DNA of 64,000 bases from assembly GCA_017993505.1 (NCBI GenBank), contig JAGOMP010000003.1, positions 62,001 to 126,000 on the forward strand. Reading direction: 5' to 3'. Both the position numbers and the translations under genes were made by a program. This stretch comes from Planctomycetota bacterium. Lineage in GTDB: Bacteria; Planctomycetota; Uabimicrobiia; Uabimicrobiales; JABWCH01. Each line of letters opens with the position of its first letter. The stretch's first letter is position 1. Positions 1-64,000 of the stretch are shown here, in pieces. The notes under the pieces are model-generated. The model was not told where the DNA came from, did not search any database, and was given only the letters and a program-made list of their open reading frames with translations.

Positions 1-966
1 ATGTTTTGATTCTTTTAAAGTAGTCATAATATTTGTAACAATTGCCTTACTTACTTCCATAGGTAAAAAATGTGCCATATCAATAGCCATAAAAAAATGA
101 CCAATTCCTAAAGGGATATTCTTACCATCTTTCACACCACTTGTTTGTCGTAAATAATTTGCATCACATAAAGCAGTGCTCAATATTTCTACCATGGTAG
201 CAAGCCCATACCCTTTATGACCACTAGTACTTTCTCCTAATCCACCCAGAGGAAGAAGTGCAGCAGTTTTATTTACTAAATCTTGTAAAATTACATTTGA
301 ATCTTGAGAAGGTGCTTCACCTTTTTGATTAATCACAAGACCTTCTGGAGTAGGTTTATTCAACTTTGCTAAAACTTCAACTCTCCCTCTTTGAATAATC
401 GATGTTGCCATATCTAGTGAAAAGGGATATTCTAAATTCGAAGGAATAGCACATGAAATAGGATTTGTTCCTAACATAGGTTCAATTCCAAAAGTAGGAG
501 CTACTGAAGGACGAGCATTTGTCAATGCAATGCCAATCATGTTTTCTTTAGCTGCCATACAACTATAATAACCAGCAATTCCAAAATGATTGCTATTTCG
601 TACTACAGTTACAGCAGAACCATATTTTCTTGCCTTTTCAATCGTACGATTCATGGCATGGTAAGAAATAACTTGTCCCATACCATTTTGTGCATCTAAA
701 ACAGTAGCACTCTCTTGATCTTTAACAACTGTATAATTTGTAGTTGGCAATTGCGTTTTATTTTTAATCCTATCAATATACATCTTTAAACGTTGTATTC
801 CATGCGATTCAATGCCACACAAATCAGCCTCAATCAAAACATTAGCACAAATTTCCGCATCTTCCTCAGGAACATCAACTTTAATAAAAGCCTGTTTCAT
901 AAAATCTTTGGCTTCTTTCCAAGGCATATACACAATATCACTTACATTTTGAAAATACGTTCCCAT
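1..966 (-). CDS. Malate/L-lactate dehydrogenase family (Ldh2), C-terminus cut by window edge
   Basis: NAD(P)-dependent 2-hydroxyacid dehydrogenase of the Ldh2/MdhII/YlbC family, which is unrelated to classical LDH and acts in the cytoplasm. The frame opens with ATG at 966, preceded by a GAGAAAG-like ribosome site. Family features are visible in order: an N-terminal ESHGIQR segment, NSNHFGIAGYY in the middle, an ARPSVAP stretch, LGTNP and a glycine-rich GESTSGHKGYGLA segment near the edge. About 320 codons are present and the frame is still open at base 1, so the gene continues out of the window. It lies downstream of gmhB in the same direction, separated by an array of gmhB-end repeats. The exact substrate (malate, lactate, sulfolactate or ureidoglycolate) cannot be told. 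Confidence 0.88.
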   Translation of the reverse strand, partial: MGTYFQNVSDIVYMPWKEAKDFMKQAFIKVDVPEEDAEICANVLIEADLCGIESHGIQRLKMYIDRIKNKTQLPTTNYTVVKDQESATVLDAQNGMGQVISYHAMNRTIEKARKYGSAVTVVRNSNHFGIAGYYSCMAAKENMIGIALTNARPSVAPTFGIEPMLGTNPISCAIPSNLEYPFSLDMATSIIQRGRVEVLAKLNKPTPEGLVINQKGEAPSQDSNVILQDLVNKTAALLPLGGLGESTSGHKGYGLATMVEILSTALCDANYLRQTSGVKDGKNIPLGIGHFFMAIDMAHFLPMEVSKAIVTNIMTTLKESKH

Positions 967-973
967 AATCTAT

Positions 974-1198
974 CTTTCTCTTGTATATGTATTATTTTGA
1001 AGATATTGCAAGTAACAAATTCCACTAGTCTCAAACTTCTTAAAAATTTTATTTTAATCATTGAAAGTAAAAAATCAAAAAAGTAGTAAGCTTCTTACAA
1101 ACTTTATTTTGTATGTGTTGCAAATAACAAATCAATACGAGTATCAAGCTTCTTACAAACTTTATTTTTCATGTGTTTCAAGTAAAAAGTCAACAAAA
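974..1198 (-). repeat. Four degenerate tandem copies of the gmhB 3' end
   Basis: Copies begin near 974, 1028, 1083 and 1141 (periods about 54-58 bp). The copy at 1141-1198 contains the real last codons and stop of gmhB. The next shares the AAGCTTCTTACAAACTTTAT block, and the outer two are more diverged. Read on the minus strand, each copy resembles the gene end followed by its stop, and the array fills the spacer to the next gene. Confidence 0.75.
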
Positions 1199-1704
1199 GT
1201 AGCAAAATCTTGAAAAATTTTGTCTGGTTTTTCCCAAGTTGAAAAAATTTGCTTTAGTCCATTGCCAGTTTGAACTAAAGCTGTTTTACAATTTACTTTT
1301 TTTCCTGCAAGAATATCAATTTTGCTATCTCCTACCATCCATAAATCTTCTGTAGGAATAGAAAAATCAGAGATAGCTTGTTGCAATAATCCTGCTTTAG
1401 GCTTTCTACAATTGCAAAAATCTTTGTCATGGTGAGGACAATAATACCAAAAAATATTCCCTTGCATATCTAAAAGATTTTCTAAATACACGTGAATTTC
1501 ATCCACTGTTTTTTTTGTATATAAACCTTTAGAAATACCACCTTGGTTACTCACCACACAAAGTTTATAATGAAATTCTTTCAGTCGTTGTATAGCATTT
1601 TGAACGCCATCCAATAGACGAACTTGTTGGATGGCAGTTACATAATAACAATCATTATCAATCAAAACACCATCTCGATCAAGTAATAAAAATCGATTTT
1701 GCAT
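1162..1704 (-). CDS. gmhB: D-glycero-D-manno-heptose-1,7-bisphosphate 7-phosphatase (HAD, HisB-N/GmhB type)
   Basis: HAD-superfamily phosphatase of 180 residues, the usual size for GmhB, which removes the C7 phosphate in ADP-heptose synthesis for lipopolysaccharide. Visible motifs: LLLDRDGVL at residues 6-14 (nucleophile Asp9, acid/base Asp11), VVSNQGG in the middle, the zinc-binding loop YYCPHH...CNCRKPK that separates GmhB-like enzymes from other HADs, and MVGDSKIDI for motif IV. The ATG directly follows the stop of the upstream lipoprotein gene, so translation is probably coupled. Its last codons are repeated several times downstream. A histidinol-phosphatase role is possible since the family is shared, but no his genes are nearby. 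Confidence 0.85.
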   Translation of the reverse strand: MQNRFLLLDRDGVLIDNDCYYVTAIQQVRLLDGVQNAIQRLKEFHYKLCVVSNQGGISKGLYTKKTVDEIHVYLENLLDMQGNIFWYYCPHHDKDFCNCRKPKAGLLQQAISDFSIPTEDLWMVGDSKIDILAGKKVNCKTALVQTGNGLKQIFSTWEKPDKIFQDFATFVDFLLETHEK

Positions 1705-2493
1705 CTATTTCCCTTGGTATTTTAATTTTAAAGAATTTAAAAAATTCTGCGTATCTCTATCACCTTGAAGTTTCATATCAGGATCATGTAACCAAGCATT
1801 TAAAAAAATCTCTTCAGCTTCCTCTTCTCTACCAGCTTTATATAAACAACCAGCTAGACGAATATAACATTGTAGGCGATCTGTATTACTTGCTAAACCA
1901 CGAGAAAGTGCATTTTGATAAGCATCCAAGCCATTTGCAAAATCACCTTTTGCCAAATAAGCTACATTTCCTTTTTGAAAAAAATCAGCACCAGAATTTC
2001 TTAATCCAATAATAGTATCTTTGGCAAGCATCATCTTTTTAGTGGAAGCAACTCCTTTCATCTCTATCCAACGTTTATTATTCCATTGAGGATGCATAGT
2101 AAGAATTTGATCATCACGATATTGATAAGCTCGAGTAGCATAATCACTTCCACTGACTGGATTATCTGCAAAATAAAAAGCCATTGCAGCAATTAAAGCA
2201 ACATTGCTAAATTGTTGATTTTCTAATGCATTTTTTGGTATGGCAGTTTCTAACAACTTAGCAGCACGAGCACCAATCTCTACATAATGAATATCAATGT
2301 CAGCTGCTTGAGCATACAACCAATCATATTCTGTAGTAAATGCAAAATCTTCATGTAAATCAGCTGCTGGAGTCACAGTCATTACTTCACTAGTTGTTAT
2401 TTCTGGATCTTGTTTCTCAGACGATGAACAACCCATAAATACAAAACAAACCATACATAGTACTAGAAAAACTATTGAAATACTTCTCTCCAT
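1705..2493 (-). CDS. Lipoprotein with TPR-like repeats
   Basis: 262-residue predicted lipoprotein. A hydrophobic N-terminal segment ends in a lipobox (VFMGC, Cys at about residue 22) followed by Ser-rich linker, so it should be processed by signal peptidase II and anchored to a membrane. The rest is helical with TPR-like pairs: NVAYLAKGDFANGLDAYQNAL and RLAGCLYKAGREEEAEEIF fit the A/B helix pattern at about residues 176-235. Its start overlaps the end of the kinase-like gene by 22 bp and its stop abuts gmhB, indicating one transcript. No enzymatic motif is seen; a scaffold or envelope-assembly role is inference. Confidence 0.7.
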   Translation of the reverse strand: MERSISIVFLVLCMVCFVFMGCSSSEKQDPEITTSEVMTVTPAADLHEDFAFTTEYDWLYAQAADIDIHYVEIGARAAKLLETAIPKNALENQQFSNVALIAAMAFYFADNPVSGSDYATRAYQYRDDQILTMHPQWNNKRWIEMKGVASTKKMMLAKDTIIGLRNSGADFFQKGNVAYLAKGDFANGLDAYQNALSRGLASNTDRLQCYIRLAGCLYKAGREEEAEEIFLNAWLHDPDMKLQGDRDTQNFLNSLKLKYQGK

Positions 2494-4091
2494 GTCTTAT
2501 CCTTCCTATTAATTCGAAGTTTTATGTCTCGTTTTTGATCAAACATAATTTTACTACTAAAAGATACGGCTTCATCACGCTCAAAATTTTCATTGATACT
2601 TGTAAAAAATAAATGAACTTCATGATATCCTGGTGTTACTTCTACGACTGCAGAATTTCTTGCATCTAAAGGAATATCCTTATTATCTAACTTCATTTTC
2701 AAATCTATATCAGGATATTCAATAGTTATAGAATATCGTTCGGGCATTCTTGCTTGTACAGCGAGTCTTTGTTCTGTAGTTTGTTCCGCTGGCCTATAAT
2801 CATTAATATAATTTTTCCTTGTATCAGGCATAGGATTTTCTTTTAACTCTTCTTGCGTAACAGCACGAACTACATTTTCTCTCGGTTGTGCAGATTCAGC
2901 ATTCATTTTTTCAACTTTCTTGAACCAATCATCTGACATATTTACTGTAGTTGAGCTACTGTTAAACCATTCACTTTCTTGCCCCCAATAAATTAATCCT
3001 AAAACTAAAGGAAGTCCAATTAAAAATAAGAAAAGCCAAAAAGTATCGTGGTGACCTGTTTCATGCAAAGCATCTTTCTTTACATCAATATTTTCTATTT
3101 CTATTGCCTCAGCCTCTTTTTTTTCTTCATCTGATACTTGTATGCTTTCTAATGCACGAATCCATCTATATGGCTCAGGACAAGTTTCAAATGAACCTGC
3201 AAACAACGTTTGTTTAAATAAATCTCCTACACTTTCAGACATTTTATTCAATTGTTCTGTATATCTTTGTACTGTCAACTGTTTTGGATTTTGCAAAATT
3301 TCTTGCGAAAACAAAGCACCATTATAATAGCGAGGAGATTGTTTATCTACTAACAAAAATTCAGCAATAACAATGGCTAAAGAAAAACGGTCGCCTTTTG
3401 CATTCCATGTTTTTCTTGCATCATAACGCCCAGTCTCATCCACAACCCAAGGTGCAATATAGCCTTCTGCACCAGCAGGAAGGGATTTTTGAAAATACAA
3501 TGAACCATTGTACATACTATCCCAGTCAATTAAATACACTATATTATCATCAAAATTTAAAATAAGATTATCAGAACATAATTCTCTGTGTACACAACCA
3601 TTCTTTTCTAAAGCTATAACTGTTGCTACTAGACTTTTGGCAAAGGCAACTCGTTTTCCTAATGAAAACTCATACTTACCAGAACGAATAGATTGGCTTA
3701 TATTTTTCCAAGTTTCTCCTTTCACTTCTGGCATTAAAATAGAATTATCTAACAAAGTTGCTAGTTCATTACTATAGTACAATCCTTCTTCATTTTTAAT
3801 ATCTGCACTGGCAACAAGATAGCGTTTAGACGCTGCAATACAAGATGGTTCATTAGGAACCAAAGCTCTAATTGCTGATAAATAAGGCCTATCTAATGTC
3901 ATTTCTGGATTAAATTTTTTAATAACCCAAGTTCTTTGCGTACCAGGTTGATTTAAAAATAAACATTTTCCTTGTTGACCATCGATCACATACGCCAAAT
4001 TTTTATAACGAGGATGTTGCTGTGGAATCAAGCGGATTCCCTTAACCATAGCTGGTAGGCCTGATTGCAACCAAACATTGGTTCTTTCCAT
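2472..4091 (-). CDS. Membrane-anchored protein-kinase-like protein with PEGA-like C-terminal domain
   Basis: 539 residues. Residues about 50-290 have a protein-kinase fold signature: VIKKF (Lys58/59), VHRELCSDN in the catalytic loop (168-175), LIDWDS in place of DFG (188-192), GYIAPW as the APE-like segment and KGDRFSLAIVIAEF for subdomain IX. The catalytic-loop Asp is Glu170, so phosphotransfer is doubtful. One membrane segment lies at about 349-366, followed by a Pro/Glu-rich linker. The C-terminal part (about 455-510, with LDNKDIPLDA and VTPGYHEVHL) resembles a PEGA domain. The inferred topology is cytoplasmic kinase-like domain, single span, outer-face PEGA domain. It heads the operon with the TPR lipoprotein and gmhB. 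Confidence 0.72.
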   Translation of the reverse strand: MERTNVWLQSGLPAMVKGIRLIPQQHPRYKNLAYVIDGQQGKCLFLNQPGTQRTWVIKKFNPEMTLDRPYLSAIRALVPNEPSCIAASKRYLVASADIKNEEGLYYSNELATLLDNSILMPEVKGETWKNISQSIRSGKYEFSLGKRVAFAKSLVATVIALEKNGCVHRELCSDNLILNFDDNIVYLIDWDSMYNGSLYFQKSLPAGAEGYIAPWVVDETGRYDARKTWNAKGDRFSLAIVIAEFLLVDKQSPRYYNGALFSQEILQNPKQLTVQRYTEQLNKMSESVGDLFKQTLFAGSFETCPEPYRWIRALESIQVSDEEKKEAEAIEIENIDVKKDALHETGHHDTFWLFLFLIGLPLVLGLIYWGQESEWFNSSSTTVNMSDDWFKKVEKMNAESAQPRENVVRAVTQEELKENPMPDTRKNYINDYRPAEQTTEQRLAVQARMPERYSITIEYPDIDLKMKLDNKDIPLDARNSAVVEVTPGYHEVHLFFTSINENFERDEAVSFSSKIMFDQKRDIKLRINRKDKTWREVFQ

Positions 4092-4168
4092 AACTCATTC
4101 TCCTAAATAAACAATTCTGATAACAACAAGCAAATTCCCCTGGGTATTTTTCTAGAGCAATCCCTGTC

Positions 4169-5560
4169 TTAACCATGGATTGCCCAACCCTCAACTTGGC
4201 GCATTCCTTCCATCACAGCTTCAGATAATGTAGGATGAGCGTGGATCATGCGAGCCACTTCCTCTGGGGAAATTTTGGCAACCTTGGCCAATAAAATTTC
4301 ATGAATCAATTCTGTAGCTTCAGCACCAACAATCGATGCACCTAAAATTTCTTTAGTATCTGGCACATACAATATTTTTACAAAACCATCACTTTGATCA
4401 ATGGCTATAGATTTGCCAACACCTCTATAAGAAAAGACAGCTTTTTCATATGAAATATTTTTTTCTTGCAACATCTTTTCTTTCATTCCAAAACTACCAA
4501 TTTGTGGCTCACAATATACAGCTGAAGGTATTGTATTTATATCAACAATAGATTCAGATTTGCCAGATGCCATACATTCCACAGCAAGTTCTGCTTCTTT
4601 AGATGCAACATGAGCTAATAAAGGCGTTGCTACAATGTCACCTACAGCAAAAATACTATCTACACTCGTTCGATAAGAATCACGAACAGGAATAAATCCA
4701 CGATCTAATTGAATATTGACATTTTCTAATCCAAGTTCATCAGTATTGGGAGTACGACCTACACCAACTAGCACTTTTTCTACGTCTAAAGAAAACTCTT
4801 TCCCGTCTTTCCCTTTAAAATCAATAGAAATAGCATCTTCTTTTATATGGCAAGTTTGTGCAAATGTACTAGTGTACATCTTAATTCTACGTTTTTGAAA
4901 ACTCTTGGCCAAAACTTCAGCAACATCTTCATCTTCCAAAGGCAAAATATGATCCATTGCTTCTGCAATATGAACTTCTATACCAAAAGCATTCATGACA
5001 TGGGCAAATTCAATGCCAATAGCACCAGCACCTAAAATTAATATACTTTTAGGCAACTTATCCATCATTAAAAAACCATTGGAAGATAAAATATGCGTTT
5101 CATCAACAGGAAATGTTGGTAAAGATTTTGGACGTGAACCAGTAGCTAACAAAATAAATCGAGACGATATAACACGACCATCAGATAAAGAAACAGAATG
5201 TGGGTCTTGCACTTTACCTTTTGCATAAATCACTTCAATATTATTTTTTTTCATCAAAAATTGAATGCCTTTAGATAAACGATCAGCAACTTGACGTGAT
5301 TTTTTCTGCACCTTACTATAATCAAAGCCAGTGCGATCTACAGTTACACCCCAACTTTCACATAACTTCAAATTCATAAAACAACTACTTTGATAAATTA
5401 AAGATTTTGAAGGAATACAGCCTAGATTTAAGCAAACACCACCTAATTTATCTTGTTCTACAACTACACATTTCAAACCCAATTGAGAAGCTCGGATAGC
5501 TCCTACATATCCTGCTGGACCGCCTCCCAAAATAATAACGTCATAATCATATTTTTGCAT
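4169..5560 (-). CDS. lpdA: Dihydrolipoamide dehydrogenase (E3)
   Basis: FAD- and NAD-dependent disulfide reductase that reoxidises dihydrolipoamide of 2-oxoacid dehydrogenase complexes or the glycine cleavage system. At 463 residues it has the usual length. Motifs: IILGGGPAGY for FAD near the N-terminus, GGVCLNLGCIPSK with the redox-active CxxxxC, ILGAGAIGIEF for NAD, IFAVGDI for the second FAD contact, and AHPTLSE with the catalytic His-Glu pair near the C-terminus. I place the start at ATG 5560 (protein begins MQKYDYDV) because AAAGGT lies 7 bases upstream and the family begins there; in-frame codons further upstream give a non-homologous extension. No E1/E2 genes are near. Confidence 0.95.
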   Translation of the reverse strand: MQKYDYDVIILGGGPAGYVGAIRASQLGLKCVVVEQDKLGGVCLNLGCIPSKSLIYQSSCFMNLKLCESWGVTVDRTGFDYSKVQKKSRQVADRLSKGIQFLMKKNNIEVIYAKGKVQDPHSVSLSDGRVISSRFILLATGSRPKSLPTFPVDETHILSSNGFLMMDKLPKSILILGAGAIGIEFAHVMNAFGIEVHIAEAMDHILPLEDEDVAEVLAKSFQKRRIKMYTSTFAQTCHIKEDAISIDFKGKDGKEFSLDVEKVLVGVGRTPNTDELGLENVNIQLDRGFIPVRDSYRTSVDSIFAVGDIVATPLLAHVASKEAELAVECMASGKSESIVDINTIPSAVYCEPQIGSFGMKEKMLQEKNISYEKAVFSYRGVGKSIAIDQSDGFVKILYVPDTKEILGASIVGAEATELIHEILLAKVAKISPEEVARMIHAHPTLSEAVMEGMRQVEGWAIHG

Positions 5561-5621
5561 ACTAAGACCTTTCAAAATTACTTCTCGCATACTATATTGA
5601 ATCATAGAATATTACATACTA

Positions 5622-5755
5622 TACTCTATGGAATTAAAGCATGAAATACTCTATGGAATTACACCATGAAAGATTATAATTCATTGAATTATGAAATACT
5701 ATAATACATATAGAATATATAATCAAATATTATAATACATATAGAATATACAACA
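5622..5755. repeat. Short AT-rich tandem duplications upstream of lpdA
   Basis: A 25-bp unit (TACTCTATGGAATTA...) is repeated at 5622 and 5647. A 31-bp period repeat containing ATAATACATATAGAATATA starts at 5701 and 5732. The gap between lpdA and rpe otherwise holds AT-rich sequence and the rpe promoter; no gene is seen. Confidence 0.7.
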
Positions 5756-5858
5756 AATTCAAGAAACTCTCAATAACAAATTTATATTATTCAAAAACAA
5801 ATACAATAATAATAATATCATTTTATCTACAAAAGAAAATAAGTTCCCCATTTTCTTA

Positions 5859-5887
5859 TTGACTTATAAAACAAATATATCTATGAT
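5859..5887 (+). promoter_or_regulatory. Sigma-70-type promoter for rpe
   Basis: TTGACT (5859-5864), a 17-bp spacer and TATGAT (5882-5887) lie about 110 bp upstream of the rpe start. The match to the housekeeping consensus and the ideal spacing make this one of the clearest promoters in the window. Confidence 0.65.
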
Positions 5888-5996
5888 AAAATCATCCATT
5901 AAAATTTTTCATAAAACCTATTAAATATACATGCAATATGAAAAATCATCCATAATAAAGATCAACGAAGATCAACAAATATCAGGTGAAAAAAAA

Positions 5997-6653
5997 ATGA
6001 ATTCTATATATATTGCCCCCTCTATTTTATCTGCTGATTTTGCAAAATTAGGGGAAGAAATTCAATTAGTAGCTCAAGCTGGTGCAGATATAATCCATAT
6101 AGACGTTATGGACGGTCATTTTGTACCAAATATTACTATTGGTCCTTGTGTTATTCAATCCTTAAGAAAAATCACACCACTTCCATTAGATGTACATCTC
6201 ATGATCTCTAATCCAGAAAAATACATATCTGATTTTATACAAGCAGGAAGCGATTGGATTACCTTTCATTTAGAAACAACTCAAAATCCAAGACAACTCA
6301 TTCAAAAAATTCACGAATCTAATCGAAAAGCTGGAATTTCCATAAAACCAAACACACCAGTACAAGAAATTTTCCCTTACTTATCAGATCTAGACCTAGT
6401 TCTTATCATGTCCGTAGAACCTGGATTTGGTGGACAAGAATTTCAACAACAAGCTTTAGAAAAATCAAAAGCCATACGCCAACAAAATAAAAATATCCTC
6501 ATTAGCATGGATGGCGGAATCAACTTACAAACTGCTCCATTAGCTATTCAAGCTGATGTAAACATCTTAGTTGCTGGTTCTGCTATTTTTAACACATCTA
6601 ACTACAAAGAAACAATTCAAAAATTTAAAAACATCATTGCAGAATTTTCTTAA
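5997..6653 (+). CDS. rpe: Ribulose-phosphate 3-epimerase
   Basis: Interconverts ribulose-5-phosphate and xylulose-5-phosphate in the pentose phosphate pathway. 218 residues, the normal family length, TIM barrel. Signatures: IAPSILSADFAKLGEE at the N-terminus, HIDVMDGHFVPNIT with metal-binding His/Asp, LDVHLMI, VEPGFGGQEF in the loop before the second catalytic Asp, and SMDGGIN. The start is ATG 5997, with AGGTGA 8 bases upstream; the frame is open further up but that extension is not rpe-like. Its last codons and stop are part of a 59-bp tandem duplication. Confidence 0.95.
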   Translation: MNSIYIAPSILSADFAKLGEEIQLVAQAGADIIHIDVMDGHFVPNITIGPCVIQSLRKITPLPLDVHLMISNPEKYISDFIQAGSDWITFHLETTQNPRQLIQKIHESNRKAGISIKPNTPVQEIFPYLSDLDLVLIMSVEPGFGGQEFQQQALEKSKAIRQQNKNILISMDGGINLQTAPLAIQADVNILVAGSAIFNTSNYKETIQKFKNIIAEFS

Positions 6654-6760
6654 AAATAACTACATAAATAAATTTATTTTCAACGCTGATCATAGTGAAA
6701 AAATTTTCTCAAAAATAACTATGTAAATAAATTTATTTTCATTATTATCTCTAAAAAATC
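6644..6760 (+). repeat. 59-bp tandem duplication over the rpe stop codon
   Basis: ATTTTCT(T/C)AAAAATAACTA...AAATAAATTTATTTTCA occurs at 6644 and again at 6703. The first copy holds the last codons and stop of rpe. A further short related segment (CATAGTTGAAAAATT...GCGGAAA) occurs at about 6758 and again inside the next gene at about 6937. Confidence 0.75.
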
Positions 6761-6869
6761 ATAGTTGAAAAATTATGGAGGCGGAAATCTTCAACCATCA
6801 ACAAGAAATACAGCAACCATTTTATATTTTTACTTATACATTTCATAAAAAATATAAAAAGGGAAAACT

Positions 6870-7736
6870 ATGAACAAAAAAAGAAAAAAACTCACCAAGT
6901 CTCACTCTGATCACTACAACATCGCTGATAAATTCATAGTTGAAAAATTCATGAATGCGGAAAACATTGACAGACAATGTAATAACCACACTATCAATCA
7001 AAAAATTTCTCCAGAACAATCTGTAAATCCTATTGGATTCCAATTCTTACGTAAAAAACAATATACATGTGGGAAACAAACATACACAATTGAAGAATAT
7101 CTACATACAGCTACCAATATTGAATTCAGCCTTATTCCAAAAGGCGATTTTTATATGGGAAGCAATGATTCCAAATTTTCCAAACCTGTAAGAAAAGGAA
7201 GCATCACAAAATCTTATTTAATGGCAAAATATCCTTGTACAGAAGAACAATGGGAAAATGTTATGAAAGATACAAAAATAACAACACCTCATGCTCCCAT
7301 AGTTCAAATTTCTTGGGATCAATGCATAGAATTTTGTAAAAAAACTGGCTTACAACTTCCTAATGAAATTCAATGGGAATACGCTTGTCGAGCAGGTAGC
7401 ACCACTCGTTGGTCATTTGGAGACAACATGGCAGATCTCACAGACTACGCTTGGGTAAAAAGCAACTCTAACAAACAAATCCAAGAAGTCGGACTTAAAA
7501 AACCTAATGCATTTGGACTCTATGACATGCATGGAAATATATGGGAATGGTGCGAAGACATTTGGAAAATCAACTACCATGAATCAAAAGAAATCATAAA
7601 TCCCTTAGCTCATACTATAAGAGGCGGCAGTTTCAACTTTCCAAGCCTCTTTTCTACATCAGCAGCACGTTCCTATCATGTAAAATACAACTACCACATT
7701 GGCTTTCGAGTATCGTACTACGACAATACCTTCTAA
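6870..7736 (+). CDS. Formylglycine-generating-enzyme-like (SUMF1/FGE-sulfatase domain) protein
   Basis: 288 residues; an FGE-sulfatase fold fills about residues 85-288. Family landmarks: LIPKGDFYMGSND, CTEEQWENV, VQISWDQCIEFCKKTG, LPNEIQWEYACRAG, GLYDMHGNIWEWCED and the closing RGGSF...GFRV. The segment after RGGSF, where true formylglycine-generating enzymes carry two copper-binding cysteines, reads SAARSYHVKYN and has none. It is therefore probably not a sulfatase activator but one of the many binding or structural relatives. The first 80 residues are low-complexity. The start has a GGGAAA site upstream. A CCCCAG/CTGGGG hairpin follows the gene. Confidence 0.8.
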   Translation: MNKKRKKLTKSHSDHYNIADKFIVEKFMNAENIDRQCNNHTINQKISPEQSVNPIGFQFLRKKQYTCGKQTYTIEEYLHTATNIEFSLIPKGDFYMGSNDSKFSKPVRKGSITKSYLMAKYPCTEEQWENVMKDTKITTPHAPIVQISWDQCIEFCKKTGLQLPNEIQWEYACRAGSTTRWSFGDNMADLTDYAWVKSNSNKQIQEVGLKKPNAFGLYDMHGNIWEWCEDIWKINYHESKEIINPLAHTIRGGSFNFPSLFSTSAARSYHVKYNYHIGFRVSYYDNTF

Positions 7737-7786
7737 CACAAAATCAACTCTCTTCAAAACAAGAGACAAAATAAAATCACCTCATA

Positions 7787-7806
7787 GCCCCAGTTTACTC
7801 TGGGGC
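7787..7806 (+). terminator. Hairpin after the FGE-like gene
   Basis: GCCCCAG (7787-7793) pairs with CTGGGGC (7800-7806) around a 6-base loop and is followed by AATTTAATTTT. It is a plausible terminator and also marks the left boundary of the repeat array around the methyltransferase. Confidence 0.5.
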
Positions 7807-7931
7807 AATTTAATTTTCCCACCCCCGAGAATCTCCCTAGCACCCCAGAGCAACTCCCCCAGAGCAAATTTGCCTTCCCAGAACAACTTTCCAGAGCAAT
7901 TTTCACAACGAATTTCTTCCCAGAATAGTTG
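7800..7931 (+). repeat. Left array of CCCCAGAGCAA-type repeats
   Basis: About seven imperfect copies of a CCCCAGAGCAAATTT-like word spaced by roughly 11-20 bases, much richer in C than the surroundings. The same word makes up the array at 9919-10111, on the other side of the restriction-modification genes and in the same orientation. It has neither the fixed spacers nor the repeat length of a CRISPR. Confidence 0.75.
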
Positions 7932-7962
7932 ACTATAAAAAATGAAACTTGATGGATCAATG

Positions 7963-7991
7963 TAGACATTTAAGTTTAAATATTGTAATAT
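7963..7991 (+). promoter_or_regulatory. Promoter of the DNA methyltransferase
   Basis: TAGACA (7963-7968), a 17-bp spacer and TAATAT (7986-7991) lie just upstream of a strong AAGGAGGAG ribosome site and the ATG at 8014. The short leader (about 15 bases) fits an independently transcribed gene. Confidence 0.55.
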
Positions 7992-8013
7992 AATTATACA
8001 AGGAGGAGTTCAT

Positions 8014-9474
8014 ATGAACGGAGGAAAGAAAACAGAAGCAAGAAGAAAATCTGTACTGAATTATCAAAAAAAAATGCCTAAAAGTATATATTTAGCTCCA
8101 AGTATTGATCGACAAATGAATTTTTTTCAGGAAGATTCAATGTCCAATACTTGTAGAAACTTAACTGAAGAAGATTTAAAAAATATTAAGACAAAAAAAA
8201 TATTAAAATATATAGACCTTTTTTCTGGTTTAGGTGGTTTAAGAATAGGTCTAGAACAAGCATTAAAAGAATTTGGTTTACAAGGGAAATGTGTCTTCAG
8301 TTCAGAAATAAAAGAGCATGCTTTATCAGCTTATAATACCTATTTCAAAGAAGATCATTGTGCTATAGATATTACAAAAATAGTTGCTAAAGATATACCG
8401 GACTTTGATATCTTACTTGCTGGATTTCCTTGTCAAGCTTTTAGTAGTGCTGGTAAACGATTAGGTTTTTACGATACACGAGGAACTTTATTTTTCGATA
8501 TAGAAAGAATTTTAAAGGAAAAACTTCCTTCTGCATTTATTCTTGAGAATGTTGAGGGTTTAATCACACATGATAAGGGCAGAACTTTAAAAATTATATT
8601 AGATTCATTAAAAAATTTAGGCTATAACGTCAACTATGCTTTATTAAATGGTCAAAATTTTGGATTGGCTCAATTTCGAAATCGAGTATATATTGTTGGC
8701 ACATTTACTTCTTATGTTCCCTTAGATAACTTTGAATATACTTTTTCATCTTTTCAAGATATTCAAGAATATGGTAAAAAAACTGTCAACTCTTTTTTTA
8801 CTTCACAAGTTTTAAGTCACTTTAAACTAGAGGATTTATTTGGTAAAACTATAAAAGATACACGTGGTGGCAAGAATAATATTCATTCTTGGGATATAGA
8901 ACTCAAAGGAGAGGTTACTGATTGTCAAAAGGCATTATTAAGTAAGTTATTGCGAGAAAGAAGGAAAAAACATTGGGCTGATAAAATTGGAATAACTTGG
9001 ATGGATGGTATGCCATTAACAACAAAACAAATAAGTACATTCTTTTTTTCTGATAATTTACAAGAGATGCTTGATGATTTAACTGAAAAGGGATATCTTG
9101 TTTTAGAACACCCAAAAGAACGTATTGGAAATCAACGAAAATTTGATGTTACAAAAGATAAAGGATATAATATAGTTACTGGTAAACTATCATTTGAATT
9201 CTCTAGCTTCCAAGATCCAAATGATGTTACCCCAACATTAGTGGCAACAGATGTTTCTAAGATCGGAGTAATTGATAATGGTGGTATTCGTGAACTAACC
9301 ATAAAAGAAGGTTTACGTTTATTTGGTTTTCCTGAAGATTATTCACTCAGCTTTTTAAAGAAAAGTGATGCTTTTGATTTACTAGGAAATACTGTCTGTG
9401 TACCAGTAATAAAAGAAATTTCAAAAAACGTGATCTATGCTCTATTTAAAACAAAAGAAAGTACTGATACGTGA
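8014..9474 (+). CDS. DNA (cytosine-5)-methyltransferase of a type II restriction-modification system
   Basis: Transfers methyl from S-adenosylmethionine to C5 of cytosine. 486 residues with ordered motifs: I, YIDLFSGLGGLRIGLEQA (66-83); IV, AGFPCQAFSSAG (136-147) with catalytic Cys140; VI, ILENVEG (176-182); VIII, FGLAQFRNRVYIVG (216-229). A long target-recognition region containing RRKKHWADKIG and WMDGMPLT follows, then motif IX RELTIKEGLRLFGFP and X LLGNTVCVPV. The start is set by AAGGAGGAG upstream. The first 60 residues precede the catalytic fold and are charged. It converges with a truncated restriction-enzyme remnant 52 bp downstream, and both sit between repeat arrays, suggesting an acquired module. 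Specificity GGNNCC is a guess from the nuclease resemblance only. Confidence 0.93.
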   Translation: MNGGKKTEARRKSVLNYQKKMPKSIYLAPSIDRQMNFFQEDSMSNTCRNLTEEDLKNIKTKKILKYIDLFSGLGGLRIGLEQALKEFGLQGKCVFSSEIKEHALSAYNTYFKEDHCAIDITKIVAKDIPDFDILLAGFPCQAFSSAGKRLGFYDTRGTLFFDIERILKEKLPSAFILENVEGLITHDKGRTLKIILDSLKNLGYNVNYALLNGQNFGLAQFRNRVYIVGTFTSYVPLDNFEYTFSSFQDIQEYGKKTVNSFFTSQVLSHFKLEDLFGKTIKDTRGGKNNIHSWDIELKGEVTDCQKALLSKLLRERRKKHWADKIGITWMDGMPLTTKQISTFFFSDNLQEMLDDLTEKGYLVLEHPKERIGNQRKFDVTKDKGYNIVTGKLSFEFSSFQDPNDVTPTLVATDVSKIGVIDNGGIRELTIKEGLRLFGFPEDYSLSFLKKSDAFDLLGNTVCVPVIKEISKNVIYALFKTKESTDT

Positions 9475-9483
9475 AAGTTAGTA

Positions 9484-9521
9484 TAAAACCAAGAATGTAT
9501 TATCAAGAATTGTCGGTTTTA
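9484..9521. terminator. Weak hairpin between methyltransferase and nuclease remnant
   Basis: TAAAACC (9484-9490) can pair with GGTTTTA (9514-9520), followed by TTTTA, between two converging genes. The loop is long (about 23 bases), so the call is tentative. Confidence 0.3.
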
Positions 9522-9526
9522 TTTTA

Positions 9527-9928
9527 TCAATATCTTATGCGTTTAAGTAACATACTTTGAATATTATCATTAGCATTTTTTAGCCATTGTTTAGCATGAT
9601 CTGATCCGCGATAACTCTCTAATGTTAAATATAAAGCTTCTAAAAAATTTTCTTTTGTATCAAAGGTTGATTTCCTTCCATATTGAAAAGCTGTATTAAG
9701 TCTAATATTATAAATTACATTTCTTTTAACTTGTGTTTTTAAAGGATAGCGTGAAGATGTACCTGCTATTTCCCAAATTTTCTTTAACCAGATATTTTTT
9801 ATTTCTATATAACCATAGTCATCAATATGATAACTAAAAATTAGGTAATCTGCATCAAGGCGAAAGGAATCGATAGCTATCGATTCACAATATGATTCAA
9901 AATTTGCAATATCAAATCCAGGGCAACT
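9527..9928 (-). pseudogene. 5'-truncated type II restriction endonuclease remnant (NgoBV-like)
   Basis: Reading the minus strand from a TAA at 9929-9931 gives an open frame of about 133 codons ending at TGA 9527. It has no ATG/GTG/TTG start, and its upstream end runs straight into the repeat array. The peptide includes DSFRLDADYLIF, EIKNIWLKKIWEIAG, PLKTQVKRNVIYNIR and a C-terminal helical part with LESYRGSDHAKQWLKNA. The K/W-rich IWLKKIWEI...YNIR pattern is what I associate with the RE_NgoBV family, but I cannot verify it. The tail-to-tail position with the methyltransferase supports a cognate nuclease. The catalytic N-terminal part is absent, so the nuclease is presumably dead and the methyltransferase orphaned. 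Confidence 0.6.
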
Positions 9929-10111
9929 TTACCTTCCCCAGAGCAACAAATACTTCCCCAGAGCAAATTTGTTTTACCTTCCCCCGAGCAAATTTACTTC
10001 CCCCGAGCAAATTTTCCTCCCCAGAGCAAATTTGTTTTACCTTCCTCCGAGCAAATTTACTTCCCCAGAGCAAATTTGCATGAATTCGTATGCGTTTTTC
10101 CCCAAAGCATA
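9919..10111 (+). repeat. Right array of CCCCAGAGCAA-type repeats
   Basis: About nine imperfect copies of a CCCC(A)GAGCAAATTT word separated by short T/C-rich spacers; some copies read CCCCGAGC. A larger unit with GTTTTACCTTCC recurs. The array has replaced the start of the restriction-enzyme gene. Open frames across it (rich in SPEQ and PRAN words) are repeat artefacts. Confidence 0.75.
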
Positions 10112-10149
10112 TTTTCCCCAGAGTTATTTCAGAGTTATTCTGGGGAAAA
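10112..10149. terminator. Perfect 11-bp stem hairpin built from the repeat motif
   Basis: TTTTCCCCAGA (10112-10122) is an exact reverse complement of TCTGGGGAAAA (10139-10149) with a 16-base loop. On the minus strand the stem ends in a T-run, so it can terminate the GatD-like gene. It closes the right end of the repeat-flanked island and mirrors the hairpin at 7787. Confidence 0.6.
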
Positions 10150-10192
10150 ATATTGAGAAAAAAAAGTAAGGAGGAATATTGGAAGTAATATT

Positions 10193-11593
10193 TTAGTGAT
10201 ATACTTGGTGAAGGAATTTTTCGATTTCAGGAATTTCACCTTGATAAAGAAGATAGGCATTGCATGGTTCACGGTCAGTAATTTCGTCGTTGATAGGTGT
10301 GAGCATGATTTCTTTTACTTTGTCAAGATCTTGTGTTTGACCAAGAGCCCAGCCGAGTTTAATGTAGGCGACTTCGGGAAGCATGTTGCCAAGGGGAATA
10401 ACTCCAAGAGCTTGGAGATCACGTCCAGTATTGTATACGTTCATGTTGACGTACCCCCAGAGTGTTTGTAATGTCATGTAGATGGTGATGTTGTGTTCTT
10501 TGGCACGTTTGATAGCTGGAAATAGTTGACAGTTGACGTGTCCTAGTCCTGTTCCTACGAAAACAATACCTTTGTAACCTTTGTCTATGAGGTTGTCGAT
10601 AATATCAGCTTTCATGCCTGGATAGTAATAAATCATGGATACTCTATCGTCAAAATATGGTAGGATTTGTACTTCTCTATCATTTTTACGCCTTGGTTTA
10701 TAGTTATGGTTGAGTATGTTAAAGCCTTTGTCTGTAACCATAGCTAGAGGAATGTCTCCAATAGTACGAAATGTGGATCGATAGGAGGAGTGCATTTTGC
10801 GAACTCGTGTGCCTTTATGTAGTAGTCTGTATTCGTCAGATGTTGTTCCTGACATACATACAATTACTTCTGCAATGTCAGAATATGCAGCAGTACGCAT
10901 AGCTTGCATTAAGTTTAATGCAGCATCGGAGCTGGGACGATCAGAAGAACGTTGTGATCCAACAAGTACTATGGGGATGGGAGGATTTTGTACCATGAAA
11001 GTGAGGGCAGCACTAGTATGTTGAAGTGTGTCTGTGCCATGTCCAATAACAATTCCATCTATTCCGTTTTTTATTTCTTCACCAATGGCAATGGCAAGTT
11101 TTTTATATTCTTCTGGAGTCATGTTTTCGCTGAATACTGCAAATAATTTTTCTGTAGTTAAGTTGCAGATATCTGCTAGTTCTGGAACAGAGCCATATAG
11201 TTCTCCAGGAGAAAAGGCAGGGATGACTGCTCCTGTTCGATAGTCTAATCTAGAGGCAATTGTTCCCCCAGTTCCGAAAAGTTTAACTCTAGGAAGACCT
11301 TCTTTAACGGGGAAAGGACGTTCTGGAATTTTGTAATTGGCTTTTTTATAGCCGATTTCTATCATGTTCGTAATGGTACTGGTGCTAAGACCGATATTAT
11401 AGCCTGTTTGTATTTTCATGACAATGTGTTTGTCATCTGCAGTTTCTGCTCTGGGGAGAATAGTACCCTCAAATGTACCTCTTGTTGTTTCAACTTTTGC
11501 TTGTCCCCAAACTCGAACTTTGTATTTTTGTAAAATTTCCAAGGCATCGCCTCGGTATCCTTGAAATATATCTTCGCTCATATGTTTAGGCAT
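10193..11593 (-). CDS. gatD: Archaeal-type Glu-tRNA(Gln) amidotransferase subunit D-like / asparaginase-family amidohydrolase
   Basis: 466 residues. The C-terminal 370 residues are a type I/II asparaginase fold: KLFGTGGTIASR (first catalytic Thr loop), GIVIGHGTDTLQHTSAAL (second catalytic Thr-Asp loop) and IVLVGSQRSSDRPSSDAALN. In front is a roughly 95-residue beta domain (VRVWGQAKVETTRGTFEGTILPR...), the AnPRTase-like domain that distinguishes archaeal GatD from plain asparaginases. GatD releases ammonia from glutamine or asparagine for GatE, which amidates Glu-tRNA(Gln). No gatE is in the window and bacteria normally use GatCAB, so a stand-alone amidohydrolase role is possible. A GGAGGGG site lies about 10 bases before the ATG. 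Archaeal origin by transfer is inference. Confidence 0.82.
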   Translation of the reverse strand: MPKHMSEDIFQGYRGDALEILQKYKVRVWGQAKVETTRGTFEGTILPRAETADDKHIVMKIQTGYNIGLSTSTITNMIEIGYKKANYKIPERPFPVKEGLPRVKLFGTGGTIASRLDYRTGAVIPAFSPGELYGSVPELADICNLTTEKLFAVFSENMTPEEYKKLAIAIGEEIKNGIDGIVIGHGTDTLQHTSAALTFMVQNPPIPIVLVGSQRSSDRPSSDAALNLMQAMRTAAYSDIAEVIVCMSGTTSDEYRLLHKGTRVRKMHSSYRSTFRTIGDIPLAMVTDKGFNILNHNYKPRRKNDREVQILPYFDDRVSMIYYYPGMKADIIDNLIDKGYKGIVFVGTGLGHVNCQLFPAIKRAKEHNITIYMTLQTLWGYVNMNVYNTGRDLQALGVIPLGNMLPEVAYIKLGWALGQTQDLDKVKEIMLTPINDEITDREPCNAYLLYQGEIPEIEKFLHQVYH

Positions 11594-11720
11594 GGAGTAT
11601 ATGCCCCTCCATTTGAATTGTTGAAGTGATTTTTTGATATTTTTAGAATTTATTTTTTTATGATATTTATTTAAAAATTTTAAATACTTATTTTTATTAA
11701 TAAATTTAGAATATATTTTG

Positions 11721-11822
11721 GTTTTAGAGGTGGAATGATTTAGCTATTGTTTAATAGGTGTTTTATTTAATGTTTTAGAGGTGGAATGATTTAGCTATTG
11801 TTTAATAGGTGTTTTGTTTCAT
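11721..11822. repeat. 51-bp tandem duplication
   Basis: GTTTTAGAGGTGGAATGATT... starts at 11721 and 11772, with nearly identical copies. It lies immediately downstream of the membrane-protein gene that ends at 11827 and fills part of the spacer to the GatD-like gene. The rest of the 11594-11826 gap is AT-rich with no gene. Confidence 0.85.
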
Positions 11823-11826
11823 ATGA

Positions 11827-12450
11827 TCAAAATATATCTTGACTTAGGCGATGGAAGAAGTCGGATATTTTATTGATGATGGTTTTATTTTCTTGTTCTT
11901 GTTGAACAATAGGCGGAGGTGTATTTGTAATTGGTATGTTATTGTCAGTGGTAGTAATAGATCCTAGAAAAAATATACCATAAGCAATGGCAAGTAAAAT
12001 GTATGTATTTGCATTTTTCCAAGTTTCAGCAATTCCTTCTAAAGCATCTGGACCTTCTGTAATTATTAAGTATATGTGATCTGCAATGATAAATATAGGA
12101 TATGTGATGGCAATGGAAATTGCAAATGTTGTTGAAAATGGGAATTTTTGTCTGATAAAGCAGTATGTAATTGTGGGAACAACGAAAAGTATGAGTCGAA
12201 AAATTAAAGGATCTTCATGGTTTGTGAGTTCTTCTAGTATGGTTTCTTCTTGTTCTTCATAGATGGCCAAGTCTATTTGAAAAGTGAATCCTATAAGAAT
12301 GATGTGAGTAATAATGATGATAATGCCTTGTATTATATATGAATCTATGAAAGGACATAGAATTTTTGTTTGCAATGTAGTCAATAGAATAGCAATGGCA
12401 GAAGCAAGTACTATGATAATTGTGAGTTTTATAGTTTCTGGTAGATTCAT
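11827..12450 (-). CDS. Polytopic membrane protein, function unknown
   Basis: 207 residues with about five hydrophobic spans (roughly 7-27, 38-58, 83-101, 107-130 and 148-166), an acidic EEQEE loop between spans two and three, and a Pro/Gln-rich cytoplasmic-looking tail ending in a helix. No family is recognised. It begins 71 bp downstream of the GTPase-STAS-TIR-NB-ARC-WD40 gene in the same direction, so the two may be co-transcribed. If that protein is a defence sensor this could be a membrane partner, but nothing in the sequence proves it. Confidence 0.55.
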   Translation of the reverse strand: MNLPETIKLTIIIVLASAIAILLTTLQTKILCPFIDSYIIQGIIIIITHIILIGFTFQIDLAIYEEQEETILEELTNHEDPLIFRLILFVVPTITYCFIRQKFPFSTTFAISIAITYPIFIIADHIYLIITEGPDALEGIAETWKNANTYILLAIAYGIFFLGSITTTDNNIPITNTPPPIVQQEQENKTIINKISDFFHRLSQDIF

Positions 12451-12521
12451 GACTTTTTCCCAAAAATGTTTAATTTATTGTATAAAATAAACTCGTTATT
12501 TGTTTTTCAATTATGTATTTA

Positions 12522-15500
12522 TTAGGAAATGGCAATGATTTTAAGTTTATAGTAGTTAGCAGATTCATCTAATATGTGGAGTATGTTATCTTTAACTGCA
12601 ATAGAGGATGATGCTGCAATGATGTTTGATTCGGTAGTATATGTTTGTAGCAATGTACCATGTTGTAAGTTCCATACTCGAATATGATTATTGGATGTTG
12701 AAATAATGTATTGATTGTCAGGAGTGAATAATAAGTTTGTGATGTTGTTTGTGTGTGCGTGGATAGTTTGAATAAGTTGCAATGTTTGTAAATCCCAGAT
12801 GCGAATATTGCCTTGTTTACTGCCAGTGATGAATATATTGTCATCAGGAGAAATAGTAACAACAACAATAGAATCAGGATGGCAGATAGTCTGTTTTTGC
12901 ATGCTATGTGAGGAGATATCCCAAAGGATGATGTTGTGATCTTGACAGGTACTGATAATATTTTTTTCATCATGCGTGATTGCCAATACTTTGACTTGTG
13001 CTATATGTCCTTGGTATGTTTCTTGGGCTTGTGTTTTTACGTTGTATAGATAGATGTGATTGCATTGTGTGGTATATGATAGATAAGTGCTTTGTGGAGA
13101 AATTACTAAGTTTGTGACTTGTGTAAGAAATGTTTGTAAAGTTTTTATGTCTATATTAGATTGTGTGGCTTGGTTTTGTGAAGAAATTACTAAGTTTGTG
13201 ACTTGGGTAAGAAATGTTTGTAAAATTTTTGTGTCTATGTCTAATTTACATTGTTTGAGTTGATTGTTTTGAATAAAATATAGATTGTTGTCTTTATTGT
13301 CTATTTGTAGAAAGTTGACGTATCCCAATGGTAGTATGTTTTTTTCTTGAATGCTCCCTGTATTTGTATCATAAAGCTGTAATTTGTTGTTATTATCTAT
13401 GATGGCGTATTTTGCATTTTGTATAAATATTGCATTTTGTATAACCGAGAGTGGTTTTGGATTATATGTATTAGCATTGATTCTTTTGAGCCATAGAGAA
13501 CCTTTTTGCCACAGGCAATGGCGGAGAGATTGTTGTAATGATTGTAGGTATTTATCTGATATGTCTGTTTGTTGAAATAGACGTTGGTAGAGTTGTTGTA
13601 TGAAGTAATTGGGCATGTATTGTTGTAAAGAGAGTGCTTTTTTTTCTTGTTCTAGTGCAGTTTGCAATATTTGTAGATAGGGATGATCTTGTTGAAGTTG
13701 GATTGCAAAATCAATGATGGATTTAAGTTCTTGATATCCTCTGAGTTCGTATATTTTTTCTAATTGAATGAATGTTAAGAATGCGTTTACAAGAGAATTC
13801 ACTGCAGTTTGTTTTATGTTATCGAATTCTTCTTGTGTTGTGGTTTGATGTATGTATTTATAGACAAGTTTAGGGAGACGAAATGTATGATGATCGCATT
13901 TTTCCCATATTTCTGTTTGAAAGAGGATAGTAGGGTCTATTTCAGAGAATGCAATGTTTTCTGTTTCTGTATGTATATCTGTAAATAGTTGCAATTTTTT
14001 TATAGTATGTATTTCTCCCAATGGAAATAAGCTAGCAATCATGCTCATTCCCCATGTGAAATCATTACTTACATACATTTTCCATCTATTTAAGATGATG
14101 CTAATTGTATGAAAATGTTGTTGCCATATGGGAGAGTCTTTAGATTTTTCTTTTATTTCTTTTTGTTCTTGTTTTTCTTTTTCTTGAAGTAGGTATTGAT
14201 AGTATTCTGTATATGTTAAATCAGTATTAAATTTTTTTTCTGCTTGGATTAAATGTAAAGAGAGAGCATGTCCATGGATGAATTGGCAAATTTGTTTTGC
14301 TGCTTGTGTTTCTTGTGCTGTTATAGCAGGTGAGTTGCCAATAAGTATTTTCAAAGCAGATTGTGTGGAAAAATTATTGAGTTGATAATTGATAACATCA
14401 GAGTGTTCATAGTATTTGGGGCTAGTGCATAGAATTTTGCAATGGAGTTTTGCTAAAGTAAAATTTGGAAAAAGTTCTTTGTGCAATATATTTGGATCTG
14501 TTAAGTTATCAATGATTAAAAGGATATTGGGATGTTGGTGGATATATTGTTGAAATTTAATAATACTGTCCAACGTTAAGTTGTATTCTGGCGATTCATT
14601 GTATATATTCAGTTCATATACTATTTTTTGAATTTCATAATGCCATTTATTTGTATTGTATAACCATAAAATTCCATCTGGAAATGCATAACTAAATCGA
14701 TGAGCAAATTCAAGTGCAAGTGTTGTTTTCCCAACTCCTTCTAGTTCTTCATATTTTGGATCTTGTGTTAAAATAACGATTTTATTTTTGCGAATATGAT
14801 GATAAAGGGTGAGCAATTCTATATCTCGTTCTTTACAATGATGCTGAACATTACTTGGAATATAGGAATTTTGTGGCAAAAAATGATGATGTGGAATGAG
14901 AGCGTCTTGTGTATTATCAATGGCTTCACAAATTTTATCAAGGACTGTTTCATAATTTTGAATGTCCATGATGGATAAAGTTTGAAGAGGGATAGGAAGA
15001 GACAGATCTGGATCACCAATAGGAATGATGACTTTCCCAAATGCAAAGGAAGTTTCCCATTCTTGCTGGACAATGGAGGATTGCATAGCTTCTTTTGTCC
15101 ATAGAAGTAATACAATTTTTGTATCTAGGATAAACCGTTGGTATTCGGTTGAAGAAGGATCGTAATGCTCAGCACGATTTTGATGATACCATACACTATA
15201 TTGTTTTTTATTAAGGTCTGCCTCCATTTTTTTTGCAATGTCTTCGTTTTCAATAGCATAACTTAAAAATATATTTTGTTTTATATTGACTAGGACGTTG
15301 ATCAATTGCATATTTTGAGTTTGTGTATAGTTTAGAGGGATGAGGCGGGATGTTGTTTTTTGTTGGTCATCATTACTATTTTTTTGTGATTCGAATAGCA
15401 TATTATAATATTCTGTAATTTTTTCACATGGTTTCCAGATTGTCATAGATTTATCTAAGCCCATGACTTCAAATGGTCGTCTGAAATTCGGCTGTAAGTT

Positions 15501-16532
15501 AATTAAATTTAGAGAATTACCTAAAATGCTGGCTTGATTTCCAATTTCAATGAGTAATCCAAAACTTGTACTATGAATATATGTAATGTTTTGCATATCT
15601 AAAATTAAATTTATATTTTCATGTGTATAATAATTTTGAATTACTTTTTTCAAGTCATTAGATGTCGATGCATTGAGGATTCCTGCAAGTTTTAATACAA
15701 TAATAGTGGAGTTTTCATGGTTATAAATTTGTTCTTCAATCTGGAATTTTTTTGTAATGGCCTCATCTTGTTGAAGGAGAAGTTTTGTGCATATACTAGG
15801 AGTTGTACATGTATCTATTTTAGATGATACTGGCGGAGTTATAGCAGAAATTGGATTTATAAACTTTAAGTCTTTAAATAAAGGAATTTTTAGAGACGAA
15901 TTATTAATAAATTCTGTAATATTATTGATTTGTTTAAATTTTTTCTGATATTGTGGTCTTAATAAATTTTTTCGAATGATATCTGAGACAAGACAATAAA
16001 GAGGTTGTATGTATGTTTCTTCTTGGGTAGCATTACTACAATATGTGGGTAAGGCAAGATCAGGGAATAGTGCACATAGGGTGAGCAAGTTGTTAGCATT
16101 GGGTAAATCTTGTTTATTCCATTGAATAATAGCAGAAATATCAGAGAGTGAGGTGTTTTTTTCTTGCAGTATGTTTTGTACATTTTCTATGCATTCTATA
16201 TTTTCTTGTATTTTTGTACTGTCTAAAAGAAAGATAATACCATCTACGTCTTGTAGTAGATGTTTTAGAATGCGATTAAATTGTAAATTTCCAGGAACAG
16301 AAAAAATATTTAATCTAGTCTGTAGACTAGCAATTTTACCTAGGTCAACTGTAAGAAAATCCATGGAGACAAGAGTGGCAGGAGTAGCTGAAATATTACA
16401 TAATTGTGCATTTCCACTACATTGCCATTTTTTATGTAATTGTTTTAAAATAGTTGTTTTACCAGATTCTTGTGGACCACAATATAAGATTTTGTAGGTC
16501 ATTTCTTTTTGTAAAAAATGAAATTGAACCAT
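12522..16532 (-). CDS. GTPase-STAS-TIR-NB-ARC-WD40 fusion protein
   Basis: 1336 residues from ATG 16532, chosen because GGAG lies 6 bases upstream; a TTG at 16565 would add 11 residues. Domains in order: a Ras/Arf-like GTPase, residues about 12-195 (P-loop GPQESGKT 19-26, FSVPG in place of DxxG at 78-81, NKQD 139-142); a STAS domain, 271-370 (LDMQNITYIHSTSFG with a candidate phospho-Ser/Thr); a TIR domain, 419-540 (IFLSYAIENEDIA start, QQEWETSF carrying a conserved Glu491); an NB-ARC/STAND NTPase, about 570-760 (P-loop EGVGKTT 598-604, Walker B LLIIDN); a helical region; and a C-terminal WD40 propeller (at least three repeats with ILWDIS, IRIWDL and IRVWNL). TIR plus STAND plus repeat sensor is the layout of bacterial immune NLR-like proteins, while the GTPase and STAS pieces suggest a switch. 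Defence is inference. Confidence 0.85.
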   Translation of the reverse strand: MVQFHFLQKEMTYKILYCGPQESGKTTILKQLHKKWQCSGNAQLCNISATPATLVSMDFLTVDLGKIASLQTRLNIFSVPGNLQFNRILKHLLQDVDGIIFLLDSTKIQENIECIENVQNILQEKNTSLSDISAIIQWNKQDLPNANNLLTLCALFPDLALPTYCSNATQEETYIQPLYCLVSDIIRKNLLRPQYQKKFKQINNITEFINNSSLKIPLFKDLKFINPISAITPPVSSKIDTCTTPSICTKLLLQQDEAITKKFQIEEQIYNHENSTIIVLKLAGILNASTSNDLKKVIQNYYTHENINLILDMQNITYIHSTSFGLLIEIGNQASILGNSLNLINLQPNFRRPFEVMGLDKSMTIWKPCEKITEYYNMLFESQKNSNDDQQKTTSRLIPLNYTQTQNMQLINVLVNIKQNIFLSYAIENEDIAKKMEADLNKKQYSVWYHQNRAEHYDPSSTEYQRFILDTKIVLLLWTKEAMQSSIVQQEWETSFAFGKVIIPIGDPDLSLPIPLQTLSIMDIQNYETVLDKICEAIDNTQDALIPHHHFLPQNSYIPSNVQHHCKERDIELLTLYHHIRKNKIVILTQDPKYEELEGVGKTTLALEFAHRFSYAFPDGILWLYNTNKWHYEIQKIVYELNIYNESPEYNLTLDSIIKFQQYIHQHPNILLIIDNLTDPNILHKELFPNFTLAKLHCKILCTSPKYYEHSDVINYQLNNFSTQSALKILIGNSPAITAQETQAAKQICQFIHGHALSLHLIQAEKKFNTDLTYTEYYQYLLQEKEKQEQKEIKEKSKDSPIWQQHFHTISIILNRWKMYVSNDFTWGMSMIASLFPLGEIHTIKKLQLFTDIHTETENIAFSEIDPTILFQTEIWEKCDHHTFRLPKLVYKYIHQTTTQEEFDNIKQTAVNSLVNAFLTFIQLEKIYELRGYQELKSIIDFAIQLQQDHPYLQILQTALEQEKKALSLQQYMPNYFIQQLYQRLFQQTDISDKYLQSLQQSLRHCLWQKGSLWLKRINANTYNPKPLSVIQNAIFIQNAKYAIIDNNNKLQLYDTNTGSIQEKNILPLGYVNFLQIDNKDNNLYFIQNNQLKQCKLDIDTKILQTFLTQVTNLVISSQNQATQSNIDIKTLQTFLTQVTNLVISPQSTYLSYTTQCNHIYLYNVKTQAQETYQGHIAQVKVLAITHDEKNIISTCQDHNIILWDISSHSMQKQTICHPDSIVVVTISPDDNIFITGSKQGNIRIWDLQTLQLIQTIHAHTNNITNLLFTPDNQYIISTSNNHIRVWNLQHGTLLQTYTTESNIIAASSSIAVKDNILHILDESANYYKLKIIAIS
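13094..13261 (-). repeat. In-frame 84-bp tandem duplication inside the WD40 gene
   Basis: Two copies (from 13094 and 13178, period 84 bp) encode consecutive 28-residue segments sharing LQTFLTQVTNLVIS. The reading frame is kept. The second-copy sequence is close to the first at DNA level, so the event is recent. Confidence 0.85.
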
Positions 16533-16545
16533 GTTACTCTCCATT

Positions 16546-16622
16546 ATTTGGATTTTCTTTTGCAAAATTTAACTTTGCCAATTTTGATTTGGATTTTCTT
16601 TTGCAAAATTTAACTTTGCCAA
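16546..16622 (-). repeat. 41-bp tandem duplication joining the dNMP kinase stop to the next gene
   Basis: ATTTGGATTTTCTTTTGCAA... starts at 16546 and 16587 with identical copies over about 36 bp. One copy contains the stop codon of the kinase gene (16610-16612); the other leads into the ribosome site and start of the GTPase-TIR gene. Confidence 0.9.
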
Positions 16623-17161
16623 CGTTTTTTTGGATAAAAATAATTGAGTACTTTTTTGCCTTCTGTCACAAGGTCTGAGAAAGTGCCATTGTTAGTGATT
16701 TTCATGTCTGGTTGTATTTGAGAAATTTCTTTTTCTGTTATATGTTCTCTTAGATAGTCTTCTTTTCTGTAAAATACTTTGCTTTCAATAAGAATGATAA
16801 TACCATTATGTTTTTTTATCATTTGTGCTTCTCGTTCGAGTCGCACATCGCCTATGATGATGAATCCATTTGTCTTTTGTATTTTTCGTTCTACGTAGTT
16901 GACTAAGCAGTTTTGATCAATGCTACGCAATGCATCTCCAATCTTACAGAGCAAGTCTCGGTCTTTTTTGCTCAATTTTCCATGTATAGTGCCTACATGG
17001 ATGCCAAAACATTCTCTTGCAACTTGTTTGATGTAATCAGCGAAATTATATACTGTTGTGTCGTAGCCATTTATGCTTAATAAGTAGCTCAATACGTGTA
17101 CAAAACTTGTTTTTCCTTTGCCTTTTTCACCTGTAATGCCGATGATTTTTTTTGCATTCAA
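16610..17161 (-). CDS. Deoxynucleoside monophosphate kinase-like P-loop protein
   Basis: 183 residues. IIGITGEKGKGKTSF at residues 6-20 is a P-loop (GxxGxGKT), and the fold continues as a nucleotide-kinase type protein: FADYIKQVARECFG, ALRSIDQNCLVNYVERKI and FIIIGDVRLEREAQMIK (DVR motif). This combination is typical of phage T4-gp1-like dNMP kinases, which phosphorylate deoxynucleoside monophosphates. A C-terminal EHITEKEISQIQPDMKITNNG stretch also matches that family. The ribosome site TAGGAG before the ATG lies inside a repeat derived from the upstream gene's end. A phage origin is possible but no phage genes surround it. Confidence 0.7.
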   Translation of the reverse strand: MNAKKIIGITGEKGKGKTSFVHVLSYLLSINGYDTTVYNFADYIKQVARECFGIHVGTIHGKLSKKDRDLLCKIGDALRSIDQNCLVNYVERKIQKTNGFIIIGDVRLEREAQMIKKHNGIIILIESKVFYRKEDYLREHITEKEISQIQPDMKITNNGTFSDLVTEGKKVLNYFYPKKRWQS

Positions 17162-17182
17162 TCAATTGCTCCTAAACAAAAT

Positions 17183-17440
17183 CATTAAAATTCGTGAATA
17201 TATTTTATTTCATATGTACTAAGTAGCACATGGATAAAAAATTGGTGATTGTATTCACTTGCTTCTAAAGCAAAACCATTAAAATTCGTGACTGTATTTT
17301 ATTTGATATGTGCCAAGTAGCACATGGACAGAAAATTGGTGGTTGTATTCACTTGCTTCTAAATAAAACCATTAAGATTCGTGACTGTATTTTATCTGAA
17401 GTGTGCCAAGTAGCACTTTGAGAAGAGAATGGTGGTTGTA
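17183..17440 (-). repeat. Three ~93-bp tandem copies of a gene 3' end that also supply the next ribosome site
   Basis: Copies start at 17183, 17277 and 17370 (periods 94 and 93). The innermost copy is the real end of the small gene that stops at 17349. In gene direction each unit ends in TTTAGAAGCAAGTGA or a variant, and the outermost variant TTTAGGAGCAATTGA is the ribosome site directly before the dNMP kinase ATG. Confidence 0.88.
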
Positions 17441-17711
17441 TTAAATATGTATTTTTTTCTGTATCTTTTTGTATAATCATTCCTATTTCAATTTCTAGGT
17501 TATCTTTATAGAGTACAAAATCACTAAATTGTAGCTCACGTCCCGCTTGATATTGTTGATCAAGCAAGACATAAGTTCTAGAAAAATGAAAACCTTGATT
17601 TTCTGGAATATATGCAATATGGAATCGTTGCACTATACTTCCTAAAGAAAAAATCGCAATGAAAATAATAATATATCGTATATATCTAATTTTTTTATTA
17701 AGTTTAATCAT
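17349..17711 (-). CDS. Small single-span membrane protein, unknown
   Basis: 120 residues: a basic N-terminus, one hydrophobic span at about 10-27, then a beta-rich domain (YVLLDQQYQAGRELQFSDFVLYK...EIGMIIQKDTEKNTYLIQPP) that vaguely recalls the beta-barrel of S26 signal peptidases but shows no catalytic Ser-Lys pair. Its start overlaps the end of the cysteine desulfidase gene by 8 bp, so the two are translationally coupled. Its last codons and stop are repeated downstream. Function not recognised. Confidence 0.55.
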   Translation of the reverse strand: MIKLNKKIRYIRYIIIFIAIFSLGSIVQRFHIAYIPENQGFHFSRTYVLLDQQYQAGRELQFSDFVLYKDNLEIEIGMIIQKDTEKNTYLIQPPFSSQSATWHTSDKIQSRILMVLFRSK

Positions 17712-19011
17712 ATTTCTTTTTTTGATATTCGTCCATAATATGTAAAATAATTTGGTCTGCTATTTGAGCACATTGTCGGCTAAATTTACCAACATTGGCA
17801 ATGGAATCTTCTACTGTTTTTCCAACAATGCCATCATCAGGTCTTGCTTCTAGACCAGCTACACATAAAAAAGCAATTCGAACTGCTTCACCTGCAGATA
17901 AAGCTAATTTTAGGGCACATCCTGGTTTGCCACCATCGCAAATTATTCCTGTGATATCAGCAATCATAGCACGCAAAGCTCGTTCGATAACTTCTGTTTT
18001 GTGGTCAGCCAATGTTAAAATACCTGCAACTGCACCAGCAGTAGCTCCATGAGCACAACCGCACAAGCATGAGAGTAAGCCTGTATGTTGTTTTACGTAA
18101 ATAGAAATCATATGTGCAACGGCAAGAGCTTTGATAATTTTATCTTGTTCTGTGATTTTATTAAATGCTGCAAAAGACATCACTGGGATAATAGTACCTA
18201 GACCTTGGTTGCCACTTCCTGAATTTGTCATCACAGGTAGATTAGCTCCAGCCATTCTAGCATCAACAGCTGCTGCTGTCATATAACTAGCGTAATTGGC
18301 AGCATCATCACCTAAAAGTCCTTGCTGAATTAAATTGTACCATCGTCTACCTACACCGAGGCCATAGTCTTTTTCTAAACCTAGGCGAGCAATCGCCATA
18401 TTTGCATTTGCACCTTTCATAATCCAATCAGCAAGTTCTTCATCAATGTCATCAGCAAGAGAAATGATATCAGCTATTTTTTGGTCGCTAATAAAAATGA
18501 ATTTTTTTTCTTTTGTTTGAGTTTTATTATAATAGCAAGAATGATCTATTTCTTTACCATTGACTGTAAGCTTTGTCAAATTTGTATGTGCATTTTCAAT
18601 CGTAGCAGTGGCAACACCTTTATCAGTAGTAATTTGTGCTTCCACATATAATTGTTTTATGTTTTCTTTTAAACCAATTTTGACTTTGCCATCTTGTATG
18701 AGTTGAAGCATTTTTGATTTTTCTGTTTCTGGAATCGTTTCTAATACTTGTAAAATATGGGAAGGATCACCAGCACATCCTAAAGCAGCAGCTATATCTA
18801 ATCCATATTTTCCATTTGAATAAGGAATTCCTACAGAAAGACCATTTTTATATACATTAGGATCCACTGTGACTTGCACTTCTAAAAGTTGACCCTCGAT
18901 GGCTCGGTATGCTAAAGAACAAGCCCATGCTACAGCAGCTGGTTCTGTACATCCTGTAGAGAAAAATGTATTTCCTTTAATAATATCTTTAGCAGTCCAT
19001 TGATTTTTCAT
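17704..19011 (-). CDS. L-cysteine desulfidase / UPF0597 (CyuA/CdsB family), Fe-S dependent
   Basis: 435 residues, the usual family length. This family, related to the alpha chain of iron-sulfur L-serine dehydratase, degrades L-cysteine to pyruvate, ammonia and sulfide. Cluster-ligand cysteines and conserved blocks are visible: FFSTGCTEPAAVAWA (Cys near residue 20), NSGSGNQGLG, LSCLCGCAHGATAGA and ICDGGKPGCALKLAL. A ribosome site (AAAGGT) lies 10-11 bases upstream. It is cytoplasmic and heads a short run with the small membrane protein and the dNMP kinase. Substrate assignment (Cys versus Ser or related) is by family. Confidence 0.88.
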   Translation of the reverse strand: MKNQWTAKDIIKGNTFFSTGCTEPAAVAWACSLAYRAIEGQLLEVQVTVDPNVYKNGLSVGIPYSNGKYGLDIAAALGCAGDPSHILQVLETIPETEKSKMLQLIQDGKVKIGLKENIKQLYVEAQITTDKGVATATIENAHTNLTKLTVNGKEIDHSCYYNKTQTKEKKFIFISDQKIADIISLADDIDEELADWIMKGANANMAIARLGLEKDYGLGVGRRWYNLIQQGLLGDDAANYASYMTAAAVDARMAGANLPVMTNSGSGNQGLGTIIPVMSFAAFNKITEQDKIIKALAVAHMISIYVKQHTGLLSCLCGCAHGATAGAVAGILTLADHKTEVIERALRAMIADITGIICDGGKPGCALKLALSAGEAVRIAFLCVAGLEARPDDGIVGKTVEDSIANVGKFSRQCAQIADQIILHIMDEYQKKKYD

Positions 19012-19044
19012 AGAGTGTTTACCTTTATTGAAGAAATGTAATAG

Positions 19045-19079
19045 GATCGCCAGAGTTTATATCTAAATCTCTGGCGATC
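19045..19079. promoter_or_regulatory. Perfect 11-bp inverted repeat upstream of the cysteine desulfidase gene
   Basis: GATCGCCAGAG (19045-19055) and its exact reverse complement (19069-19079) flank a 13-base loop. It is much more GC-rich than its surroundings and has no T-run. It could be a terminator for the zinc-ribbon gene ending at 19129, an attenuator in the desulfidase leader or a binding site. Confidence 0.5.
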
Positions 19080-19128
19080 ATGCCTTGTTTATATTATTTT
19101 TAAATATAAAAGAAAGTTTTTGTTGATA

Positions 19129-21303
19129 TTAAAAGTTGTTGTAATAAGACTTAATCACTTGATATTTTCGATTATGCCGTTTTTCTGTACATTTTGGACA
19201 AGGAATTTCACCTTTGGCATTGCAACGTTTACACAACCTTTTTTGACCTTCAATTTTTATAATAGCACCAGCAGCATTAGTACTATATCGATCTTTCTCT
19301 TTAATGATGCCAGTTCCTTGGCAATCTGGACATTTTATTACTCCACTAGCATTACCTACAGCACTGCACATTAAGCAATAATTATAGGCATTATCTGCAA
19401 TGGCACTTAACGAATGTCCCTCTTCTTGTTTAAGAATATAGTTGAGTTTTACAAGTTCATCACGACCGTTTGGTTGATCACCAATTTCTTCTTTAAGTCT
19501 AACTAAATAATCTAAAACTGCAATTTCTTTATGATTTTTATATTCTTCTAACATTTTATAGATCATTTCGCGAGCACGTTTTCGTAAACGTCCTATACGA
19601 GCTGTTTCTTTGACTTGTTCATCTCTTCGTTTTTGCTCTTTTTGTCTAGCTGTTTGAGTAGCTAATAAGTCTTTTTTCTCTTGAAATACACCAGCTGCCC
19701 ATTGTTGATATGGTTCAATTTTATTAAAAGGAACACCTAATTTTAATGCTTGATTGCAAATATCACGACATGCACTAGCATCATTTTCTACATAGTAAAA
19801 ACAGGCTAGAGAAAGATAAGATTTAAGGTCTTTGCTATTGTCTTCATGATCTAAAATTAATTTACCAATAGTATGTGTTGCTATTTGATCGAAATAAATT
19901 TTTTCTGTACCGAGAGTAAATACGATAGTTTCATATTTACCAAGAGCATCTTCTGTCTGTACTGTTTGTATGTTTTTGAGTATGCCTGTTTTAGGATTTT
20001 GAGCTATTAGAAATAAAGTCATTTCTTTATCTTTATGTGTTTCTAAAGATTTGAGTAATGTAATAAAAATATTATTTAAAAGATCAGATTCTTCTTGAAG
20101 TTGCTCAATTCTTGATATTTCAGGGTTGTTGGCATATTGTTGACTGTAGGTTGCTTTATAATGTCTAGCAATGTCATTATATGCATTGGCAAATTTTCTT
20201 GTTTTTTGATACTCGCGATATATAGGTAAAAATTCTTCTAACCAATCTTTTAACTCGTCTAATTCAGTATTAGAGGATTCGCTAGAACTTACTGTTTGTG
20301 TTGATGGTATATCTGATATAGAAGTTTCTGGCAAGCCACTTTCTGTTGTTTCCGCAGTATAACTTTCAATATCCCCATGAGCAAGATTTGTTAATTCGTA
20401 GATAAATTCAGCAGGATATAATGATTGCAAATTATGAACAAGCCAATCAAAATTTGTTGCCCCTATAGTTTGAGGATTTTTGCCTTGTAAGTGTTCATTT
20501 TTATAATCTTGACATAACTTGATCATATTGGCAACATTATTTGTCCGTTCTTCTGCTAGTGTTTCTTGTACAAATTTTGTGTCTGCATATTTATATGATA
20601 TTTTTTCAATCAATAACCATTGTTTAAAAATATCATCTGTTTTTTCAGCTTCATAATCTTCTTTTGCTTGCAATTCTTGTTTTTGAGCCATGAGATTTTG
20701 ATATTGCATCATAATTTCAGGGTAGGAAGTACCTTTGGAAATGGCTTGGTCTACAATATTTATTTTTTCATCTAGTTCTTGGAGTGTTTCAGCTGGTTTT
20801 TCAAAAATGGATGCCCATACATTGGACATTGGCGTACCTGTTACTATTTCTGTTTCTACTGCCACAGTCTCTTGGGTAGGTACAGAAGTAGGAGGAATTT
20901 CTATACTTTGTTTTGTTAAATTATGAATAAAAAATAAAGTAACCATGAAAATTAAAAGTGCTACGATTCCTAAAGCTCCCATTTTGTACATTCTGACTGT
21001 AGATGGGATGGTTGCTTTAGCACCAGCCATATTCCATTCGCCTGTATTCAAATCCATATGGCAAGATACACAAGTTGTTTCCCCTGGAGCCATAAAAGCA
21101 CCACAAGTTGGACAATGCCTTTCTTCTGGTTCTTCTGGAACTTGTTTTTCAACTTGGGTTTCTTGTTTCTCTTTTATTTCCTCAATACTAGGAATAGGGA
21201 ATGCTTTTCCACAACTAGGACATCTTCCCTTTTTCCCGGCATATTGTGGTGGAACTTTTAATATTTTTCCACAACTACAAGTTACTCTAATATTACATGC
21301 CAT
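19129..21303 (-). CDS. Zinc-ribbon, membrane-anchored coiled-coil protein with DnaJ-type zinc fingers
   Basis: 724 residues. The N-terminus is a zinc ribbon (CSCGKIL...GRCPSCGKAFPIP, residues 9-38), followed by a second one (CPTCGAFM...CVSCHMDLNTGEW, about 64-90). A membrane span lies at about 108-128. The middle is long, helical, Glu/Lys-rich and TPR-like. The C-terminus has paired CxxC motifs with a DnaJ-like CPDCQGTG and CKRCNAKG...CPKC arrangement (about 650-710). This ribbon-span-helix architecture recurs in the next gene, and both start with the same ribbon, so they are paralogues. No enzyme motif. The DnaJ-type fingers hint at protein binding or folding. Confidence 0.65.
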   Translation of the reverse strand: MACNIRVTCSCGKILKVPPQYAGKKGRCPSCGKAFPIPSIEEIKEKQETQVEKQVPEEPEERHCPTCGAFMAPGETTCVSCHMDLNTGEWNMAGAKATIPSTVRMYKMGALGIVALLIFMVTLFFIHNLTKQSIEIPPTSVPTQETVAVETEIVTGTPMSNVWASIFEKPAETLQELDEKINIVDQAISKGTSYPEIMMQYQNLMAQKQELQAKEDYEAEKTDDIFKQWLLIEKISYKYADTKFVQETLAEERTNNVANMIKLCQDYKNEHLQGKNPQTIGATNFDWLVHNLQSLYPAEFIYELTNLAHGDIESYTAETTESGLPETSISDIPSTQTVSSSESSNTELDELKDWLEEFLPIYREYQKTRKFANAYNDIARHYKATYSQQYANNPEISRIEQLQEESDLLNNIFITLLKSLETHKDKEMTLFLIAQNPKTGILKNIQTVQTEDALGKYETIVFTLGTEKIYFDQIATHTIGKLILDHEDNSKDLKSYLSLACFYYVENDASACRDICNQALKLGVPFNKIEPYQQWAAGVFQEKKDLLATQTARQKEQKRRDEQVKETARIGRLRKRAREMIYKMLEEYKNHKEIAVLDYLVRLKEEIGDQPNGRDELVKLNYILKQEEGHSLSAIADNAYNYCLMCSAVGNASGVIKCPDCQGTGIIKEKDRYSTNAAGAIIKIEGQKRLCKRCNAKGEIPCPKCTEKRHNRKYQVIKSYYNNF

Positions 21304-21325
21304 GATTGACTACCTTTCCAAAAAG

Positions 21326-22669
21326 TCAGTTTGATTTTTGTTTTGATTGTTGTTCAGAAACAGCAGCTTGTTGCGTAATTTTTATATATTTTTGAATTTC
21401 TTGTATATCTGCTCCATGTTTTACAGCTTCAGAAAATGATTGTTGTGCTAAATTATATTTTTTTTCATACAGATAAAAAATTCCAGCATAGAGATGAACA
21501 TTTTGCTCTGTTTTTGTGTTCATTGCAAAGTATACAATATCTTCAGAACTCAATGCTTTCATAGAAATATGTACTTTAATTTGATTTTCTGTATGGATTG
21601 TAAAATCACCTGTCTTTGAATATTCTTGTAATTGTCCTAAGATGACACGACCATCTCGAACAAAAAATGCTTTTGTTAGACCTTGAACAGCATTGGCACC
21701 TTCAATAGCAAGTTGTAAAAGTGCTTTCATAGATTGCACTTCTTTTAAACGAGAGCGTAGTTCTTCTAACAATGGTTCATCTGAATCAATATGTTCTAAA
21801 AAATGCAATGGTTGCCAAAGTTTTTCCAAATTTTTTTGTGCTTCTTCATAATTTCTATTATACATTAAGTTTTGAAATTTTAAAATAAATGTTTCATATT
21901 GTTGTTGATAATCTTTTAAAATTTCTGCCATCTTTGTACGTTGTTGTTCTTGTGCTTTTACTTTTTGTGTAATTCCAGAATATGTTTTGATTAATTTTTG
22001 CAATGATTTATCAATGTTTTGTAGAGAATGATGATGTAAAGACAGTTGTTGCGATAATGTTTCTAAAATATTGGGTGTTAGGCGAGTGATGATTTCTTCA
22101 AAGCGTTGTTCTTGCAATAACTGTTGTAATTCTGCATCTTTTGTTTCTAAAAATTTATTGAGAGATACCATGTCTTTATAGGATAGTAAGATAACATCTT
22201 CTTGTTTTTGTAAATTTTTTAAATTTTCCTTTTGTATTTGTATAGGGAGTGAGAAATAAAAATATAAACAACATATTGTACAACAAATTGCATAAAAACT
22301 TATACAATAAAATAGAATCAGATGAAATTTTTTTATATGTTTCGATGTATTTTTTTCAATTTTTTCTACTGTGTTCTGCTGTGGTTCATGCATAAATTCC
22401 GCTGTATTTTTTTGTGATTCATGCATACATTCCACTGTGTTCTGCTGTGGTTCATACATAAATTCCACTTCATCCGTTGTTTCATTGATTTTCCCAAGAA
22501 TAAAAATACCTTCGTTAGGACATGTGGCAGATAATGTATTTTCCATATCTGCCTTATATTCTGGTATAAAAAGAAGGCGAGAACAAAAAGGACAACGTCC
22601 TCTTTTTCCACCAAATTGAGATGAAATTAGCAATATTTTACCACATTTACATTTCACAGAAATATTCAT
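21326..22669 (-). CDS. Zinc-ribbon membrane-anchored coiled-coil protein, paralogue of its neighbour
   Basis: 447 residues. N-terminal zinc ribbon (CKCGKILLISSQFGGKRGRCPFC, residues 7-30) similar to that of the downstream gene. Then comes a threefold repeat of a 12-residue unit (E-x-MHEPQQNT-V) at about 72-108, a span at about 120-142, and long coiled coils to the end with a TPR-like GIFYLYEKKYNLAQQSFSEA near residue 410. It is followed by the larger paralogue after 22 bp, so the two are co-transcribed. Function unknown. Confidence 0.6.
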   Translation of the reverse strand: MNISVKCKCGKILLISSQFGGKRGRCPFCSRLLFIPEYKADMENTLSATCPNEGIFILGKINETTDEVEFMYEPQQNTVECMHESQKNTAEFMHEPQQNTVEKIEKNTSKHIKKFHLILFYCISFYAICCTICCLYFYFSLPIQIQKENLKNLQKQEDVILLSYKDMVSLNKFLETKDAELQQLLQEQRFEEIITRLTPNILETLSQQLSLHHHSLQNIDKSLQKLIKTYSGITQKVKAQEQQRTKMAEILKDYQQQYETFILKFQNLMYNRNYEEAQKNLEKLWQPLHFLEHIDSDEPLLEELRSRLKEVQSMKALLQLAIEGANAVQGLTKAFFVRDGRVILGQLQEYSKTGDFTIHTENQIKVHISMKALSSEDIVYFAMNTKTEQNVHLYAGIFYLYEKKYNLAQQSFSEAVKHGADIQEIQKYIKITQQAAVSEQQSKQKSN

Positions 22670-22780
22670 ATATGTCCTAATCGCTCATGAGAAAAACGAA
22701 TTAAAAACGAATCTATAAATGAAACATTTTTGCTTATTGATCATAATAGAATATAGAATGATAAACAAGAGGTACAAATA

Positions 22781-24583
22781 CTAAAAAACTTTTGCAATGG
22801 TGATTTCACCAATGGCAACAGGATATTTTAAGTTAAATGCAAGTAATACATCAGGATGAACTTCCCCCAAATATCCACGAAAACCATTAGAGAGATGGAC
22901 GCGAGCCAGCCGACCTTCAATACAAAGATCATGGTTTATGGCTTCATATGTGCCTTCGAGTCCCATTTCATATAAAAGGGCATCTAATACAGAGCGAGCT
23001 TGTGCATATCCAGTATTTTCTCCGATAATAGCAAAAGCAAGTCGTTTTTCTTCCATAGTTCCAGTTTCATGATCTCCACCAACAAGGATAACATTGCCAA
23101 TTTCAAAAAACTTTTGTGGAACAGGTTTTAGATGATTTTTTTCTAAAGCTTCGAATAGACCAGTTAATAAATGTGTTCTGACTATATTATATTCTGCAAG
23201 TTTTGAATTGAGCAATACAATATGTTGTTCTTTAGGTTGCATTCGGAGTTTTGTAAAATGGTTATCTTGGCTTGTGATCATCAATGAAAAAATTTCATCA
23301 AAGCCAAGTCCAATCATAATCATACGACCTAGGTTAGCAATTTTTTCTTCTGGGCGTTCCTTTCCAATGCTCATAGTAGGAACTAAATGCATAGGCATAT
23401 TGGAATAACCATAAGCAATTGCCAAGTCTTCAAACACATCTACTTCATGTTTTATATCTGTACGAAAAGCAGGGTAGCCTACTTTATATTTATTTTCTTG
23501 ACCCTCTATTGGTTCTACAGAAAAACGCATACGATGTAGATAATTTATTACATCTTCATGAGATAAGTCGATTCCTAACCATTTACATGCAGCCACACGA
23601 TCAATTTGAATATAGCCAGGTGTTAGATCAGGCGTGTTTTGTTCTCTATTTTTTTCTTTTATTTTTACGCTTTTTACAGTTCCACCAAGTTCTATTAACG
23701 AAGTCACTAATGTTTTTAAAGCTTTTTGCACATCGCTTTGTGTAATTCCTGTAACGTCTATCAATAATCTTTGGGAGCCTATTTGCAATTTAGTGGCATC
23801 ACCATTAATAATCGGTGGAAAAGACATGACCATTCCTTTATCATCCAATAAAATAGGATAATCTGTGACATTTTCCATCAAATGTTTATAAGCAATCCCT
23901 TTAGGATGCTTATTTAATACGTCTGCAGGAGTCATTTTTGTTTCAGGATAACCTAAAGGGAAAAATTCAATTTCATCAGGTTTTATCAACTTATAATGAA
24001 TCGGAGCTTGGATAGAATCAAGGTTATGCACTCCAATTGCACATAATTTTCTATCACGTCCAATGCCCCAGTGCAAATTTTCTTGCAATTTCATAATTGT
24101 TCGTAATACAATAGAATCGATTGGTTTATCCATTTCTACTACAGCACAGACAACGTAGGGACGATAACTTTCTGGATTTTGAAAAGCTTCATCTATAAAT
24201 ACGGTAATTCCAGATGATTCTACAGAATATTCTGGCAAGCCAGTTTCAATTTCCAAATAGCCGCGCAATGCTCGAGATAAACCTCCTGCGTCAAATAAAT
24301 CAGGTCGAGCAGGTAAAAGATCTAAACGAATCACTTGGTCTTCATCGATACATTCAAAGGAAGATTCACTTTCAAACCCACAAATGCCACAACGACGCAA
24401 TGGATCTTCATGCTCGAATTTTTCTCCTAAAGTTTCACATTTAGGACATTGGTATAACTTTGCGTTTGCAATATCTTCTAAATCACATCCTAATTTTTCT
24501 AACGTTTCCCCTAATACTTCTGGTGAAAGCGTTTTCCCTAACAGCATATTCAACTGTTTTACAGAAATTCCAATTACTGGCAC
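22781..24583 (-). CDS. pheT: Phenylalanyl-tRNA synthetase beta subunit, archaeal/eukaryotic type, with zinc-ribbon insert
   Basis: 600 residues from GTG 24583, chosen because AGGAGGT sits 6 bases upstream inside the end of pheS; an in-frame TTG at 24604 lacks such a site. Beta subunit of the alpha2-beta2 enzyme that charges tRNA-Phe. The length and the MPVIGISVKQLNMLLG start fit the short archaeal/eukaryotic form rather than the roughly 800-residue bacterial form. Typical segments: RPDLFDAGGLSRALRGYL, GRDRKLCAIGVH, FPPIINGD and AYGYSNMP. Residues 46-68 contain CPKC...CGIC, a four-cysteine zinc-ribbon-like insert in the B1 region. It overlaps pheS by 10 bp, so translation is coupled. Confidence 0.93.
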   Translation of the reverse strand: MPVIGISVKQLNMLLGKTLSPEVLGETLEKLGCDLEDIANAKLYQCPKCETLGEKFEHEDPLRRCGICGFESESSFECIDEDQVIRLDLLPARPDLFDAGGLSRALRGYLEIETGLPEYSVESSGITVFIDEAFQNPESYRPYVVCAVVEMDKPIDSIVLRTIMKLQENLHWGIGRDRKLCAIGVHNLDSIQAPIHYKLIKPDEIEFFPLGYPETKMTPADVLNKHPKGIAYKHLMENVTDYPILLDDKGMVMSFPPIINGDATKLQIGSQRLLIDVTGITQSDVQKALKTLVTSLIELGGTVKSVKIKEKNREQNTPDLTPGYIQIDRVAACKWLGIDLSHEDVINYLHRMRFSVEPIEGQENKYKVGYPAFRTDIKHEVDVFEDLAIAYGYSNMPMHLVPTMSIGKERPEEKIANLGRMIMIGLGFDEIFSLMITSQDNHFTKLRMQPKEQHIVLLNSKLAEYNIVRTHLLTGLFEALEKNHLKPVPQKFFEIGNVILVGGDHETGTMEEKRLAFAIIGENTGYAQARSVLDALLYEMGLEGTYEAINHDLCIEGRLARVHLSNGFRGYLGEVHPDVLLAFNLKYPVAIGEITIAKVF

Positions 24584-26154
24584 AACCGCACCTCCTGAAA
24601 CCAATCTAAATCCGAACCATAAAGAACACGAATATTATTTACACCATAACGAAGCATGGCCAAACGTTCTAAACCTAAGCCCCAAGCCATGACTGGAACT
24701 TTACAGCCAAAAGGTTGAGTCACTTCAGGACGAAAAATACCAGAACCACCAAGTTCAATCCAACATTTTTTTTCTTCCATCCATACAAAGACTTCAGCAG
24801 ATGGTTCAGTATATGGAAAAAATGCAGGTTTAAATTTGATTTTATCAAATCCCATTACTTTATAAAATGCTTGTAATGTTCCTAATAAACAACTAAAGGA
24901 AGCTTGTTGATCAATAATAATTCCATCGATTTGATGAAATTCTGGTAGGTGCTTAAAGCTAATTGTTTCATTACGGAACACGCGTCCAACACAAAAGAAT
25001 TTTTTTTGTTCATTGTAATGATTGGCAATAGAACGAATAGAATTTGCTGTTGTATGAGTGCGCAATACCATTTTTTTTGCTTCTTCAGGACACCATTGAT
25101 ATCCCCAGCCAACAGAGCCAGTATTGCCACCGTTTTCATGAGTATTTCGAACATTTTCAACCCATTCTTTTTTAGGCAACTGACCCGCACAAGGGCGTTT
25201 TAAATAAAATGTATCTTGCATATCTCGAGAAGGATGGTCTTGCGGTTGAAATAATGCATCAAAATCCCAAAATCCAAGTTCAGCATGAGTAGAAACAGTT
25301 TCTTCAAAACCCATCTGTAAAAATGCAAGTCGTGTTTCATGTAAAATTTTTTGTAAAGGATGGCATTTTTTCGGAGAAATAACTTCTGCTGGCAATGTCA
25401 CATCATATGCACGTAAATTAAAATTACGCCAATTCCCAGAAACAATGTCTTCGCTGGTAAGACTATTTTTTTCAGGTTTTGCAATAGTCAACTTGGGAAT
25501 TTCCTGTTTACCAAGATTGGACAAACGAATCTTTCTAACAGTTCGTTCTTTAATTTTCGCCAATTCTGGTCGATTTTTTAACAAAGTTTTCACACGTTCT
25601 ATATCTATACCTTCTAATTTACTTTCTAATTCATCTAGGTAAAAGAACGGTGAAAAACGCAATTTTTTTTCAAAATCTTCTTTTACTTTTTTTCTATGTT
25701 CTAATACAAAACGTAAGGCTTGTTCATCAGAATCGGCTTCTTTGCCAATGTTTTTCCCAGCTTCAGTTAAAATAAGCTTGACTTTCTCTTTTTCTAGCCA
25801 ACCTCGTAAAATTCCCCATTTTATGATTTCATTGACTTTCAAATTAAGTTTTTTTGCCTTCTCTGCCATATCTTTTATAGAAATTTCACCCAATTCCTGT
25901 AAGATGGAAAGAAAACGACGTTCAGGCAAACCAGCTGATAATAAATCATCAGCATCTTCTGATGGGACAAATTCATCACGAGGGATTTCCTGTATTTCTA
26001 GCCAACCTTTTTCTATTGCAAAATGGACAGTTCCCATTGCCATAGTATGTTCAATGTTGGCATCATTAACCGCTTTTTGAAAATCTATATATTCAGATTG
26101 TGAAAGCAATACTTTAAAAAAACGATATTGATCTTCACGAATTTCTATTGACAT
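24574..26154 (-). CDS. pheS: Phenylalanyl-tRNA synthetase alpha subunit, archaeal/eukaryotic type
   Basis: 526 residues. The N-terminal 230 residues hold winged-helix-like tRNA-binding domains (AVNDANIEHTMAMGTVHFAIEKGWLEI), as in archaeal and eukaryotic PheRS. The C-terminal class II catalytic core has motif 1 near HPLQKILHETRLAFLQMGF, motif 2 VGRVFRNETISFKHLPEFHQIDG and motif 3 MAWGLGLERLAMLRYGVNNIR. It forms the alpha2-beta2 synthetase with the overlapping pheT. Spirochaetes are known to use this archaeal type; most other bacteria use the short bacterial alpha chain. Confidence 0.95.
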   Translation of the reverse strand: MSIEIREDQYRFFKVLLSQSEYIDFQKAVNDANIEHTMAMGTVHFAIEKGWLEIQEIPRDEFVPSEDADDLLSAGLPERRFLSILQELGEISIKDMAEKAKKLNLKVNEIIKWGILRGWLEKEKVKLILTEAGKNIGKEADSDEQALRFVLEHRKKVKEDFEKKLRFSPFFYLDELESKLEGIDIERVKTLLKNRPELAKIKERTVRKIRLSNLGKQEIPKLTIAKPEKNSLTSEDIVSGNWRNFNLRAYDVTLPAEVISPKKCHPLQKILHETRLAFLQMGFEETVSTHAELGFWDFDALFQPQDHPSRDMQDTFYLKRPCAGQLPKKEWVENVRNTHENGGNTGSVGWGYQWCPEEAKKMVLRTHTTANSIRSIANHYNEQKKFFCVGRVFRNETISFKHLPEFHQIDGIIIDQQASFSCLLGTLQAFYKVMGFDKIKFKPAFFPYTEPSAEVFVWMEEKKCWIELGGSGIFRPEVTQPFGCKVPVMAWGLGLERLAMLRYGVNNIRVLYGSDLDWFQEVRLCQ

Positions 26155-26315
26155 TTGTATTTCCTAATAATTGATATTTATAAAAATTCATTTGCAAATA
26201 AATTATACAAATACTAATAAAAAAAATCAACTAACAATTCAAACAATAGATTTTTTACATTCTCTACATTTTTTAAAAAAGTATATTTTTTATTTTAGAA
26301 GAAAGTAAACTAGAT

Positions 26316-26349
26316 AAAAAAATAGCTATACAAAATAGCTACTTTTTTT
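26316..26349. terminator. Bidirectional terminator
   Basis: An AAAAAAATAGCTA arm and a TAGCTACTTTTTTT arm form a stem with A/T runs on both sides, downstream of the epimerase-fusion gene and upstream of pheS. The remaining 26155-26455 gap is AT-rich without a gene. Confidence 0.7.
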
Positions 26350-26455
26350 GTGAATCAGCAAATTACTAATAATTTTTTTATATGCTAATTTTAAGGATGA
26401 ATTTTTGATTTATTTTATTTAGTTTTTTCTATTGTTTGAATATATGAATTTTAAA

Positions 26456-28726
26456 TTATTTTTTAGATTGAATCAGCAATTTTATAATAATTTTTTTAAT
26501 TTTTGTTGGTGTGATAATTCCACTGATTAATTTTCGAATCGTTTGAATTTTAAAAAATGTAATTTGAGTATTTGTTGTTTTTTGAATAATATCTATGACT
26601 TGATTTTGATTTGAAATATTTTCATATAAAGTATTGATCATTTGAATATATTCCTCAGTCATCATCACCCACTTTTTATCTTGTAATTGAATTCCAAATT
26701 GAATTTTTCTATTTTGGTTTGTGAATAAATATGTTGTAATTTCTGTTTTATTAATAGCTTGTCCAAGAAGTTTATAATAATCTGGAGATTGTGATAAAAT
26801 ATAATCTTTACCTATGTTTTGATAAATTGTTTTTAGAGGATTGGGTGTTGTTAAATGGTATAAAAATTTATCTAAGTCCAATCCCACAGTTAAGTGCAAT
26901 TTGTTGATTTTATGGTATTCTTGCAATCTTTTTTGAAAATCGTATGTTTTGGGAATAGATTCTATTTCTGTACGAGCAAAATAAGGAACGAGTTGATTGT
27001 CTTTGATCATAAGATGGATGGCAATATCTCCAATATCGCTATGAATGAGAATACCAAAATTTTTTTCTGGTAAAAGTTGTATAAGAGGATGATATTGTCT
27101 ATATTTTTGATATGTAGATAGTAGTAATTCTTCTAATATAAAAATATAAATATATTTTTTCACTCGTGCATGATTTACTCCTCCGATTCTATTGCTAATC
27201 CAATATCTTTGTTCTTGTGGATTGTTAGGGTAACGACGCTTTGCATTTTCATTTTCATATCGTATGATATTAAGGATATTTTGTTTAAAATGAGAGAATA
27301 TTTTTGTGTAATTTAAGTTTGCATTTACTTTATTTTTTTGAAAAATATAATTTCTTACAAAATTCCATGTGCGATCTAGCAATATCCAAAGAGATTTTCG
27401 ATCAATTTGAAAATTATACAAAGGAATTGTTAAAAATTGCGGTTCTTCATTTTCTTGGGGAGTGTAATTTTCTAATGAATCTGTGAGTTTTGTTAATTCA
27501 TCAATCAAAGGATATATTTGATGAATTTCTGGTCGTTCTATTGTTTCTTTCATATTCCATGTATGTTGAAGTGCGTATTGGATGGAATGTAACAACTCGT
27601 CCTGGTTATATTGAGGTTGCCAAGCAATATTGTCATTCCATTTTTTTGTATTGAATTCTGGCAATGTTTGGATATATGTGTTGGTATCTTTATGTAGCAA
27701 AGGAATATGTTTATGAAACCGAAGCTGATTGAGTAATCGAGTAGAATGTTCGGAATATTGGCTTATACATTGATTCCAAGTAGAAGGAATTGTGATTTCA
27801 GATTGGTATCCAAGTCTTAAAATATTTGCAATGCTAGTTGTGATTCCTAGAATTTTTTTTCTAGGTGTATTTTTTGCAATAGTATCTAAAAGTTGTTTTA
27901 AAGGAAGGCTAGGTGCTGCAACATTCAATATTCTATGAGAAATAACTGGAGCTAAAGCAATAAAATAGCTGGCTAAAGCAAAATCATATGCATGTAAAAG
28001 AGAAATTTTTTCAGGCATATTTCCTATTGGACCGAGTAGAAGACCTTCAATAATCAGTCGTGCTAAAAGCATAATTCCATGGGGAACATTAGGACCATAC
28101 ATAGGAGCAAGGCGTAAATGATAAATTTGCAATTCATCTAGAGAATGATATTGTTCTGTAATTTTTTCTGCATCACGGAAACTTTTTCCTAAAGATAAAT
28201 AAGGTGTTGTTGGTACAGTCTCTATCGTAGAATGAGGATAGTAAATGGTAGAGTCTGTATAACAAATTATTCTTTGTACATTGGCTTTTTTTGCTGCTTG
28301 ACAAAGTAAATCTACTTGCCATACATTTGTTTCATAGAGTTTAGTAATGTTTTTTTCTTGAATATTCCAGATATAATCACAATGAAAAATAAGATGAGGT
28401 TGAAAGGTTTGTATTGTTTCTTGTAAATCTTTAAATTTATCTTGTAGTGGAGTATACTCTACTTTTTGATAGCGGGGAGTTGTTAAATATTCGGGTTTCG
28501 TGGTAGTATCTATGCCTAAGATTTTAGGATGATTTGAATAATATGTAAGTAAGTAAAGGATATAATGTGCCATCCAAGAATGGGCTCCTGTTACAAGTAT
28601 ACGTGGAGGATTCAATTGTGAAAGCCAATTATTTTGTAAATAAAAATGTGTGGTGTTCAGTTTTTCTAAATTGTAAATATAGTCTAACTCTGGATCAAGA
28701 TATTCATTTCTTGGGTTGTCTTCCAT
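26456..28726 (-). CDS. NAD-dependent epimerase/dehydratase-like domain fused to an unknown C-terminal domain
   Basis: 756 residues. Residues about 40-360 are an extended short-chain dehydrogenase: ILVTGAHSWMAHYIL is a modified Rossmann glycine motif, LGIDTT closes beta-2, and HLRLAPMYGPNVPHGIM matches the sugar-epimerase signature. The usual YxxxK is displaced (YLSLGK), so activity is uncertain. Residues about 400-756 are hydrophilic with an RYWISNRIGGVNHARVKKYIYI segment and no recognised family. An AAGGAA ribosome site precedes the ATG, 26 bp after the AddB-like gene. A nucleotide-sugar role is plausible for the N-terminal half only. Confidence 0.65.
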   Translation of the reverse strand: MEDNPRNEYLDPELDYIYNLEKLNTTHFYLQNNWLSQLNPPRILVTGAHSWMAHYILYLLTYYSNHPKILGIDTTTKPEYLTTPRYQKVEYTPLQDKFKDLQETIQTFQPHLIFHCDYIWNIQEKNITKLYETNVWQVDLLCQAAKKANVQRIICYTDSTIYYPHSTIETVPTTPYLSLGKSFRDAEKITEQYHSLDELQIYHLRLAPMYGPNVPHGIMLLARLIIEGLLLGPIGNMPEKISLLHAYDFALASYFIALAPVISHRILNVAAPSLPLKQLLDTIAKNTPRKKILGITTSIANILRLGYQSEITIPSTWNQCISQYSEHSTRLLNQLRFHKHIPLLHKDTNTYIQTLPEFNTKKWNDNIAWQPQYNQDELLHSIQYALQHTWNMKETIERPEIHQIYPLIDELTKLTDSLENYTPQENEEPQFLTIPLYNFQIDRKSLWILLDRTWNFVRNYIFQKNKVNANLNYTKIFSHFKQNILNIIRYENENAKRRYPNNPQEQRYWISNRIGGVNHARVKKYIYIFILEELLLSTYQKYRQYHPLIQLLPEKNFGILIHSDIGDIAIHLMIKDNQLVPYFARTEIESIPKTYDFQKRLQEYHKINKLHLTVGLDLDKFLYHLTTPNPLKTIYQNIGKDYILSQSPDYYKLLGQAINKTEITTYLFTNQNRKIQFGIQLQDKKWVMMTEEYIQMINTLYENISNQNQVIDIIQKTTNTQITFFKIQTIRKLISGIITPTKIKKIIIKLLIQSKK

Positions 28727-28752
28727 CTTATTCCTTACTTTATGAATATTTT

Positions 28753-31752
28753 TTATATTAAGTTTAATTTTTTAAGAAATTCAAGTTTAGTATCATTTTT
28801 TTTGCGTTGAAATTGCAAATCTTTATTATTTCCACAAATATCATTATAAGGACAAGTTATGCATTGATGATCAGGATGCTGTATAAAAATTCCGTTTTGT
28901 AATCCATAATGTAAAGCTTGTAATAAAATTTCTAATTGAGATTGGCTATAATTTGGTAATATTGTCAGTGAATTTTGTTTAATTTGATTATTGTCGGGAA
29001 TAGAATGATACGTAAGTTGTATATTGTCTAAAGTGAAGTTTTGTTTTAGCACTTGGTATTCTACTTGTGCTTGCAATCTTTCATCTTTCGCATAATTGTA
29101 TTTTTTTATTTCTTTTGGTGGGGTTGTTTTTTTTTCCGTACTATTAGATACAAAATAATATTGATTTCCATTGCATTGAACGTTGGTTGTATAAATTGCA
29201 TCTAATTTCCCTTCAATTTGTATAGTATGAAATTTGATATTATAAGGGAAAGGACTTATCATGTGAATATTTTCAGATGGTTGTAATTTTTTTTGTAATT
29301 CTTGGATTCTTTCTTCTGCAATTTCTCGAATGAGTTCTGGATAATAATCTTTTTCTAAAATATGATCTGAATCTTGTTCTCGTAGTTGACTTAAAAAAAG
29401 TTGGCGATATTTATATCTTGGAATTTTGTATTTATTGCTTTGTGGAGGTAAAGACTGAATATCTAAAATATATTGATTATAAAATCTATAAGGACAAGAA
29501 AAATATTTTGCAATTTGTATGCAAGTCCAATTTTGATTTTCTATTTGTAGGAGTTTTTGTGGATAATTTTGAATTTGTATATATCCATCAAATTCAGTAA
29601 TTTTATTTTGTTGTTGTATTTCTTGGTTTTGTTGTGAAATTTGTGCAATAGGATATGTACTTTGAATAATGTTGCTAATGTCTATTGTTTCTGCTAATCG
29701 TAAATCATATTCTAATAATGTGAGGGCATATTCTTTTTGGTGGCTACTAGGACTTTGTATTTTCGGGTAATTCGCTAAGGAAATGGGCTTTCCATATAAT
29801 GTTTCTAGTACATTTAAATAATATACAGAAGGTAGCTGTTCTTTATTAGTTTCTATATCTAGAAGAGAATGCCAAAGAGAAATTTCTTTTTGACCATTGG
29901 CTAGTGTAAGATGAAATAATAGTTTTTGTTTTTTTTCTCTTATTTCAGGCGTTTCTATTGGAAATTTTCCTTTACTTTGGGTAAAATTTTTCAAATTTTG
30001 CCTATCTTCTTTTGCTAGTAGAAGTGAAAATGATTTTGTATTGGGAAATTGATTTTCAGACATGCCTGTGAAAAATATATAAGATTTATTTTGTCCGATA
30101 TTATGTTGCATGTCTGTTAAAAAAATTGCATTTTGTGAAATATTTTCATTTTCTATAGGTTGATTCAGTAGTTCTTGTGTAAGTTGATATAAAATGTCCC
30201 AATTTTTTTCTGTAATGCATGTATCATAAATATATAATTCTTGAATAGCTTGGATTACTTTTTCTTTGAAAGCTGAAAAAAGACAAATTGTATTATACGT
30301 AGTAATAATATGTTGCAAAAATTCATAATAGTTTTTTGCATTTTCCCATATTTTTTGTTGGTATTGAAAATATTGCAAAGTTTGTTGCAATATTTGTAAT
30401 GTATTGTACCAATACTTAGCGTAATTTTTTTGTTGCCAAGGATGCTGTCGATTTTCCTCTTCCTCTGTTTGTTGCACATTTTTTTGTTCTAACAATTGTG
30501 TCTGAATCATACTTAGGCTATCTAGTAGTTCAGAGATAGTACTTTTTTTGTTCCATTGATAGTATGTAGCTAAATAATCCCAATCTGTAACATCATAGTC
30601 AGGTTCTGCTGATTTTTTTTTCAATGCTTCAGATTGCAAAATTGTCTTTATGAGCTTCCAAGGCGTTTTTGTTCGACTTAGTTGTAATATTGTTAAAAAA
30701 AGTTCAGCTTCAGGAGTTGTATTTAAATATAAAATTGGTGTATAAAAAGGAAGTTGTGCTTTTTGAAAAATATCACGCCAATGTAAATGGTATTTTTCCA
30801 AATTTTCTTCAATAACTGTAATGTCAGATAAATCTATATTTTGCTTTTGTAGTGTAATAATATGTTTTGTAATCTCTTCAATTTCTTGTTGTTTATTTGT
30901 TGTTGTAAATGTTTGAATCGAAGATAGGGTCATAGGTGGTTCTTGTTTTGGTGGTTGGAAAAGATTTTCTAAAGTGAATTGCAATTCCACAGTTCTATCT
31001 TGTGGTGTAGAGTAATTTCGTTCTTCTTGAAATTGTTGCGATTGCAACCAATAAATCAATGGAGAAACTATACTATAAATAGGATTGTAATAATAAGGAA
31101 TGAATAAAAAAATATTGTCGCTAGGATAATTTTGTAAAAATTTTTTTTCTATAGGTGTTAGTTCAGGAAATCCATATAAAATAAGAGTTGCAGGTTGGTG
31201 TCTTTCCTGTTTTTTTACAAGGATAGAAGCATATTGAATAAAATCTTGTTCATCTAAGAGTCTTTTATTTTGTTTAAAAGAATAGTATTTTTGGTATATC
31301 CATGATAATTCTTGGTGCAGACATTTCTGGGTTTGTTGACTAAATTCTTGAAATTCATCAACAGAAATGTCATTGATTTGCAGTTCTTGGATAAAATTAC
31401 TCAATGTATTTGCAAAGCCTTTCATAGATTTGGCTTTGCCTAAATAATTATTTTCTTGGATAGTATTTTGACTGATATGTAACAAAATATATTTTGCTAA
31501 AATAGAACTAATAGAAAAATGATGCGGTTGTAAAATTTCTTGACAAATTTTTGTAGCAAATTCAGAAAATGTATATATATGTAGATTAAAATAAAGATGA
31601 TTTTTTAAAATTTTTTGCAAAAGATGTTGTTTCATATGTTTTGTATAGACAATAAGATATGTAGATGCCCAAATATCTTTTTGTTGACATAAGATGCGAG
31701 TCAATTCATTTTCTAAATAAGGTTGAAATGTGCCATAGAAAAATTTTTTCAT
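28753..31752 (-). CDS. AddB/RecB-like PD-(D/E)XK family protein
   Basis: 999 residues. The N-terminus (about 1-300) looks like an inactive UvrD-type helicase start as in AddB (YLIVYTKHMKQHLLQKIL, FSEFATKICQEI). The middle has TDMQHNIGQNKSYIFFTGMSENQFPN, typical of the second helicase lobe. The C-terminus has CPYRFYNQYIL, EGKLDAIYTT and a final HQCITCPYNDICG, the cysteine set that binds a 4Fe-4S cluster in AddB-type nucleases. The Asp/ExK nuclease residues are not clear, so the nuclease may be weak or lost. AddAB-type complexes resect double-strand breaks. No AddA partner is in the window. The next gene follows after 26 bp. Confidence 0.7.
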   Translation of the reverse strand: MKKFFYGTFQPYLENELTRILCQQKDIWASTYLIVYTKHMKQHLLQKILKNHLYFNLHIYTFSEFATKICQEILQPHHFSISSILAKYILLHISQNTIQENNYLGKAKSMKGFANTLSNFIQELQINDISVDEFQEFSQQTQKCLHQELSWIYQKYYSFKQNKRLLDEQDFIQYASILVKKQERHQPATLILYGFPELTPIEKKFLQNYPSDNIFLFIPYYYNPIYSIVSPLIYWLQSQQFQEERNYSTPQDRTVELQFTLENLFQPPKQEPPMTLSSIQTFTTTNKQQEIEEITKHIITLQKQNIDLSDITVIEENLEKYHLHWRDIFQKAQLPFYTPILYLNTTPEAELFLTILQLSRTKTPWKLIKTILQSEALKKKSAEPDYDVTDWDYLATYYQWNKKSTISELLDSLSMIQTQLLEQKNVQQTEEEENRQHPWQQKNYAKYWYNTLQILQQTLQYFQYQQKIWENAKNYYEFLQHIITTYNTICLFSAFKEKVIQAIQELYIYDTCITEKNWDILYQLTQELLNQPIENENISQNAIFLTDMQHNIGQNKSYIFFTGMSENQFPNTKSFSLLLAKEDRQNLKNFTQSKGKFPIETPEIREKKQKLLFHLTLANGQKEISLWHSLLDIETNKEQLPSVYYLNVLETLYGKPISLANYPKIQSPSSHQKEYALTLLEYDLRLAETIDISNIIQSTYPIAQISQQNQEIQQQNKITEFDGYIQIQNYPQKLLQIENQNWTCIQIAKYFSCPYRFYNQYILDIQSLPPQSNKYKIPRYKYRQLFLSQLREQDSDHILEKDYYPELIREIAEERIQELQKKLQPSENIHMISPFPYNIKFHTIQIEGKLDAIYTTNVQCNGNQYYFVSNSTEKKTTPPKEIKKYNYAKDERLQAQVEYQVLKQNFTLDNIQLTYHSIPDNNQIKQNSLTILPNYSQSQLEILLQALHYGLQNGIFIQHPDHQCITCPYNDICGNNKDLQFQRKKNDTKLEFLKKLNLI

Positions 31753-31763
31753 TGTTTTATTTC

Positions 31764-32699
31764 TTATAAACCATGATTAGCAAGATATTCTTGCGCAATT
31801 TGATTGTCTGGGTCTAGATCTAAAATATATTGGTAGCAATTAATAGCACCTTCTTCATCATCTGCATTTTCTAGATTTTCTGCAAATTGTAGAATTTGAT
31901 TTAAAGCTGCTTCTAAATCACCGATAGACAAAGCTGAAGCCACAAAATCATTGACTGCTTCACTATCTAATGGATCTTCTATCAAACGTTGTGCAAGTTC
32001 ATTGAGTTTCTTAATTGTCATTTGTGTGTGTTCAGAAGAGTCTTCATATTCTTTTGTATAAGAACCACTAAATTGCCCACTTTGATAGGAAGACATGCTT
32101 CCACTAATATTAAAGTCTGAAGATTCTTCTGCTTTTTGTTTGATTTCATCCATCACTGCACGGTCAGCCACATCAAAAATAGATTCCCATCCAGCTGTGA
32201 CTTGGGCAGCAGCTTCTTCTAAAATGTTGTCCATAGTCAAAGCTTCTTTTTCTTCAGCAGAAATATTATCATCTATAACTTTTTTTAAGCTGGAAATAGT
32301 ACTTATATATATAAATAAGGTTGATTTTGTTTCCTCTTGTATTTCTTTGATCATTTCACGGGTAAAAGTAGAACCCACAGCGATGTTTAAGGCGTTTTCA
32401 AATCTTTCAATGGGGACAAATTTATATTTTACCATTAAATTTTTTGGAATCGTTTGCATGAGTTCAGGAGAAATATAATAATTTTCTAGAGAGATAAACG
32501 GAAGTTGCAATTCATTACATAATGCATATGCTATAGTTTCTTCATCAATAATACCTTCATCTAACAATGCAAGAAGGAATTCCATCCCGTTTGTATGTAC
32601 TGTTGTCATGATTCTTTTTATTGTCTCAAATTCTACATATCCTCCATCTAAGAGAATATTTTCCATCTTTTTTTCTGCGAGTTTTTCTATATTTCTCAT
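31764..32699 (-). CDS. MshEN (type II secretion E N-terminal)-domain protein with C-terminal TPR
   Basis: 311 residues from ATG 32699, chosen because AAGAAAG lies 8 bases upstream and the upstream gene ends at 32713; in-frame Mets further up overlap that gene. Residues about 30-140 match the MshEN/GSPII_E_N fold: LLALLDEGIIDEETIAYALCNELQLPFISLENYYISPELMQTIPKNL and VPIERFENALNIAVG. This domain binds cyclic di-GMP in some ATPases. No ATPase domain follows. Instead there is a Ser/Glu-rich linker and TPR-like helices (YQYILDLDPDNQIAQEYLANHGL) at the end. It is probably a regulatory or adaptor protein. Confidence 0.7.
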   Translation of the reverse strand: MRNIEKLAEKKMENILLDGGYVEFETIKRIMTTVHTNGMEFLLALLDEGIIDEETIAYALCNELQLPFISLENYYISPELMQTIPKNLMVKYKFVPIERFENALNIAVGSTFTREMIKEIQEETKSTLFIYISTISSLKKVIDDNISAEEKEALTMDNILEEAAAQVTAGWESIFDVADRAVMDEIKQKAEESSDFNISGSMSSYQSGQFSGSYTKEYEDSSEHTQMTIKKLNELAQRLIEDPLDSEAVNDFVASALSIGDLEAALNQILQFAENLENADDEEGAINCYQYILDLDPDNQIAQEYLANHGL

Positions 32700-32712
32700 A
32701 TTTATTACTTTC

Positions 32713-33369
32713 TTAATGGATAATGACATTGTTCCATTTATGTATATAAGGGAAGAAAATTTCCCAATAATCATCATCTATATTGATAATACTCCCTTGA
32801 AAAGAAGTATTGGTTGATTTTTTTTTCATGATACATAAAATATTTTTTGATTGTAATACAATAATACCATGAATTTCTTGTATATCTTGAATTATATATG
32901 CATCTTGTTGTATTAAATAATAATCTATAGAAAAAGAAAGTATTTTTTTATTTTTAATATATAAATTTAAGGTAGAAGAATTTATTTGAATTTCTATGAT
33001 TATATCTTTACTGGAGTATATGTTTTTTCTTTCTTGGATTGTTTTTGGTTTAGGTGGTAATGGGATCTGTTGGGGAATTTTTGGTGCATCCCATCCTGGA
33101 TGCCAAAGGAGTATGTAAATGCAAAAGAAAAAAACAGGAGCCACATAATTTGGAATGCGATTCCATGTTTTGGGAAATGGATCAATAATGTTCTTTTGTA
33201 TTTTAACAGTGATTTTATTTTTTATAATTTTTTTATAAATTTGATTTATAGATTTCTGAAATTTTGAGATAGATTTTTTTTCTTCTTTTTTATAAAATTT
33301 TGGAATTTTAGTAATGATTCTCCCCGTTAAATTCGCAACCAAAGAACGTCTAGTATTTTGTTTCTTCAT
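32713..33369 (-). CDS. Basic single-span membrane protein, unknown
   Basis: About 218 residues from ATG 33369 (AAAGG 9 bases upstream); an ATG at 33390 would add seven residues but has its purine-rich site only one base away. The N-terminal 70 residues are very Lys/Arg-rich, one span lies at about 75-92 (VAPVFFFCIYILLW), then a Pro-rich linker and a beta-rich domain. No family is recognised. It is in the same direction as the MshEN protein and the transglutaminase-like gene. Confidence 0.5.
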   Translation of the reverse strand: MKKQNTRRSLVANLTGRIITKIPKFYKKEEKKSISKFQKSINQIYKKIIKNKITVKIQKNIIDPFPKTWNRIPNYVAPVFFFCIYILLWHPGWDAPKIPQQIPLPPKPKTIQERKNIYSSKDIIIEIQINSSTLNLYIKNKKILSFSIDYYLIQQDAYIIQDIQEIHGIIVLQSKNILCIMKKKSTNTSFQGSIINIDDDYWEIFFPYIHKWNNVIIH

Positions 33370-33427
33370 GCTAAAATTCCTTTTTGGCATGCCTCTTGAT
33401 TGTATGCATTTTTTTGAAAAATAAATA

Positions 33428-35200
33428 TTATTCTAGTTCTAATGAATTAATGAGTGTTTGAAATCCTTTTTCTACTGAAAGAAGTTCATTTTGTGGTACA
33501 ATAAGAAGTGCTAAGATTCCTCTTTGTTGACATTCTCCTAAAAAAACTCGATAGATAGTGTTGTTTTTTATAGTTTTTAAAGCAATTTCGAATGCTGTCC
33601 CACCTTTGAATTTTCTATTTTGTTTCCAGAGAAGTTCTGTACTCGTCCCCATCCCTATTTTTTGTCCTACAGATAACAATAATTCTTCCAATGATTGAGG
33701 AAGTTGAAAAGTTTTGAGCAAGATAGCAGGGCCTTTCCCTTGGATAGAACGTAAAACAAGCAAGTCACTCGTCGCATTTTTAGGAAGAACTACCCAATCT
33801 GCGGGACGATTAAAACAAATCCCTAGTAGTTTATCAGAAACATATTCTTGCTGAATTGTAATATATGTATCTGGTTTATTTATCTGTATTTTTTGATTAT
33901 TTTGCCAAAAATGTGTTATTTGTGGTTGCAATGTAGGAAGTGGTGTGGTCCAATGATAGTGCATATTTTTTTTCAATGTAAGGAAACAAGCACCATTTTT
34001 AATTTTGTGTTGATAAATAATTTGCCATGTTTGCAAATAGACTTCTGCCCAAGTAATAGGCTTCCAATATCCTAATTCATAATACAGCCCTGCAGTGAGA
34101 CGAGCAGGAATTCCACTTGCCTTACAAAGTGCAACTGTTGCTACAGAAGCAACATCAGGTGGTGCCCCAAGAAAATTTGCAAATTCTTGCCCTTTTTTTG
34201 TTTGTTTTTCTCCTAGATTATTTTTTGTCCAATGTAAAATTCTTTTTAAAATATATTGTGCATTTGTTTCTTTGTTGCAAATGTTTTTTGCAAGTTTTGT
34301 GATATAAGAATGTTTTGTTGGAATATAAGTTTGTGGAGCTAAATAGGCAGATTCCTTTATAAGGGAAGATAATGCTACAGATTTTGTTGTATTTTTTTTG
34401 GGAGAAAGCAACATAATATTGTTGGCTTTTATTTTTTGAAAAGGAGTGGAAGGAAGAGTAGTAGAAAGATCATCAGCACATTGCAAATACATTTTTTTGA
34501 TGTTGTCATTATTAAAAATATATGTTGTTTGCATGGGAGCAATTTTATTTTCAATGCTTTTTACATATAATGAAGGAGAAATAATCATTTGAAATGTGCC
34601 TAAAGAATAACCTAATAAATTTCCTTTTTTATCTACATGAGCATTAGCCCAAAAATTATTGAGTTCTTCTGTAGTAACTTTAAATATATGGGATGAAATG
34701 ATTTGAAAACAGACGGGTACTTCTGTTTCTCCCATATATCGAGCTCGAGCAGAGATGAATTTATCTTGTGTGCTAGCCAATACTTTTCCAAAATAAAATT
34801 TACCATATTCAGTTTGCTTTGTTGCTACTAGCGATTTTAAAAAATCATTGATATCTAAGTAGCATATATCTTGTGGATATGTTTGAATGGATTGTTGTTT
34901 TTGAAAAATGATTTTTTCGCCCACTGTAATGACTAGATAATCTTGTGGATTATTTTTAATATAAGCAGATTCTAAAGAATACATTTCATTTAAAACTGCT
35001 GACAATGTTTCTGTTTGCAAACCATTTTGTGTGGCAACCGTTTTTTGCTGTTGCTTATGGTATTGAGATGCAATTTTGTCATATGATATTTTAGCATAAC
35101 CACTAGAATTCCCTTGCACTAGATAATTATACCAAAAAATTTCTTTGGCATGCACATAAGAAAATAAACATAGAAAAAAGAAAACGATTACTTTATCCAT
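33428..35200 (-). CDS. Secreted transglutaminase-like protein, catalytic residues apparently lost
   Basis: 590 residues from ATG 35200, whose ATGGATAA overlaps the stop of the upstream gene; it begins with a signal peptide (VIVFFFLCLFSYVHA, cleavage before KE). The central part has a transglutaminase-core landmark: VALCKASGIPARLTAGLYYELG followed by WAEVYLQTW. In active members a Cys precedes this helix and a His precedes W-x-E-V-Y. Here the corresponding places read PPDVAS and PITWAEVY, with no Cys or His. The fold is probably kept without peptidase or transglutaminase chemistry. Location should be periplasmic. The N-terminal 280 residues are not recognised. Confidence 0.65.
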   Translation of the reverse strand: MDKVIVFFFLCLFSYVHAKEIFWYNYLVQGNSSGYAKISYDKIASQYHKQQQKTVATQNGLQTETLSAVLNEMYSLESAYIKNNPQDYLVITVGEKIIFQKQQSIQTYPQDICYLDINDFLKSLVATKQTEYGKFYFGKVLASTQDKFISARARYMGETEVPVCFQIISSHIFKVTTEELNNFWANAHVDKKGNLLGYSLGTFQMIISPSLYVKSIENKIAPMQTTYIFNNDNIKKMYLQCADDLSTTLPSTPFQKIKANNIMLLSPKKNTTKSVALSSLIKESAYLAPQTYIPTKHSYITKLAKNICNKETNAQYILKRILHWTKNNLGEKQTKKGQEFANFLGAPPDVASVATVALCKASGIPARLTAGLYYELGYWKPITWAEVYLQTWQIIYQHKIKNGACFLTLKKNMHYHWTTPLPTLQPQITHFWQNNQKIQINKPDTYITIQQEYVSDKLLGICFNRPADWVVLPKNATSDLLVLRSIQGKGPAILLKTFQLPQSLEELLLSVGQKIGMGTSTELLWKQNRKFKGGTAFEIALKTIKNNTIYRVFLGECQQRGILALLIVPQNELLSVEKGFQTLINSLELE

Positions 35201-35948
35201 ATATGATTTCCATAATATGATTTCCGTAGAAAAGCATAAATAAAATTCCAATAAAAAAACCAATGACTAAACTAAAAATAATCGTGAAAAATGTTTTGAA
35301 AATACTAGTCTTCTGTTGGGAAAATTGAAGATAAGGATATGGTTCTGTATTGGAACAAAGACCTAAAATTTTATAAGGAGTTTTTGTTTCATTTTCAATA
35401 TTAAAAGAGATCGATTTTGCTTTAGGTTTTGCATTACTTTCATTACTACTTTGTTCTTCAGGCAATGGTAAAATGCCACTTTTGGCAAATGTCGATTTTT
35501 CTAAATTCTCTACTTGGGAATCTAAAAATTGAATTTCTTCTTCTAAAGTTTCTTTTATAGCTGCTTCTGTTAAATCAAGATAATCTTCATCTTCGATAGA
35601 TTTATTTGATATTTCATTTGTTTGAAATTCTTCCTCATTTGAAGCCAATTCATCGGTAGCAGCTAAATCTTCATTATCCTTTTCATCCGTAATGGGTATC
35701 TCTGCAGTACTTAATTCGCCTGATTCTTCATCGTCTATATCATCTAGATAAACTTTTATAGCATCATGTTTATAAAGATCAAATAAATCTAATCTTGATA
35801 AATTAGGTGTATTTCTTAATTTATCAAGCAATATATGCGGTTCTGGTGCTATATCTGCTATAAATTCTAATTCTGTGGCTTTCCCGCATTGGCAACATTC
35901 CGTGGAATGTGGGGCAGATTTTCGAAAACAAGATAGACATTTTTTCAT
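35193..35948 (-). CDS. Zinc-finger, acidic, tail-anchored membrane protein
   Basis: 251 residues: an N-terminal four-cysteine motif (CLSCFRK...CCQCGK, residues 4-22), a long acidic stretch with many Glu/Asp (about 70-180), and a C-terminal membrane span (FFTIIFSLVIGFFIGILFMLFYG) a few residues from the end. This architecture suggests a tail-anchored regulatory protein with cytosolic zinc ribbon. Stop and next start overlap (ATGGATAA). Unknown function. Confidence 0.55.
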   Translation of the reverse strand: MKKCLSCFRKSAPHSTECCQCGKATELEFIADIAPEPHILLDKLRNTPNLSRLDLFDLYKHDAIKVYLDDIDDEESGELSTAEIPITDEKDNEDLAATDELASNEEEFQTNEISNKSIEDEDYLDLTEAAIKETLEEEIQFLDSQVENLEKSTFAKSGILPLPEEQSSNESNAKPKAKSISFNIENETKTPYKILGLCSNTEPYPYLQFSQQKTSIFKTFFTIIFSLVIGFFIGILFMLFYGNHIMEIIYG

Positions 35949-35959
35949 AGATTTTGCCG

Positions 35960-36409
35960 TTATTTTCTGTTGATTGGAATTTCAATTTTAATTCCAGGTT
36001 GTATGTTTCTAGATAAAAACCAACCTTGACGCATTTCTAAAGCATAAGGAACTTTGTATTTTGAAGTATAGTGAGGAAGTAAGTAATCTGGTCTGCCATC
36101 ATATTTTTCCATATCTATAATTTCACGTAAAATTCCATCTGCATCTATAAATGCTATTGACAAAGGTATATGTGTATTTTTCATCCAAAAAGAGAGATAA
36201 TCGGGTTTTTCGTAAATAAAAAGCATTCCAAAATTTTCTGGTATGCTTTTTCGATACATAAGCCCAGTGATTTGTTTTTCTTTTGTGTCTGCGATTTCAA
36301 TTTCAATTGTATGGTTTCCAATTTGTAAAGTTGTCTTGGATACTGGTGCTTCTTGTCTAGAACATGATAGCATAAATAAAACCATAAAAAAAATAAATAA
36401 TTGTTTCAT
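35960..36409 (-). CDS. DUF192-family lipoprotein
   Basis: 149 residues. A hydrophobic leader ends in a lipobox (FMLSC, Cys at about residue 16). The rest is a complete DUF192 domain: EKQITGLMYRKSIPENFGMLFIY, LSFWMKNTHIPLSIAFID and YALEMRQGWF. DUF192 proteins are small secreted beta proteins with no established activity. Gap to the next gene is 11 bp. Confidence 0.85.
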   Translation of the reverse strand: MKQLFIFFMVLFMLSCSRQEAPVSKTTLQIGNHTIEIEIADTKEKQITGLMYRKSIPENFGMLFIYEKPDYLSFWMKNTHIPLSIAFIDADGILREIIDMEKYDGRPDYLLPHYTSKYKVPYALEMRQGWFLSRNIQPGIKIEIPINRK

Positions 36410-36475
36410 TGTACAAAAGCATGGAAAATTTTGTATTACAATACGATAAATTTCCCATGCATTCTCCCTTTAGGT

Positions 36476-37789
36476 TTAGAGTTCTACATTATTTGCTTCA
36501 TTCTCTTTTAATGTTTCGTGTATTGTGTTTGCTTGTATTGTTTTATTTTTTTGAAGTTCATTTTGGGAATCATCATTCCTTGCTTCCTCACTAGAAGAAT
36601 CATCGTTCCTTGCTTCTTCAGTGGCAGTTTGAGGATCGCTGGATTGCTTTTCTTTATGATGAATTTTTTCTTTGAGTTTTGCAACTCCTGCTTGAGACTT
36701 AGCAACAATCCGATACGTAATAGGATACGTTGGAATGGCAAAAAATGTTGCAATAATTAAGCTTCCAAGCCAAAGAGGAAGTGCAAGAGCATCAAATCCT
36801 ATTGTTAAAACAGCGAGGCATGTTCCCAAAAAAGTTTGTTCTGTTGGAAAATTTTCTAAAATTTTTGATTGCATTATCTTGTTAGTTTTATGTTTTTTAT
36901 TTTCTTTGGCAATTATTTCTTCTTTTTGCAAATATGTTGTATCGTCAATAAAGGCATAGCCACCATATTTTTCAATTTTTTCTAAAACATCATAATTGTT
37001 TAAAGGACGATACACTACAATTTGGTCATTTTCACGGAATAAATTATAAGTTCCCTTTTTCTTATCTTTAATCTGCCACCAAGTGTCCTGTTCTTTTTCT
37101 CTACTTGATTTCCAAAATTGCCACCATTTTTTAGGCTTTTTTATTTTTACTTTTGCTTTTTCTGATAAAGGCACTAGATTTTTTAAAGCCTGAGGAATTT
37201 TCTTCTTCTGTAAATTTTCCATAACATCGATAGGTAATGAAAATAGTTTGCTATCGTCAACAAGCCTCATATGAAGGGGATTTAAATTATTTTCTTTTAA
37301 AATTTCTTTTAATTTAAGTTCTACCTCTTCTTCATAACTTGTATAATGTAATGTATTTTGATTTGTAATCATTTGTACAAAAGCATGTACTTCTTGATTT
37401 TTTTGAAAATCTTCTGGATTTACAGTTCCAACAACAACAAAATCATTTTTCAACAATCGACTAAATTCTTGCCAAGTGATTGGATCTGTATTCGTAATCA
37501 GTAAGCCAAAACGATAGTATCCATAATACATAGGAAGAAAAGTAACAGGATTAGAAATCCAACACATTGCTATTGCGATTAAAATGTTAGCTTTAACAAT
37601 CGAACAAATGATTAAACAAACTGTCATTTGAATACCAACAGTAGGTGTGAGAGCCACCCACATACCAATAGTTGCACCCAGAGCAACAGAATGTGGAGAA
37701 TCTTTTACATTCACAATAGGTTTGATTAATCTATCATATACAAGCATCACAATAGGTTTAAGAAAAATACGATAGAGACTTTTTAGCAT
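36476..37789 (-). CDS. DUF2062-domain membrane protein
   Basis: 437 residues. Residues about 30-105 match DUF2062: SPHSVALGATIGMWVALTPTVGIQM, then a span and ANILIAIAMCWISNPVTFLPMYY. A large basic cytoplasmic middle (about 115-290, with KKPKKWWQFWKSSREKE) follows. Two more spans (about 320-360), then a charged tail with a tandem repeat of EEARNDDSS close the protein. DUF2062 proteins occur with glycosyltransferases, but none is adjacent here. It starts divergently from the coiled-coil gene at 38221. Confidence 0.7.
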   Translation of the reverse strand: MLKSLYRIFLKPIVMLVYDRLIKPIVNVKDSPHSVALGATIGMWVALTPTVGIQMTVCLIICSIVKANILIAIAMCWISNPVTFLPMYYGYYRFGLLITNTDPITWQEFSRLLKNDFVVVGTVNPEDFQKNQEVHAFVQMITNQNTLHYTSYEEEVELKLKEILKENNLNPLHMRLVDDSKLFSLPIDVMENLQKKKIPQALKNLVPLSEKAKVKIKKPKKWWQFWKSSREKEQDTWWQIKDKKKGTYNLFRENDQIVVYRPLNNYDVLEKIEKYGGYAFIDDTTYLQKEEIIAKENKKHKTNKIMQSKILENFPTEQTFLGTCLAVLTIGFDALALPLWLGSLIIATFFAIPTYPITYRIVAKSQAGVAKLKEKIHHKEKQSSDPQTATEEARNDDSSSEEARNDDSQNELQKNKTIQANTIHETLKENEANNVEL

Positions 37790-38032
37790 AAAAAACTCCT
37801 ACAAGAACTTTTTTTGAAATTTTTTAAATAGTAATGGGAATCATTCATTGAATCCAAAACCATTTAAACACATATACATTATAAAAAAAGTATTTATATT
37901 TTCAATCTTTAATCTTTAGGAGAATATTTTTTTTTATTTTAAAATCATAACTTTAAGAATAAAAATTACTTATTAAATTTTGCAGTGGACGAATAATTTC
38001 TATATAATTGTTGGGATAAAAAAAATGTTTTG

Positions 38033-38084
38033 TTGAATCTTTTTATTTATAAAGTATAATACATAATTATTTATAAAGTATAAT
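38033..38084 (+). promoter_or_regulatory. Promoter with duplicated -10 region
   Basis: TTGAAT (38033-38038), a 16-bp spacer and TATAAT (38055-38060). The segment ATTTATAAAGTATAATA is then repeated 24 bp later, giving a second TATAAT at 38079-38084. It lies about 140 bp before the coiled-coil gene. The rest of 37790-38220 is AT-rich leader between divergent genes. Confidence 0.5.
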
Positions 38085-38220
38085 ATATAAAAATTTTTGA
38101 TTTATAAATTACTCAAGAAAAAATTCTAAATATTTGCAAATTTGTTACTTTATTCTATTTATTCCATCCATACTGATCATGGTTTAATAAAATTTTAGTG
38201 ATGTAGAAGGAGAAAAAGCA

Positions 38221-38751
38221 ATGGCAGACCTCAATGCACAAGAAGCTGAACTTTCTGGCTTTGTAGATCGTGAAACCCAAATTGTATTGCGAGAAGCAAT
38301 TAGACAAATTATCGAAAATTTTGGGCAAACAGAAACATTAGAAGACATTTTAAACTACCTAGAAGAATTAAGAACAGATTCGCAAAATAAAGAGGAACGA
38401 ATTAAAGATATTCAACAAAAAACAAAACAAGCTCAAGAAAAAATCAGTGCTTTAGAAACTTCCATTAGAAATTTATTGCAACGAGTTCAGAACATGGAAG
38501 TTCAAGTTAGTATGTTTGCAGAAAAAATATCTAATCTTGAGTTATTGAATAAATTGGAAGTTTTAGACTTATTAGATGGGAAATTGGATTTGCTCGTTCA
38601 TTTCTTTGCACAGTCACCTATTGCTAGAATGGTTTCCAAACTATCCCTTGAAAATACAAACGAACATATAGAGGTAAATGAAAATATAGATAAAATCATT
38701 GAACCAATGTACCAAGAAGAAAACATCGAAGAACTTGAAGAAATGGAATAA
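38221..38751 (+). CDS. Coiled-coil protein, unknown
   Basis: 176 residues, acidic, almost entirely helical. Heptad-like spacing is clear at about 50-115 (DIQQKTKQAQEKISALETSI, LLQRVQNMEVQVSMFAEKI). A hydrophobic LLDGKLDLLVHFF segment follows, and an acidic tail closes it. AGAAGGAGAAAAAGCA before the ATG gives a strong ribosome site. No family recognised; it stands alone, followed by a terminator. Confidence 0.55.
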   Translation: MADLNAQEAELSGFVDRETQIVLREAIRQIIENFGQTETLEDILNYLEELRTDSQNKEERIKDIQQKTKQAQEKISALETSIRNLLQRVQNMEVQVSMFAEKISNLELLNKLEVLDLLDGKLDLLVHFFAQSPIARMVSKLSLENTNEHIEVNENIDKIIEPMYQEENIEELEEME

Positions 38752-38819
38752 AAGAGCAAGTATAGTAGATGAAGAAGAATAGATATTCATCAAAAAAATT
38801 TTCTAACAACTTGATAGAA

Positions 38820-38858
38820 AAGCCGTTCTTGTATAATAGAGAACAAGGACGTCTTTTT
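38820..38858 (+). terminator. Terminator of the coiled-coil gene
   Basis: AAGCCGTTCTTGT (38820-38832) pairs with ACAAGGACGTCTT (38843-38855) with one mismatch and one G-T pair, followed by TTTTG. The remaining sequence to 39338 shows no gene. Confidence 0.7.
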
Positions 38859-39253
38859 GTTTCTCGTATAAAGAAGAAAAAATAGCAACTCGCAAAAACT
38901 TTGTTCAGAATTTAATGAACATATTGAGAAAATGTAAAGGATATCTAACTATATAATAGCAAAAAATTATAAGGCTACATGAGGCACAGTGATATAGTAT
39001 ATTTTGCTTGTTATTTGCTTTTACATCATGTTTCAAATTTTCGTCCATTTTATATTGGAATATATACACATTTCTTTTTTATTTCTTGCTACGATGTTTT
39101 TTGGGAAATACATTAAATTTTCATACAATTGTACTTTCCAAAAAAAAAGAATAGCAATTGTGTAACATGTACTCTATAATTTAAAATTATGATTATCGTC
39201 TTTAGCATTTCTTAAATGTTTAAAATTCTTATCTAGAACTAAAAAATCCAAGA

Positions 39254-39274
39254 ACAATATATTATCTATATTGT
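39254..39274. promoter_or_regulatory. Palindromic operator-like site before the carboxypeptidase gene
   Basis: ACAATATA (39254-39261) and its exact reverse complement TATATTGT (39267-39274) are separated by 5 bases, about 65 bp before the M14 gene, in the likely promoter zone. It could bind a dimeric regulator, but such AT-rich palindromes can occur by chance here. Confidence 0.35.
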
Positions 39275-39338
39275 AAAATTTGGAATTTTTATTGTGAGTT
39301 TTAAAATAATATAGTCTACTTTTATGTAGGAGAAATCT

Positions 39339-40238
39339 ATGAAATATTTGATGATTCTTGTCCTGCTCTGTATTCCAACATTCATCATGGCAACAAACTA
39401 TGATGCCATGTTAGATGAGATGAATCAATTGGCAAGCAATTATCCTGCCTATGTTCAACTTATGGATATTGGAAAAAATGATCAAAACATAACGATTTAT
39501 GGTCTCAAAATCGAAAATTTAGAATACGAAGGCAACAAGTCAAACCAATTACTCGTGGGTTGCCACCATGGAAATGAAACACATAGTGCCACAGTATGCA
39601 TTAATTTTGCAAAACAATTGATAAATATTTTTCAAAATTCTTCAGATGCTTTATATACAGGTCTTTCACGTTCTATTTTTTATGTGATTCCCGTCCTTAA
39701 CATCAGTGGATACAACAATCGAAGTCGATATGAAAAAGGACCTTCCTCCAGTTATGATCCTAACCGTGATTATCCAGATCCATGTGCTTCCAATTCTTAT
39801 TTTAAACTTGCCAGTATTCGTAACTTAGCAAATTTTGTAGAACGATACAACATCATCGGAGCAGTCACAACTCACGGCTATGTAGGTACATTTACATATC
39901 CTTGGGGCATTTACACCAAAAACACAAAAACAAAAGACAATGAATTGTTTCACTCCATGGCAGCTGCTTCTGTTAAAGCTAATAACTATAGTATAGGTAC
40001 ACACGCAGATCAAATTTATCCAGCTTCTGGTGCATTTGAAGATTGGGCATACCATGCTCATGGCGTTTGGGTTATGCTCATGGAACATAAACGTAGCCCT
40101 GAATTAACAAAAGATGCAAAATGTTTACTCATTTATTTTAGCCTTGTACCAGAAACAAAATCTACGCAACATGCACATGAATCTAGCAATTGTCGAGCCT
40201 CTATAGCTAGTGAAATGGAAGATCAAGGACGCCCATAA
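39339..40238 (+). CDS. Secreted M14-family zinc carboxypeptidase
   Basis: 299 residues. Signal peptide MKYLMILVLLCIPTFIMA, then a metallocarboxypeptidase domain: zinc ligands HGNE (His77, Glu80), PVLNISGYNNRSRYEKG, NRDYP, the third zinc His in TTHGYVGTFTYPWG, and the catalytic Glu in VMLMEHKRSP. Removes C-terminal amino acids or cleaves peptidoglycan-type amide bonds. It should act outside the cytoplasm. The domain starts immediately after the leader. A strong terminator follows, and the converging WD40 gene lies beyond. Confidence 0.85.
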   Translation: MKYLMILVLLCIPTFIMATNYDAMLDEMNQLASNYPAYVQLMDIGKNDQNITIYGLKIENLEYEGNKSNQLLVGCHHGNETHSATVCINFAKQLINIFQNSSDALYTGLSRSIFYVIPVLNISGYNNRSRYEKGPSSSYDPNRDYPDPCASNSYFKLASIRNLANFVERYNIIGAVTTHGYVGTFTYPWGIYTKNTKTKDNELFHSMAAASVKANNYSIGTHADQIYPASGAFEDWAYHAHGVWVMLMEHKRSPELTKDAKCLLIYFSLVPETKSTQHAHESSNCRASIASEMEDQGRP

Positions 40239-40273
40239 AAAATAATTGAGCAATAGTTTTTGAAGAAGTTTAT

Positions 40274-40308
40274 AAAAAAAGTAGCTAGTTAAAATAGCTA
40301 CTTTTTTT
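40274..40308 (+). terminator. Strong rho-independent terminator
   Basis: AAAAAAAGTAGCTA pairs with TAGCTACTTTTTTT around an 8-base loop just after the carboxypeptidase gene. It can act on either strand. The rest of 40239-40584 holds nothing recognisable. Confidence 0.85.
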
Positions 40309-40584
40309 ATAGTCACTATCATTTCCATATTATTTACTTTAGAAACTATAGAGATTAGAGTAAATGTTTATCATTACTACTATTTTAGAATCAGTTACTT
40401 TGATAATTTTTTTATTCAATGAATTCTTACTAGATAAAGTTTAAAATCATTTTAGATTTATTTCTGTTTGCAAGAAAAAAACATAGAATAAAATATTTTT
40501 TATGCATGTGTTAACAAAAATTAGTTAGAAAGGAAAAATAATATAGATTTCAAATTATCTTTGAAATTATTCGACTTAGTGTGT

Positions 40585-42018
40585 TTATTTGCCGTATATC
40601 CAAATTTCTCCTTGACCACCACCGATGACAACGTATTTTGCATTGTCTGCAAAAGCTCCTGAGTGGAGTAGGTTATTTAGGACAGTGCTATATGTTTCAA
40701 GACCTGTAGCAGTTTCGTAAATTTTCATTTCACCTTCTTGTAGCACAGTCATTAAAAATTCCCCTGTTCCATTGAGTTGTAAAGCTACGCTTTGGCCGCT
40801 ATTGTTTCTATTCTTTAATGTATTAAAAGGTTCGTCTGTATCACCACTTGTATTTTTGATAGTATAGACAGGTGCATATTTTATACTGTGAATAATATCA
40901 TTTGATTTTGTATTTACTTTATGCCCTTTTACATTACCTTTAATAAATCCTTGTCGAATTTCCCAAAATTTATGATATTGCGAATTCCAAGCATCATTTT
41001 GTGGATCTAGGATTAATTTCCACCATTTTAGCCAACCTCGGTAGTCAGTTGTGTACATAAAGTTATAACTAGGACAAAGTGTGATGTGTTTAATTTCGTT
41101 TTCATGACCAGAAGAGCGACTATATCGAACTGCTGCGTTGTATACATTCCAAAGAAGGATAGTCCCAGTTTCATCACCGCTAAATAAAAAACGTTCATCG
41201 TTTGCAAATTGTAAAGCTGTAGTTCTTTTTAGTCGTAAGGAGAAGTCTCTTATTTTTTGTCGTTCAGGTAAGTTCCAAATTTGGATTGTTCGTCCTGCTA
41301 TAGCCAATAATTTTTGTCCATGAGCCAATGTCATAGATTCAATACTGTCATTGACATGAACATGATATAGTTCTTTGCCTCGAAAAGGTTCATATATGTA
41401 GACATCGCCATTTTTTGTAGCAACAATGAGTTCTTTATTATTTGATGTGAGAATTACTTTTCGTATAGGATCTCGATGTCGCAAACTTTGAATTTCTTTT
41501 AAAGAAGGAAGTTCAAATATTTTGACATAACCATCATCACCACCTGCTATTAAGTAGTCTGTGTCTAAGCTGATTTGCATGGTGGTGATGGCATTTTGTT
41601 TTGTTGTGATTTTTTTAAGTAGTCTGAAGTTTTCTATATCAATAGAGTTATAAGATGCAGGTATAGCGTATTGTTGTTGTAATTTTTCGCCACTTATGGT
41701 GGATACGAAAATAGTGAGAATATTGTTATTTGCATTGATGTTGGCTGAAGCATGGAAAGAAGCTATTTTTTTTTCTGACCCTTCTTGATAATATATAGAT
41801 GTTGTTTGTTCTTTATGGAATTTTCGTGTTCCTAAAGAAATTTTGATGTTCTCAATCGGTGTATCAGCAGTAACTTGACCAGTAATTGGACTATTACCAG
41901 CTAAGGTAGTAGAGGGAGATTGATATGCAAAGGATGGTGTCCATATTTCTATATCAATTTCTGCGACTATCTGTGTCATAAATAGATAAAATAAAAGAAG
42001 GCAATGTAGAAATTTCAT
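40585..42018 (-). CDS. Secreted WD40-repeat protein
   Basis: 477 residues. Signal peptide (FLHCLLLFYLFMTQIVA), then an Ig-like beta segment (about 25-120), then a WD40 propeller: ITTMQISLDTDYLIAGGDDGYVKIFEL, VILTSNNKELIVATKNGDVYIYE, TLAHGQKLLAIAGRTIQIWNL, LQFANDERFLFSGDETGTILLWN, ITLCPSYNFMYTTDYRGWLKWWKL and others. Propellers of this type bind proteins; no partner is evident. It is the last gene of a minus-strand run and is separated from the upstream beta-propeller gene by a hairpin. Confidence 0.8.
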   Translation of the reverse strand: MKFLHCLLLFYLFMTQIVAEIDIEIWTPSFAYQSPSTTLAGNSPITGQVTADTPIENIKISLGTRKFHKEQTTSIYYQEGSEKKIASFHASANINANNNILTIFVSTISGEKLQQQYAIPASYNSIDIENFRLLKKITTKQNAITTMQISLDTDYLIAGGDDGYVKIFELPSLKEIQSLRHRDPIRKVILTSNNKELIVATKNGDVYIYEPFRGKELYHVHVNDSIESMTLAHGQKLLAIAGRTIQIWNLPERQKIRDFSLRLKRTTALQFANDERFLFSGDETGTILLWNVYNAAVRYSRSSGHENEIKHITLCPSYNFMYTTDYRGWLKWWKLILDPQNDAWNSQYHKFWEIRQGFIKGNVKGHKVNTKSNDIIHSIKYAPVYTIKNTSGDTDEPFNTLKNRNNSGQSVALQLNGTGEFLMTVLQEGEMKIYETATGLETYSTVLNNLLHSGAFADNAKYVVIGGGQGEIWIYGK

Positions 42019-42041
42019 AAGATGCCTTTCATATAAAAATA

Positions 42042-42060
42042 AAGCTCCATATTGGAGCTT
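42042..42060 (-). terminator. Hairpin terminator between the two secreted propeller genes
   Basis: AAGCTCCA and TGGAGCTT (42042-42060) form a tight stem with a 3-base loop. On the minus strand it is followed by TATTTTTAT, so it ends or attenuates transcription after the gene at 42079. Confidence 0.7.
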
Positions 42061-42078
42061 GGGTTGTTATCATGGATT

Positions 42079-43278
42079 TTATTTATTGACATGTAATATT
42101 TTCTTATTTATGGTTACAATGTATAGTTCATGATCCATGAATACTATGTTGTAAATAGGTTGTTGGATATGGGTTGCTTGTAGAGTTTGGTTATGAAATG
42201 AGTAAATGGTGTTGTCTGTAGAAATGTATATGTTTTGTAGACTAGTACCTTTGATATGTTGAAAATTTTCATTTGTATTTATAGGATGCTGTGTCCATTG
42301 TATGCCATCGTAAGATAGAATAGTGCCGTTATTTCCTACTATCCAAATATGTGAGTAGTCTAAAGCGAAAATATCATGTAAATCTTCTTTTGTGGGACTT
42401 TGTATTTGAGTCCATATATTGCCATTGTATTGGAGAATCGTTCCTTTTGTTCCACATGCAAAGGCTGTATAGTTGTCTAGAACATAGACGCTCCATAATG
42501 TTTCTTTTGTAGGACTTTCTATTTGTTTCCATTCTTGATTTTGTAGATGGTAAATAACACCATCTTGTCCTACTATAATTAGTGTATTTTCATTGCCATG
42601 GATTTTATATAAATTTTTATGTGTTTGTAGGTCAATTTTTTTTATTGTTGAGTTGTCTATTTGAAATTTTTTTGTTATTGAGTTGTCTATTTGAAATAAA
42701 GAGCCGTTATTGCCAGCTATGTAGATATTTTTTTCATGTTCATGGATACTGAATAAGTGGGCATTTTCTAGATTATGTTCATGAGTTATTTTTTCTGGTG
42801 TTTGTTGTAGAAAAATTCCATTGTTTCCAATAGCACATATAGTTTGGTCGCCCATTTGGATAGCGTCTTGCAGTTTATCCCTCTTGTCTTCAATTTTTAT
42901 GGTGTGTGAGTGGGACCAAAATGATGTTCTTTTTGTTTCTTTGCATCGAGCTTGTGCATAAACAAAGTATTTGAAATCAAATTTGTATGCATAGGTAAAT
43001 TTCGTTTCCTCGGACCAATCAGATGTTACATCATTTCCAAAATTCATGCGATATTCTACGTGTTTACCACAATGATAACAACGAGATCCTTTGACTGTAA
43101 ATTCTACTTCTTCGTCAATTTTAGCTTTTGCTGGACCATCTGGTACATCAGGTGGTACTACATAATGATCGTCGTCATCGTCTCCATAATGTGAATTCCA
43201 AGAACAACTTCCACCTACTGTAGCATATAATACATAAAGAAGAATAAGGAAAGTAATGATTTTATTTTTTTTTTGCAT
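42079..43278 (-). CDS. Secreted protein with Ig/PKD-like domain and YCF48-type propeller repeats
   Basis: 399 residues. A hydrophobic leader is followed by GGSCSWN, possibly a lipobox-type cleavage, then an acidic spacer DDDDD. Residues about 45-130 are Ig/PKD-like (EVEFTVKG, DWSEETKFTYAYKF) with four Cys. Residues 145-399 form propeller repeats of the form ICAIGNNGIFL, IYIAGNNGSLF, LIIVGQDGVIYHL, AFACGTKGTILQYNG and IWIVGNNGTILSYDG. FQIDNS-x-x-KK is duplicated in tandem by a 30-bp in-frame repeat. The ribosome site AAAGGATAAAGGGAA comes from the duplicated end of rtcB. Function unknown. Confidence 0.65.
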   Translation of the reverse strand: MQKKNKIITFLILLYVLYATVGGSCSWNSHYGDDDDDHYVVPPDVPDGPAKAKIDEEVEFTVKGSRCYHCGKHVEYRMNFGNDVTSDWSEETKFTYAYKFDFKYFVYAQARCKETKRTSFWSHSHTIKIEDKRDKLQDAIQMGDQTICAIGNNGIFLQQTPEKITHEHNLENAHLFSIHEHEKNIYIAGNNGSLFQIDNSITKKFQIDNSTIKKIDLQTHKNLYKIHGNENTLIIVGQDGVIYHLQNQEWKQIESPTKETLWSVYVLDNYTAFACGTKGTILQYNGNIWTQIQSPTKEDLHDIFALDYSHIWIVGNNGTILSYDGIQWTQHPINTNENFQHIKGTSLQNIYISTDNTIYSFHNQTLQATHIQQPIYNIVFMDHELYIVTINKKILHVNK

Positions 43279-43288
43279 AGTAATTCCC

Positions 43289-43468
43289 TTTATCCTTTAA
43301 TAACTCCAATGGGGGCGTAGTCTGACAACTTTTTTATATATGCCACATTCTTGCATAATGTCTACTACGTCTTAATACATTTATCCTTTAATAACTCCAA
43401 TGGGGCGTAGTCTGACAACTTTTTTGCATATGCCACTGTCCTGCATAATGTCTACTACGTCCTCTACA
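43289..43468 (-). repeat. 91-bp tandem duplication of the rtcB 3' end
   Basis: The segment from TTTATCCTTTAATAACTCC to the ACTACGTC block occurs at 43289 and again, as the true rtcB end, at 43380. About five differences in 85 bp, including one extra G that breaks the frame of the outer copy. The outer copy supplies the ribosome site of the next gene. Confidence 0.92.
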
Positions 43469-44844
43469 TCTTTATAAGCCTCTGATATTTCTTCATATAA
43501 TCCTTTGCCATCTTTACTACCATCTCGAACCACAATGCCTTTTTCTTTAAATTCTTGACGTAAATTGCGGCTTTTGAATTGTTTTAAAGCTTGTCCACGG
43601 CTAAGTTTTCGACCTGCACCATGGCAGGCACTTCCAAATGTCTCTTCCATAGCTTTTTGTGTTCCAACTAATAGAAAAGAATAACGTCCCATGTCACCAG
43701 GGATGAGAACTGGTTGTCCAATAGTCTTATACGAATTAGGAAGGGTAGGATGATGGGGACCAAATGCACGGGTCGCTCCTTTTCTATGAATAAGTACTTT
43801 ACGTTGCACACCTTGAAATATATGTTCTTCAATTTGTCCAATATTATGACAAATATCATATATTAATGTCATATTTAATTCATTTGGTGTGAATCCTAGT
43901 GCATGTAACATTGTTTCTTGGATATAGTATTGTATCATTTGGCGGTTCACAAATGCGAAATTTGCAGCACAAGCCATAGCAGAAAGATATTCTTGTCCTT
44001 CGGGAGATTGAATGGGAGCACAACAAAGTTGTTTGTCAGGAACTTCAATATTATATTTTTTCATGGCTTTTGTCATTTTTTTTATGTAATCTTCGCATAT
44101 TTGATATCCTAGTCCTCGACTTCCGGTATGAACTTGGAACATAATTTGATTTTTACTAAGTTGTAGGACATTAGCTATTTTTTGGTCATAAATTTCATCA
44201 ATAATGTCAATTTCTAAAAAATGATTGCCAGAACCTAAAGTAGCAATTTGATTTAGTCCTCTTTCCATAGCTCGTGAACTAATGACATCTGGATCTGCAT
44301 TGGGCATTGTGCCTTTAGATTCAATATATTCTAATGTTTCTTTGTCTGTATAGCCTTGGCTAACAGTCCATGCAGCTCCTTTTGATAAAATTTGACAGAG
44401 TTCGTTTGCATTAAGTCGAAGTCTATTCTTAGATCCTAATCCGGAAGGAATATTGCTAAAAAGTTGGTTGACTATATCATGAATATGGGGTTGAATTTGT
44501 TCTAGTTGTAGATCAGTTCGAATGAGTCGCACTCCACAATTAATGTCAAAGCCAATGCCACCTGGAGTGATAACGCCTTCTTCAAAATCCATGGCTGCTA
44601 CGCCACCAATAGGAAATCCATATCCCCAATGAATATCAGGCATAGCTAAGGAGTATCCTACAATTCCAGGTAAATGAGCAACATTGATTACTTGTTGAAG
44701 GCATTCATCTTCGTATAGATCATTTAATGTATTTGCATTAGCATAAATTCGCCCAGGTACTCTCATTTTGTCATGCTTAGGAATTTCATATAAACATGTA
44801 TCAATTCTTTTTAATGAAATTCTTTTTAATGAAATATTGCTCAT
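43381..44844 (-). CDS. rtcB: RNA-splicing ligase RtcB
   Basis: Joins 2',3'-cyclic phosphate and 5'-OH RNA ends with GTP and manganese in RNA repair or tRNA splicing. 487 residues, the normal length. Conserved blocks: AMPDIHWGYGFPIGG, GGIGFDINCGVRL with the metal-binding Cys103, a GSGNHFLEI segment, VHTGSRGLG, a His-rich YDICHNIGQIEEH, and CHGAGRKLSR with the guanylylated His region. The N-terminus carries an in-frame 15-bp duplication giving ISLKRISLKR. AAGGA is 8 bases before the ATG. It lies 11 bp after a TPR gene in an operon with STAS and SIR2-like/TPR genes. No RtcA or archease is seen. Confidence 0.96.
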   Translation of the reverse strand: MSNISLKRISLKRIDTCLYEIPKHDKMRVPGRIYANANTLNDLYEDECLQQVINVAHLPGIVGYSLAMPDIHWGYGFPIGGVAAMDFEEGVITPGGIGFDINCGVRLIRTDLQLEQIQPHIHDIVNQLFSNIPSGLGSKNRLRLNANELCQILSKGAAWTVSQGYTDKETLEYIESKGTMPNADPDVISSRAMERGLNQIATLGSGNHFLEIDIIDEIYDQKIANVLQLSKNQIMFQVHTGSRGLGYQICEDYIKKMTKAMKKYNIEVPDKQLCCAPIQSPEGQEYLSAMACAANFAFVNRQMIQYYIQETMLHALGFTPNELNMTLIYDICHNIGQIEEHIFQGVQRKVLIHRKGATRAFGPHHPTLPNSYKTIGQPVLIPGDMGRYSFLLVGTQKAMEETFGSACHGAGRKLSRGQALKQFKSRNLRQEFKEKGIVVRDGSKDGKGLYEEISEAYKDVEDVVDIMQDSGICKKVVRLRPIGVIKG

Positions 44845-44855
44845 TTTTAATTCCT

Positions 44856-45710
44856 TTATGTTGAAGAAACAAGTAATTCAAGAATATCTTCAAATGCAGG
44901 TTTATTTCTAATATGATCTAAATCTGTGTCTGTTTGAATTTTTTCTATGTTTTTATAACCTTTTCGTACAGCTTTGTCTAGGTATTCTAAAGCTTGTGTT
45001 GTATCTTTTTTTATGGAATATGCACATGCTAAGTTGTAAAAATCTATGACTAAGTCGGGATTTAATGAGATTGCACGTTTGAAATCAAGGATGGCTTCGT
45101 CTATTTTCCCTTGTTTCATATATGTCTGGGCACGATTATGGTAGGCTTCTGAATAATTTGGGAAAAGTTGTATAGCTTGGTTGTAATCTGCTAAGGCTTT
45201 GGAATGTTTATCCATTAAAGCGTATAGATTCGCACGATTATTATAGAATTCTGGATCACGATCATTGATTTTAATGGCTTTATTATAATCGGCAAAGGCA
45301 CGATCCCAATCTTTTAGAGCAAGATATAGTAATGCACGATTATAATATGCAATGGAATATTCTGGATAGATATCAATTGCTTTTTTATATGATTGTAGAG
45401 CTTGGTCAAAGAGTTGTTGTTTTTTTTCTTCTATTGCTTTATGGTTTTCTTGCATAGCATGTTCGATATCTTTACGTGAAGTTTTGCCCTGTTTTTTTGT
45501 TTCTACTGCACTCGTTTCACGTTTTTCTTTTTGAAAAGCCATAGTCCTAGGATATGCACGACTTGCAGTAAAACTTTGAAAAGGAAGAAAGGATTCTGCA
45601 CTACTAGATTCTAATTCTTCAATGAAAGACAGTGCTTCTTCTTGAGGGGCGATATCTATGTTTTTGTCTTCTGTTTGTTTTTTTGTTTTTTTGAGTTTTT
45701 TAAAAAACAT
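44856..45710 (-). CDS. TPR-repeat protein
   Basis: 284 residues. A basic N-terminus and linker precede about five consecutive TPR units from residue 95: ALQSYKKAIDIYPEYSIAYYNRALLYLALKDWD and following units with the canonical A-N-Y-F spacing. It is soluble, with no signal peptide, and is a protein-interaction scaffold. It starts 12 bp after the STAS gene and ends 11 bp before rtcB, so the three are very probably co-transcribed. No specific partner can be read from the sequence. Confidence 0.8.
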   Translation of the reverse strand: MFFKKLKKTKKQTEDKNIDIAPQEEALSFIEELESSSAESFLPFQSFTASRAYPRTMAFQKEKRETSAVETKKQGKTSRKDIEHAMQENHKAIEEKKQQLFDQALQSYKKAIDIYPEYSIAYYNRALLYLALKDWDRAFADYNKAIKINDRDPEFYNNRANLYALMDKHSKALADYNQAIQLFPNYSEAYHNRAQTYMKQGKIDEAILDFKRAISLNPDLVIDFYNLACAYSIKKDTTQALEYLDKAVRKGYKNIEKIQTDTDLDHIRNKPAFEDILELLVSST

Positions 45711-45722
45711 AGTACGTTCCTA

Positions 45723-47906
45723 TCATTGAAATTTTCTGATTTTTAAGATAAATTTTTTTGTCATTTTGAAAAGTTTTGTACCGTTGCTGAAAAAACTTAA
45801 ACAAGAAGCAATGCCAAATAGTGCTGCTAGTCCAAATAAAATGTAATGAAGAATACTGACTTCATAATAGTATTGGGTGAAGCATGCAATATTGAATACA
45901 ATGAGAGTTAGTAGAAATAAAATTGCACTTTTCATATAAGATGTGATTTTATAGGGTGTGTTAAAGTGTTCTATATGTCGTTTACAATAAAATAAATCTA
46001 TAGAGGCTGGAATTTTTTTTACAATTTTACAGCCTTTTGTAATAGGTGTAATCCAAAATTCTACAGTTTTGGTTTCTTTTGAAATGTTGATTAATGTCTG
46101 ATCAGGGTATACATCACATCCAGGGAATTGTGGTAAAATTAAGATATATTTATTAGTGTCCTCTATTGGTAGAAGTTCTCCCTTAATCGTCACGCTCATA
46201 GGATATGTTTGAGCATATTTCATTTTTGAGAAATATTGCACTTCCACTGTTTTTGCCACAGATAGAATTATGTACTTCTGTGAATCAATGCTTGATTTTT
46301 TTGAAGATGTTTTTGTTCTTTTTCTAGGCAATTTTTCTTCTATAGTTTCAATAATTTCATTGCAATCTATAGTTGTAGTGGGCATAGGAAGTTCTAAGTT
46401 ATCTATATTTTGTACAGTAGCAGAAACTGGTTCTATAGAGTCTGGTGTATATTTTCTTCGGCTTGGTTGCATGGCCATGAGTTCTTGTGTAGTAAAACCA
46501 TCAAAATCACTCATGGTTGTTTTAGTTTTTTGCTTTGTTTGTTCAGCGTCTTCTTCGAGTTGTATGTATTGTTCTTGATCTTCCAATACGTCTTGTTCTG
46601 GTGATTCTAGGGGAATATCTGAAAAATCGACTTCTTGTATATGAATTTTATGAGAAAACGTCATATTGTGTTCTGGAACGTTGGTATGTATTTTATTGTA
46701 GTTGGGTTCTTGTTCTTCCACGAGTCGGTCTAAAAATTCTAGGGGACTTGGTTCATATTCTGTGTCTAGTTTTTCTGTAGTGTCTTCCATCTCTAGCTCT
46801 TGTTCTGTGGAAATTTTTTGTTGTTTTTTCTCTAAGTCTTCTTTTATCATGAGCAATGTTTTTTTCAGAAATGGTACTGTTCGTTTAATATGGGGAGGTT
46901 TAGCTATGAATTTTGGTTTTACTTGTTCTTCTTCCTCTTCTTCCACTTCTTCCTCTTCTTTAGAGAATTCTTCTTGAAATGTCATGTTCTCAAATGTTAT
47001 ATCGATAGTTCTTGGAAGAATATCTTGTTTTTCTTGTACTTCTAGGTATTCCTTTTCTTGTATATTATCTTCAGTGGTTTCTATGTTTTTTTCTTGTTTA
47101 TCAGTGGTGATATCATCTAGTTGATAGTCTTCATCACTGTGACTGTCTTTATCTTTATCATAGTCTTCATCATTGGCATTGTCTCTATCATGGTCTTCAT
47201 CATTGGCATGGTCTTCATCACTGTCGCTGTTCTCATCTCTATCATGGTCTTCATCATTGGCATTGTCTCTATCATGGTCTTCATCATTGGCATGGTCTTC
47301 ATCACTGTCGCTGTTCTCATCTATATCATAGTCTTCATTAGTGGCATCATTTTTATCCATGTCATGGTCTTCATCATTGGCATTGTCTTCTTTATGATTT
47401 TTATGTTCATCAATATCATTATCTTTTTCTGTGAGGCTATCTATTTGTTTTTCTTGAGTAGGTTTTTCAGATTCGTCTTTTTGATTTTCTTCTTCTGTGC
47501 ATGATGAAATGATTTTGAAATCGCTTGCTGAGATTGGTTTCCCATTGTTTTGTTTAAAAGAAATTAAGGCTTTATCAAGATTTTCCATAATAGGAAGACA
47601 AACTTCTAGTCCTAACATGTCAAATAAAACTTTAAATTTATTGGCAACATTGATAAGTCGAATACCACCTTCTACCACATGAACACGTTGGGCTATATTA
47701 ATGAGCAATCCTAGGCCTGTACTATTGAGATATTTTGTTTCAGATAAATCTAAGATAATTTTACAGATTCCGTCACGATAAAAACCAAGAACTTTTGCTT
47801 CAAAAATTTGAAGACTTTTTTGATCAATAGGACCACAGGGTTTTAGTAATACAACATCTCCAACTTCTGCATGTTGGTAAATGATAGATTGAATGGTAAG
47901 TTCCAT
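45723..47906 (-). CDS. STAS-domain protein with acidic repeat region and C-terminal membrane spans
   Basis: 727 residues. Residues 1-110 are an anti-sigma-factor-antagonist-type STAS domain (KIILDLSETKYLNSTGLGLLINIA with a candidate phospho-Ser/Thr pair). Residues about 140-270 are an Asp/Glu/Asn/His repeat region including two 28-residue copies rich in DEDHDRD words, encoded by an 84-bp tandem repeat at 47181 and 47265. A long acidic linker is followed by a beta domain (about 545-640, SVTIKGELLPI, YPDQTLINIS), and two spans near the C-terminus (about 655-705). STAS proteins of this kind switch partners by phosphorylation. Here it sits in front of TPR and RtcB genes. Confidence 0.75.
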   Translation of the reverse strand: MELTIQSIIYQHAEVGDVVLLKPCGPIDQKSLQIFEAKVLGFYRDGICKIILDLSETKYLNSTGLGLLINIAQRVHVVEGGIRLINVANKFKVLFDMLGLEVCLPIMENLDKALISFKQNNGKPISASDFKIISSCTEEENQKDESEKPTQEKQIDSLTEKDNDIDEHKNHKEDNANDEDHDMDKNDATNEDYDIDENSDSDEDHANDEDHDRDNANDEDHDRDENSDSDEDHANDEDHDRDNANDEDYDKDKDSHSDEDYQLDDITTDKQEKNIETTEDNIQEKEYLEVQEKQDILPRTIDITFENMTFQEEFSKEEEEVEEEEEEQVKPKFIAKPPHIKRTVPFLKKTLLMIKEDLEKKQQKISTEQELEMEDTTEKLDTEYEPSPLEFLDRLVEEQEPNYNKIHTNVPEHNMTFSHKIHIQEVDFSDIPLESPEQDVLEDQEQYIQLEEDAEQTKQKTKTTMSDFDGFTTQELMAMQPSRRKYTPDSIEPVSATVQNIDNLELPMPTTTIDCNEIIETIEEKLPRKRTKTSSKKSSIDSQKYIILSVAKTVEVQYFSKMKYAQTYPMSVTIKGELLPIEDTNKYILILPQFPGCDVYPDQTLINISKETKTVEFWITPITKGCKIVKKIPASIDLFYCKRHIEHFNTPYKITSYMKSAILFLLTLIVFNIACFTQYYYEVSILHYILFGLAALFGIASCLSFFSNGTKLFKMTKKFILKIRKFQ
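47181..47348 (-). repeat. 84-bp in-frame tandem repeat coding for acidic residues
   Basis: GTCTCTATCATGGTCTTC... starts at 47181 and 47265. A few variant codons differ between copies. Shorter 18-30 bp units continue on both sides. The opposite-strand open frames over it are artefacts. Confidence 0.85.
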
Positions 47907-47991
47907 ATTTACTGCTTCCTAAAAGAGAATCATTCTCTTACTTAGAGATTTCATATAATTTAAGATATGAATAAGCACGAGTTGAGTTTGT

Positions 47992-50076
47992 TTATTGTTT
48001 TTGGATTAAGCACATGACGTCTAATGTATCTTGATATTCTTGTGTTTTCCCTAAGCCTTTATAGAGATTTAGTGCTTTATCAAGATATTTTATAGCATCT
48101 GCAAATTTGTGTTTTTGTAAATATATCATTGCAATAGAAATACAAGTAGTAGCAAGTTCTTCTTTGATACCAATTTGTAGTAACATTTCTACATTGGCAT
48201 TGTAGCATTCTAAAGCATTATCAAATTGCCCTTGTACTGTATAGATTTTGGCAAGGTTTGTATGGGTTTTGATGAGATTAATCACGTCTCCTAATGCAGC
48301 AAATATTTCTTCAGAACGTGAAAAGTATTCTTCAGCAATATCATATTTTTTACTATTTGTATACAGAAGTCCTAAATTTGTATAAATGGAGGCTAGGTGT
48401 TGCCAATCTCCCATTTTTTCATAGTATTCCATAGAATCTTCATAGTATTTGATGGCAGTTTCATAATCTTCTTGGCGTGCACATACATGACCAAGGCTAC
48501 AATATAAAAAACTTAATGCTAGAAGATCTTGCTGGCTTTTGTAGAGGATAAAGGCTTCTTCATAGTATTTTCTAGAATTAACATAATCTTGTTGGTTCAT
48601 ATAAGCTAAACCTAACATTTGATATATTTCTGGGAGGCATTCTGGTTCTTGGTATTGTTCAGATAATTGTAATGCGTCATGTAATTTTTCAACTGCCTTT
48701 TCCCATGCTTTTGTTTTAATAATGCAATTGCAATAATTTACAAAAGAAACAATGGCACCTCTATAATCAAAGTTTTCTAGCTTGATGTGAAAGGTGTCTT
48801 GGTAGTAAGATTGTGCTAGGTCAAAATCATCTTCATATTCACAAATTAAGGCTAAGCGAGCAGATACTTTGCTCATGCCTTCTTGGTTTTTTGATTTGCA
48901 ATATAAGGAAAGAGCATCACCATAATATTGGATTGCTTTTTCTAAATCGCAACCATTTTCATAGTTTTCTGCACATTTTGCATATCCGTGAGCAAGATAT
49001 AGAGAATCTTTTAGTTCAGCCCATAATTCAATGGATCTAGTATGAGCTTCTAAAGCACGTTTTTGAAATCCTTGTTCTAATAAAACAATACCTAGATGAT
49101 GGTAGGCACTAGCAGCTTTTCGATAATCTTTTTTAGATTCAAAAATTGAAATAGTTCGTGTTAAGACTTCATTAGCATGACTACGACTCATCACTTGATT
49201 AAGCAATATGCCTGTTAATAAGTGCCAAGTATGGATATCGATGTTATTTTCAAATTTTGATAAACTTTTGGAAAAGTCTATATTGCTTTTTTCATTTTCT
49301 GTGGAAAGTTCGATTGTTTTTGGAAATAAAAGTTCTAAAAATTCACTAGGGATCATAGAAAGACAACCGCCTTGACCTATTTTGCAAAGATGAGTGCATG
49401 GTAAATATTCTGTGTCTGTGATCCAATAAATTTGCTTTCCTTGTAGTGCATATTTTTTTAGCATTCCATATAGAGAACGCCAACCAAAATCACCTTGTTG
49501 AAGCCCTATAATAACAATGACTTCAGCATATTTGAAGTTTTTAAAAAATTCATAGGATAATGGTAAGTAAGGTTCTTGTATATTTAAATTTAAATATTCT
49601 TCTACTGTTTTCTTTTCATCTATTCTACCATAAATCCAATGCAATAGTGGCTTATTTTCTTCTTTTTCTTGTGTTGTATAATTTATTTTGTATTTTAAGT
49701 TCGCTTCTTGTAATGCTAAACTAAGACGATTGTCAATGGAAGTTAAGCCTAAATACGCAACAAGATTTTGTTGGATCATTTCAGCGATAATGCGATATAA
49801 ATAATTCGTTTGCTTTACTTTGAATCCATCTAACGTGTCTAGTACAGATCCATTATTTTGATGCAAAATGCGAAATAAAATGTCATATGGCAACTCGCGA
49901 TTTTGGATTTCTTCAATATATTGATTAAAAATGTCACTTTTTTGAGAAATAGTTTCAAAAATACCATTTCTTAGCATTTCCCAAGGTTGAACTTGTTCAA
50001 AATGGTTTCCCAAAATCATTGCTAACGAATTATTTTGGATAGCTTGTTTTATATTATCAATGTAACTTTTATTCAT
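47992..50076 (-). CDS. SIR2-like domain plus TPR-repeat protein
   Basis: 694 residues. Residues about 1-260 resemble the SIR2-like fold used in bacterial defence and signalling proteins: AIQNNSLAMILGNHF near the start, LLHWIYGRID at the place of the LHG motif, and EVIVIIGLQQGDFGWRSLYGML at the place of the V-x-G-x-S-x-x-D motif. The NAD-binding GAGxS and catalytic His are not clean, so activity is uncertain. Residues about 285-694 are at least eight TPR units (YRKAASAYHHLGIVLLEQGFQKRALEAH, SIYTNLGLLYTNSKKYDIAEEYF). It is the first gene of the STAS/TPR/RtcB operon, with a hairpin over its ribosome site. Confidence 0.65.
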   Translation of the reverse strand: MNKSYIDNIKQAIQNNSLAMILGNHFEQVQPWEMLRNGIFETISQKSDIFNQYIEEIQNRELPYDILFRILHQNNGSVLDTLDGFKVKQTNYLYRIIAEMIQQNLVAYLGLTSIDNRLSLALQEANLKYKINYTTQEKEENKPLLHWIYGRIDEKKTVEEYLNLNIQEPYLPLSYEFFKNFKYAEVIVIIGLQQGDFGWRSLYGMLKKYALQGKQIYWITDTEYLPCTHLCKIGQGGCLSMIPSEFLELLFPKTIELSTENEKSNIDFSKSLSKFENNIDIHTWHLLTGILLNQVMSRSHANEVLTRTISIFESKKDYRKAASAYHHLGIVLLEQGFQKRALEAHTRSIELWAELKDSLYLAHGYAKCAENYENGCDLEKAIQYYGDALSLYCKSKNQEGMSKVSARLALICEYEDDFDLAQSYYQDTFHIKLENFDYRGAIVSFVNYCNCIIKTKAWEKAVEKLHDALQLSEQYQEPECLPEIYQMLGLAYMNQQDYVNSRKYYEEAFILYKSQQDLLALSFLYCSLGHVCARQEDYETAIKYYEDSMEYYEKMGDWQHLASIYTNLGLLYTNSKKYDIAEEYFSRSEEIFAALGDVINLIKTHTNLAKIYTVQGQFDNALECYNANVEMLLQIGIKEELATTCISIAMIYLQKHKFADAIKYLDKALNLYKGLGKTQEYQDTLDVMCLIQKQ

Positions 50077-50083
50077 AAGCTTT

Positions 50084-50104
50084 CACCCTAATTGGAATTA
50101 GGTG
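50084..50104 (-). promoter_or_regulatory. Hairpin covering the ribosome site of the SIR2-like/TPR gene
   Basis: CACCTAATT and AATTAGGGTG (minus strand, 50104-50084) pair around a 2-3 base loop with one bulged base. The AGGGTG that would serve as ribosome site, 8 bases before the ATG, is inside the stem. It is also a possible dimer operator. The rest of the 50077-50452 gap is AT-rich and divergent, with a small palindrome CTGCAGCATGCAG at about 50136. Confidence 0.45.
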
Positions 50105-50452
50105 TAGATTAGTACTTGTAATAAACCTTCTCGCCTGCAGCATGCAGTGTGAGTTATGAATTGCATATCTTATTTATTATAGCTTAAATATATAAAAATT
50201 TAAAGTAAAAATTTTTATCTAAAGATTTTTTGATGTTGCCATGGAAAATGAAGGATATTATTTTCTCTAAGTTCTTAAAAAAATAAACCTAAAGAAGGTT
50301 CTCTTATATAATATTTTATAAATATGTCCAAAAAATTATTTTATTACATGGACTATTCTATTTGTTTTTTCATTGATTCTTTTTATTATTATGTTTTAAT
50401 CGTTTTATGATATTTTCTTATATTTTTTATTTATTCTAGGAGTATATGTCAT

Positions 50453-50659
50453 ATGTGTTGGGAACATTGGGCTCCATTTTTATTTCAATATATTTTAGGT
50501 GGTATTTTTTTTGCCCTTAGTTTGATGATTACATTTTGCTCGGGTGATATGAAAATTCAACCAAAAGAAAATAAGAAATTTTTATATATTCTTGTTGCTG
50601 GTTTTGCACTTTATGCATCGGGGCATGCCTTGTGGATTTTTTTAGCAAGTCATACATAG
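50453..50659 (+). CDS. Small two-span membrane protein upstream of the symporter
   Basis: 68 residues with two hydrophobic helices (FLFQYILGGIFFALSLMITF and FLYILVAGFALYASGHALWIF) joined by a short charged loop. TAGGAG is upstream of the ATG. It ends 9 bp before the sodium:solute symporter start and is in the same frame direction, so it is probably an accessory subunit or regulator of that transporter. No named family recognised. Confidence 0.6.
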   Translation: MCWEHWAPFLFQYILGGIFFALSLMITFCSGDMKIQPKENKKFLYILVAGFALYASGHALWIFLASHT

Positions 50660-50668
50660 GAGAAACGA

Positions 50669-52587
50669 ATGTTTGGAATTACATTTACAGGATCATCAGT
50701 AGATCTTTGGGTGATTATTATCTATTTTATTTTTATTTTGGGTTTTGGTAGTATTTTTGGAAAATATACGAAAACTACAAAAGACTTTTTCTTTGGTGGG
50801 CAACGTTTTTCTTGGTGGCTCATTTCTATGTCTTGTGTAGCAACGTTAGTTGGTTCTTATAGCTTTATTAAATATTCTGAATATGCTTATAAGTATGGCA
50901 CAAGTTCTTCCATGAGTTATTTAAATGATGTATTTATCATGCCACTGTTTGTATTTGGATGGCTTCCTTTGATTTACTTTTCTAGAGTGACATCTGTTCC
51001 AGAATTTTTTGAAAAACGATTCAATAAAATGGCTCGGTTTCTTGTGACTGTACTGATTATGATATATTTATTGGGTTATATCGGTTATAATCTTTATACT
51101 ATGGGAATTGCTATTGAAAAAGTTTTAGGTATTGATATTTATTTTGCAGTGATTGCCACTGCTGTTGTGTGTGCTATTTATGTTGCAGCTGGTGGACAGA
51201 CTGCAGTAATCATGACAGATTTAGTGCAAGGTTTTTTACTCCTTTTTGCAGGATTCTTGTTGTTTGGATTAGGATTATCTTATGTAGGTGGGTTTACGGC
51301 TTTTTGGGATAAGTTACCTGTTTCTCACCGTTTGCCATTCACTGGTGTGACAACACCTGCGGAGTTTTGTACAGCAGGTATTTTTTGGCAAGATGGAATT
51401 GCAAATTCTATGGTTTTTTATTTTATGAACCAAGGTATGATTCTACGATTTTTGTCTGCAAAAAGTGTAAAAGAAGGGCGAAAAGCATTGATCGTGATGG
51501 CACTTGTTATGATGCCTCTTACCATGATTGCCGTGAGCAATGCTGGTTGGATTGGAAAAGCGATTCCTACAGAAGAAATTATCCAAACTGAAATAGCTAT
51601 GGAAAATCAAGTTTTAGAAGCGAAAGGTCTACCTGTACATCCTGACCAACCTATAGATCCAGCTCGTACTCCCATACAAAAACGATGTTCGTGACTGTTA
51701 CAAAATTGATTTCTACGCCAGGAATATTTGGTTTTATTATGGCTGCTCTAGTTGCTGCACTTATGTCTACCATTGATACATTAATCAATGCAAGTTCTGT
51801 TATTTTTGTAAATGATATTTGGCGACCTTATATAAAGCCTAATCGTGCAGATAAGCATTATTTAAATGTAGCAAGGACATTTAGTTTATTAGCAGCTTTT
51901 ATTGGAGTTCTTCTTGTCCCGATGTTTGCTGGCTTTAAGAGTTTATATGAAGCACATGCCACATTTACCGCTGCGATTACTCCTCCGCTAGTTGCAGCAA
52001 TTGTCTTAGGTGCATTTTGGAAAAAGTATACAACAGCTGGAGTATGTGCAACTCTGATTGGTGGCACCATAGCGATTGGACTTTCTTTTATTTGGCCCAA
52101 TGAAATTTTACCATATTTTTCTCTAGGAGTAGGACCAGCTGGTTATGGATTCATGCGTGCTTTTTATGGTCTCATTGTTTCTGTGGCTTTGGGGCTGATT
52201 TTTAATTTTTTAACAAAGCCAAAGGATATGAAGGAAATACAAGGATATGTATGTGGCACATTGAGACATGCTGTGGAAAATTATAAAGGTGCACCTCTTA
52301 CAAAAGAAGCGAATGGTAAAAAAGGCTATGGAATGATACATCTTCACGAAGATCAAGAAAAAGACACAGTCCGATTGCCTAAAAAGATGATGGAATTGCT
52401 AGAAGCAGAACCTAATGACTTAGTATATGTTGCTGATAAACGGAGATGGTTAGGAGGCATGTATTCTGCACATTTAAAAGCATTGGAAGCTCATGATCAA
52501 GACAATGGGATTTGGATGCATCCAGAAACTTTAGCTGAGTCTACTTTATTGAAACATAAAGAAGTGTATGTAGAGAAAATTTTATAA
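50669..52587 (+). pseudogene. Sodium:solute symporter (SSS family) with an apparent frameshift
   Basis: Two overlapping frames (50669-51694 and from about 51685 to 52587) together give one SSS-family transporter of about 639 residues. The first part has the SSS start (IIYFIFILGFGSIFGKYTKTTKDFFFGGQ), seven or so spans and AAGGQTAVIMTDLVQG. The second resumes with TVTKLISTPGIFGFIMAALVAALMSTIDTLINA, the conserved sodium-site helix, further spans and a soluble C-terminal domain. The break is at an A-run (ATACAAAAACG, about 51675-51685); one extra A would restore the frame. It may be a true mutation, a sequencing error or slippage. The amino-acid continuity across the break and undecayed second half suggest a recent event. 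Substrate unknown. Confidence 0.8.
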
Positions 52588-52720
52588 GCTTGAATAACAT
52601 TCAGGGAATAGCTTTTATGGAGGTTTAGCCTTTTTAAGATTAGCCTCCTTTAAAAAGAATGGATTGTTTTTTATGAAGAGATACATAAACTTAGATTAAG
52701 AACAATCATATTTTTATGAA

Positions 52721-52774
52721 AAAAAAAGTCAATTAAATTCTGAACAAACTTAATGAATTTAATTGACTTTTTTT
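52721..52774 (+). terminator. Very strong terminator after the symporter
   Basis: A 20-bp arm ending in AATTAAATTC (52721-52740) pairs with GAATTTAATT...CTTTTTTT (52755-52774) around a 14-base loop. A smaller GGAGG/CCTCC hairpin precedes it at about 52620-52650. Confidence 0.85.
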
Positions 52775-52867
52775 AATTGTCTTGTTTTTTCATGAACCTT
52801 CTGAATAGATTTATAGTGTGGAAAGATTTTAATCTCTATGAGGAGGGAAGCATATTTTATATAGGCT

Positions 52868-52902
52868 AAAAAAAAACATGTTTTTCGACATGTATTTTTT
52901 TA
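52868..52902 (-). terminator. Terminator of the initiator tRNA
   Basis: ACATGT arms (52876-52881 and 52888-52893) flanked by A- and T-runs make a stem with a 6-base loop downstream of the tRNA on the minus strand. Confidence 0.7.
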
Positions 52903-52936
52903 GGATATTTTTATCTACTTGATAAGATTTATTTAT

Positions 52937-53013
52937 TGGTAGCGGGGGCAGGATTCGAACCTACGACCTCCGGGTTATGAGCCCGACGAGCTTCCAGACT
53001 GCTCCACCCCGCG
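52937..53013 (-). tRNA. Initiator tRNA-fMet (anticodon CAU)
   Basis: 77 nt including an encoded CCA end. On the minus strand it begins CGCGGGGTGGAGCAG and has anticodon loop CTCATAA between three consecutive G-C pairs (GGG/CCC), the initiator hallmark. It also has the A11-T24 pair in the D stem. Position 1 (C) faces T at 72, so there is no 1-72 Watson-Crick pair, as needed for formylation. All four arms fold; the T arm is GTAGG/CCTGC. Confidence 0.96.
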
Positions 53014-53109
53014 ATCATTATGTATGCATTATACTTTTTTTTTTTGTTTTGTCAAGCTTTTTTTTCTTTTTTTTTCTATTTTTTTTGCGAGGTGGTTTAA
53101 GTCTTTTTT

Positions 53110-55410
53110 TTATGTATTGTTATAGATTTTTTGTTGTAGTCTATATTTTTTTTGTAAGAGTTTTGCTTCTTTGTATCTTTGTTTCACTTCATCGGGACTG
53201 ACAAACATTTTTTCTCTTAGTGCTTCTGCAACTTGTTTGGTGAGCCATTGTTCGCATTCTAAAGAAAATAATGGGTAAGGATTTGTTTTGCTAAGTTCAT
53301 GGAAAAGGTCATGCTTTTGCCAGAATTTAGGGTTTGTAGTTTTGATAGGATAGCATAAAATTTGGATAATTTTTTGTAATGTTTGTTGTGTTTCTTCTTT
53401 TTTTCCCATGAGTTGGTCTTTATCTAGGTCTGAATTGATAAATTGTTCTTCTTTTTGTAAATTTTGTATCATCTGTGCCTCATATGGTTTTGGTTCAAAT
53501 TCTGGATTGGGTAGGTCATTCTTTGTTGCTAGAATTTCTAATAAACATGTGTAATTGGCATAGAGATGGACGTATGTTTCTTCTATTTGTTCTCTGGAAT
53601 AATTAGAAAATAAGGCAATGAGTAGTAAATCTTTCCAAGGAATTAAAATATCCATTGGATTAGGAATGAAACTTTTTAGAAATGCAGATAAGTTATTTTT
53701 TGCGTAAATTTCTACTTGCTTGAGTGTTAAAAAATTTAGGTCTTGGTGCATTTGATCAAGGTGAATTCGTAGATTTAAAGCTGTTTGTAATGGAAATGTA
53801 GCATATGGTATGTCTTGATTTTCTGGAGCAAGTGCTTGAAAATCGGCAAAATGATATAAGTTTGCCAATTGCCATTTTGCTTTATTTAAATCTTCTTGTA
53901 GAGTTTCTAGTTGTTTTTTAGGATCACGTTGTTGTAGTCTTCGATGGATTGTTTTTAGAAGTTTCCAACTTTGATGAATTCCATGTACATAAGCAACGAA
54001 GAATATAATAACTGTGTCGAGTGTAGCAACAAGAATGATATAACGGAGTCCAATAGTATAGTAGATTTTTTTCATTAGTGGCTTGATTTTGCCGAGAGCT
54101 GTTTCTAAAGGACCAGGATGGACAGCATCGTCTGAAATTAATCTTTCCCAAATAGAAACTTCATTGGCTCTTGTAGGGTGAGTTCGTTCATGCCAGAATT
54201 GTTTGGAATAGTGTCGGATAGCACAAATGCCTTTTTTTGTTTTGTCTTTTGTCCATTGATATGCAAAACAAAGTCCTTGTATAATTTTTTTGAAGATGTG
54301 GATGATGGTAGAGAAAATTGTTTTTTTGACAATGAGTTTTTCTTCGACTGTAGGGCGTATTTCTGCCAATAATATGTCTTGGTAATCTTCTATTTCTATG
54401 TCTGGTATTTCTTTTACTAAGTCTATTTCATGAATTTTTTCTTCTAATGGTGCTACTCCTATTTCTTCGGGAACTCTTGCTTCTAGCCTTTGTTTACGCA
54501 ACGCAATTTTTTTTGGTTTTGCTTTTCGTACTTTTCCATCTACTTTAGGAATTGGCTCTATTTCATCTATTTCTGGAACTATTTCATCTACTTCAATAAT
54601 TGCTTCTATTTTTTGAAGACTAGCTGGTATGCTAGGTGCTGGTTCTGGTATTCTTTCTTTTAAAAATTCTTCTTCTGTGAGTTGTGTTTCAGGAGGAATT
54701 TTCATTTCTACCTCTAAATCTACGTCAAATGGAATGGATTCATGAGGTTTTATAAAAGGAGGCATAGGCGGAGGAGTAGGAACAGAAGGTAAGGATGGAG
54801 GAGCCCCCAGATCGTCTGGTCTTTCAAATAATTCTTCTTCTCTTTCTAATGCCTCCTCTTCTTTTACGATAACTTTTTCTGCTTCCGAAATTTTTTTGTC
54901 AATTTCTGCTTGAGTTAGGGTCTGTCTTTCTTCAGGAGATAGAGCAATTGTTTTAATATATGCAATGATTTCTTTATCTGTGATAAATGTAGTCTCATGG
55001 TGCTTGCAGATCCATTCTTGTAATTTTTCGTGTATTCGTTTTGTTTCTTGATATAAATAAGAATTTTCTTGCATTGGTAGTGTTGTTTGTAGAACAAGTT
55101 GTAGGATGTCTAAAACAGTTTTTCGAACAAATCTATCTTGGTGAGATAGTAATTCAATTAATTCTTGTGCAATGTTCCATACAATATCTATGTTTGTTTT
55201 CGCTATTTGCATGAGCAAGTTTTGGAAAGATTCTTTGTTTTCACATTCAACATATTCTAGAATAGGAATTAATTTGGGCAAATAATAGATAGAATTAGAA
55301 AGTTCTTTGATTTCTTGAAATGCTGTGTTTCTATCACGTTCAGATGGGGAGGTAATTTTTTCTTGTATGGATTGTAAATAAGTTTGGGAAATTAAAATTT
55401 TTTTTGCCAT
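53110..55410 (-). CDS. Large membrane-anchored protein with HEAT-like N-terminus, unknown
   Basis: 766 residues from ATG 55410 (AAAGGA 7 bases upstream; Mets further up have no good site). Residues about 5-130 look like HEAT/armadillo helices (LMQIAKTNIDIVWNIAQELIELLSHQDRFVRKTVLDIL). Then come a Glu-rich coil, a Pro-rich stretch (PPSLPSVPTPPPMPPF), acidic linkers, a hydrophobic segment at about 465-490 (YIILVATLDTVIIFFVAYVHG) and a helical C-terminal domain. Cytoplasmic scaffold on the membrane is a reasonable guess. No family recognised. A tRNA lies downstream and the large lipoprotein gene diverges upstream. Confidence 0.6.
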   Translation of the reverse strand: MAKKILISQTYLQSIQEKITSPSERDRNTAFQEIKELSNSIYYLPKLIPILEYVECENKESFQNLLMQIAKTNIDIVWNIAQELIELLSHQDRFVRKTVLDILQLVLQTTLPMQENSYLYQETKRIHEKLQEWICKHHETTFITDKEIIAYIKTIALSPEERQTLTQAEIDKKISEAEKVIVKEEEALEREEELFERPDDLGAPPSLPSVPTPPPMPPFIKPHESIPFDVDLEVEMKIPPETQLTEEEFLKERIPEPAPSIPASLQKIEAIIEVDEIVPEIDEIEPIPKVDGKVRKAKPKKIALRKQRLEARVPEEIGVAPLEEKIHEIDLVKEIPDIEIEDYQDILLAEIRPTVEEKLIVKKTIFSTIIHIFKKIIQGLCFAYQWTKDKTKKGICAIRHYSKQFWHERTHPTRANEVSIWERLISDDAVHPGPLETALGKIKPLMKKIYYTIGLRYIILVATLDTVIIFFVAYVHGIHQSWKLLKTIHRRLQQRDPKKQLETLQEDLNKAKWQLANLYHFADFQALAPENQDIPYATFPLQTALNLRIHLDQMHQDLNFLTLKQVEIYAKNNLSAFLKSFIPNPMDILIPWKDLLLIALFSNYSREQIEETYVHLYANYTCLLEILATKNDLPNPEFEPKPYEAQMIQNLQKEEQFINSDLDKDQLMGKKEETQQTLQKIIQILCYPIKTTNPKFWQKHDLFHELSKTNPYPLFSLECEQWLTKQVAEALREKMFVSPDEVKQRYKEAKLLQKKYRLQQKIYNNT

Positions 55411-55710
55411 TGAATTTCCTTTGCTCATAAGTATTATACATGATTTAATATAAATTATATATAAATTATATATATTATGATGATAGGAAAAATATATTAT
55501 CATGATTATATAAAAAAATCTATTAAAAAATCGTACTTTTTGTATACATAAAAAGTAAAAAAAATTAGAAAAAATCTATTAAAAAATTATACTTTATTAA
55601 ATTTTTATGTATACAAAAAAAATATTGAAATTTTTTTTTATATATAAAAATAAAAAAAGTAAAAAAATTGTTTGAATTTTTAATAATTTTTTTTATAATC
55701 TACAAGGCTA

Positions 55711-55865
55711 AAATTTTTATTATGCTTTTTAGCATGATAATGAATATATGAAATTATCTATGAAATTTTTATTATGCTTTTTAGCATGATAATGAATATA
55801 TGAAATTATCTATGAAATTTTTATTATGTTTTTAGCATGATAATGAATATATGAAATTATCTATG
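55711..55865. repeat. Three 52-bp tandem repeats, each with a small hairpin
   Basis: AAATTTTTATTATGCTTTTT... starts at 55711, 55763 and 55815, nearly identical. Each contains ATTATGC-TTTTTA-GCATGAT, an imperfect hairpin. A related TATGC...GCATG element follows at about 55930. The array occupies the leader of the large lipoprotein gene; the remaining 55411-55983 gap is extremely AT-rich with no gene. Confidence 0.9.
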
Positions 55866-55983
55866 GAGATAATTCAATATAAGTGATTTAGAACGTTGTT
55901 GTTTTTTACCACTTAAAATATATAAAAATATGCTTTATAGCATGTTAAATTGTTTTCCCCTTTATGGGAGATTAGGAATATAT

Positions 55984-58206
55984 ATGAAAAAAATTAGTTT
56001 ATTTTTCATCGGACTATGTGTTGTATTATGTTCTTGTGGACATGATAGTAGTACTACAACTAATGTAGATAATGGAACATTTAACCTTGGGGTTGAAGTT
56101 AATCATAGTATTAAAATGTATTTAAGTAAAACAGAAAAAGCAGATAAAAAGTTAGCAAGTTATGGTAACCATGAAGTAAAGATGATTGATTCTGTAAATT
56201 ATGTTGCAGAAAATGATCCAGTTATTTCTGGTCAACAAAGTATTGCTAGCAATTCCAATATTAAGAGTCAATCGATTATAAATCCTAACTTAATCAAAGC
56301 TCTTTTTTCTATGATACAGAATAATACGATTCCTCAATTGACAGATGCATTAGGAAATTTTTTAAAAACAGTAGAGAGCGACCAAGATGCAATTTCTGCA
56401 TTACGTGATTATTGTAATTCAAAAAATGGGACAGATGCACAAGATTATACAGAAATTTTTTATCGTGTTTTGAATTATAAAAAGAGTGAAGAGTTATGGC
56501 ACACTTTTGCTCAATTAATTCAACAAAATCCTGCTATGTTACGAAATATTTTTTCTTTAGTGCATGATTATTTAATAACGTTGCCAGACAATGAATCTGC
56601 AGTTCCTTTTTTTACTTTATTATCGCAACCTTTAGTATCTTTAAAAGCAGATTTAGGCAAGCCTATTTGGATTGCGAAGTTAGATGTCAATGATAATCCG
56701 ATTGTTTTGTCTTTTGAAGATCAATTGTATCCACCTTTTATTGATTGGGATTTTGACGGAATTTGTGATGTAGATGATCAAGGTAATCCTATTGATGAAA
56801 ATGGAAAAGTGATTGACATTCCAGCTTTTGGTCAGCAAGTGTATAAAGATAAATATGGAAAAATTTTAGTAGAACGAGATTCTTTAGGACGTGCTATATC
56901 TGCAACAACAGGAGATTTAATTTATCATTATTATGATGCAAAAGCTACTTTTTTTGCTCTACTTCTTCGCAATATTGGCTCTTTTTTAGAAAAGGGCTTA
57001 GTGGAAGATTACGTTGTCTTGTTAGATACGGCTCTAAAACCTGTAAAACAATATCAAGATGACAAGGGCACTTATAATGGTTATAGTGATGAATCTGTTA
57101 GTTACCATGCTCTTATGAATATTTTAGAAATGTTGAAATCTGAAAAATGTCGTAATTTTCTGAATTGTTTCCCAGCTTTTTTTGCTGAAAATAAAGATCC
57201 TCATTCTATAGGTAGAGCACTCATAGGATTTGGACAATTGTTTTGGGATTTACGAGATAATCCAGATATTGTAGATGTTGCGAGTTTAGAAGCTTGGTTT
57301 GCTAATTTACCAAATAATCCTCCTATGTGTTTAATACCAATGTTGCAATTAATGTCTCAAACAAGTTCTGCCACATCTTCTAGTATGGCAATGGATTTTT
57401 TGATGTGGATCGGTACAGAATATCCTATGTTGGCTCAAGGATTCTGGCCAGTTGTTCAATCTTTAAGAAATATACATGAAGCTAAACCTAGATTAGTGGA
57501 AAAAGTGTATAATAATACTATTATGTGGCTTTCTTGGGCTATTATTCATGAAATTCGTGTTCCAGAAGCACCTGAAGGTTTGCCTATTCTTTCTATCTTA
57601 TTAAATAAAGTTCTTCCTAGTTTGAATGAAAATACTGCAGAAAAAGTAGCTGCAATGCAACAATCTTTAACAAATGCAATTCGTTCTCGCTACATGTATA
57701 TGGTTGTGCAAGGTTTTTTGCGTTTTACTTCTTTCCCAGTGATTCGAGAAGCACTTGTTGCCTTGTTTTCTCCTCAAAGTCATGAAAAATATGATGCATA
57801 TAGTTCCCTTGTTCGTTTGAGTGTTCGAAGTTATGGGAATCATAATCATACAATGATTAATATTCGATTAGCAAGGATGATAGGAAAGGTTTTTGATCCT
57901 GAATTAGCAGTAGTTGAAAATTTATTACAAGCTATTGTTCGTTGGGCTCTGATTGACGAGGATATGGCTATTATTAAGATTGTTCAAAATGCTGTAGATC
58001 AATATAATTCACATTCGATTCCTCCTATTTGTGTTTTTGGTACAACATACATTGATATTTTAAAAGCTGGAGATTATATTACAAAAGAAGGTAATTTTCA
58101 AAATAGAGATGTGGAAGAAATATTGAATGGTATATCTTCATTTTTATTGGAAGAAACATATTTATTACAACGTTTATATGCTTTGATTCAAATGAAAGCA
58201 GAATAA
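55984..58206 (+). CDS. Large lipoprotein, unknown
   Basis: 740 residues from ATG 55984, chosen because TTAGGA lies 7 bases upstream and it gives a lipoprotein leader (KKISLFFIGLCVVLCSC, lipobox LCSC). An in-frame Met at 55930 would bury the leader. The mature part is mostly helical. Near residues 258-280 it has DWDFDGICDVDDQGNPIDENG, an Asp-rich loop like thrombospondin type-3 or dockerin calcium sites. No family is recognised. It should be exported and lipid-anchored. It converges on lspA with a shared terminator. Confidence 0.7.
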   Translation: MKKISLFFIGLCVVLCSCGHDSSTTTNVDNGTFNLGVEVNHSIKMYLSKTEKADKKLASYGNHEVKMIDSVNYVAENDPVISGQQSIASNSNIKSQSIINPNLIKALFSMIQNNTIPQLTDALGNFLKTVESDQDAISALRDYCNSKNGTDAQDYTEIFYRVLNYKKSEELWHTFAQLIQQNPAMLRNIFSLVHDYLITLPDNESAVPFFTLLSQPLVSLKADLGKPIWIAKLDVNDNPIVLSFEDQLYPPFIDWDFDGICDVDDQGNPIDENGKVIDIPAFGQQVYKDKYGKILVERDSLGRAISATTGDLIYHYYDAKATFFALLLRNIGSFLEKGLVEDYVVLLDTALKPVKQYQDDKGTYNGYSDESVSYHALMNILEMLKSEKCRNFLNCFPAFFAENKDPHSIGRALIGFGQLFWDLRDNPDIVDVASLEAWFANLPNNPPMCLIPMLQLMSQTSSATSSSMAMDFLMWIGTEYPMLAQGFWPVVQSLRNIHEAKPRLVEKVYNNTIMWLSWAIIHEIRVPEAPEGLPILSILLNKVLPSLNENTAEKVAAMQQSLTNAIRSRYMYMVVQGFLRFTSFPVIREALVALFSPQSHEKYDAYSSLVRLSVRSYGNHNHTMINIRLARMIGKVFDPELAVVENLLQAIVRWALIDEDMAIIKIVQNAVDQYNSHSIPPICVFGTTYIDILKAGDYITKEGNFQNRDVEEILNGISSFLLEETYLLQRLYALIQMKAE

Positions 58207-58244
58207 AGGTTATTTTCCATTTATAAGAAAAAATATAATGTTGA

Positions 58245-58283
58245 TAAAAAAAAAGTAGCAGTGTTTCATGCTACTTTTTTTTG
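58245..58283. terminator. Bidirectional terminator between lipoprotein gene and lspA
   Basis: AAAAAAAAAGTAGCA (ending 58260) pairs with TGCTACTTTTTTTT (from 58269) around an 8-base loop. It has the same GTAGC core as the terminators at 40274 and 26316. Confidence 0.85.
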
Positions 58284-58306
58284 GATACATCTTACTAAAC
58301 AATGTT

Positions 58307-59089
58307 TTACATGTTTTGTGTTTCAGTTTGTGTTTCTGTTTCTATTTTTTGTTTTTTATAGTTTTTGAATTCCAAGATGCAGAAGAAGATGATTCCCACA
58401 ACAATATATGAGTCTGCTAAGTTGTATGTAGGCCAATGGGAATTTTGTATGTAGCAGTCTAGGAAGTCTCGAACACCACCATAGAAAATTCTGTCCCATA
58501 AGTTCCCTATAGTACCTGCAAGAATGCCACCAATGATAATTTGATATGCATAGTTATAGTTGTTTTTCCATACTAAGTACAGTATGAAGAATATGGCAAA
58601 TATGGAAAGTGATGTGAGCATAAAGTATTGACCTTGGAAAGTACTCCAAACAGCACCTAGGTTAAATGCAGCGTGTAGATTGAAGCATTTTGGAATAATA
58701 ACAATGTCTGCTGTGTCTTTATCTACAAATAGGTATGGTGAACGTAATTTTGAGTTAGAGGGAATAGGGGGTTGAGAAGTGTATATTTTATATTGGTTTT
58801 TATCGTATTTAAGAAGATAGTTTTCTGTATTTGATTGCAACCAATATTCATTGGTGTTGTAGTATTGTATACTTGTATTTTCTGATAATGTGATGTTTTG
58901 TTTTTGAAATTCTTGTTGTATAGTTTGCCAATCTGGTATATTTGGTTGTGTGTATTCAAAAGTGAATAAGAGAGAAGGAATAAATATTGTAGCGTTTAGA
59001 AGTTTAAATACGTATGTCTTACTTCCTATGTCTATAATGCTTCCTATGAGTGCTATTAAGAAAAATAGTGTTTTGTTTTTTAATTTCAT
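58307..59089 (-). CDS. lspA: Signal peptidase II (prolipoprotein peptidase) with a long external insert
   Basis: Cleaves the leader of lipidated prolipoproteins in the inner membrane. The catalytic core is intact: IDIGSK in helix 1, NLGAVWSTFQG (143-153), GGILAGTIGNLWDR with Asp199, VRDFLD and WPTYNLADS with Asp226. Length is 260 residues against about 160 for the family. The excess is a roughly 85-residue hydrophilic segment (about 45-132) between helix 1 and the NLGAVW loop, rich in Tyr, Asn and Gln, which should face the periplasm. The C-terminal tail has a repeated ETETQ word. The window's several lipoproteins are its likely substrates. Confidence 0.93.
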   Translation of the reverse strand: MKLKNKTLFFLIALIGSIIDIGSKTYVFKLLNATIFIPSLLFTFEYTQPNIPDWQTIQQEFQKQNITLSENTSIQYYNTNEYWLQSNTENYLLKYDKNQYKIYTSQPPIPSNSKLRSPYLFVDKDTADIVIIPKCFNLHAAFNLGAVWSTFQGQYFMLTSLSIFAIFFILYLVWKNNYNYAYQIIIGGILAGTIGNLWDRIFYGGVRDFLDCYIQNSHWPTYNLADSYIVVGIIFFCILEFKNYKKQKIETETQTETQNM

Positions 59090-59149
59090 TGTTTGTGTAG
59101 GCGTGTGCCTGTTCCTTTCTAAGTTGTAATGATATAAAAAATGATACCT

Positions 59150-60679
59150 CTAATTTGTAATGATATAGACAATTAACCCTATTCCGACTGCAAGTATGAA
59201 TAAAAATAATAATATGAAGTTGTTACGGAAGTTATCTTCTGCTTGTTCTATTTGTCTTCTTTTTTTTATTTGATAGTAAACATCTTTTAAGGAACTGCTA
59301 GGTACGTCTTGTCTTTTATTTTTTCTTCTGAGAGTTTTATTTTTTCTTGCGATTTTTCTTTTGTTCATTACAGATAACTTAGGTTGTGTTTGTTGCGAAT
59401 TATCTGATTCTATGGAGTCAATATAAATGGCTTGTGGAATGATATTACCTGATAGGGGTTGTGTTTTTTCAAGGATAACATTTTCTTGTAGATGTATTGG
59501 AATGAAGTGTTCTGTTTCAGGAATTTGCTCTTTAAATGGAGTATGGGGAATATTTTTTTTAGATGATATTGTCGTTAAGTAGTTTTGTAGTTGGTTAATA
59601 ATTTCAGAAACAGTTTTGTATCTGTTATTAGGTATTTTCTGCATTGCTTTGATAACGATATTCTCTAGTGCTTGAGGAATATTTTTATCAATGGATTTTG
59701 GTTTTTGAGGGTCTAAAGCTAAAATTTTATATAGGGTAACCATGTATTTTTCAGTTGGATAAGGAGAAAGTTTAGTAAGCATTGTGTAGAAAAGTGTACC
59801 TAAGCTATATATATCAGAGCTTGTGTCTACTTTGTCATATTCTCCTTTGAGAAGTTCGGGAGCCATGTACTGAATAGTGCCTAAGTATTCGCCAGATTTT
59901 GTTAAATTCCAATTGTCAAACTGGATCATTTTAGAAAGACCAACGTCTAGGAGTATGGGTTCGTTATGTTTTGTAATGATGATGTTGGAAGGTTTTATAT
60001 TGCTGTGTATGATGTTTTGTTGATGTATATACTCTATAGTTTGTACGATTTTTAAGAAGAGAGTCGCGTATTCTTTGTATTTGTTTTCTGTTATGCTATT
60101 AATATAATCTAGTAAAGGGATTCCATGTATATATTCCATTACTAAATAGGGATTGTTGTTAAATATGTCTACTGTATAAATTTTTGCAATATTAGGGTGA
60201 TCGAGTTGTGTTCCTAAAGTAGCTTCTTTGAGAAAACGATGAAGAGTGAGTTCATTTTTTTTGTCTTTGAATCGATTTAGCATTTTTAAGGCTACGAGTT
60301 GATTTTTTTTCCGATCTAGTGCTTTGTAGACAGTGCCCATACTTCCTTGTCCAAGTTTTTCTAGGATTTCGAAGTCATGAACAGTTTGCCCTATATTAAT
60401 TTTGCTAATGTGAAAGCTAGGAAAATTTAGCATTGTTTTGAAGTGATCACTAGGTATTTCATCGTCTTTGTGGTCTTGGTCAACAGGTATTGCCTGTAAA
60501 GGTGTCATAGTTTGTGGGTAGTCCATAGCTTGTAGTTGGACTAGGGATTCGGCTGAAAATACTGGCTCATCTAAGCTAAATGAAGGATCAATGGTGGCTA
60601 ATTTGGCTCGTAGGATATCTATTCCTTCTTGAAATTCTATGTTTATGTATGAATCTGAAGAATGATGTGTATTTTTCAT
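59150..60679 (-). CDS. PknB-type Ser/Thr kinase homologue, tail-anchored, catalytic Asp replaced
   Basis: 509 residues. Kinase domain about 100-370: glycine loop KLGQGSMGTVYKA (108-120), VALK with Lys132, Glu152 in the C-helix, catalytic loop IIHSNIKPSN (223-232), DVG instead of DFG (245-247), YMAPELL (271-277) and SDIYSLGTLFY. The catalytic Asp of HRD is Asn227, and the preceding Arg is Ser, so phosphotransfer should be impaired. Asp245 is kept. A basic linker and a C-terminal membrane span (FILLFLFILAVGIGLIVYII, about 485-507) anchor it with the kinase domain in the cytoplasm. It lies downstream of a sugar ABC transporter but beyond a terminator. Confidence 0.85.
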   Translation of the reverse strand: MKNTHHSSDSYINIEFQEGIDILRAKLATIDPSFSLDEPVFSAESLVQLQAMDYPQTMTPLQAIPVDQDHKDDEIPSDHFKTMLNFPSFHISKINIGQTVHDFEILEKLGQGSMGTVYKALDRKKNQLVALKMLNRFKDKKNELTLHRFLKEATLGTQLDHPNIAKIYTVDIFNNNPYLVMEYIHGIPLLDYINSITENKYKEYATLFLKIVQTIEYIHQQNIIHSNIKPSNIIITKHNEPILLDVGLSKMIQFDNWNLTKSGEYLGTIQYMAPELLKGEYDKVDTSSDIYSLGTLFYTMLTKLSPYPTEKYMVTLYKILALDPQKPKSIDKNIPQALENIVIKAMQKIPNNRYKTVSEIINQLQNYLTTISSKKNIPHTPFKEQIPETEHFIPIHLQENVILEKTQPLSGNIIPQAIYIDSIESDNSQQTQPKLSVMNKRKIARKNKTLRRKNKRQDVPSSSLKDVYYQIKKRRQIEQAEDNFRNNFILLFLFILAVGIGLIVYIITN

Positions 60680-60701
60680 AGTGAATCTTTCTAAGAATTA
60701 A

Positions 60702-60903
60702 GAATAGAAAAAGAAGAGTATGTTTATCTTCTTTTTCTATTTATTTTATTCTTTAATACCTCTGTTAATCATGCCTTCGATGAAGAATTGTTAAACGATG
60801 AAGAATAGAAAAAGAAGAGTATATTTGTCTTCTTTTTCTATTTATTTTATTCTTTAACAGCACCTGTTGTCATACCTTCAATGAAGAATCGTTGAGCGAT
60901 TAA
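60702..60903 (-). repeat. 101-bp duplication of the sugar permease 3' end and its terminator
   Basis: GAATAGAAAAAGAAGAGTAT... occurs at 60702 and 60803. Each copy holds a hairpin with AGAAAAAGAAGA/TCTTCTTTTTCT arms (a terminator) and a gene end. The inner copy is the real permease end (FFIEGMTTGAVKE). The outer, decayed copy still reads FFIEGMINRGIKE after an internal stop. The similar protein sense with different codons suggests an old duplication or a relic of a second permease. Confidence 0.85.
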
Positions 60904-62229
60904 GAAGAGTATAGCAATGGGGATGATAGAAAAACATGCACCTGCCATCATCATTTCCCAATCTTGACCATATTGTCCACGGAAAAGTGCCATTCCAACG
61001 GGTAGTGTTCTGTATGTAGAGTCTGGTGTATTGACGATGAGTTGCCAAAGGAAGTTGCCCCATTGTCCTACGAATGTAAGTAGAAACAAGGTAACCATAA
61101 TGGGTAAAGAAAGTGGTATGATAATGATTTTGAAAATTTGTAATTCATTAGCACCGTCGATGTTGGCTGCTTCGAATAAAGAGTTAGGAATGGTGCTTAT
61201 ATATTGTTTTAAGAGGAAGAGTCCAAAAATATTTGCTAGGTGAGGTACAATCATGGCTTGGTATGTGTTGATCCAATTGAAGTGATTGACAATAGCAAAT
61301 TGTGGAACCATAAAAATCATGCCAGGAATCATCATGGTACTTAAAAGCATGGCAAAAAGTTGTTTTTTCATGAAAAAGTTTTTCTTAGCAAAAGCATATC
61401 CTGCCATAGTGCAAAGTATCACTGTCAATAAGGCAGTACCTGCTGCCACTACAAGGGAGTTGAGAAAAAACTGTCCAAATGGGAAGTCACGGTTATAGAG
61501 AACTTTTTTAAAGTTGTTGAAAGTATATATTTTTTTCATTCCATCCCAAAAATTTTGTGGTTCTAGGATAGTGTATGTAATGGCATGTTTTCCTATTTCT
61601 GTTTCTGGAATTTCTACTGTAGCAGTGAAATAATTTTGGTCATTTTTTAATAAATTAATGGTTTGACTGAATATTTTAACTTGGAGTGATTCGGCATTTC
61701 CTCGATCTATAGCAATAAAAAGTGTTTTTCCTTGAATATGTGTTTGGTTGGCAAGAGTTTTTTTGTTTTGGTTAAGTCCTGCTTGTAATGTAATGAGACA
61801 GTTGTCGGTTGTGGTAGGTTTGTTTGCAGGGTCTTGGATCCAATTGTTGCCGTTGACTACAAATTTATATTCATGGTTGCCAATGTCTATATTGTGGAGA
61901 GTAGTACGCCAAATATTATTATCTTTTACCATGGGATTGGCAGAAGAATTCCAACCATTGAATGTTCCTGCAACAGAGATGCTAGAAACAGGTATATCGG
62001 GACAGTCATTGGGGTTGAATTCAAATATGACAATGGCTTTATCAGTGATAGGTTGGTAAACTGCCTGAATTTCGCTTTCTAGTACGCTGTCTGGTAAAAA
62101 TCGAAATTCGAGTGCTTGTCCTGGTTGTTTGCATGCTGTTAAAATCATCCAAAATAAAGGGAGTAGAACTAGCATAGCCCCGCCAAATAGAATGATATAT
62201 AATAGAGCACTGAGTGTGATTTTTTTCAT
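60847..62229 (-). CDS. Sugar ABC transporter permease (MalG type) with an inserted AMPK/CBM48-like glycogen-binding domain
   Basis: 460 residues against about 280 for the family. Helix 1 is at 11-31, then an external insert. Residues about 66-150 match the glycogen-binding domain of AMPK-beta/CBM48: SISVAGTFNGWN (84-93), IWRTTLHNID, GNHEYKFVVNGNNWIQDP (117-134). A second beta segment spans about 165-225. The remaining helices (about 255-455) form a normal permease with the EAA loop EAANIDGANELQIF for ATPase contact. Its ATG is 10 bp after permease 1, in an operon with the ATPase. It imports a carbohydrate, perhaps an alpha-glucan or maltodextrin, which the domain could bind at the channel mouth. 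This substrate is inference. Confidence 0.9.
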   Translation of the reverse strand: MKKITLSALLYIILFGGAMLVLLPLFWMILTACKQPGQALEFRFLPDSVLESEIQAVYQPITDKAIVIFEFNPNDCPDIPVSSISVAGTFNGWNSSANPMVKDNNIWRTTLHNIDIGNHEYKFVVNGNNWIQDPANKPTTTDNCLITLQAGLNQNKKTLANQTHIQGKTLFIAIDRGNAESLQVKIFSQTINLLKNDQNYFTATVEIPETEIGKHAITYTILEPQNFWDGMKKIYTFNNFKKVLYNRDFPFGQFFLNSLVVAAGTALLTVILCTMAGYAFAKKNFFMKKQLFAMLLSTMMIPGMIFMVPQFAIVNHFNWINTYQAMIVPHLANIFGLFLLKQYISTIPNSLFEAANIDGANELQIFKIIIIPLSLPIMVTLFLLTFVGQWGNFLWQLIVNTPDSTYRTLPVGMALFRGQYGQDWEMMMAGACFSIIPIAILFLIAQRFFIEGMTTGAVKE

Positions 62230-62239
62230 GTTTTATCCC

Positions 62240-63163
62240 TTAATTATCGCTTTTGAGCCATTTCATATTGATAAAGGAAATCAATAAAGCTATACCAAGA
62301 AGTACAAAGGAGATTGCTGCTGCTTTTCCATATGCTCCTTCGGAAAAGCTCCTGTATAGATGGTAACCAGCTAAATTTGCAGAACGTAGTGTGTGACCAA
62401 AAACTTGAACTGTTGGTCCTCCTGTATTGGATGTCATGGCATATATTTCTGTAAAAGCTGTTAAACAAGAAATAGTTCCTGTGATTGTCATAAAAAGAAT
62501 GATAGGTTTCACTAAAGGAATTGTTATGTACATAAGTTTATGATGCCAACTTGCACCATCAATATCTGCTGCTTCATAGACAGATTCTGATATGTTTTGA
62601 ATGGCTGTTAAGAATAGAATCATGCCAAAACCAGCTCCTTTTAGCACCATAGCAAAGGCAATAGCAGGTAAGCATAAATAAGGGCTTCCTAAAATTCCAT
62701 CTGGGAAAGCATTGTGGATTCCTATTTTGGCAAGTACCATGTCTACGAGTCCGTATTTAGGGCTGAATATGAGAATCCAAATGATACCAATGACAAGTAA
62801 GTCTAATACATTAGGAAGAAAGTAAGCACTCCGAAAAAAAGATTTAAATTTAATTTTGTTGTTTAGGAGAATAGCCAATAATAAAGAGAGCATGATTCCT
62901 GTAGGAATCGTTAAAAGTCCATAAATAAATGTTAAGCCAATAGACCACCAAAATTCAATATCTGTGAGAATGTTGATGTAATGTTCAAATCCTACGTATT
63001 TCATACTTGTAAAGGGAGAGTACCAGCTTGTATAGATCGTGGCTTTATGTAGGCTGATCCACATAGAATAAAAAACTGGATAGGCAAGAAATACAAGGAA
63101 CACAGCAAGAAATGGTGTTAAGTAGCTATAAGCGACAAAATTTTCTTTGAGATTTTTTTTCAT
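62240..63163 (-). CDS. Sugar ABC transporter permease (MalF/UgpA type)
   Basis: 307 residues, typical length. Six predicted spans starting with AYSYLTPFLAVFLVFLAYPVFYSMWISLHKA. The EAA motif is YEAADIDGASWHHKLMYITIPLVKP at about 218-242, the contact to the ATPase. Forms the heterodimeric inner-membrane channel with the CBM-containing permease encoded 10 bp downstream. The ATPase gene ends 12 bp upstream. The periplasmic binding protein is not in the window. Confidence 0.93.
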   Translation of the reverse strand: MKKNLKENFVAYSYLTPFLAVFLVFLAYPVFYSMWISLHKATIYTSWYSPFTSMKYVGFEHYINILTDIEFWWSIGLTFIYGLLTIPTGIMLSLLLAILLNNKIKFKSFFRSAYFLPNVLDLLVIGIIWILIFSPKYGLVDMVLAKIGIHNAFPDGILGSPYLCLPAIAFAMVLKGAGFGMILFLTAIQNISESVYEAADIDGASWHHKLMYITIPLVKPIILFMTITGTISCLTAFTEIYAMTSNTGGPTVQVFGHTLRSANLAGYHLYRSFSEGAYGKAAAISFVLLGIALLISFINMKWLKSDN

Positions 63164-63175
63164 TTTGTTGCCTTT

Positions 63176-64000
63176 CTATTCGATGCGTTTAGAACCATCT
63201 GGTGTGAAAAGGTGAATTTTTTCAGAGTCAATGACAAATGCAGCTTTTTCACCTTCTTTAACTTGAGGTGCACCATCACATCGTGCAATCCATGTTTTAT
63301 GAGCCTCGTCGATGCTGAAGTACACATAACTTTCTCCCCCCATTGGTTCGATAACGTCGACCTCTCTATGTATAGCAATTTTGTTTTCAGCTTGTTTTTG
63401 AGGGATCATATCTTGAGGACGAATGCCTAGGATAATTTCATCACCAATGTTAGTTTGAAGGAGGGCTTGTTTTTGTGCTTCTGGGACAGGAATAGAAAAA
63501 TTTGATCCCAAGAGTGTGAGTTGATCTTTTTGTTGTTGGATTTTAACTTTGATTTGATTCATTTCTGGACTACCGATGAATCCGCCAACAAATGCATTTT
63601 GTGGACGATTATAGAGTTCAAGAGGCGTGCCAACTTGTTGGATGAATCCGTCTTTCATTACAACGATTCTATCTGCAAGTGTCATGGCTTCGACTTGGTC
63701 ATGAGTAACATAGACAATCGTCGTATTAAGTTGTTTGTGAAGTTTTGCAAGTTCAATGCGCATTTGGACACGGAGCTTAGCATCTAAGTTAGAAAGTGGC
63801 TCGTCAAATAAAAAAACTTTAGGATTACGAACAATAGCTCTTCCCATAGCAACTCGTTGTCTTTGTCCACCAGAAAGTTGTTTTGGTTTTCTATCTAGAT
63901 AGTCTTCAATCCCAAGAATTTTAGCTACTTCATCAACTTTAGTATGAATTTCTTTTTTAGGTACTCCTTTGAGTTTTAGACTAAATCCCATATTTTCTCG
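63176..64000 (-). CDS. Sugar ABC transporter ATP-binding protein (UgpC/MalK/MsmK type), N-terminus outside window
   Basis: C-terminal 274 or so codons. The frame is still open at base 64000, where ENMGFSLKL matches the segment after the Q-loop, so Walker A lies beyond the edge. Visible: signature LSGGQRQRVAMGRAI, Walker B VFLFDEP with LSNLDAKLR as D-loop, VYVTHDQVEAMTLADRI with the switch His, then a TOBE-type regulatory domain (GIRPQDM, VIEPMGGESYVYFS, FTPDGSKRI). ATPases of this family energise carbohydrate importers and can serve several permeases. It heads the operon with the two permeases. Confidence 0.95.
   Translation of the reverse strand, partial: RENMGFSLKLKGVPKKEIHTKVDEVAKILGIEDYLDRKPKQLSGGQRQRVAMGRAIVRNPKVFLFDEPLSNLDAKLRVQMRIELAKLHKQLNTTIVYVTHDQVEAMTLADRIVVMKDGFIQQVGTPLELYNRPQNAFVGGFIGSPEMNQIKVKIQQQKDQLTLLGSNFSIPVPEAQKQALLQTNIGDEIILGIRPQDMIPQKQAENKIAIHREVDVIEPMGGESYVYFSIDEAHKTWIARCDGAPQVKEGEKAAFVIDSEKIHLFTPDGSKRIE

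Follow-up and report, generated by a model that had tools for sequence, protein, structure and literature searches.

Two described systems come closest to the locus reported here, namely restriction-modification (RM) systems of the NgoBV type and the RAYT/TnpA_REP transposases with their REP repeats. NgoBV recognizes GGNNCC. Single RM genes often decay, and an insertion with long target duplication has been described for RM units. RAYTs, in turn, are thought to spread REPs.

In the accessible parts of the literature, inverted REPs with a GTAG tag on both sides of a RAYT gene are well documented (PMC2817692, PMC3733652). Other classes are reported to lack the GT[AG]G tag and to be less strongly structured (PMC6006769). 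According to the same paper, generally one full-length gene is found per REP type, and REPtrons seem not to move as a unit. Single-strand cutting and joining was proposed for TnpA_REP in the sections available (PMC8266576, PMC6006769).

The stretch of DNA analyzed here (the window, 64,000 nucleotides, G000:C37:62001-126000, GC content 0.318) belongs to a 3.08-Mb draft genome of 103 contigs that is 86% complete. An earlier note, made from the sequence alone, had described an RM relic between repeat arrays of the same orientation, and this observation was confirmed overall. From position 7787 to 10149, a hairpin, a short array, a methyltransferase gene (+), a nuclease remnant (-), a longer array and a second hairpin follow each other. 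The features of the locus and its two neighbours are:

6870-7736, + strand: FGE-sulfatase-domain protein, left neighbour (domain match)
7787-7806, + strand: hairpin closing the left array (CCCCAGTTTACTCTGGGG plus one flanking pair), 50 bp past the stop of the FGE-like gene
7843-7904, + strand: left array with four word-like copies on the + strand
8014-9474, + strand: C5-cytosine DNA methyltransferase of 486 aa with catalytic motifs and a Shine-Dalgarno-like AAGGAGG upstream
9527-9928, - strand: NgoBV-type restriction endonuclease reduced to its C-terminal ~130 aa plus stop codon, without start codon or PD...ExK part
9918-10077, + strand: right array with ~8 word-like copies at a spacing of 19-25 bp, the first word overlapping the first homologous codons of the remnant
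10112-10149, + strand: hairpin with an 11-bp stem that closes the right array, 43 bp past the stop of the GatD-like gene (- strand)
10193-11593, - strand: GatD-like asparaginase, right neighbour, convergent with the FGE-like gene (domain match)

In the reading that we regard as probable, an NgoBV-type RM system was acquired horizontally in the gap between the FGE-like and the GatD-like gene, at REP-like arrays linked to a RAYT or later overrun by them, and is now an orphan methyltransferase.

The methyltransferase is intact, as stated in the note, and was recognized by profile searches with PF00145 (E 2e-76) and TIGR00675 (E 6e-101). It is collinear with the methyltransferases of two NgoBV-type systems at 53-54% identity, keeps their PCQ, ENV and QxRxR motif blocks in the same alignment, and differs by ~55 extra N-terminal residues. 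The loss of the 5′ part of the nuclease was verified as well, and the profile search suggested in the note placed the remnant in the RE_NgoBV family. The match to PF09564 (RE_NgoBV, E 3.2e-23) on the - strand (9928-9530) is restricted to positions 94-219 of the 238 profile positions; NCBIfam gave no match for the remnant. The first ~90 profile positions, including the PD...ExK segment of two full-length relatives, are missing and the homology begins directly after this segment, at the P-x-F-D block. As the note had described, the remaining frame has no start codon and enters the right array. TAA stops are located there just upstream. The edge of the array and the break of the gene coincide to a few bases, with the first word (9918 onward) overlapping the first homologous codons. 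The nuclease and methyltransferase genes face each other tail-to-tail, as on the plasmids NZ_CP092456.1 (Acinetobacter) and NZ_AP014829.1 (Geminocystis).

Judged from the sequence, the nuclease should be inactive because the missing part includes the PD...ExK segment, and the methyltransferase should now be an orphan. The remnant is the sole PF09564 match in the genome, and among 294 genomes of the phylum the family was found in one, which is the source genome itself. This distribution fits an inserted foreign module. From the claim of an eroding inserted module, the RM relic and the orphan methyltransferase were thus retained, whereas the role of the arrays as ends of this module was not (see below). 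For the GatD-like neighbour no ortholog was found in five relatives and hence no empty site could be identified there; the collections searched contained no sister strain.

The truncation could also be decay unrelated to the arrays, the right array having grown or inserted later beside a gene that was already broken. Single RM genes are prone to decay and arrays adjoin many intact genes, but the part that is homologous to the full-length nucleases starts only a few codons away from the first word, array edge and gene break thus coinciding, and a half-size HsdS gene of another RM system in this genome (contig C76) likewise runs into an array. We therefore consider unrelated decay rather unlikely. 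In our reading, the break in the nuclease gene would have arisen at a word-like site.

Both arrays of the window read CCCCAGAGCAA on the + strand, i.e., the same CCCCAGAGCAAATTT-like word in the same orientation, as the note had claimed. With up to three mismatches, 14 words were found in the window compared with 2.06 expected (100 shuffles, shuffle maximum 5), and 12 of the 14 fall in the two arrays or their hairpins. The hairpin that was proposed at the end of each array holds for both sides: the left one (stems 7787-7793/7800-7806) has a z-score of -4.2 and the right one (stems 10112-10122/10139-10149) of -5.2, and for neither hairpin did any of 200 shuffles reach an equally good fold. Each hairpin sits just past a stop codon and might be an intrinsic terminator. 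A terminal hairpin as a general trait of the arrays was rejected, as an inverted copy is present in 15 of 107 arrays, terminal in 13 of these, and the exact hairpin pattern occurs at two places only.

The word is dispersed throughout the genome. A search with the 15-mer word and up to two mismatches resulted in 482 + 554 = 1036 matches in 3.08 Mb, whereas the reversed-pattern control gave 1 + 0. In total, 107 arrays of at least four words each, comprising 1454 copies, were detected in 120 stretches (1.80 Mb). These stretches, 1.80 of 3.08 Mb, were partly picked for known words and often begin at contig ends rich in arrays, which raises the background and therefore makes the comparison with RM systems given below conservative. 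The unit length is mostly 18-20 bp with many odd spacings, the words within one array are near-uniformly oriented, and the arrays that were inspected are intergenic. In the 72 arrays that have a context of 8 kb or more, the strand of the array was found to be related neither to GC skew nor to the strand of the genes; the skew is weak, so that a polarity could be missed.

An array-like pattern was searched in ~85,000 species genomes and found in 18 stretches that vary in spacing and GC content; L050, which was read completely, is coding DNA, and the remainder was tabulated only. In viral contigs the pattern was found 0 times. With just these 18 heterogeneous stretches, a broadly shared repeat was rejected. 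Arrays with CCCCAGAGCAA-like words at 20-bp spacing are present in one Rikenellaceae and one Alistipes genome, which are unrelated hosts (L046:567-758 and L049:6141-6231). In the source genome, an ORF of 1892 aa (L106:257-5935, G000:C36) contains an in-frame 48-bp repeat that holds the array word and is read as Ser-Pro-Glu-Gln, possibly an array turned coding, possibly chance.

One of the array-bracketed ORFs encodes a Y1_Tnp protein. PF01797 has seven matches in the genome, of which six have an array within ~1 kb, co-oriented in all six; the seventh copy is riddled with stops and located near a contig end. The 385-bp 3′ flank of the transposase gene is present in 13 copies in 1.81 Mb. Twelve of them extend to the end of the flank, and each of these 12 is followed by a co-oriented array at a distance of 1-21 bp. 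Two of the 12, in L063 and L025, give identical alignments and might be a single repeat at two contig ends. On the 5′ side, where readable, there are tandem repeats of ~57 bp (ACACCTGTCCAATG...; L117:3173-3873, L157, L159, L102, L138 and others), with a further co-oriented array beyond in several cases.

The best NCBIfam model for the transposase is REP_Tyr_transpos (REP-associated tyrosine transposase), with 71.3 and 69.6 bits for two copies, under the cut-off of 80 bits; the IS200 model follows with 30 bits. The solved TnpA_REP structure 4er8 matches with an E-value of 8e-4, and both the HUH motif (NH[VI]HL) and the catalytic tyrosine (YI[DE]LN) are invariant in 10 aligned proteins. A cognate repeat dispersed in intergenic DNA, as known for RAYTs, is present (1036 word matches; 107 arrays in 1.80 Mb). 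A GTAG-tagged palindromic repeat was not found in the arrays, whose 29,881 bases contain GTAG 19 times; in the stretches analyzed there are five occurrences of a GTAG/CTAC palindrome, each upstream of a transposase gene. Inverted repeats flanking the transposase were likewise not found, the flanking arrays being direct and of one orientation. Because inverted flanks and GTAG palindrome were looked for and are lacking, the array family is regarded as of the RAYT-REP kind, but not as a canonical member.

As far as the accessible sections of the papers go, the likeness to RAYT/TnpA_REP with REPs (REPtrons, BIMEs, REPINs) comprises a HUH-Tyr protein of the Y1_Tnp family that is flanked by short repeats dispersed in intergenic DNA (PMC2817692, PMC3116915, PMC6006769), and repeat words that differ between genera along with the transposase. 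Within the same sections, the described systems have GTAG-tagged inverted palindromes and one full-length gene per REP type with two inverted REPs, whereas here the 18-20-bp word is weakly structured and forms long direct arrays, and the transposase is present in several copies. Tandem arrays of RAYT-linked repeats in the same orientation are described in the available part of the work on Pseudomonas fluorescens SBW25, but they are few and have a spacing of 72-112 bp (PMC3116915), whereas in this genome 107 arrays were counted in 1.80 Mb and their period is 18-20 bp. The literature searched, with most subscription papers outside its scope, contains in its accessible parts no description of direct 18-20-bp RAYT-linked arrays or of RM systems bracketed by them.

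For the comparison with relatives, 59 genomes were searched for the transposase, of which 26 (source genome included) had matches at E <= 1e-8. None was found at this threshold in the three of three genomes of the same family, where the word matched 28, 4 and 42 times against 2, 0 and 0 for the controls. Two genomes of the same order (G004 and G005) have 4 and 6 transposase matches at 36-47% identity, and 55 and 43 word matches against 13 and 7 for the controls. Tandem arrays with short units are located beside the transposase in 8 of 9 loci of G004 and G005; the ninth is a fragment of the transposase gene without array. The words of these arrays differ, and many have CTGGCA-like cores, a core that was chosen after viewing the RAYT loci, for which reason its p-values are optimistic. 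The noncoding tandem-repeat content at the transposase loci of both genomes exceeds that of 11 control stretches of G005 (one-sided p 0.01), and in G005 the word of two transposase loci was found mostly at transposase loci. With arrays at 8 of 9 loci, the pairing of transposase and array is therefore common to the order, and genome-wide dispersal was seen in the source genome.

It is unlikely that the arrays are slippage-born minisatellites in neutral intergenic DNA, with RM genes and transposase merely lying in loose, fast-changing regions. This explanation would account for the variable unit length (18-20 bp, odd spacings), for the other tandem repeats that are common in the window and the genome, and for the housekeeping genes that are bracketed too. 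It is opposed by one word family at more than 1000 places, 12 of 12 fixed junctions with the transposase flank and the near-uniform orientation, which require a dispersal route beyond slippage alone.

To relate the arrays to RM systems, 14 methyltransferase genes were used, which were found with PF00145, PF02384 and PF01555 only, and the borders of the RM operons were set by hand. An array within ~200 bp is present at 14 of 25 testable RM boundaries, but at 47 of 1074 ORF junctions (Fisher 4e-14), the latter including 381 gaps <50 bp that are too short for an array. In total, 41 of 914 ORFs (RM genes included) are bracketed by arrays, namely 6 of 14 methyltransferases and 35 of 900 others; the 914 ORFs include those of a C35 stretch overlapping another by 6 kb. 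Of 24 bracketed segments, 19 have arrays of matching orientation on their two sides. Arrays directly adjoin both sides of six of the 14 methyltransferase systems:

C37: the NgoBV-type relic of the window
C65: methyltransferase and EcoRII-C nuclease
C71: methyltransferase and FokI-type nuclease
C41: MmeI-like enzyme
C52: long single-chain enzyme similar to the MmeI-like one, placed by its PF02384 match only
C76: type I-like set

The other 8 of the 14 systems are not bracketed on both sides. At C20 an array is present on one side only and at C50 on the only testable side, whereas no array was found within 200 bp of the testable boundaries of C35, C100, two systems on C46, C25 (one testable side) and C103, where the nearest array is 2.6 kb away. 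C50, C25 and C103 each have a contig end on one side. The genes for EF-G, PriA, peptidase M17 and Rnf are also bracketed by arrays, so that the link between arrays and RM systems is an enrichment and not exclusive.

These results bear on two further points of the earlier note. Its view of the arrays as ends of the RM module was abandoned in light of ~100 array loci, housekeeping neighbours and the physical tie to the RAYT-like transposase. It had also named arrays at many unrelated loci, without a link to RM genes, as speaking against the RM relic; the many loci were indeed found, while the RM link is statistically strong (14/25 vs 47/1074).

Alternatively, the RM module could have been inserted along with a long target duplication, so that a single pre-existing array would now be found on either side of it. 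Such an insertion is of a kind described for RM units and would agree with the direct arrays of the same orientation in five of the six bracketed systems (C52 is mixed). It is very unlikely, since the paired arrays are no more alike than arrays elsewhere (in the window, the left and the right array are no mutual best matches, with ranks 48 and 46, and other RM pairs rank 7-46), which speaks against a recent duplication even if a fast array turnover could have erased the similarity.

For the preferred reading, an acquired RM system at RAYT-linked arrays, we infer the following course of events by which RM modules and arrays came together. The REP-like array family would belong to the multi-copy RAYT-like Y1/HUH transposase, a TnpA_REP relative, which would spread the words by single-strand cleavage and joining, and slippage would lengthen them into arrays. 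The arrays may be places where foreign cassettes, e.g., RM modules, settle or are kept, via recombination between repeats or insertion into arrays. A tail-to-tail NgoBV-type RM system would have been acquired horizontally into the convergent gap between the FGE-like and the GatD-like gene. The 5′ third of the nuclease gene could then have been lost at a word-like site, through the invasion or growth of an array or through a deletion mediated by repeats, and the cell may have tolerated this loss because the methyltransferase stayed intact. Counted against this reading are the bracketing of housekeeping genes, the 35 of 41 bracketed ORFs that are not methyltransferases and the eight of 14 systems without arrays on both sides. 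Furthermore, RAYT hallmarks are missing (NCBIfam score, inverted flanks, GTAG), no bias of the array orientation against GC skew was found, the window arrays are not best matches of each other, and no empty site was found.

The transposase described here is a RAYT relative with long direct arrays, a fixed junction between array and transposase and a word that differs between genera of one order, and its arrays are far more frequent at the borders of RM systems than at those of other genes. The position of REPs was compared with acquired genes in Pseudomonas too, where acquired elements are found in REP-free regions, the REP deserts, according to the available part of that study, whereas RM borders are enriched in arrays here (PMC3390384). 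Because this pattern is opposite to the one in Pseudomonas, as far as that source was accessible, the relation between repeat families and the turnover of defence genes becomes directly testable (PMC3390384).

As a tentative and quite unlikely extension, RAYT-type transposase and direct arrays might together form a cassette platform, in which co-oriented arrays would serve as interchangeable borders for the gain, swap and trimming of RM and perhaps other addiction modules, the toxic half being lost first. Such a platform would be integron-like, yet made from repeats and a domesticated Y1 transposase.

Some further observations were made during the analysis. The half-size HsdS-like gene mentioned above (L132:4041-4769, G000:C76) runs into the array with its 3′ end and is located beside a type I-like methyltransferase set. 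A solitary DarT1-associated NADAR antitoxin gene (L068:4513-5142, G000:C69; PF22397, E 5e-67) lies between two co-oriented arrays that contain no other ORF of at least 150 aa between them, and is possibly a second antidote kept without its partner. On C46, eight consecutive co-directional ORFs of 132-144 aa were found (L074:1994-6268); four of these were tested, and three match SdpI/YfhL, two with scores that exceed the cut-off. The window itself contains three near-identical 52-bp units with an inverted-repeat core (55711-55865), a 90-bp repeat (43281-43475) and an 84-bp repeat (47127-47390), as well as a gene at 12522-16565 (- strand) for a protein of 1347 aa that combines an Arf-like GTPase, a STAS domain, a TIR domain and WD40 repeats.

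Follow-up and report, generated by a model that had tools for sequence, protein, structure and literature searches.

What does a bacterial protein do that carries a GTPase, a STAS, a TIR, an NB-ARC and a WD40 module, in this order, in a single chain of 1336 residues, and is it a weapon against phages or part of the cell's own signalling? Its open reading frame lies at positions 12522–16532 of the window (the whole 64,000-nucleotide stretch of planctomycetotal DNA analysed here), as the initial annotation of this sequence had placed it, on the minus strand, which that annotation had omitted and on which all features given with coordinates below also lie; the plus-strand reading of the same interval is interrupted by stops throughout and was rejected. 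An in-frame TTG at 16565 would extend the product to 1347 aa, but the ATG start is the one that aligns with the MVQ[FY] of all four orthologues described below. Pfam searches with the whole protein recovered an Arf-type GTPase (1.6e-12), STAS (3.9e-9), TIR_2 (2e-11) and WD40 (3e-20), and the motifs GPQESGKT, NKQD, QQEWETSF and EGVGKTT are all present. Together with the predicted structures and the order conserved among orthologues, these matches bear out the five modules that had been read from the letters.

Full-length orthologues with the same domain order are present in four of the five other class genomes examined, including Candidatus Uabimicrobium amorphum, at 23–31% identity, and with the window genome the gene is found in five of six genomes, the sixth of which is only 59% complete. 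As the class is sampled by these six genomes only, most of them incomplete MAGs, the term 'core gene' rests on few samples. A scan of genome contigs succeeded with an alignment as the query and gave no matches with a single sequence. The five members measure 1264–1336 aa, and the gene is single-copy and chromosomal across the class genomes examined. Mean identity is highest in the MglA-type GTPase domain (41%) and the STAS domain (34%) and lowest in the WD40 (27%) and TIR (25%) domains. Four further genomes preserve this succession of five domains, which excludes both chance and a chimeric assembly as its source. The long branch of the window GTPase domain in its tree and a 64-nt duplication within the propeller could be taken as signs of a chimera, a mis-assembly or a decaying gene, but such an origin has next to no probability, as order and length are the same in four independent assemblies, one of them a complete chromosome, and the frame of 1336 codons is intact. 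Outside the class neither the GTPase–STAS nor the STAS–TIR junction was found in 392 genomes of the phylum or among 84,980 species scanned by a motif-limited search, and a literature search covering open-access papers found none that appeared to describe the five-module architecture.

The N-terminal GTPase domain (15963–16532, aa 1–190) had been called Ras/Arf-like. Comparison with the PDB does not sustain this identity, as MglA, the mutual gliding motility protein A (E 4e-54), fits far better than Arf (about 1e-13), and the nearest solved structures are those of MglA, with which the domain also shares a V-P-G style G3 motif. The intrinsic catalytic residues of MglA are Arg53 and Gln82 (PMC6785124), and each is kept in 59 of the 68 rows of our comparison set. 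In contrast to MglA, none of the five members retains R53 or T54, the PGQ motif is broken in all of them (it reads PGN in the window protein), and a Gln at the Q82 position occurs only in the G003 member, where the preceding Gly is Ser. The P-loop is broken in two members and keeps its GKT in the other three, the window protein included, and NKxD is kept in all five. The domain is therefore probably a pseudo-GTPase by its sequence, with the fold and the guanine-specificity motif retained and the hydrolysis residues gone. It also differs from MglA in being embedded in a much longer chain and in the absence of MglB pairing: none of the five genes has a recognisable MglB/Roadblock gene next to it. 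MglA–Roadblock gene pairs occur in the same genomes. A tree of MglA domains grouped the five proteins with one change, at 84% support and on long branches, and a single fusion origin is likely, while not proven by this tree.

These losses bear directly on the earlier proposal that the GTP-bound state of the N-terminal domain gates the output of the TIR-STAND part. The GKT of three members and the NKxD of all five suggest that guanine nucleotide binding may be possible in the window protein, which would leave room for such gating. However, with R53/T54 and PGQ lost from every member and the P-loop broken in two, classical GTP gating appears unlikely, and, as there is also no recognised MglB/Roadblock neighbour, we give the proposed GTP switch very little credence.

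The second module (15408–15746, aa about 263–375) is a STAS domain of the SpoIIAA/RsbV type, as judged from both sequence (2e-14 to SpoIIAA) and predicted structure (Foldseek 1.7e-8), and the window protein scores above the TIGR00377 cut-off. The phospho-acceptor S/T at the position of SpoIIAA S58 is kept in all five members (Thr in the window protein, which also has a Ser at the S57 position), and phosphorylation through the STAS domain thus seems possible. In contrast to SpoIIAA, RsbV and stressosome STAS proteins, the domain sits between a GTPase and a TIR domain and has lost Asp56 in every member, to His in four (including the window protein) and to Gln in one. No anti-sigma kinase gene was recognised among the neighbours examined.

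The TIR domain (14928–15281, aa about 418–535) exceeds the Pfam TIR_2 cut-off of 28 bits in four members (48.5, 52.6, 39.5 and 44.8 bits) and reaches 15 bits in the G004 orthologue. Its nearest solved relatives are NADase TIRs (SPARTA, Cat1 and SARM1), the predicted structure matches SPARTA TIR-APAZ and SARM1, and the Glu of QQEW aligns with SPARTA E77, the residue whose E77A exchange served as the catalytic mutant of that system (PMC10474274). This Glu, which corresponds to the helix C catalytic residue of TIR NADases, is present in the window protein and in four of the five members; in the exception, G004, it is Ala, and the TIR domain alone scores 0.035. Unlike in SPARTA and SARM1, the BB-loop region is also poorly conserved, and NADase activity is here a prediction.

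If the NADase were absent or incidental, the protein could instead act without enzymatic output, as a scaffold in the signalling of polarity, surface motility or engulfment, in which the MglA-derived head docks to Roadblock or other polarity components and the TIR and NB-ARC domains only assemble. Such a role would suit the descent of the head from MglA and its standing as the best conserved domain, the member without the TIR Glu, the fact that Ca. U. amorphum, a predator that engulfs its prey, has an orthologue, and the MglA–Roadblock gene pairs of the same genomes. We nevertheless regard it as doubtful, as the TIR Glu is kept in four of five members despite a mean TIR identity of 25%, and nothing ties the five-module protein itself to motility or engulfment.

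In all five members the TIR domain is followed by NB-ARC and then by WD40. The NB-ARC (STAND ATPase) with its winged-helix region and linker occupies 13533–14855 (aa 560–1000; GVGKTT and LLIIDN kept), and a strongly conserved pre-propeller linker (13467–13655, aa 960–1022; FIQQ..Y ... WLKR.N) leads to the WD40 beta-propeller (12525–13466, aa 1023–1336). Pfam detects NB-ARC weakly in the window protein (0.0025) and clearly, above the cut-off, in two orthologues (2.6e-9 and 1.3e-7). In Foldseek the NB-ARC model matches Apaf-1 (4.6e-7) and CED-4 (5.6e-4) best, followed by the NRC4 resistosome (6.4e-4). With mean pLDDT values of 65 and 62, the predicted structures used in these comparisons deserve middling confidence. 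Walker A GKT and the Walker B Asp are invariant. However, unlike in Apaf-1, CED-4 and the plant resistosomes, the first Walker A Gly is missing from all five members, and as the MHD- and GLPL-like motifs are also weak, ATP switching is not certain. The protein shares with Apaf-1 the succession of NB-ARC and WD40, seemingly with one propeller rather than two (by region length, not by blade count), and differs from it on the effector side, which is MglA-STAS-TIR here and CARD there. By sequence the nearest STAND proteins are the AfsR and FxSxx-type regulators of actinobacteria, which in contrast bear DNA-binding or TPR parts and lack MglA, STAS, TIR and WD40.

A TIR domain, a STAND ATPase and a C-terminal sensor in one chain is, as the initial annotation had recognised, a known NLR-like layout. 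It is that of Rst_TIR-NLR, the TIR-NLR of P4-like satellites, for which defence has been demonstrated experimentally (PMC9122126), and the likeness considered here is one of layout. If our protein worked as Rst_TIR-NLR or Avs-type STANDs do, the propeller would sense a phage protein, NAD+ depletion would kill or arrest the cell, and MglA and STAS would be lineage-specific add-ons. The retention of the TIR Glu in four of five members, the fast divergence of the TIR and WD40 parts and a C5 methyltransferase 3 kb from the gene all agree with such a function. The genomic context speaks against it. Whereas Rst_TIR-NLR is satellite-borne and mobile, our gene is a single chromosomal copy throughout the class; its neighbours are housekeeping genes (GatD, PheRS, Rpe and Lpd in the window), the two genomes of the f2 family have a miaA–NHL gene order in common, and no copy was found in the phage and viral collections. 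PADLOC returned only HEAT-ARM_XIII, a match that covers the WD40 part alone and was dismissed as uninformative, and the TIR-STAND part matched none of its curated defence models. We therefore hold a dedicated antiphage role to be a tentative alternative, and, in view of the housekeeping neighbours, the synteny and the lack of a copy in the viral collections, we find core signalling by an NLR-like protein more likely than dedicated mobile phage defence.

The initial annotation had also pointed to a co-oriented membrane protein as a partner. The ORF exists 71 bp downstream (11827–12450, 207 aa), has hydrophobic segments that would fit about five membrane spans, and belongs to no Pfam family. The gene is missing beside all four orthologues, each of which adjoins a convergent gene instead, and the protein has only one weak match in 12 relatives. 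We accordingly rejected it as a conserved partner, and the gene is probably outside the system.

Taken together, we lean, with a little better than even confidence, towards an Apaf-1/NLR-like STAND signalling protein, encoded by a single-copy chromosomal gene of the class that includes Ca. Uabimicrobium and equipped with a pseudo-MglA/STAS docking head. The original idea of a TIR- and STAS-bearing switch is not refuted, with both folds supported and the Glu in four of five members, and its reading is redirected away from defence. We infer a mechanism in which the C-terminal propeller would keep the NB-ARC ATPase closed until an intracellular ligand, sensed by WD40, frees it. The NB-ARC part would then oligomerise and bring together the TIR domains directly N-terminal of it, which would cleave NAD+ in the members with the Glu, such as the window protein, or form a TIR–TIR scaffold. 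The pseudo-MglA and the phosphorylatable STAS domain would probably serve as a docking and regulatory head, not as a GTP timer, and would attach the switch to a Roadblock-, kinase- or polarity-type partner, whatever physiological purpose this may have.

To our knowledge no bacterial TIR-STAND such as Rst_TIR-NLR carries an MglA or STAS domain. The placing of these two modules in front of a TIR-STAND, already noted as unusual, appears from our searches to be confined to this class, and the TIR-STAND itself is of a known kind. The usual view of bacterial TIR-STANDs is that they are mobile weapons against viruses, while here one is a chromosomal gene conserved class-wide, which makes endogenous signalling by NLR-like switches in bacteria testable. 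In a bolder version, which we consider speculative and improbable, an ancient MglA polarity GTPase would have become the non-hydrolysing docking head of a class-specific NLR-like hub, whose Apaf-1-like switch would link TIR/NAD+ signalling to the state of cell polarity or of engulfment, including in the engulfing Ca. Uabimicrobium. The protein also offers a way to approach signalling in prey-engulfing bacteria.

The 1336-residue protein is encoded by an intact ORF that starts at an ATG and occupies window 12522-16532 on the minus strand; the initial annotation had these coordinates right and omitted the strand, and the plus strand of the interval has stops throughout. On the window protein Pfam identifies four modules (Arf-type GTPase, STAS, TIR_2 and WD40 propeller); NB-ARC is weak there (0.0025) and clear in two orthologues. 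This bears out the five-module single chain initially proposed, all of whose named motifs we found. Immediately 5′ of the ATG, a 41-bp tandem repeat (window 16546-16635, 2.2 copies, 91%) overlaps an alternative TTG start of the ORF and is possibly regulatory.

A search for other proteins with the same five-domain order, proposed as a check, recovered full-length matches that share the module order and are of comparable length in four genomes among 40 relatives: a Brocadiia-labelled MAG (L023), the MAG RA.bin53 (L024), the complete chromosome NZ_AP019860 of Ca. Uabimicrobium amorphum SRT547 (L025) and the MAG OFTM357 (L026). Their identities to the window protein are 31, 29, 23 and 23%, and WD40 is C-terminal to NB-ARC in all five members. 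The gene is single copy in five of the six genomes that represent the class of Ca. Uabimicrobium, the sixth being 59% complete, and among 392 genomes of the phylum the MglA-STAS and STAS-TIR junctions turned up in these five alone. A two-motif scan of 84,980 species, which depends on both motifs being kept and could miss distant cases, returned 32 relatives, only the same four at full length. Within the propeller-coding part, at window 13091-13238, a 64-nt stretch is directly duplicated in frame (94% identity, spacing 84); the matching insert is absent from all four orthologues.

The GTPase, initially described as Ras/Arf-like, is better described as MglA-type, as a profile built from all five domains hits MglA structures at 4e-54 versus about 1e-13 for Arf. 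The catalytic residues of MglA, Arg53 and Gln82, are intrinsic to it (PMC6785124). Across 68 comparison rows (stand-alone MglA-like proteins, other fusions and a few shorter reads of the same loci) DRT and PGQ occur in most, and R53 and Q82 in 59 each. R53 and T54 are gone from every one of the five long proteins, and PGQ is nowhere intact among them. The P-loop is GTT in the Ca. U. amorphum protein and GKK in that of L026; all five retain NKxD. Because these catalytic positions are lost yet MglA is the best conserved domain (mean pairwise identity 41%, against 34% for STAS, 29% for NB, 27% for WD40 and 25% for TIR), we read it from the alignments as a pseudo-GTPase retained for binding. The 63-residue linker preceding the propeller is also highly conserved (39%).

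Within the class MglA also occurs in four pentapeptide fusions, two from Ca. U. amorphum with a recognised C-terminal ion-channel domain (L095:246-3095 and L109:2104-4431) and two with a hydrophobic C-terminus (L096:1513-4401 and L097:1510-4368). Since three of the four have damaged catalytic positions, their sequences suggest that MglA has been recruited repeatedly as a non-catalytic module. In another planctomycete genome, a Ser/Thr protein kinase domain is fused to an MglA-like GTPase (L102:1017-3143).

Both sequence (2e-14) and fold (1.7e-8) place the STAS domain closest to SpoIIAA and RsbV among solved proteins. All five members keep Ser57 and have Ser or Thr at the Ser58 phospho-site; SpoIIAA Asp56 is replaced by His in four of them and by Gln in the fifth. 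Judged from these residues, phosphorylation by a putative partner is possible. The closest same-genome relative of this domain is the N-terminal STAS of a 727-aa protein (window 45723-47906, minus strand), whose class homologues (L103, L104) have a C-terminal membrane segment and adjoin a selA-like gene.

By sequence the NB-ARC region is nearest to AfsR, and a predicted model of residues 560-1000, of moderate confidence (mean pLDDT 62), matches Apaf-1 (4.6e-7), CED-4 and plant NRC4. Every member has GKT and the Walker B Asp, but none of the five has the first Walker A Gly. The TIR family profile matches SPARTA first (1e-5), then Cat1 and SARM1, and Foldseek is concordant. The initially noted QQEW Glu aligns to SPARTA E77, a catalytic mutant site (PMC10474274), and is conserved in four of the five members; L026 has Ala and also the weakest Pfam TIR (0.035).

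The window neighbours are GatD, dNMP kinase-like, PheRS subunit, ribulose-phosphate epimerase and dihydrolipoamide dehydrogenase-like genes, and in L025 and L026 the long-protein gene is preceded by miaA and a segment of NHL repeats, which form two adjacent ORFs in Ca. U. amorphum (L025:6568-8448) and a single 621-aa frame in L026 (10709-12571; MiaA is tRNA isopentenyl transferase). The suggested partnership with the 207-aa membrane protein 71 bp downstream (11827-12450, minus strand) is not supported, as its gene adjoins none of the four orthologues, all of which have a convergent gene on that side, and it has one weak match among 12 relatives. A C5 cytosine DNA methyltransferase lies at window 8014-9474 (plus strand), with no restriction enzyme recognised in its two upstream genes (Rpe, FGE-sulfatase family).

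TIR plus STAND plus a repeat sensor is, as initially stated, an established antiviral layout, the TIR-NLR proteins of P4-like satellites being proven antiphage systems (PMC9122126), so the long protein could act in phage defence. We nevertheless consider this rather unlikely and favour endogenous signalling, because the gene is class-wide and single copy, its setting is housekeeping, and a phage collection and viral contigs gave zero matches.

The modules, their order, orthology, residue losses and class restriction are the demonstrated part of this case. In the signalling role, the WD40 propeller would sense, NB-ARC would assemble the chains and the TIR domains would cluster, with or without NAD+ cleavage, while the MglA-STAS head may serve in docking. 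A putative link to engulfment, described for Ca. U. amorphum (PMC6906331, PMC11481906), is only suggested by the protein's presence there. A word search found MglA unmentioned in two bacterial conflict-system surveys (PMC7159879, PMC8195603), and STAS and TIR are unmentioned in a Ras-superfamily survey that set aside sequences >240 aa (PMC4316618). The MglA-STAS head and its decay set this protein apart from the TIR-STAND proteins already known.
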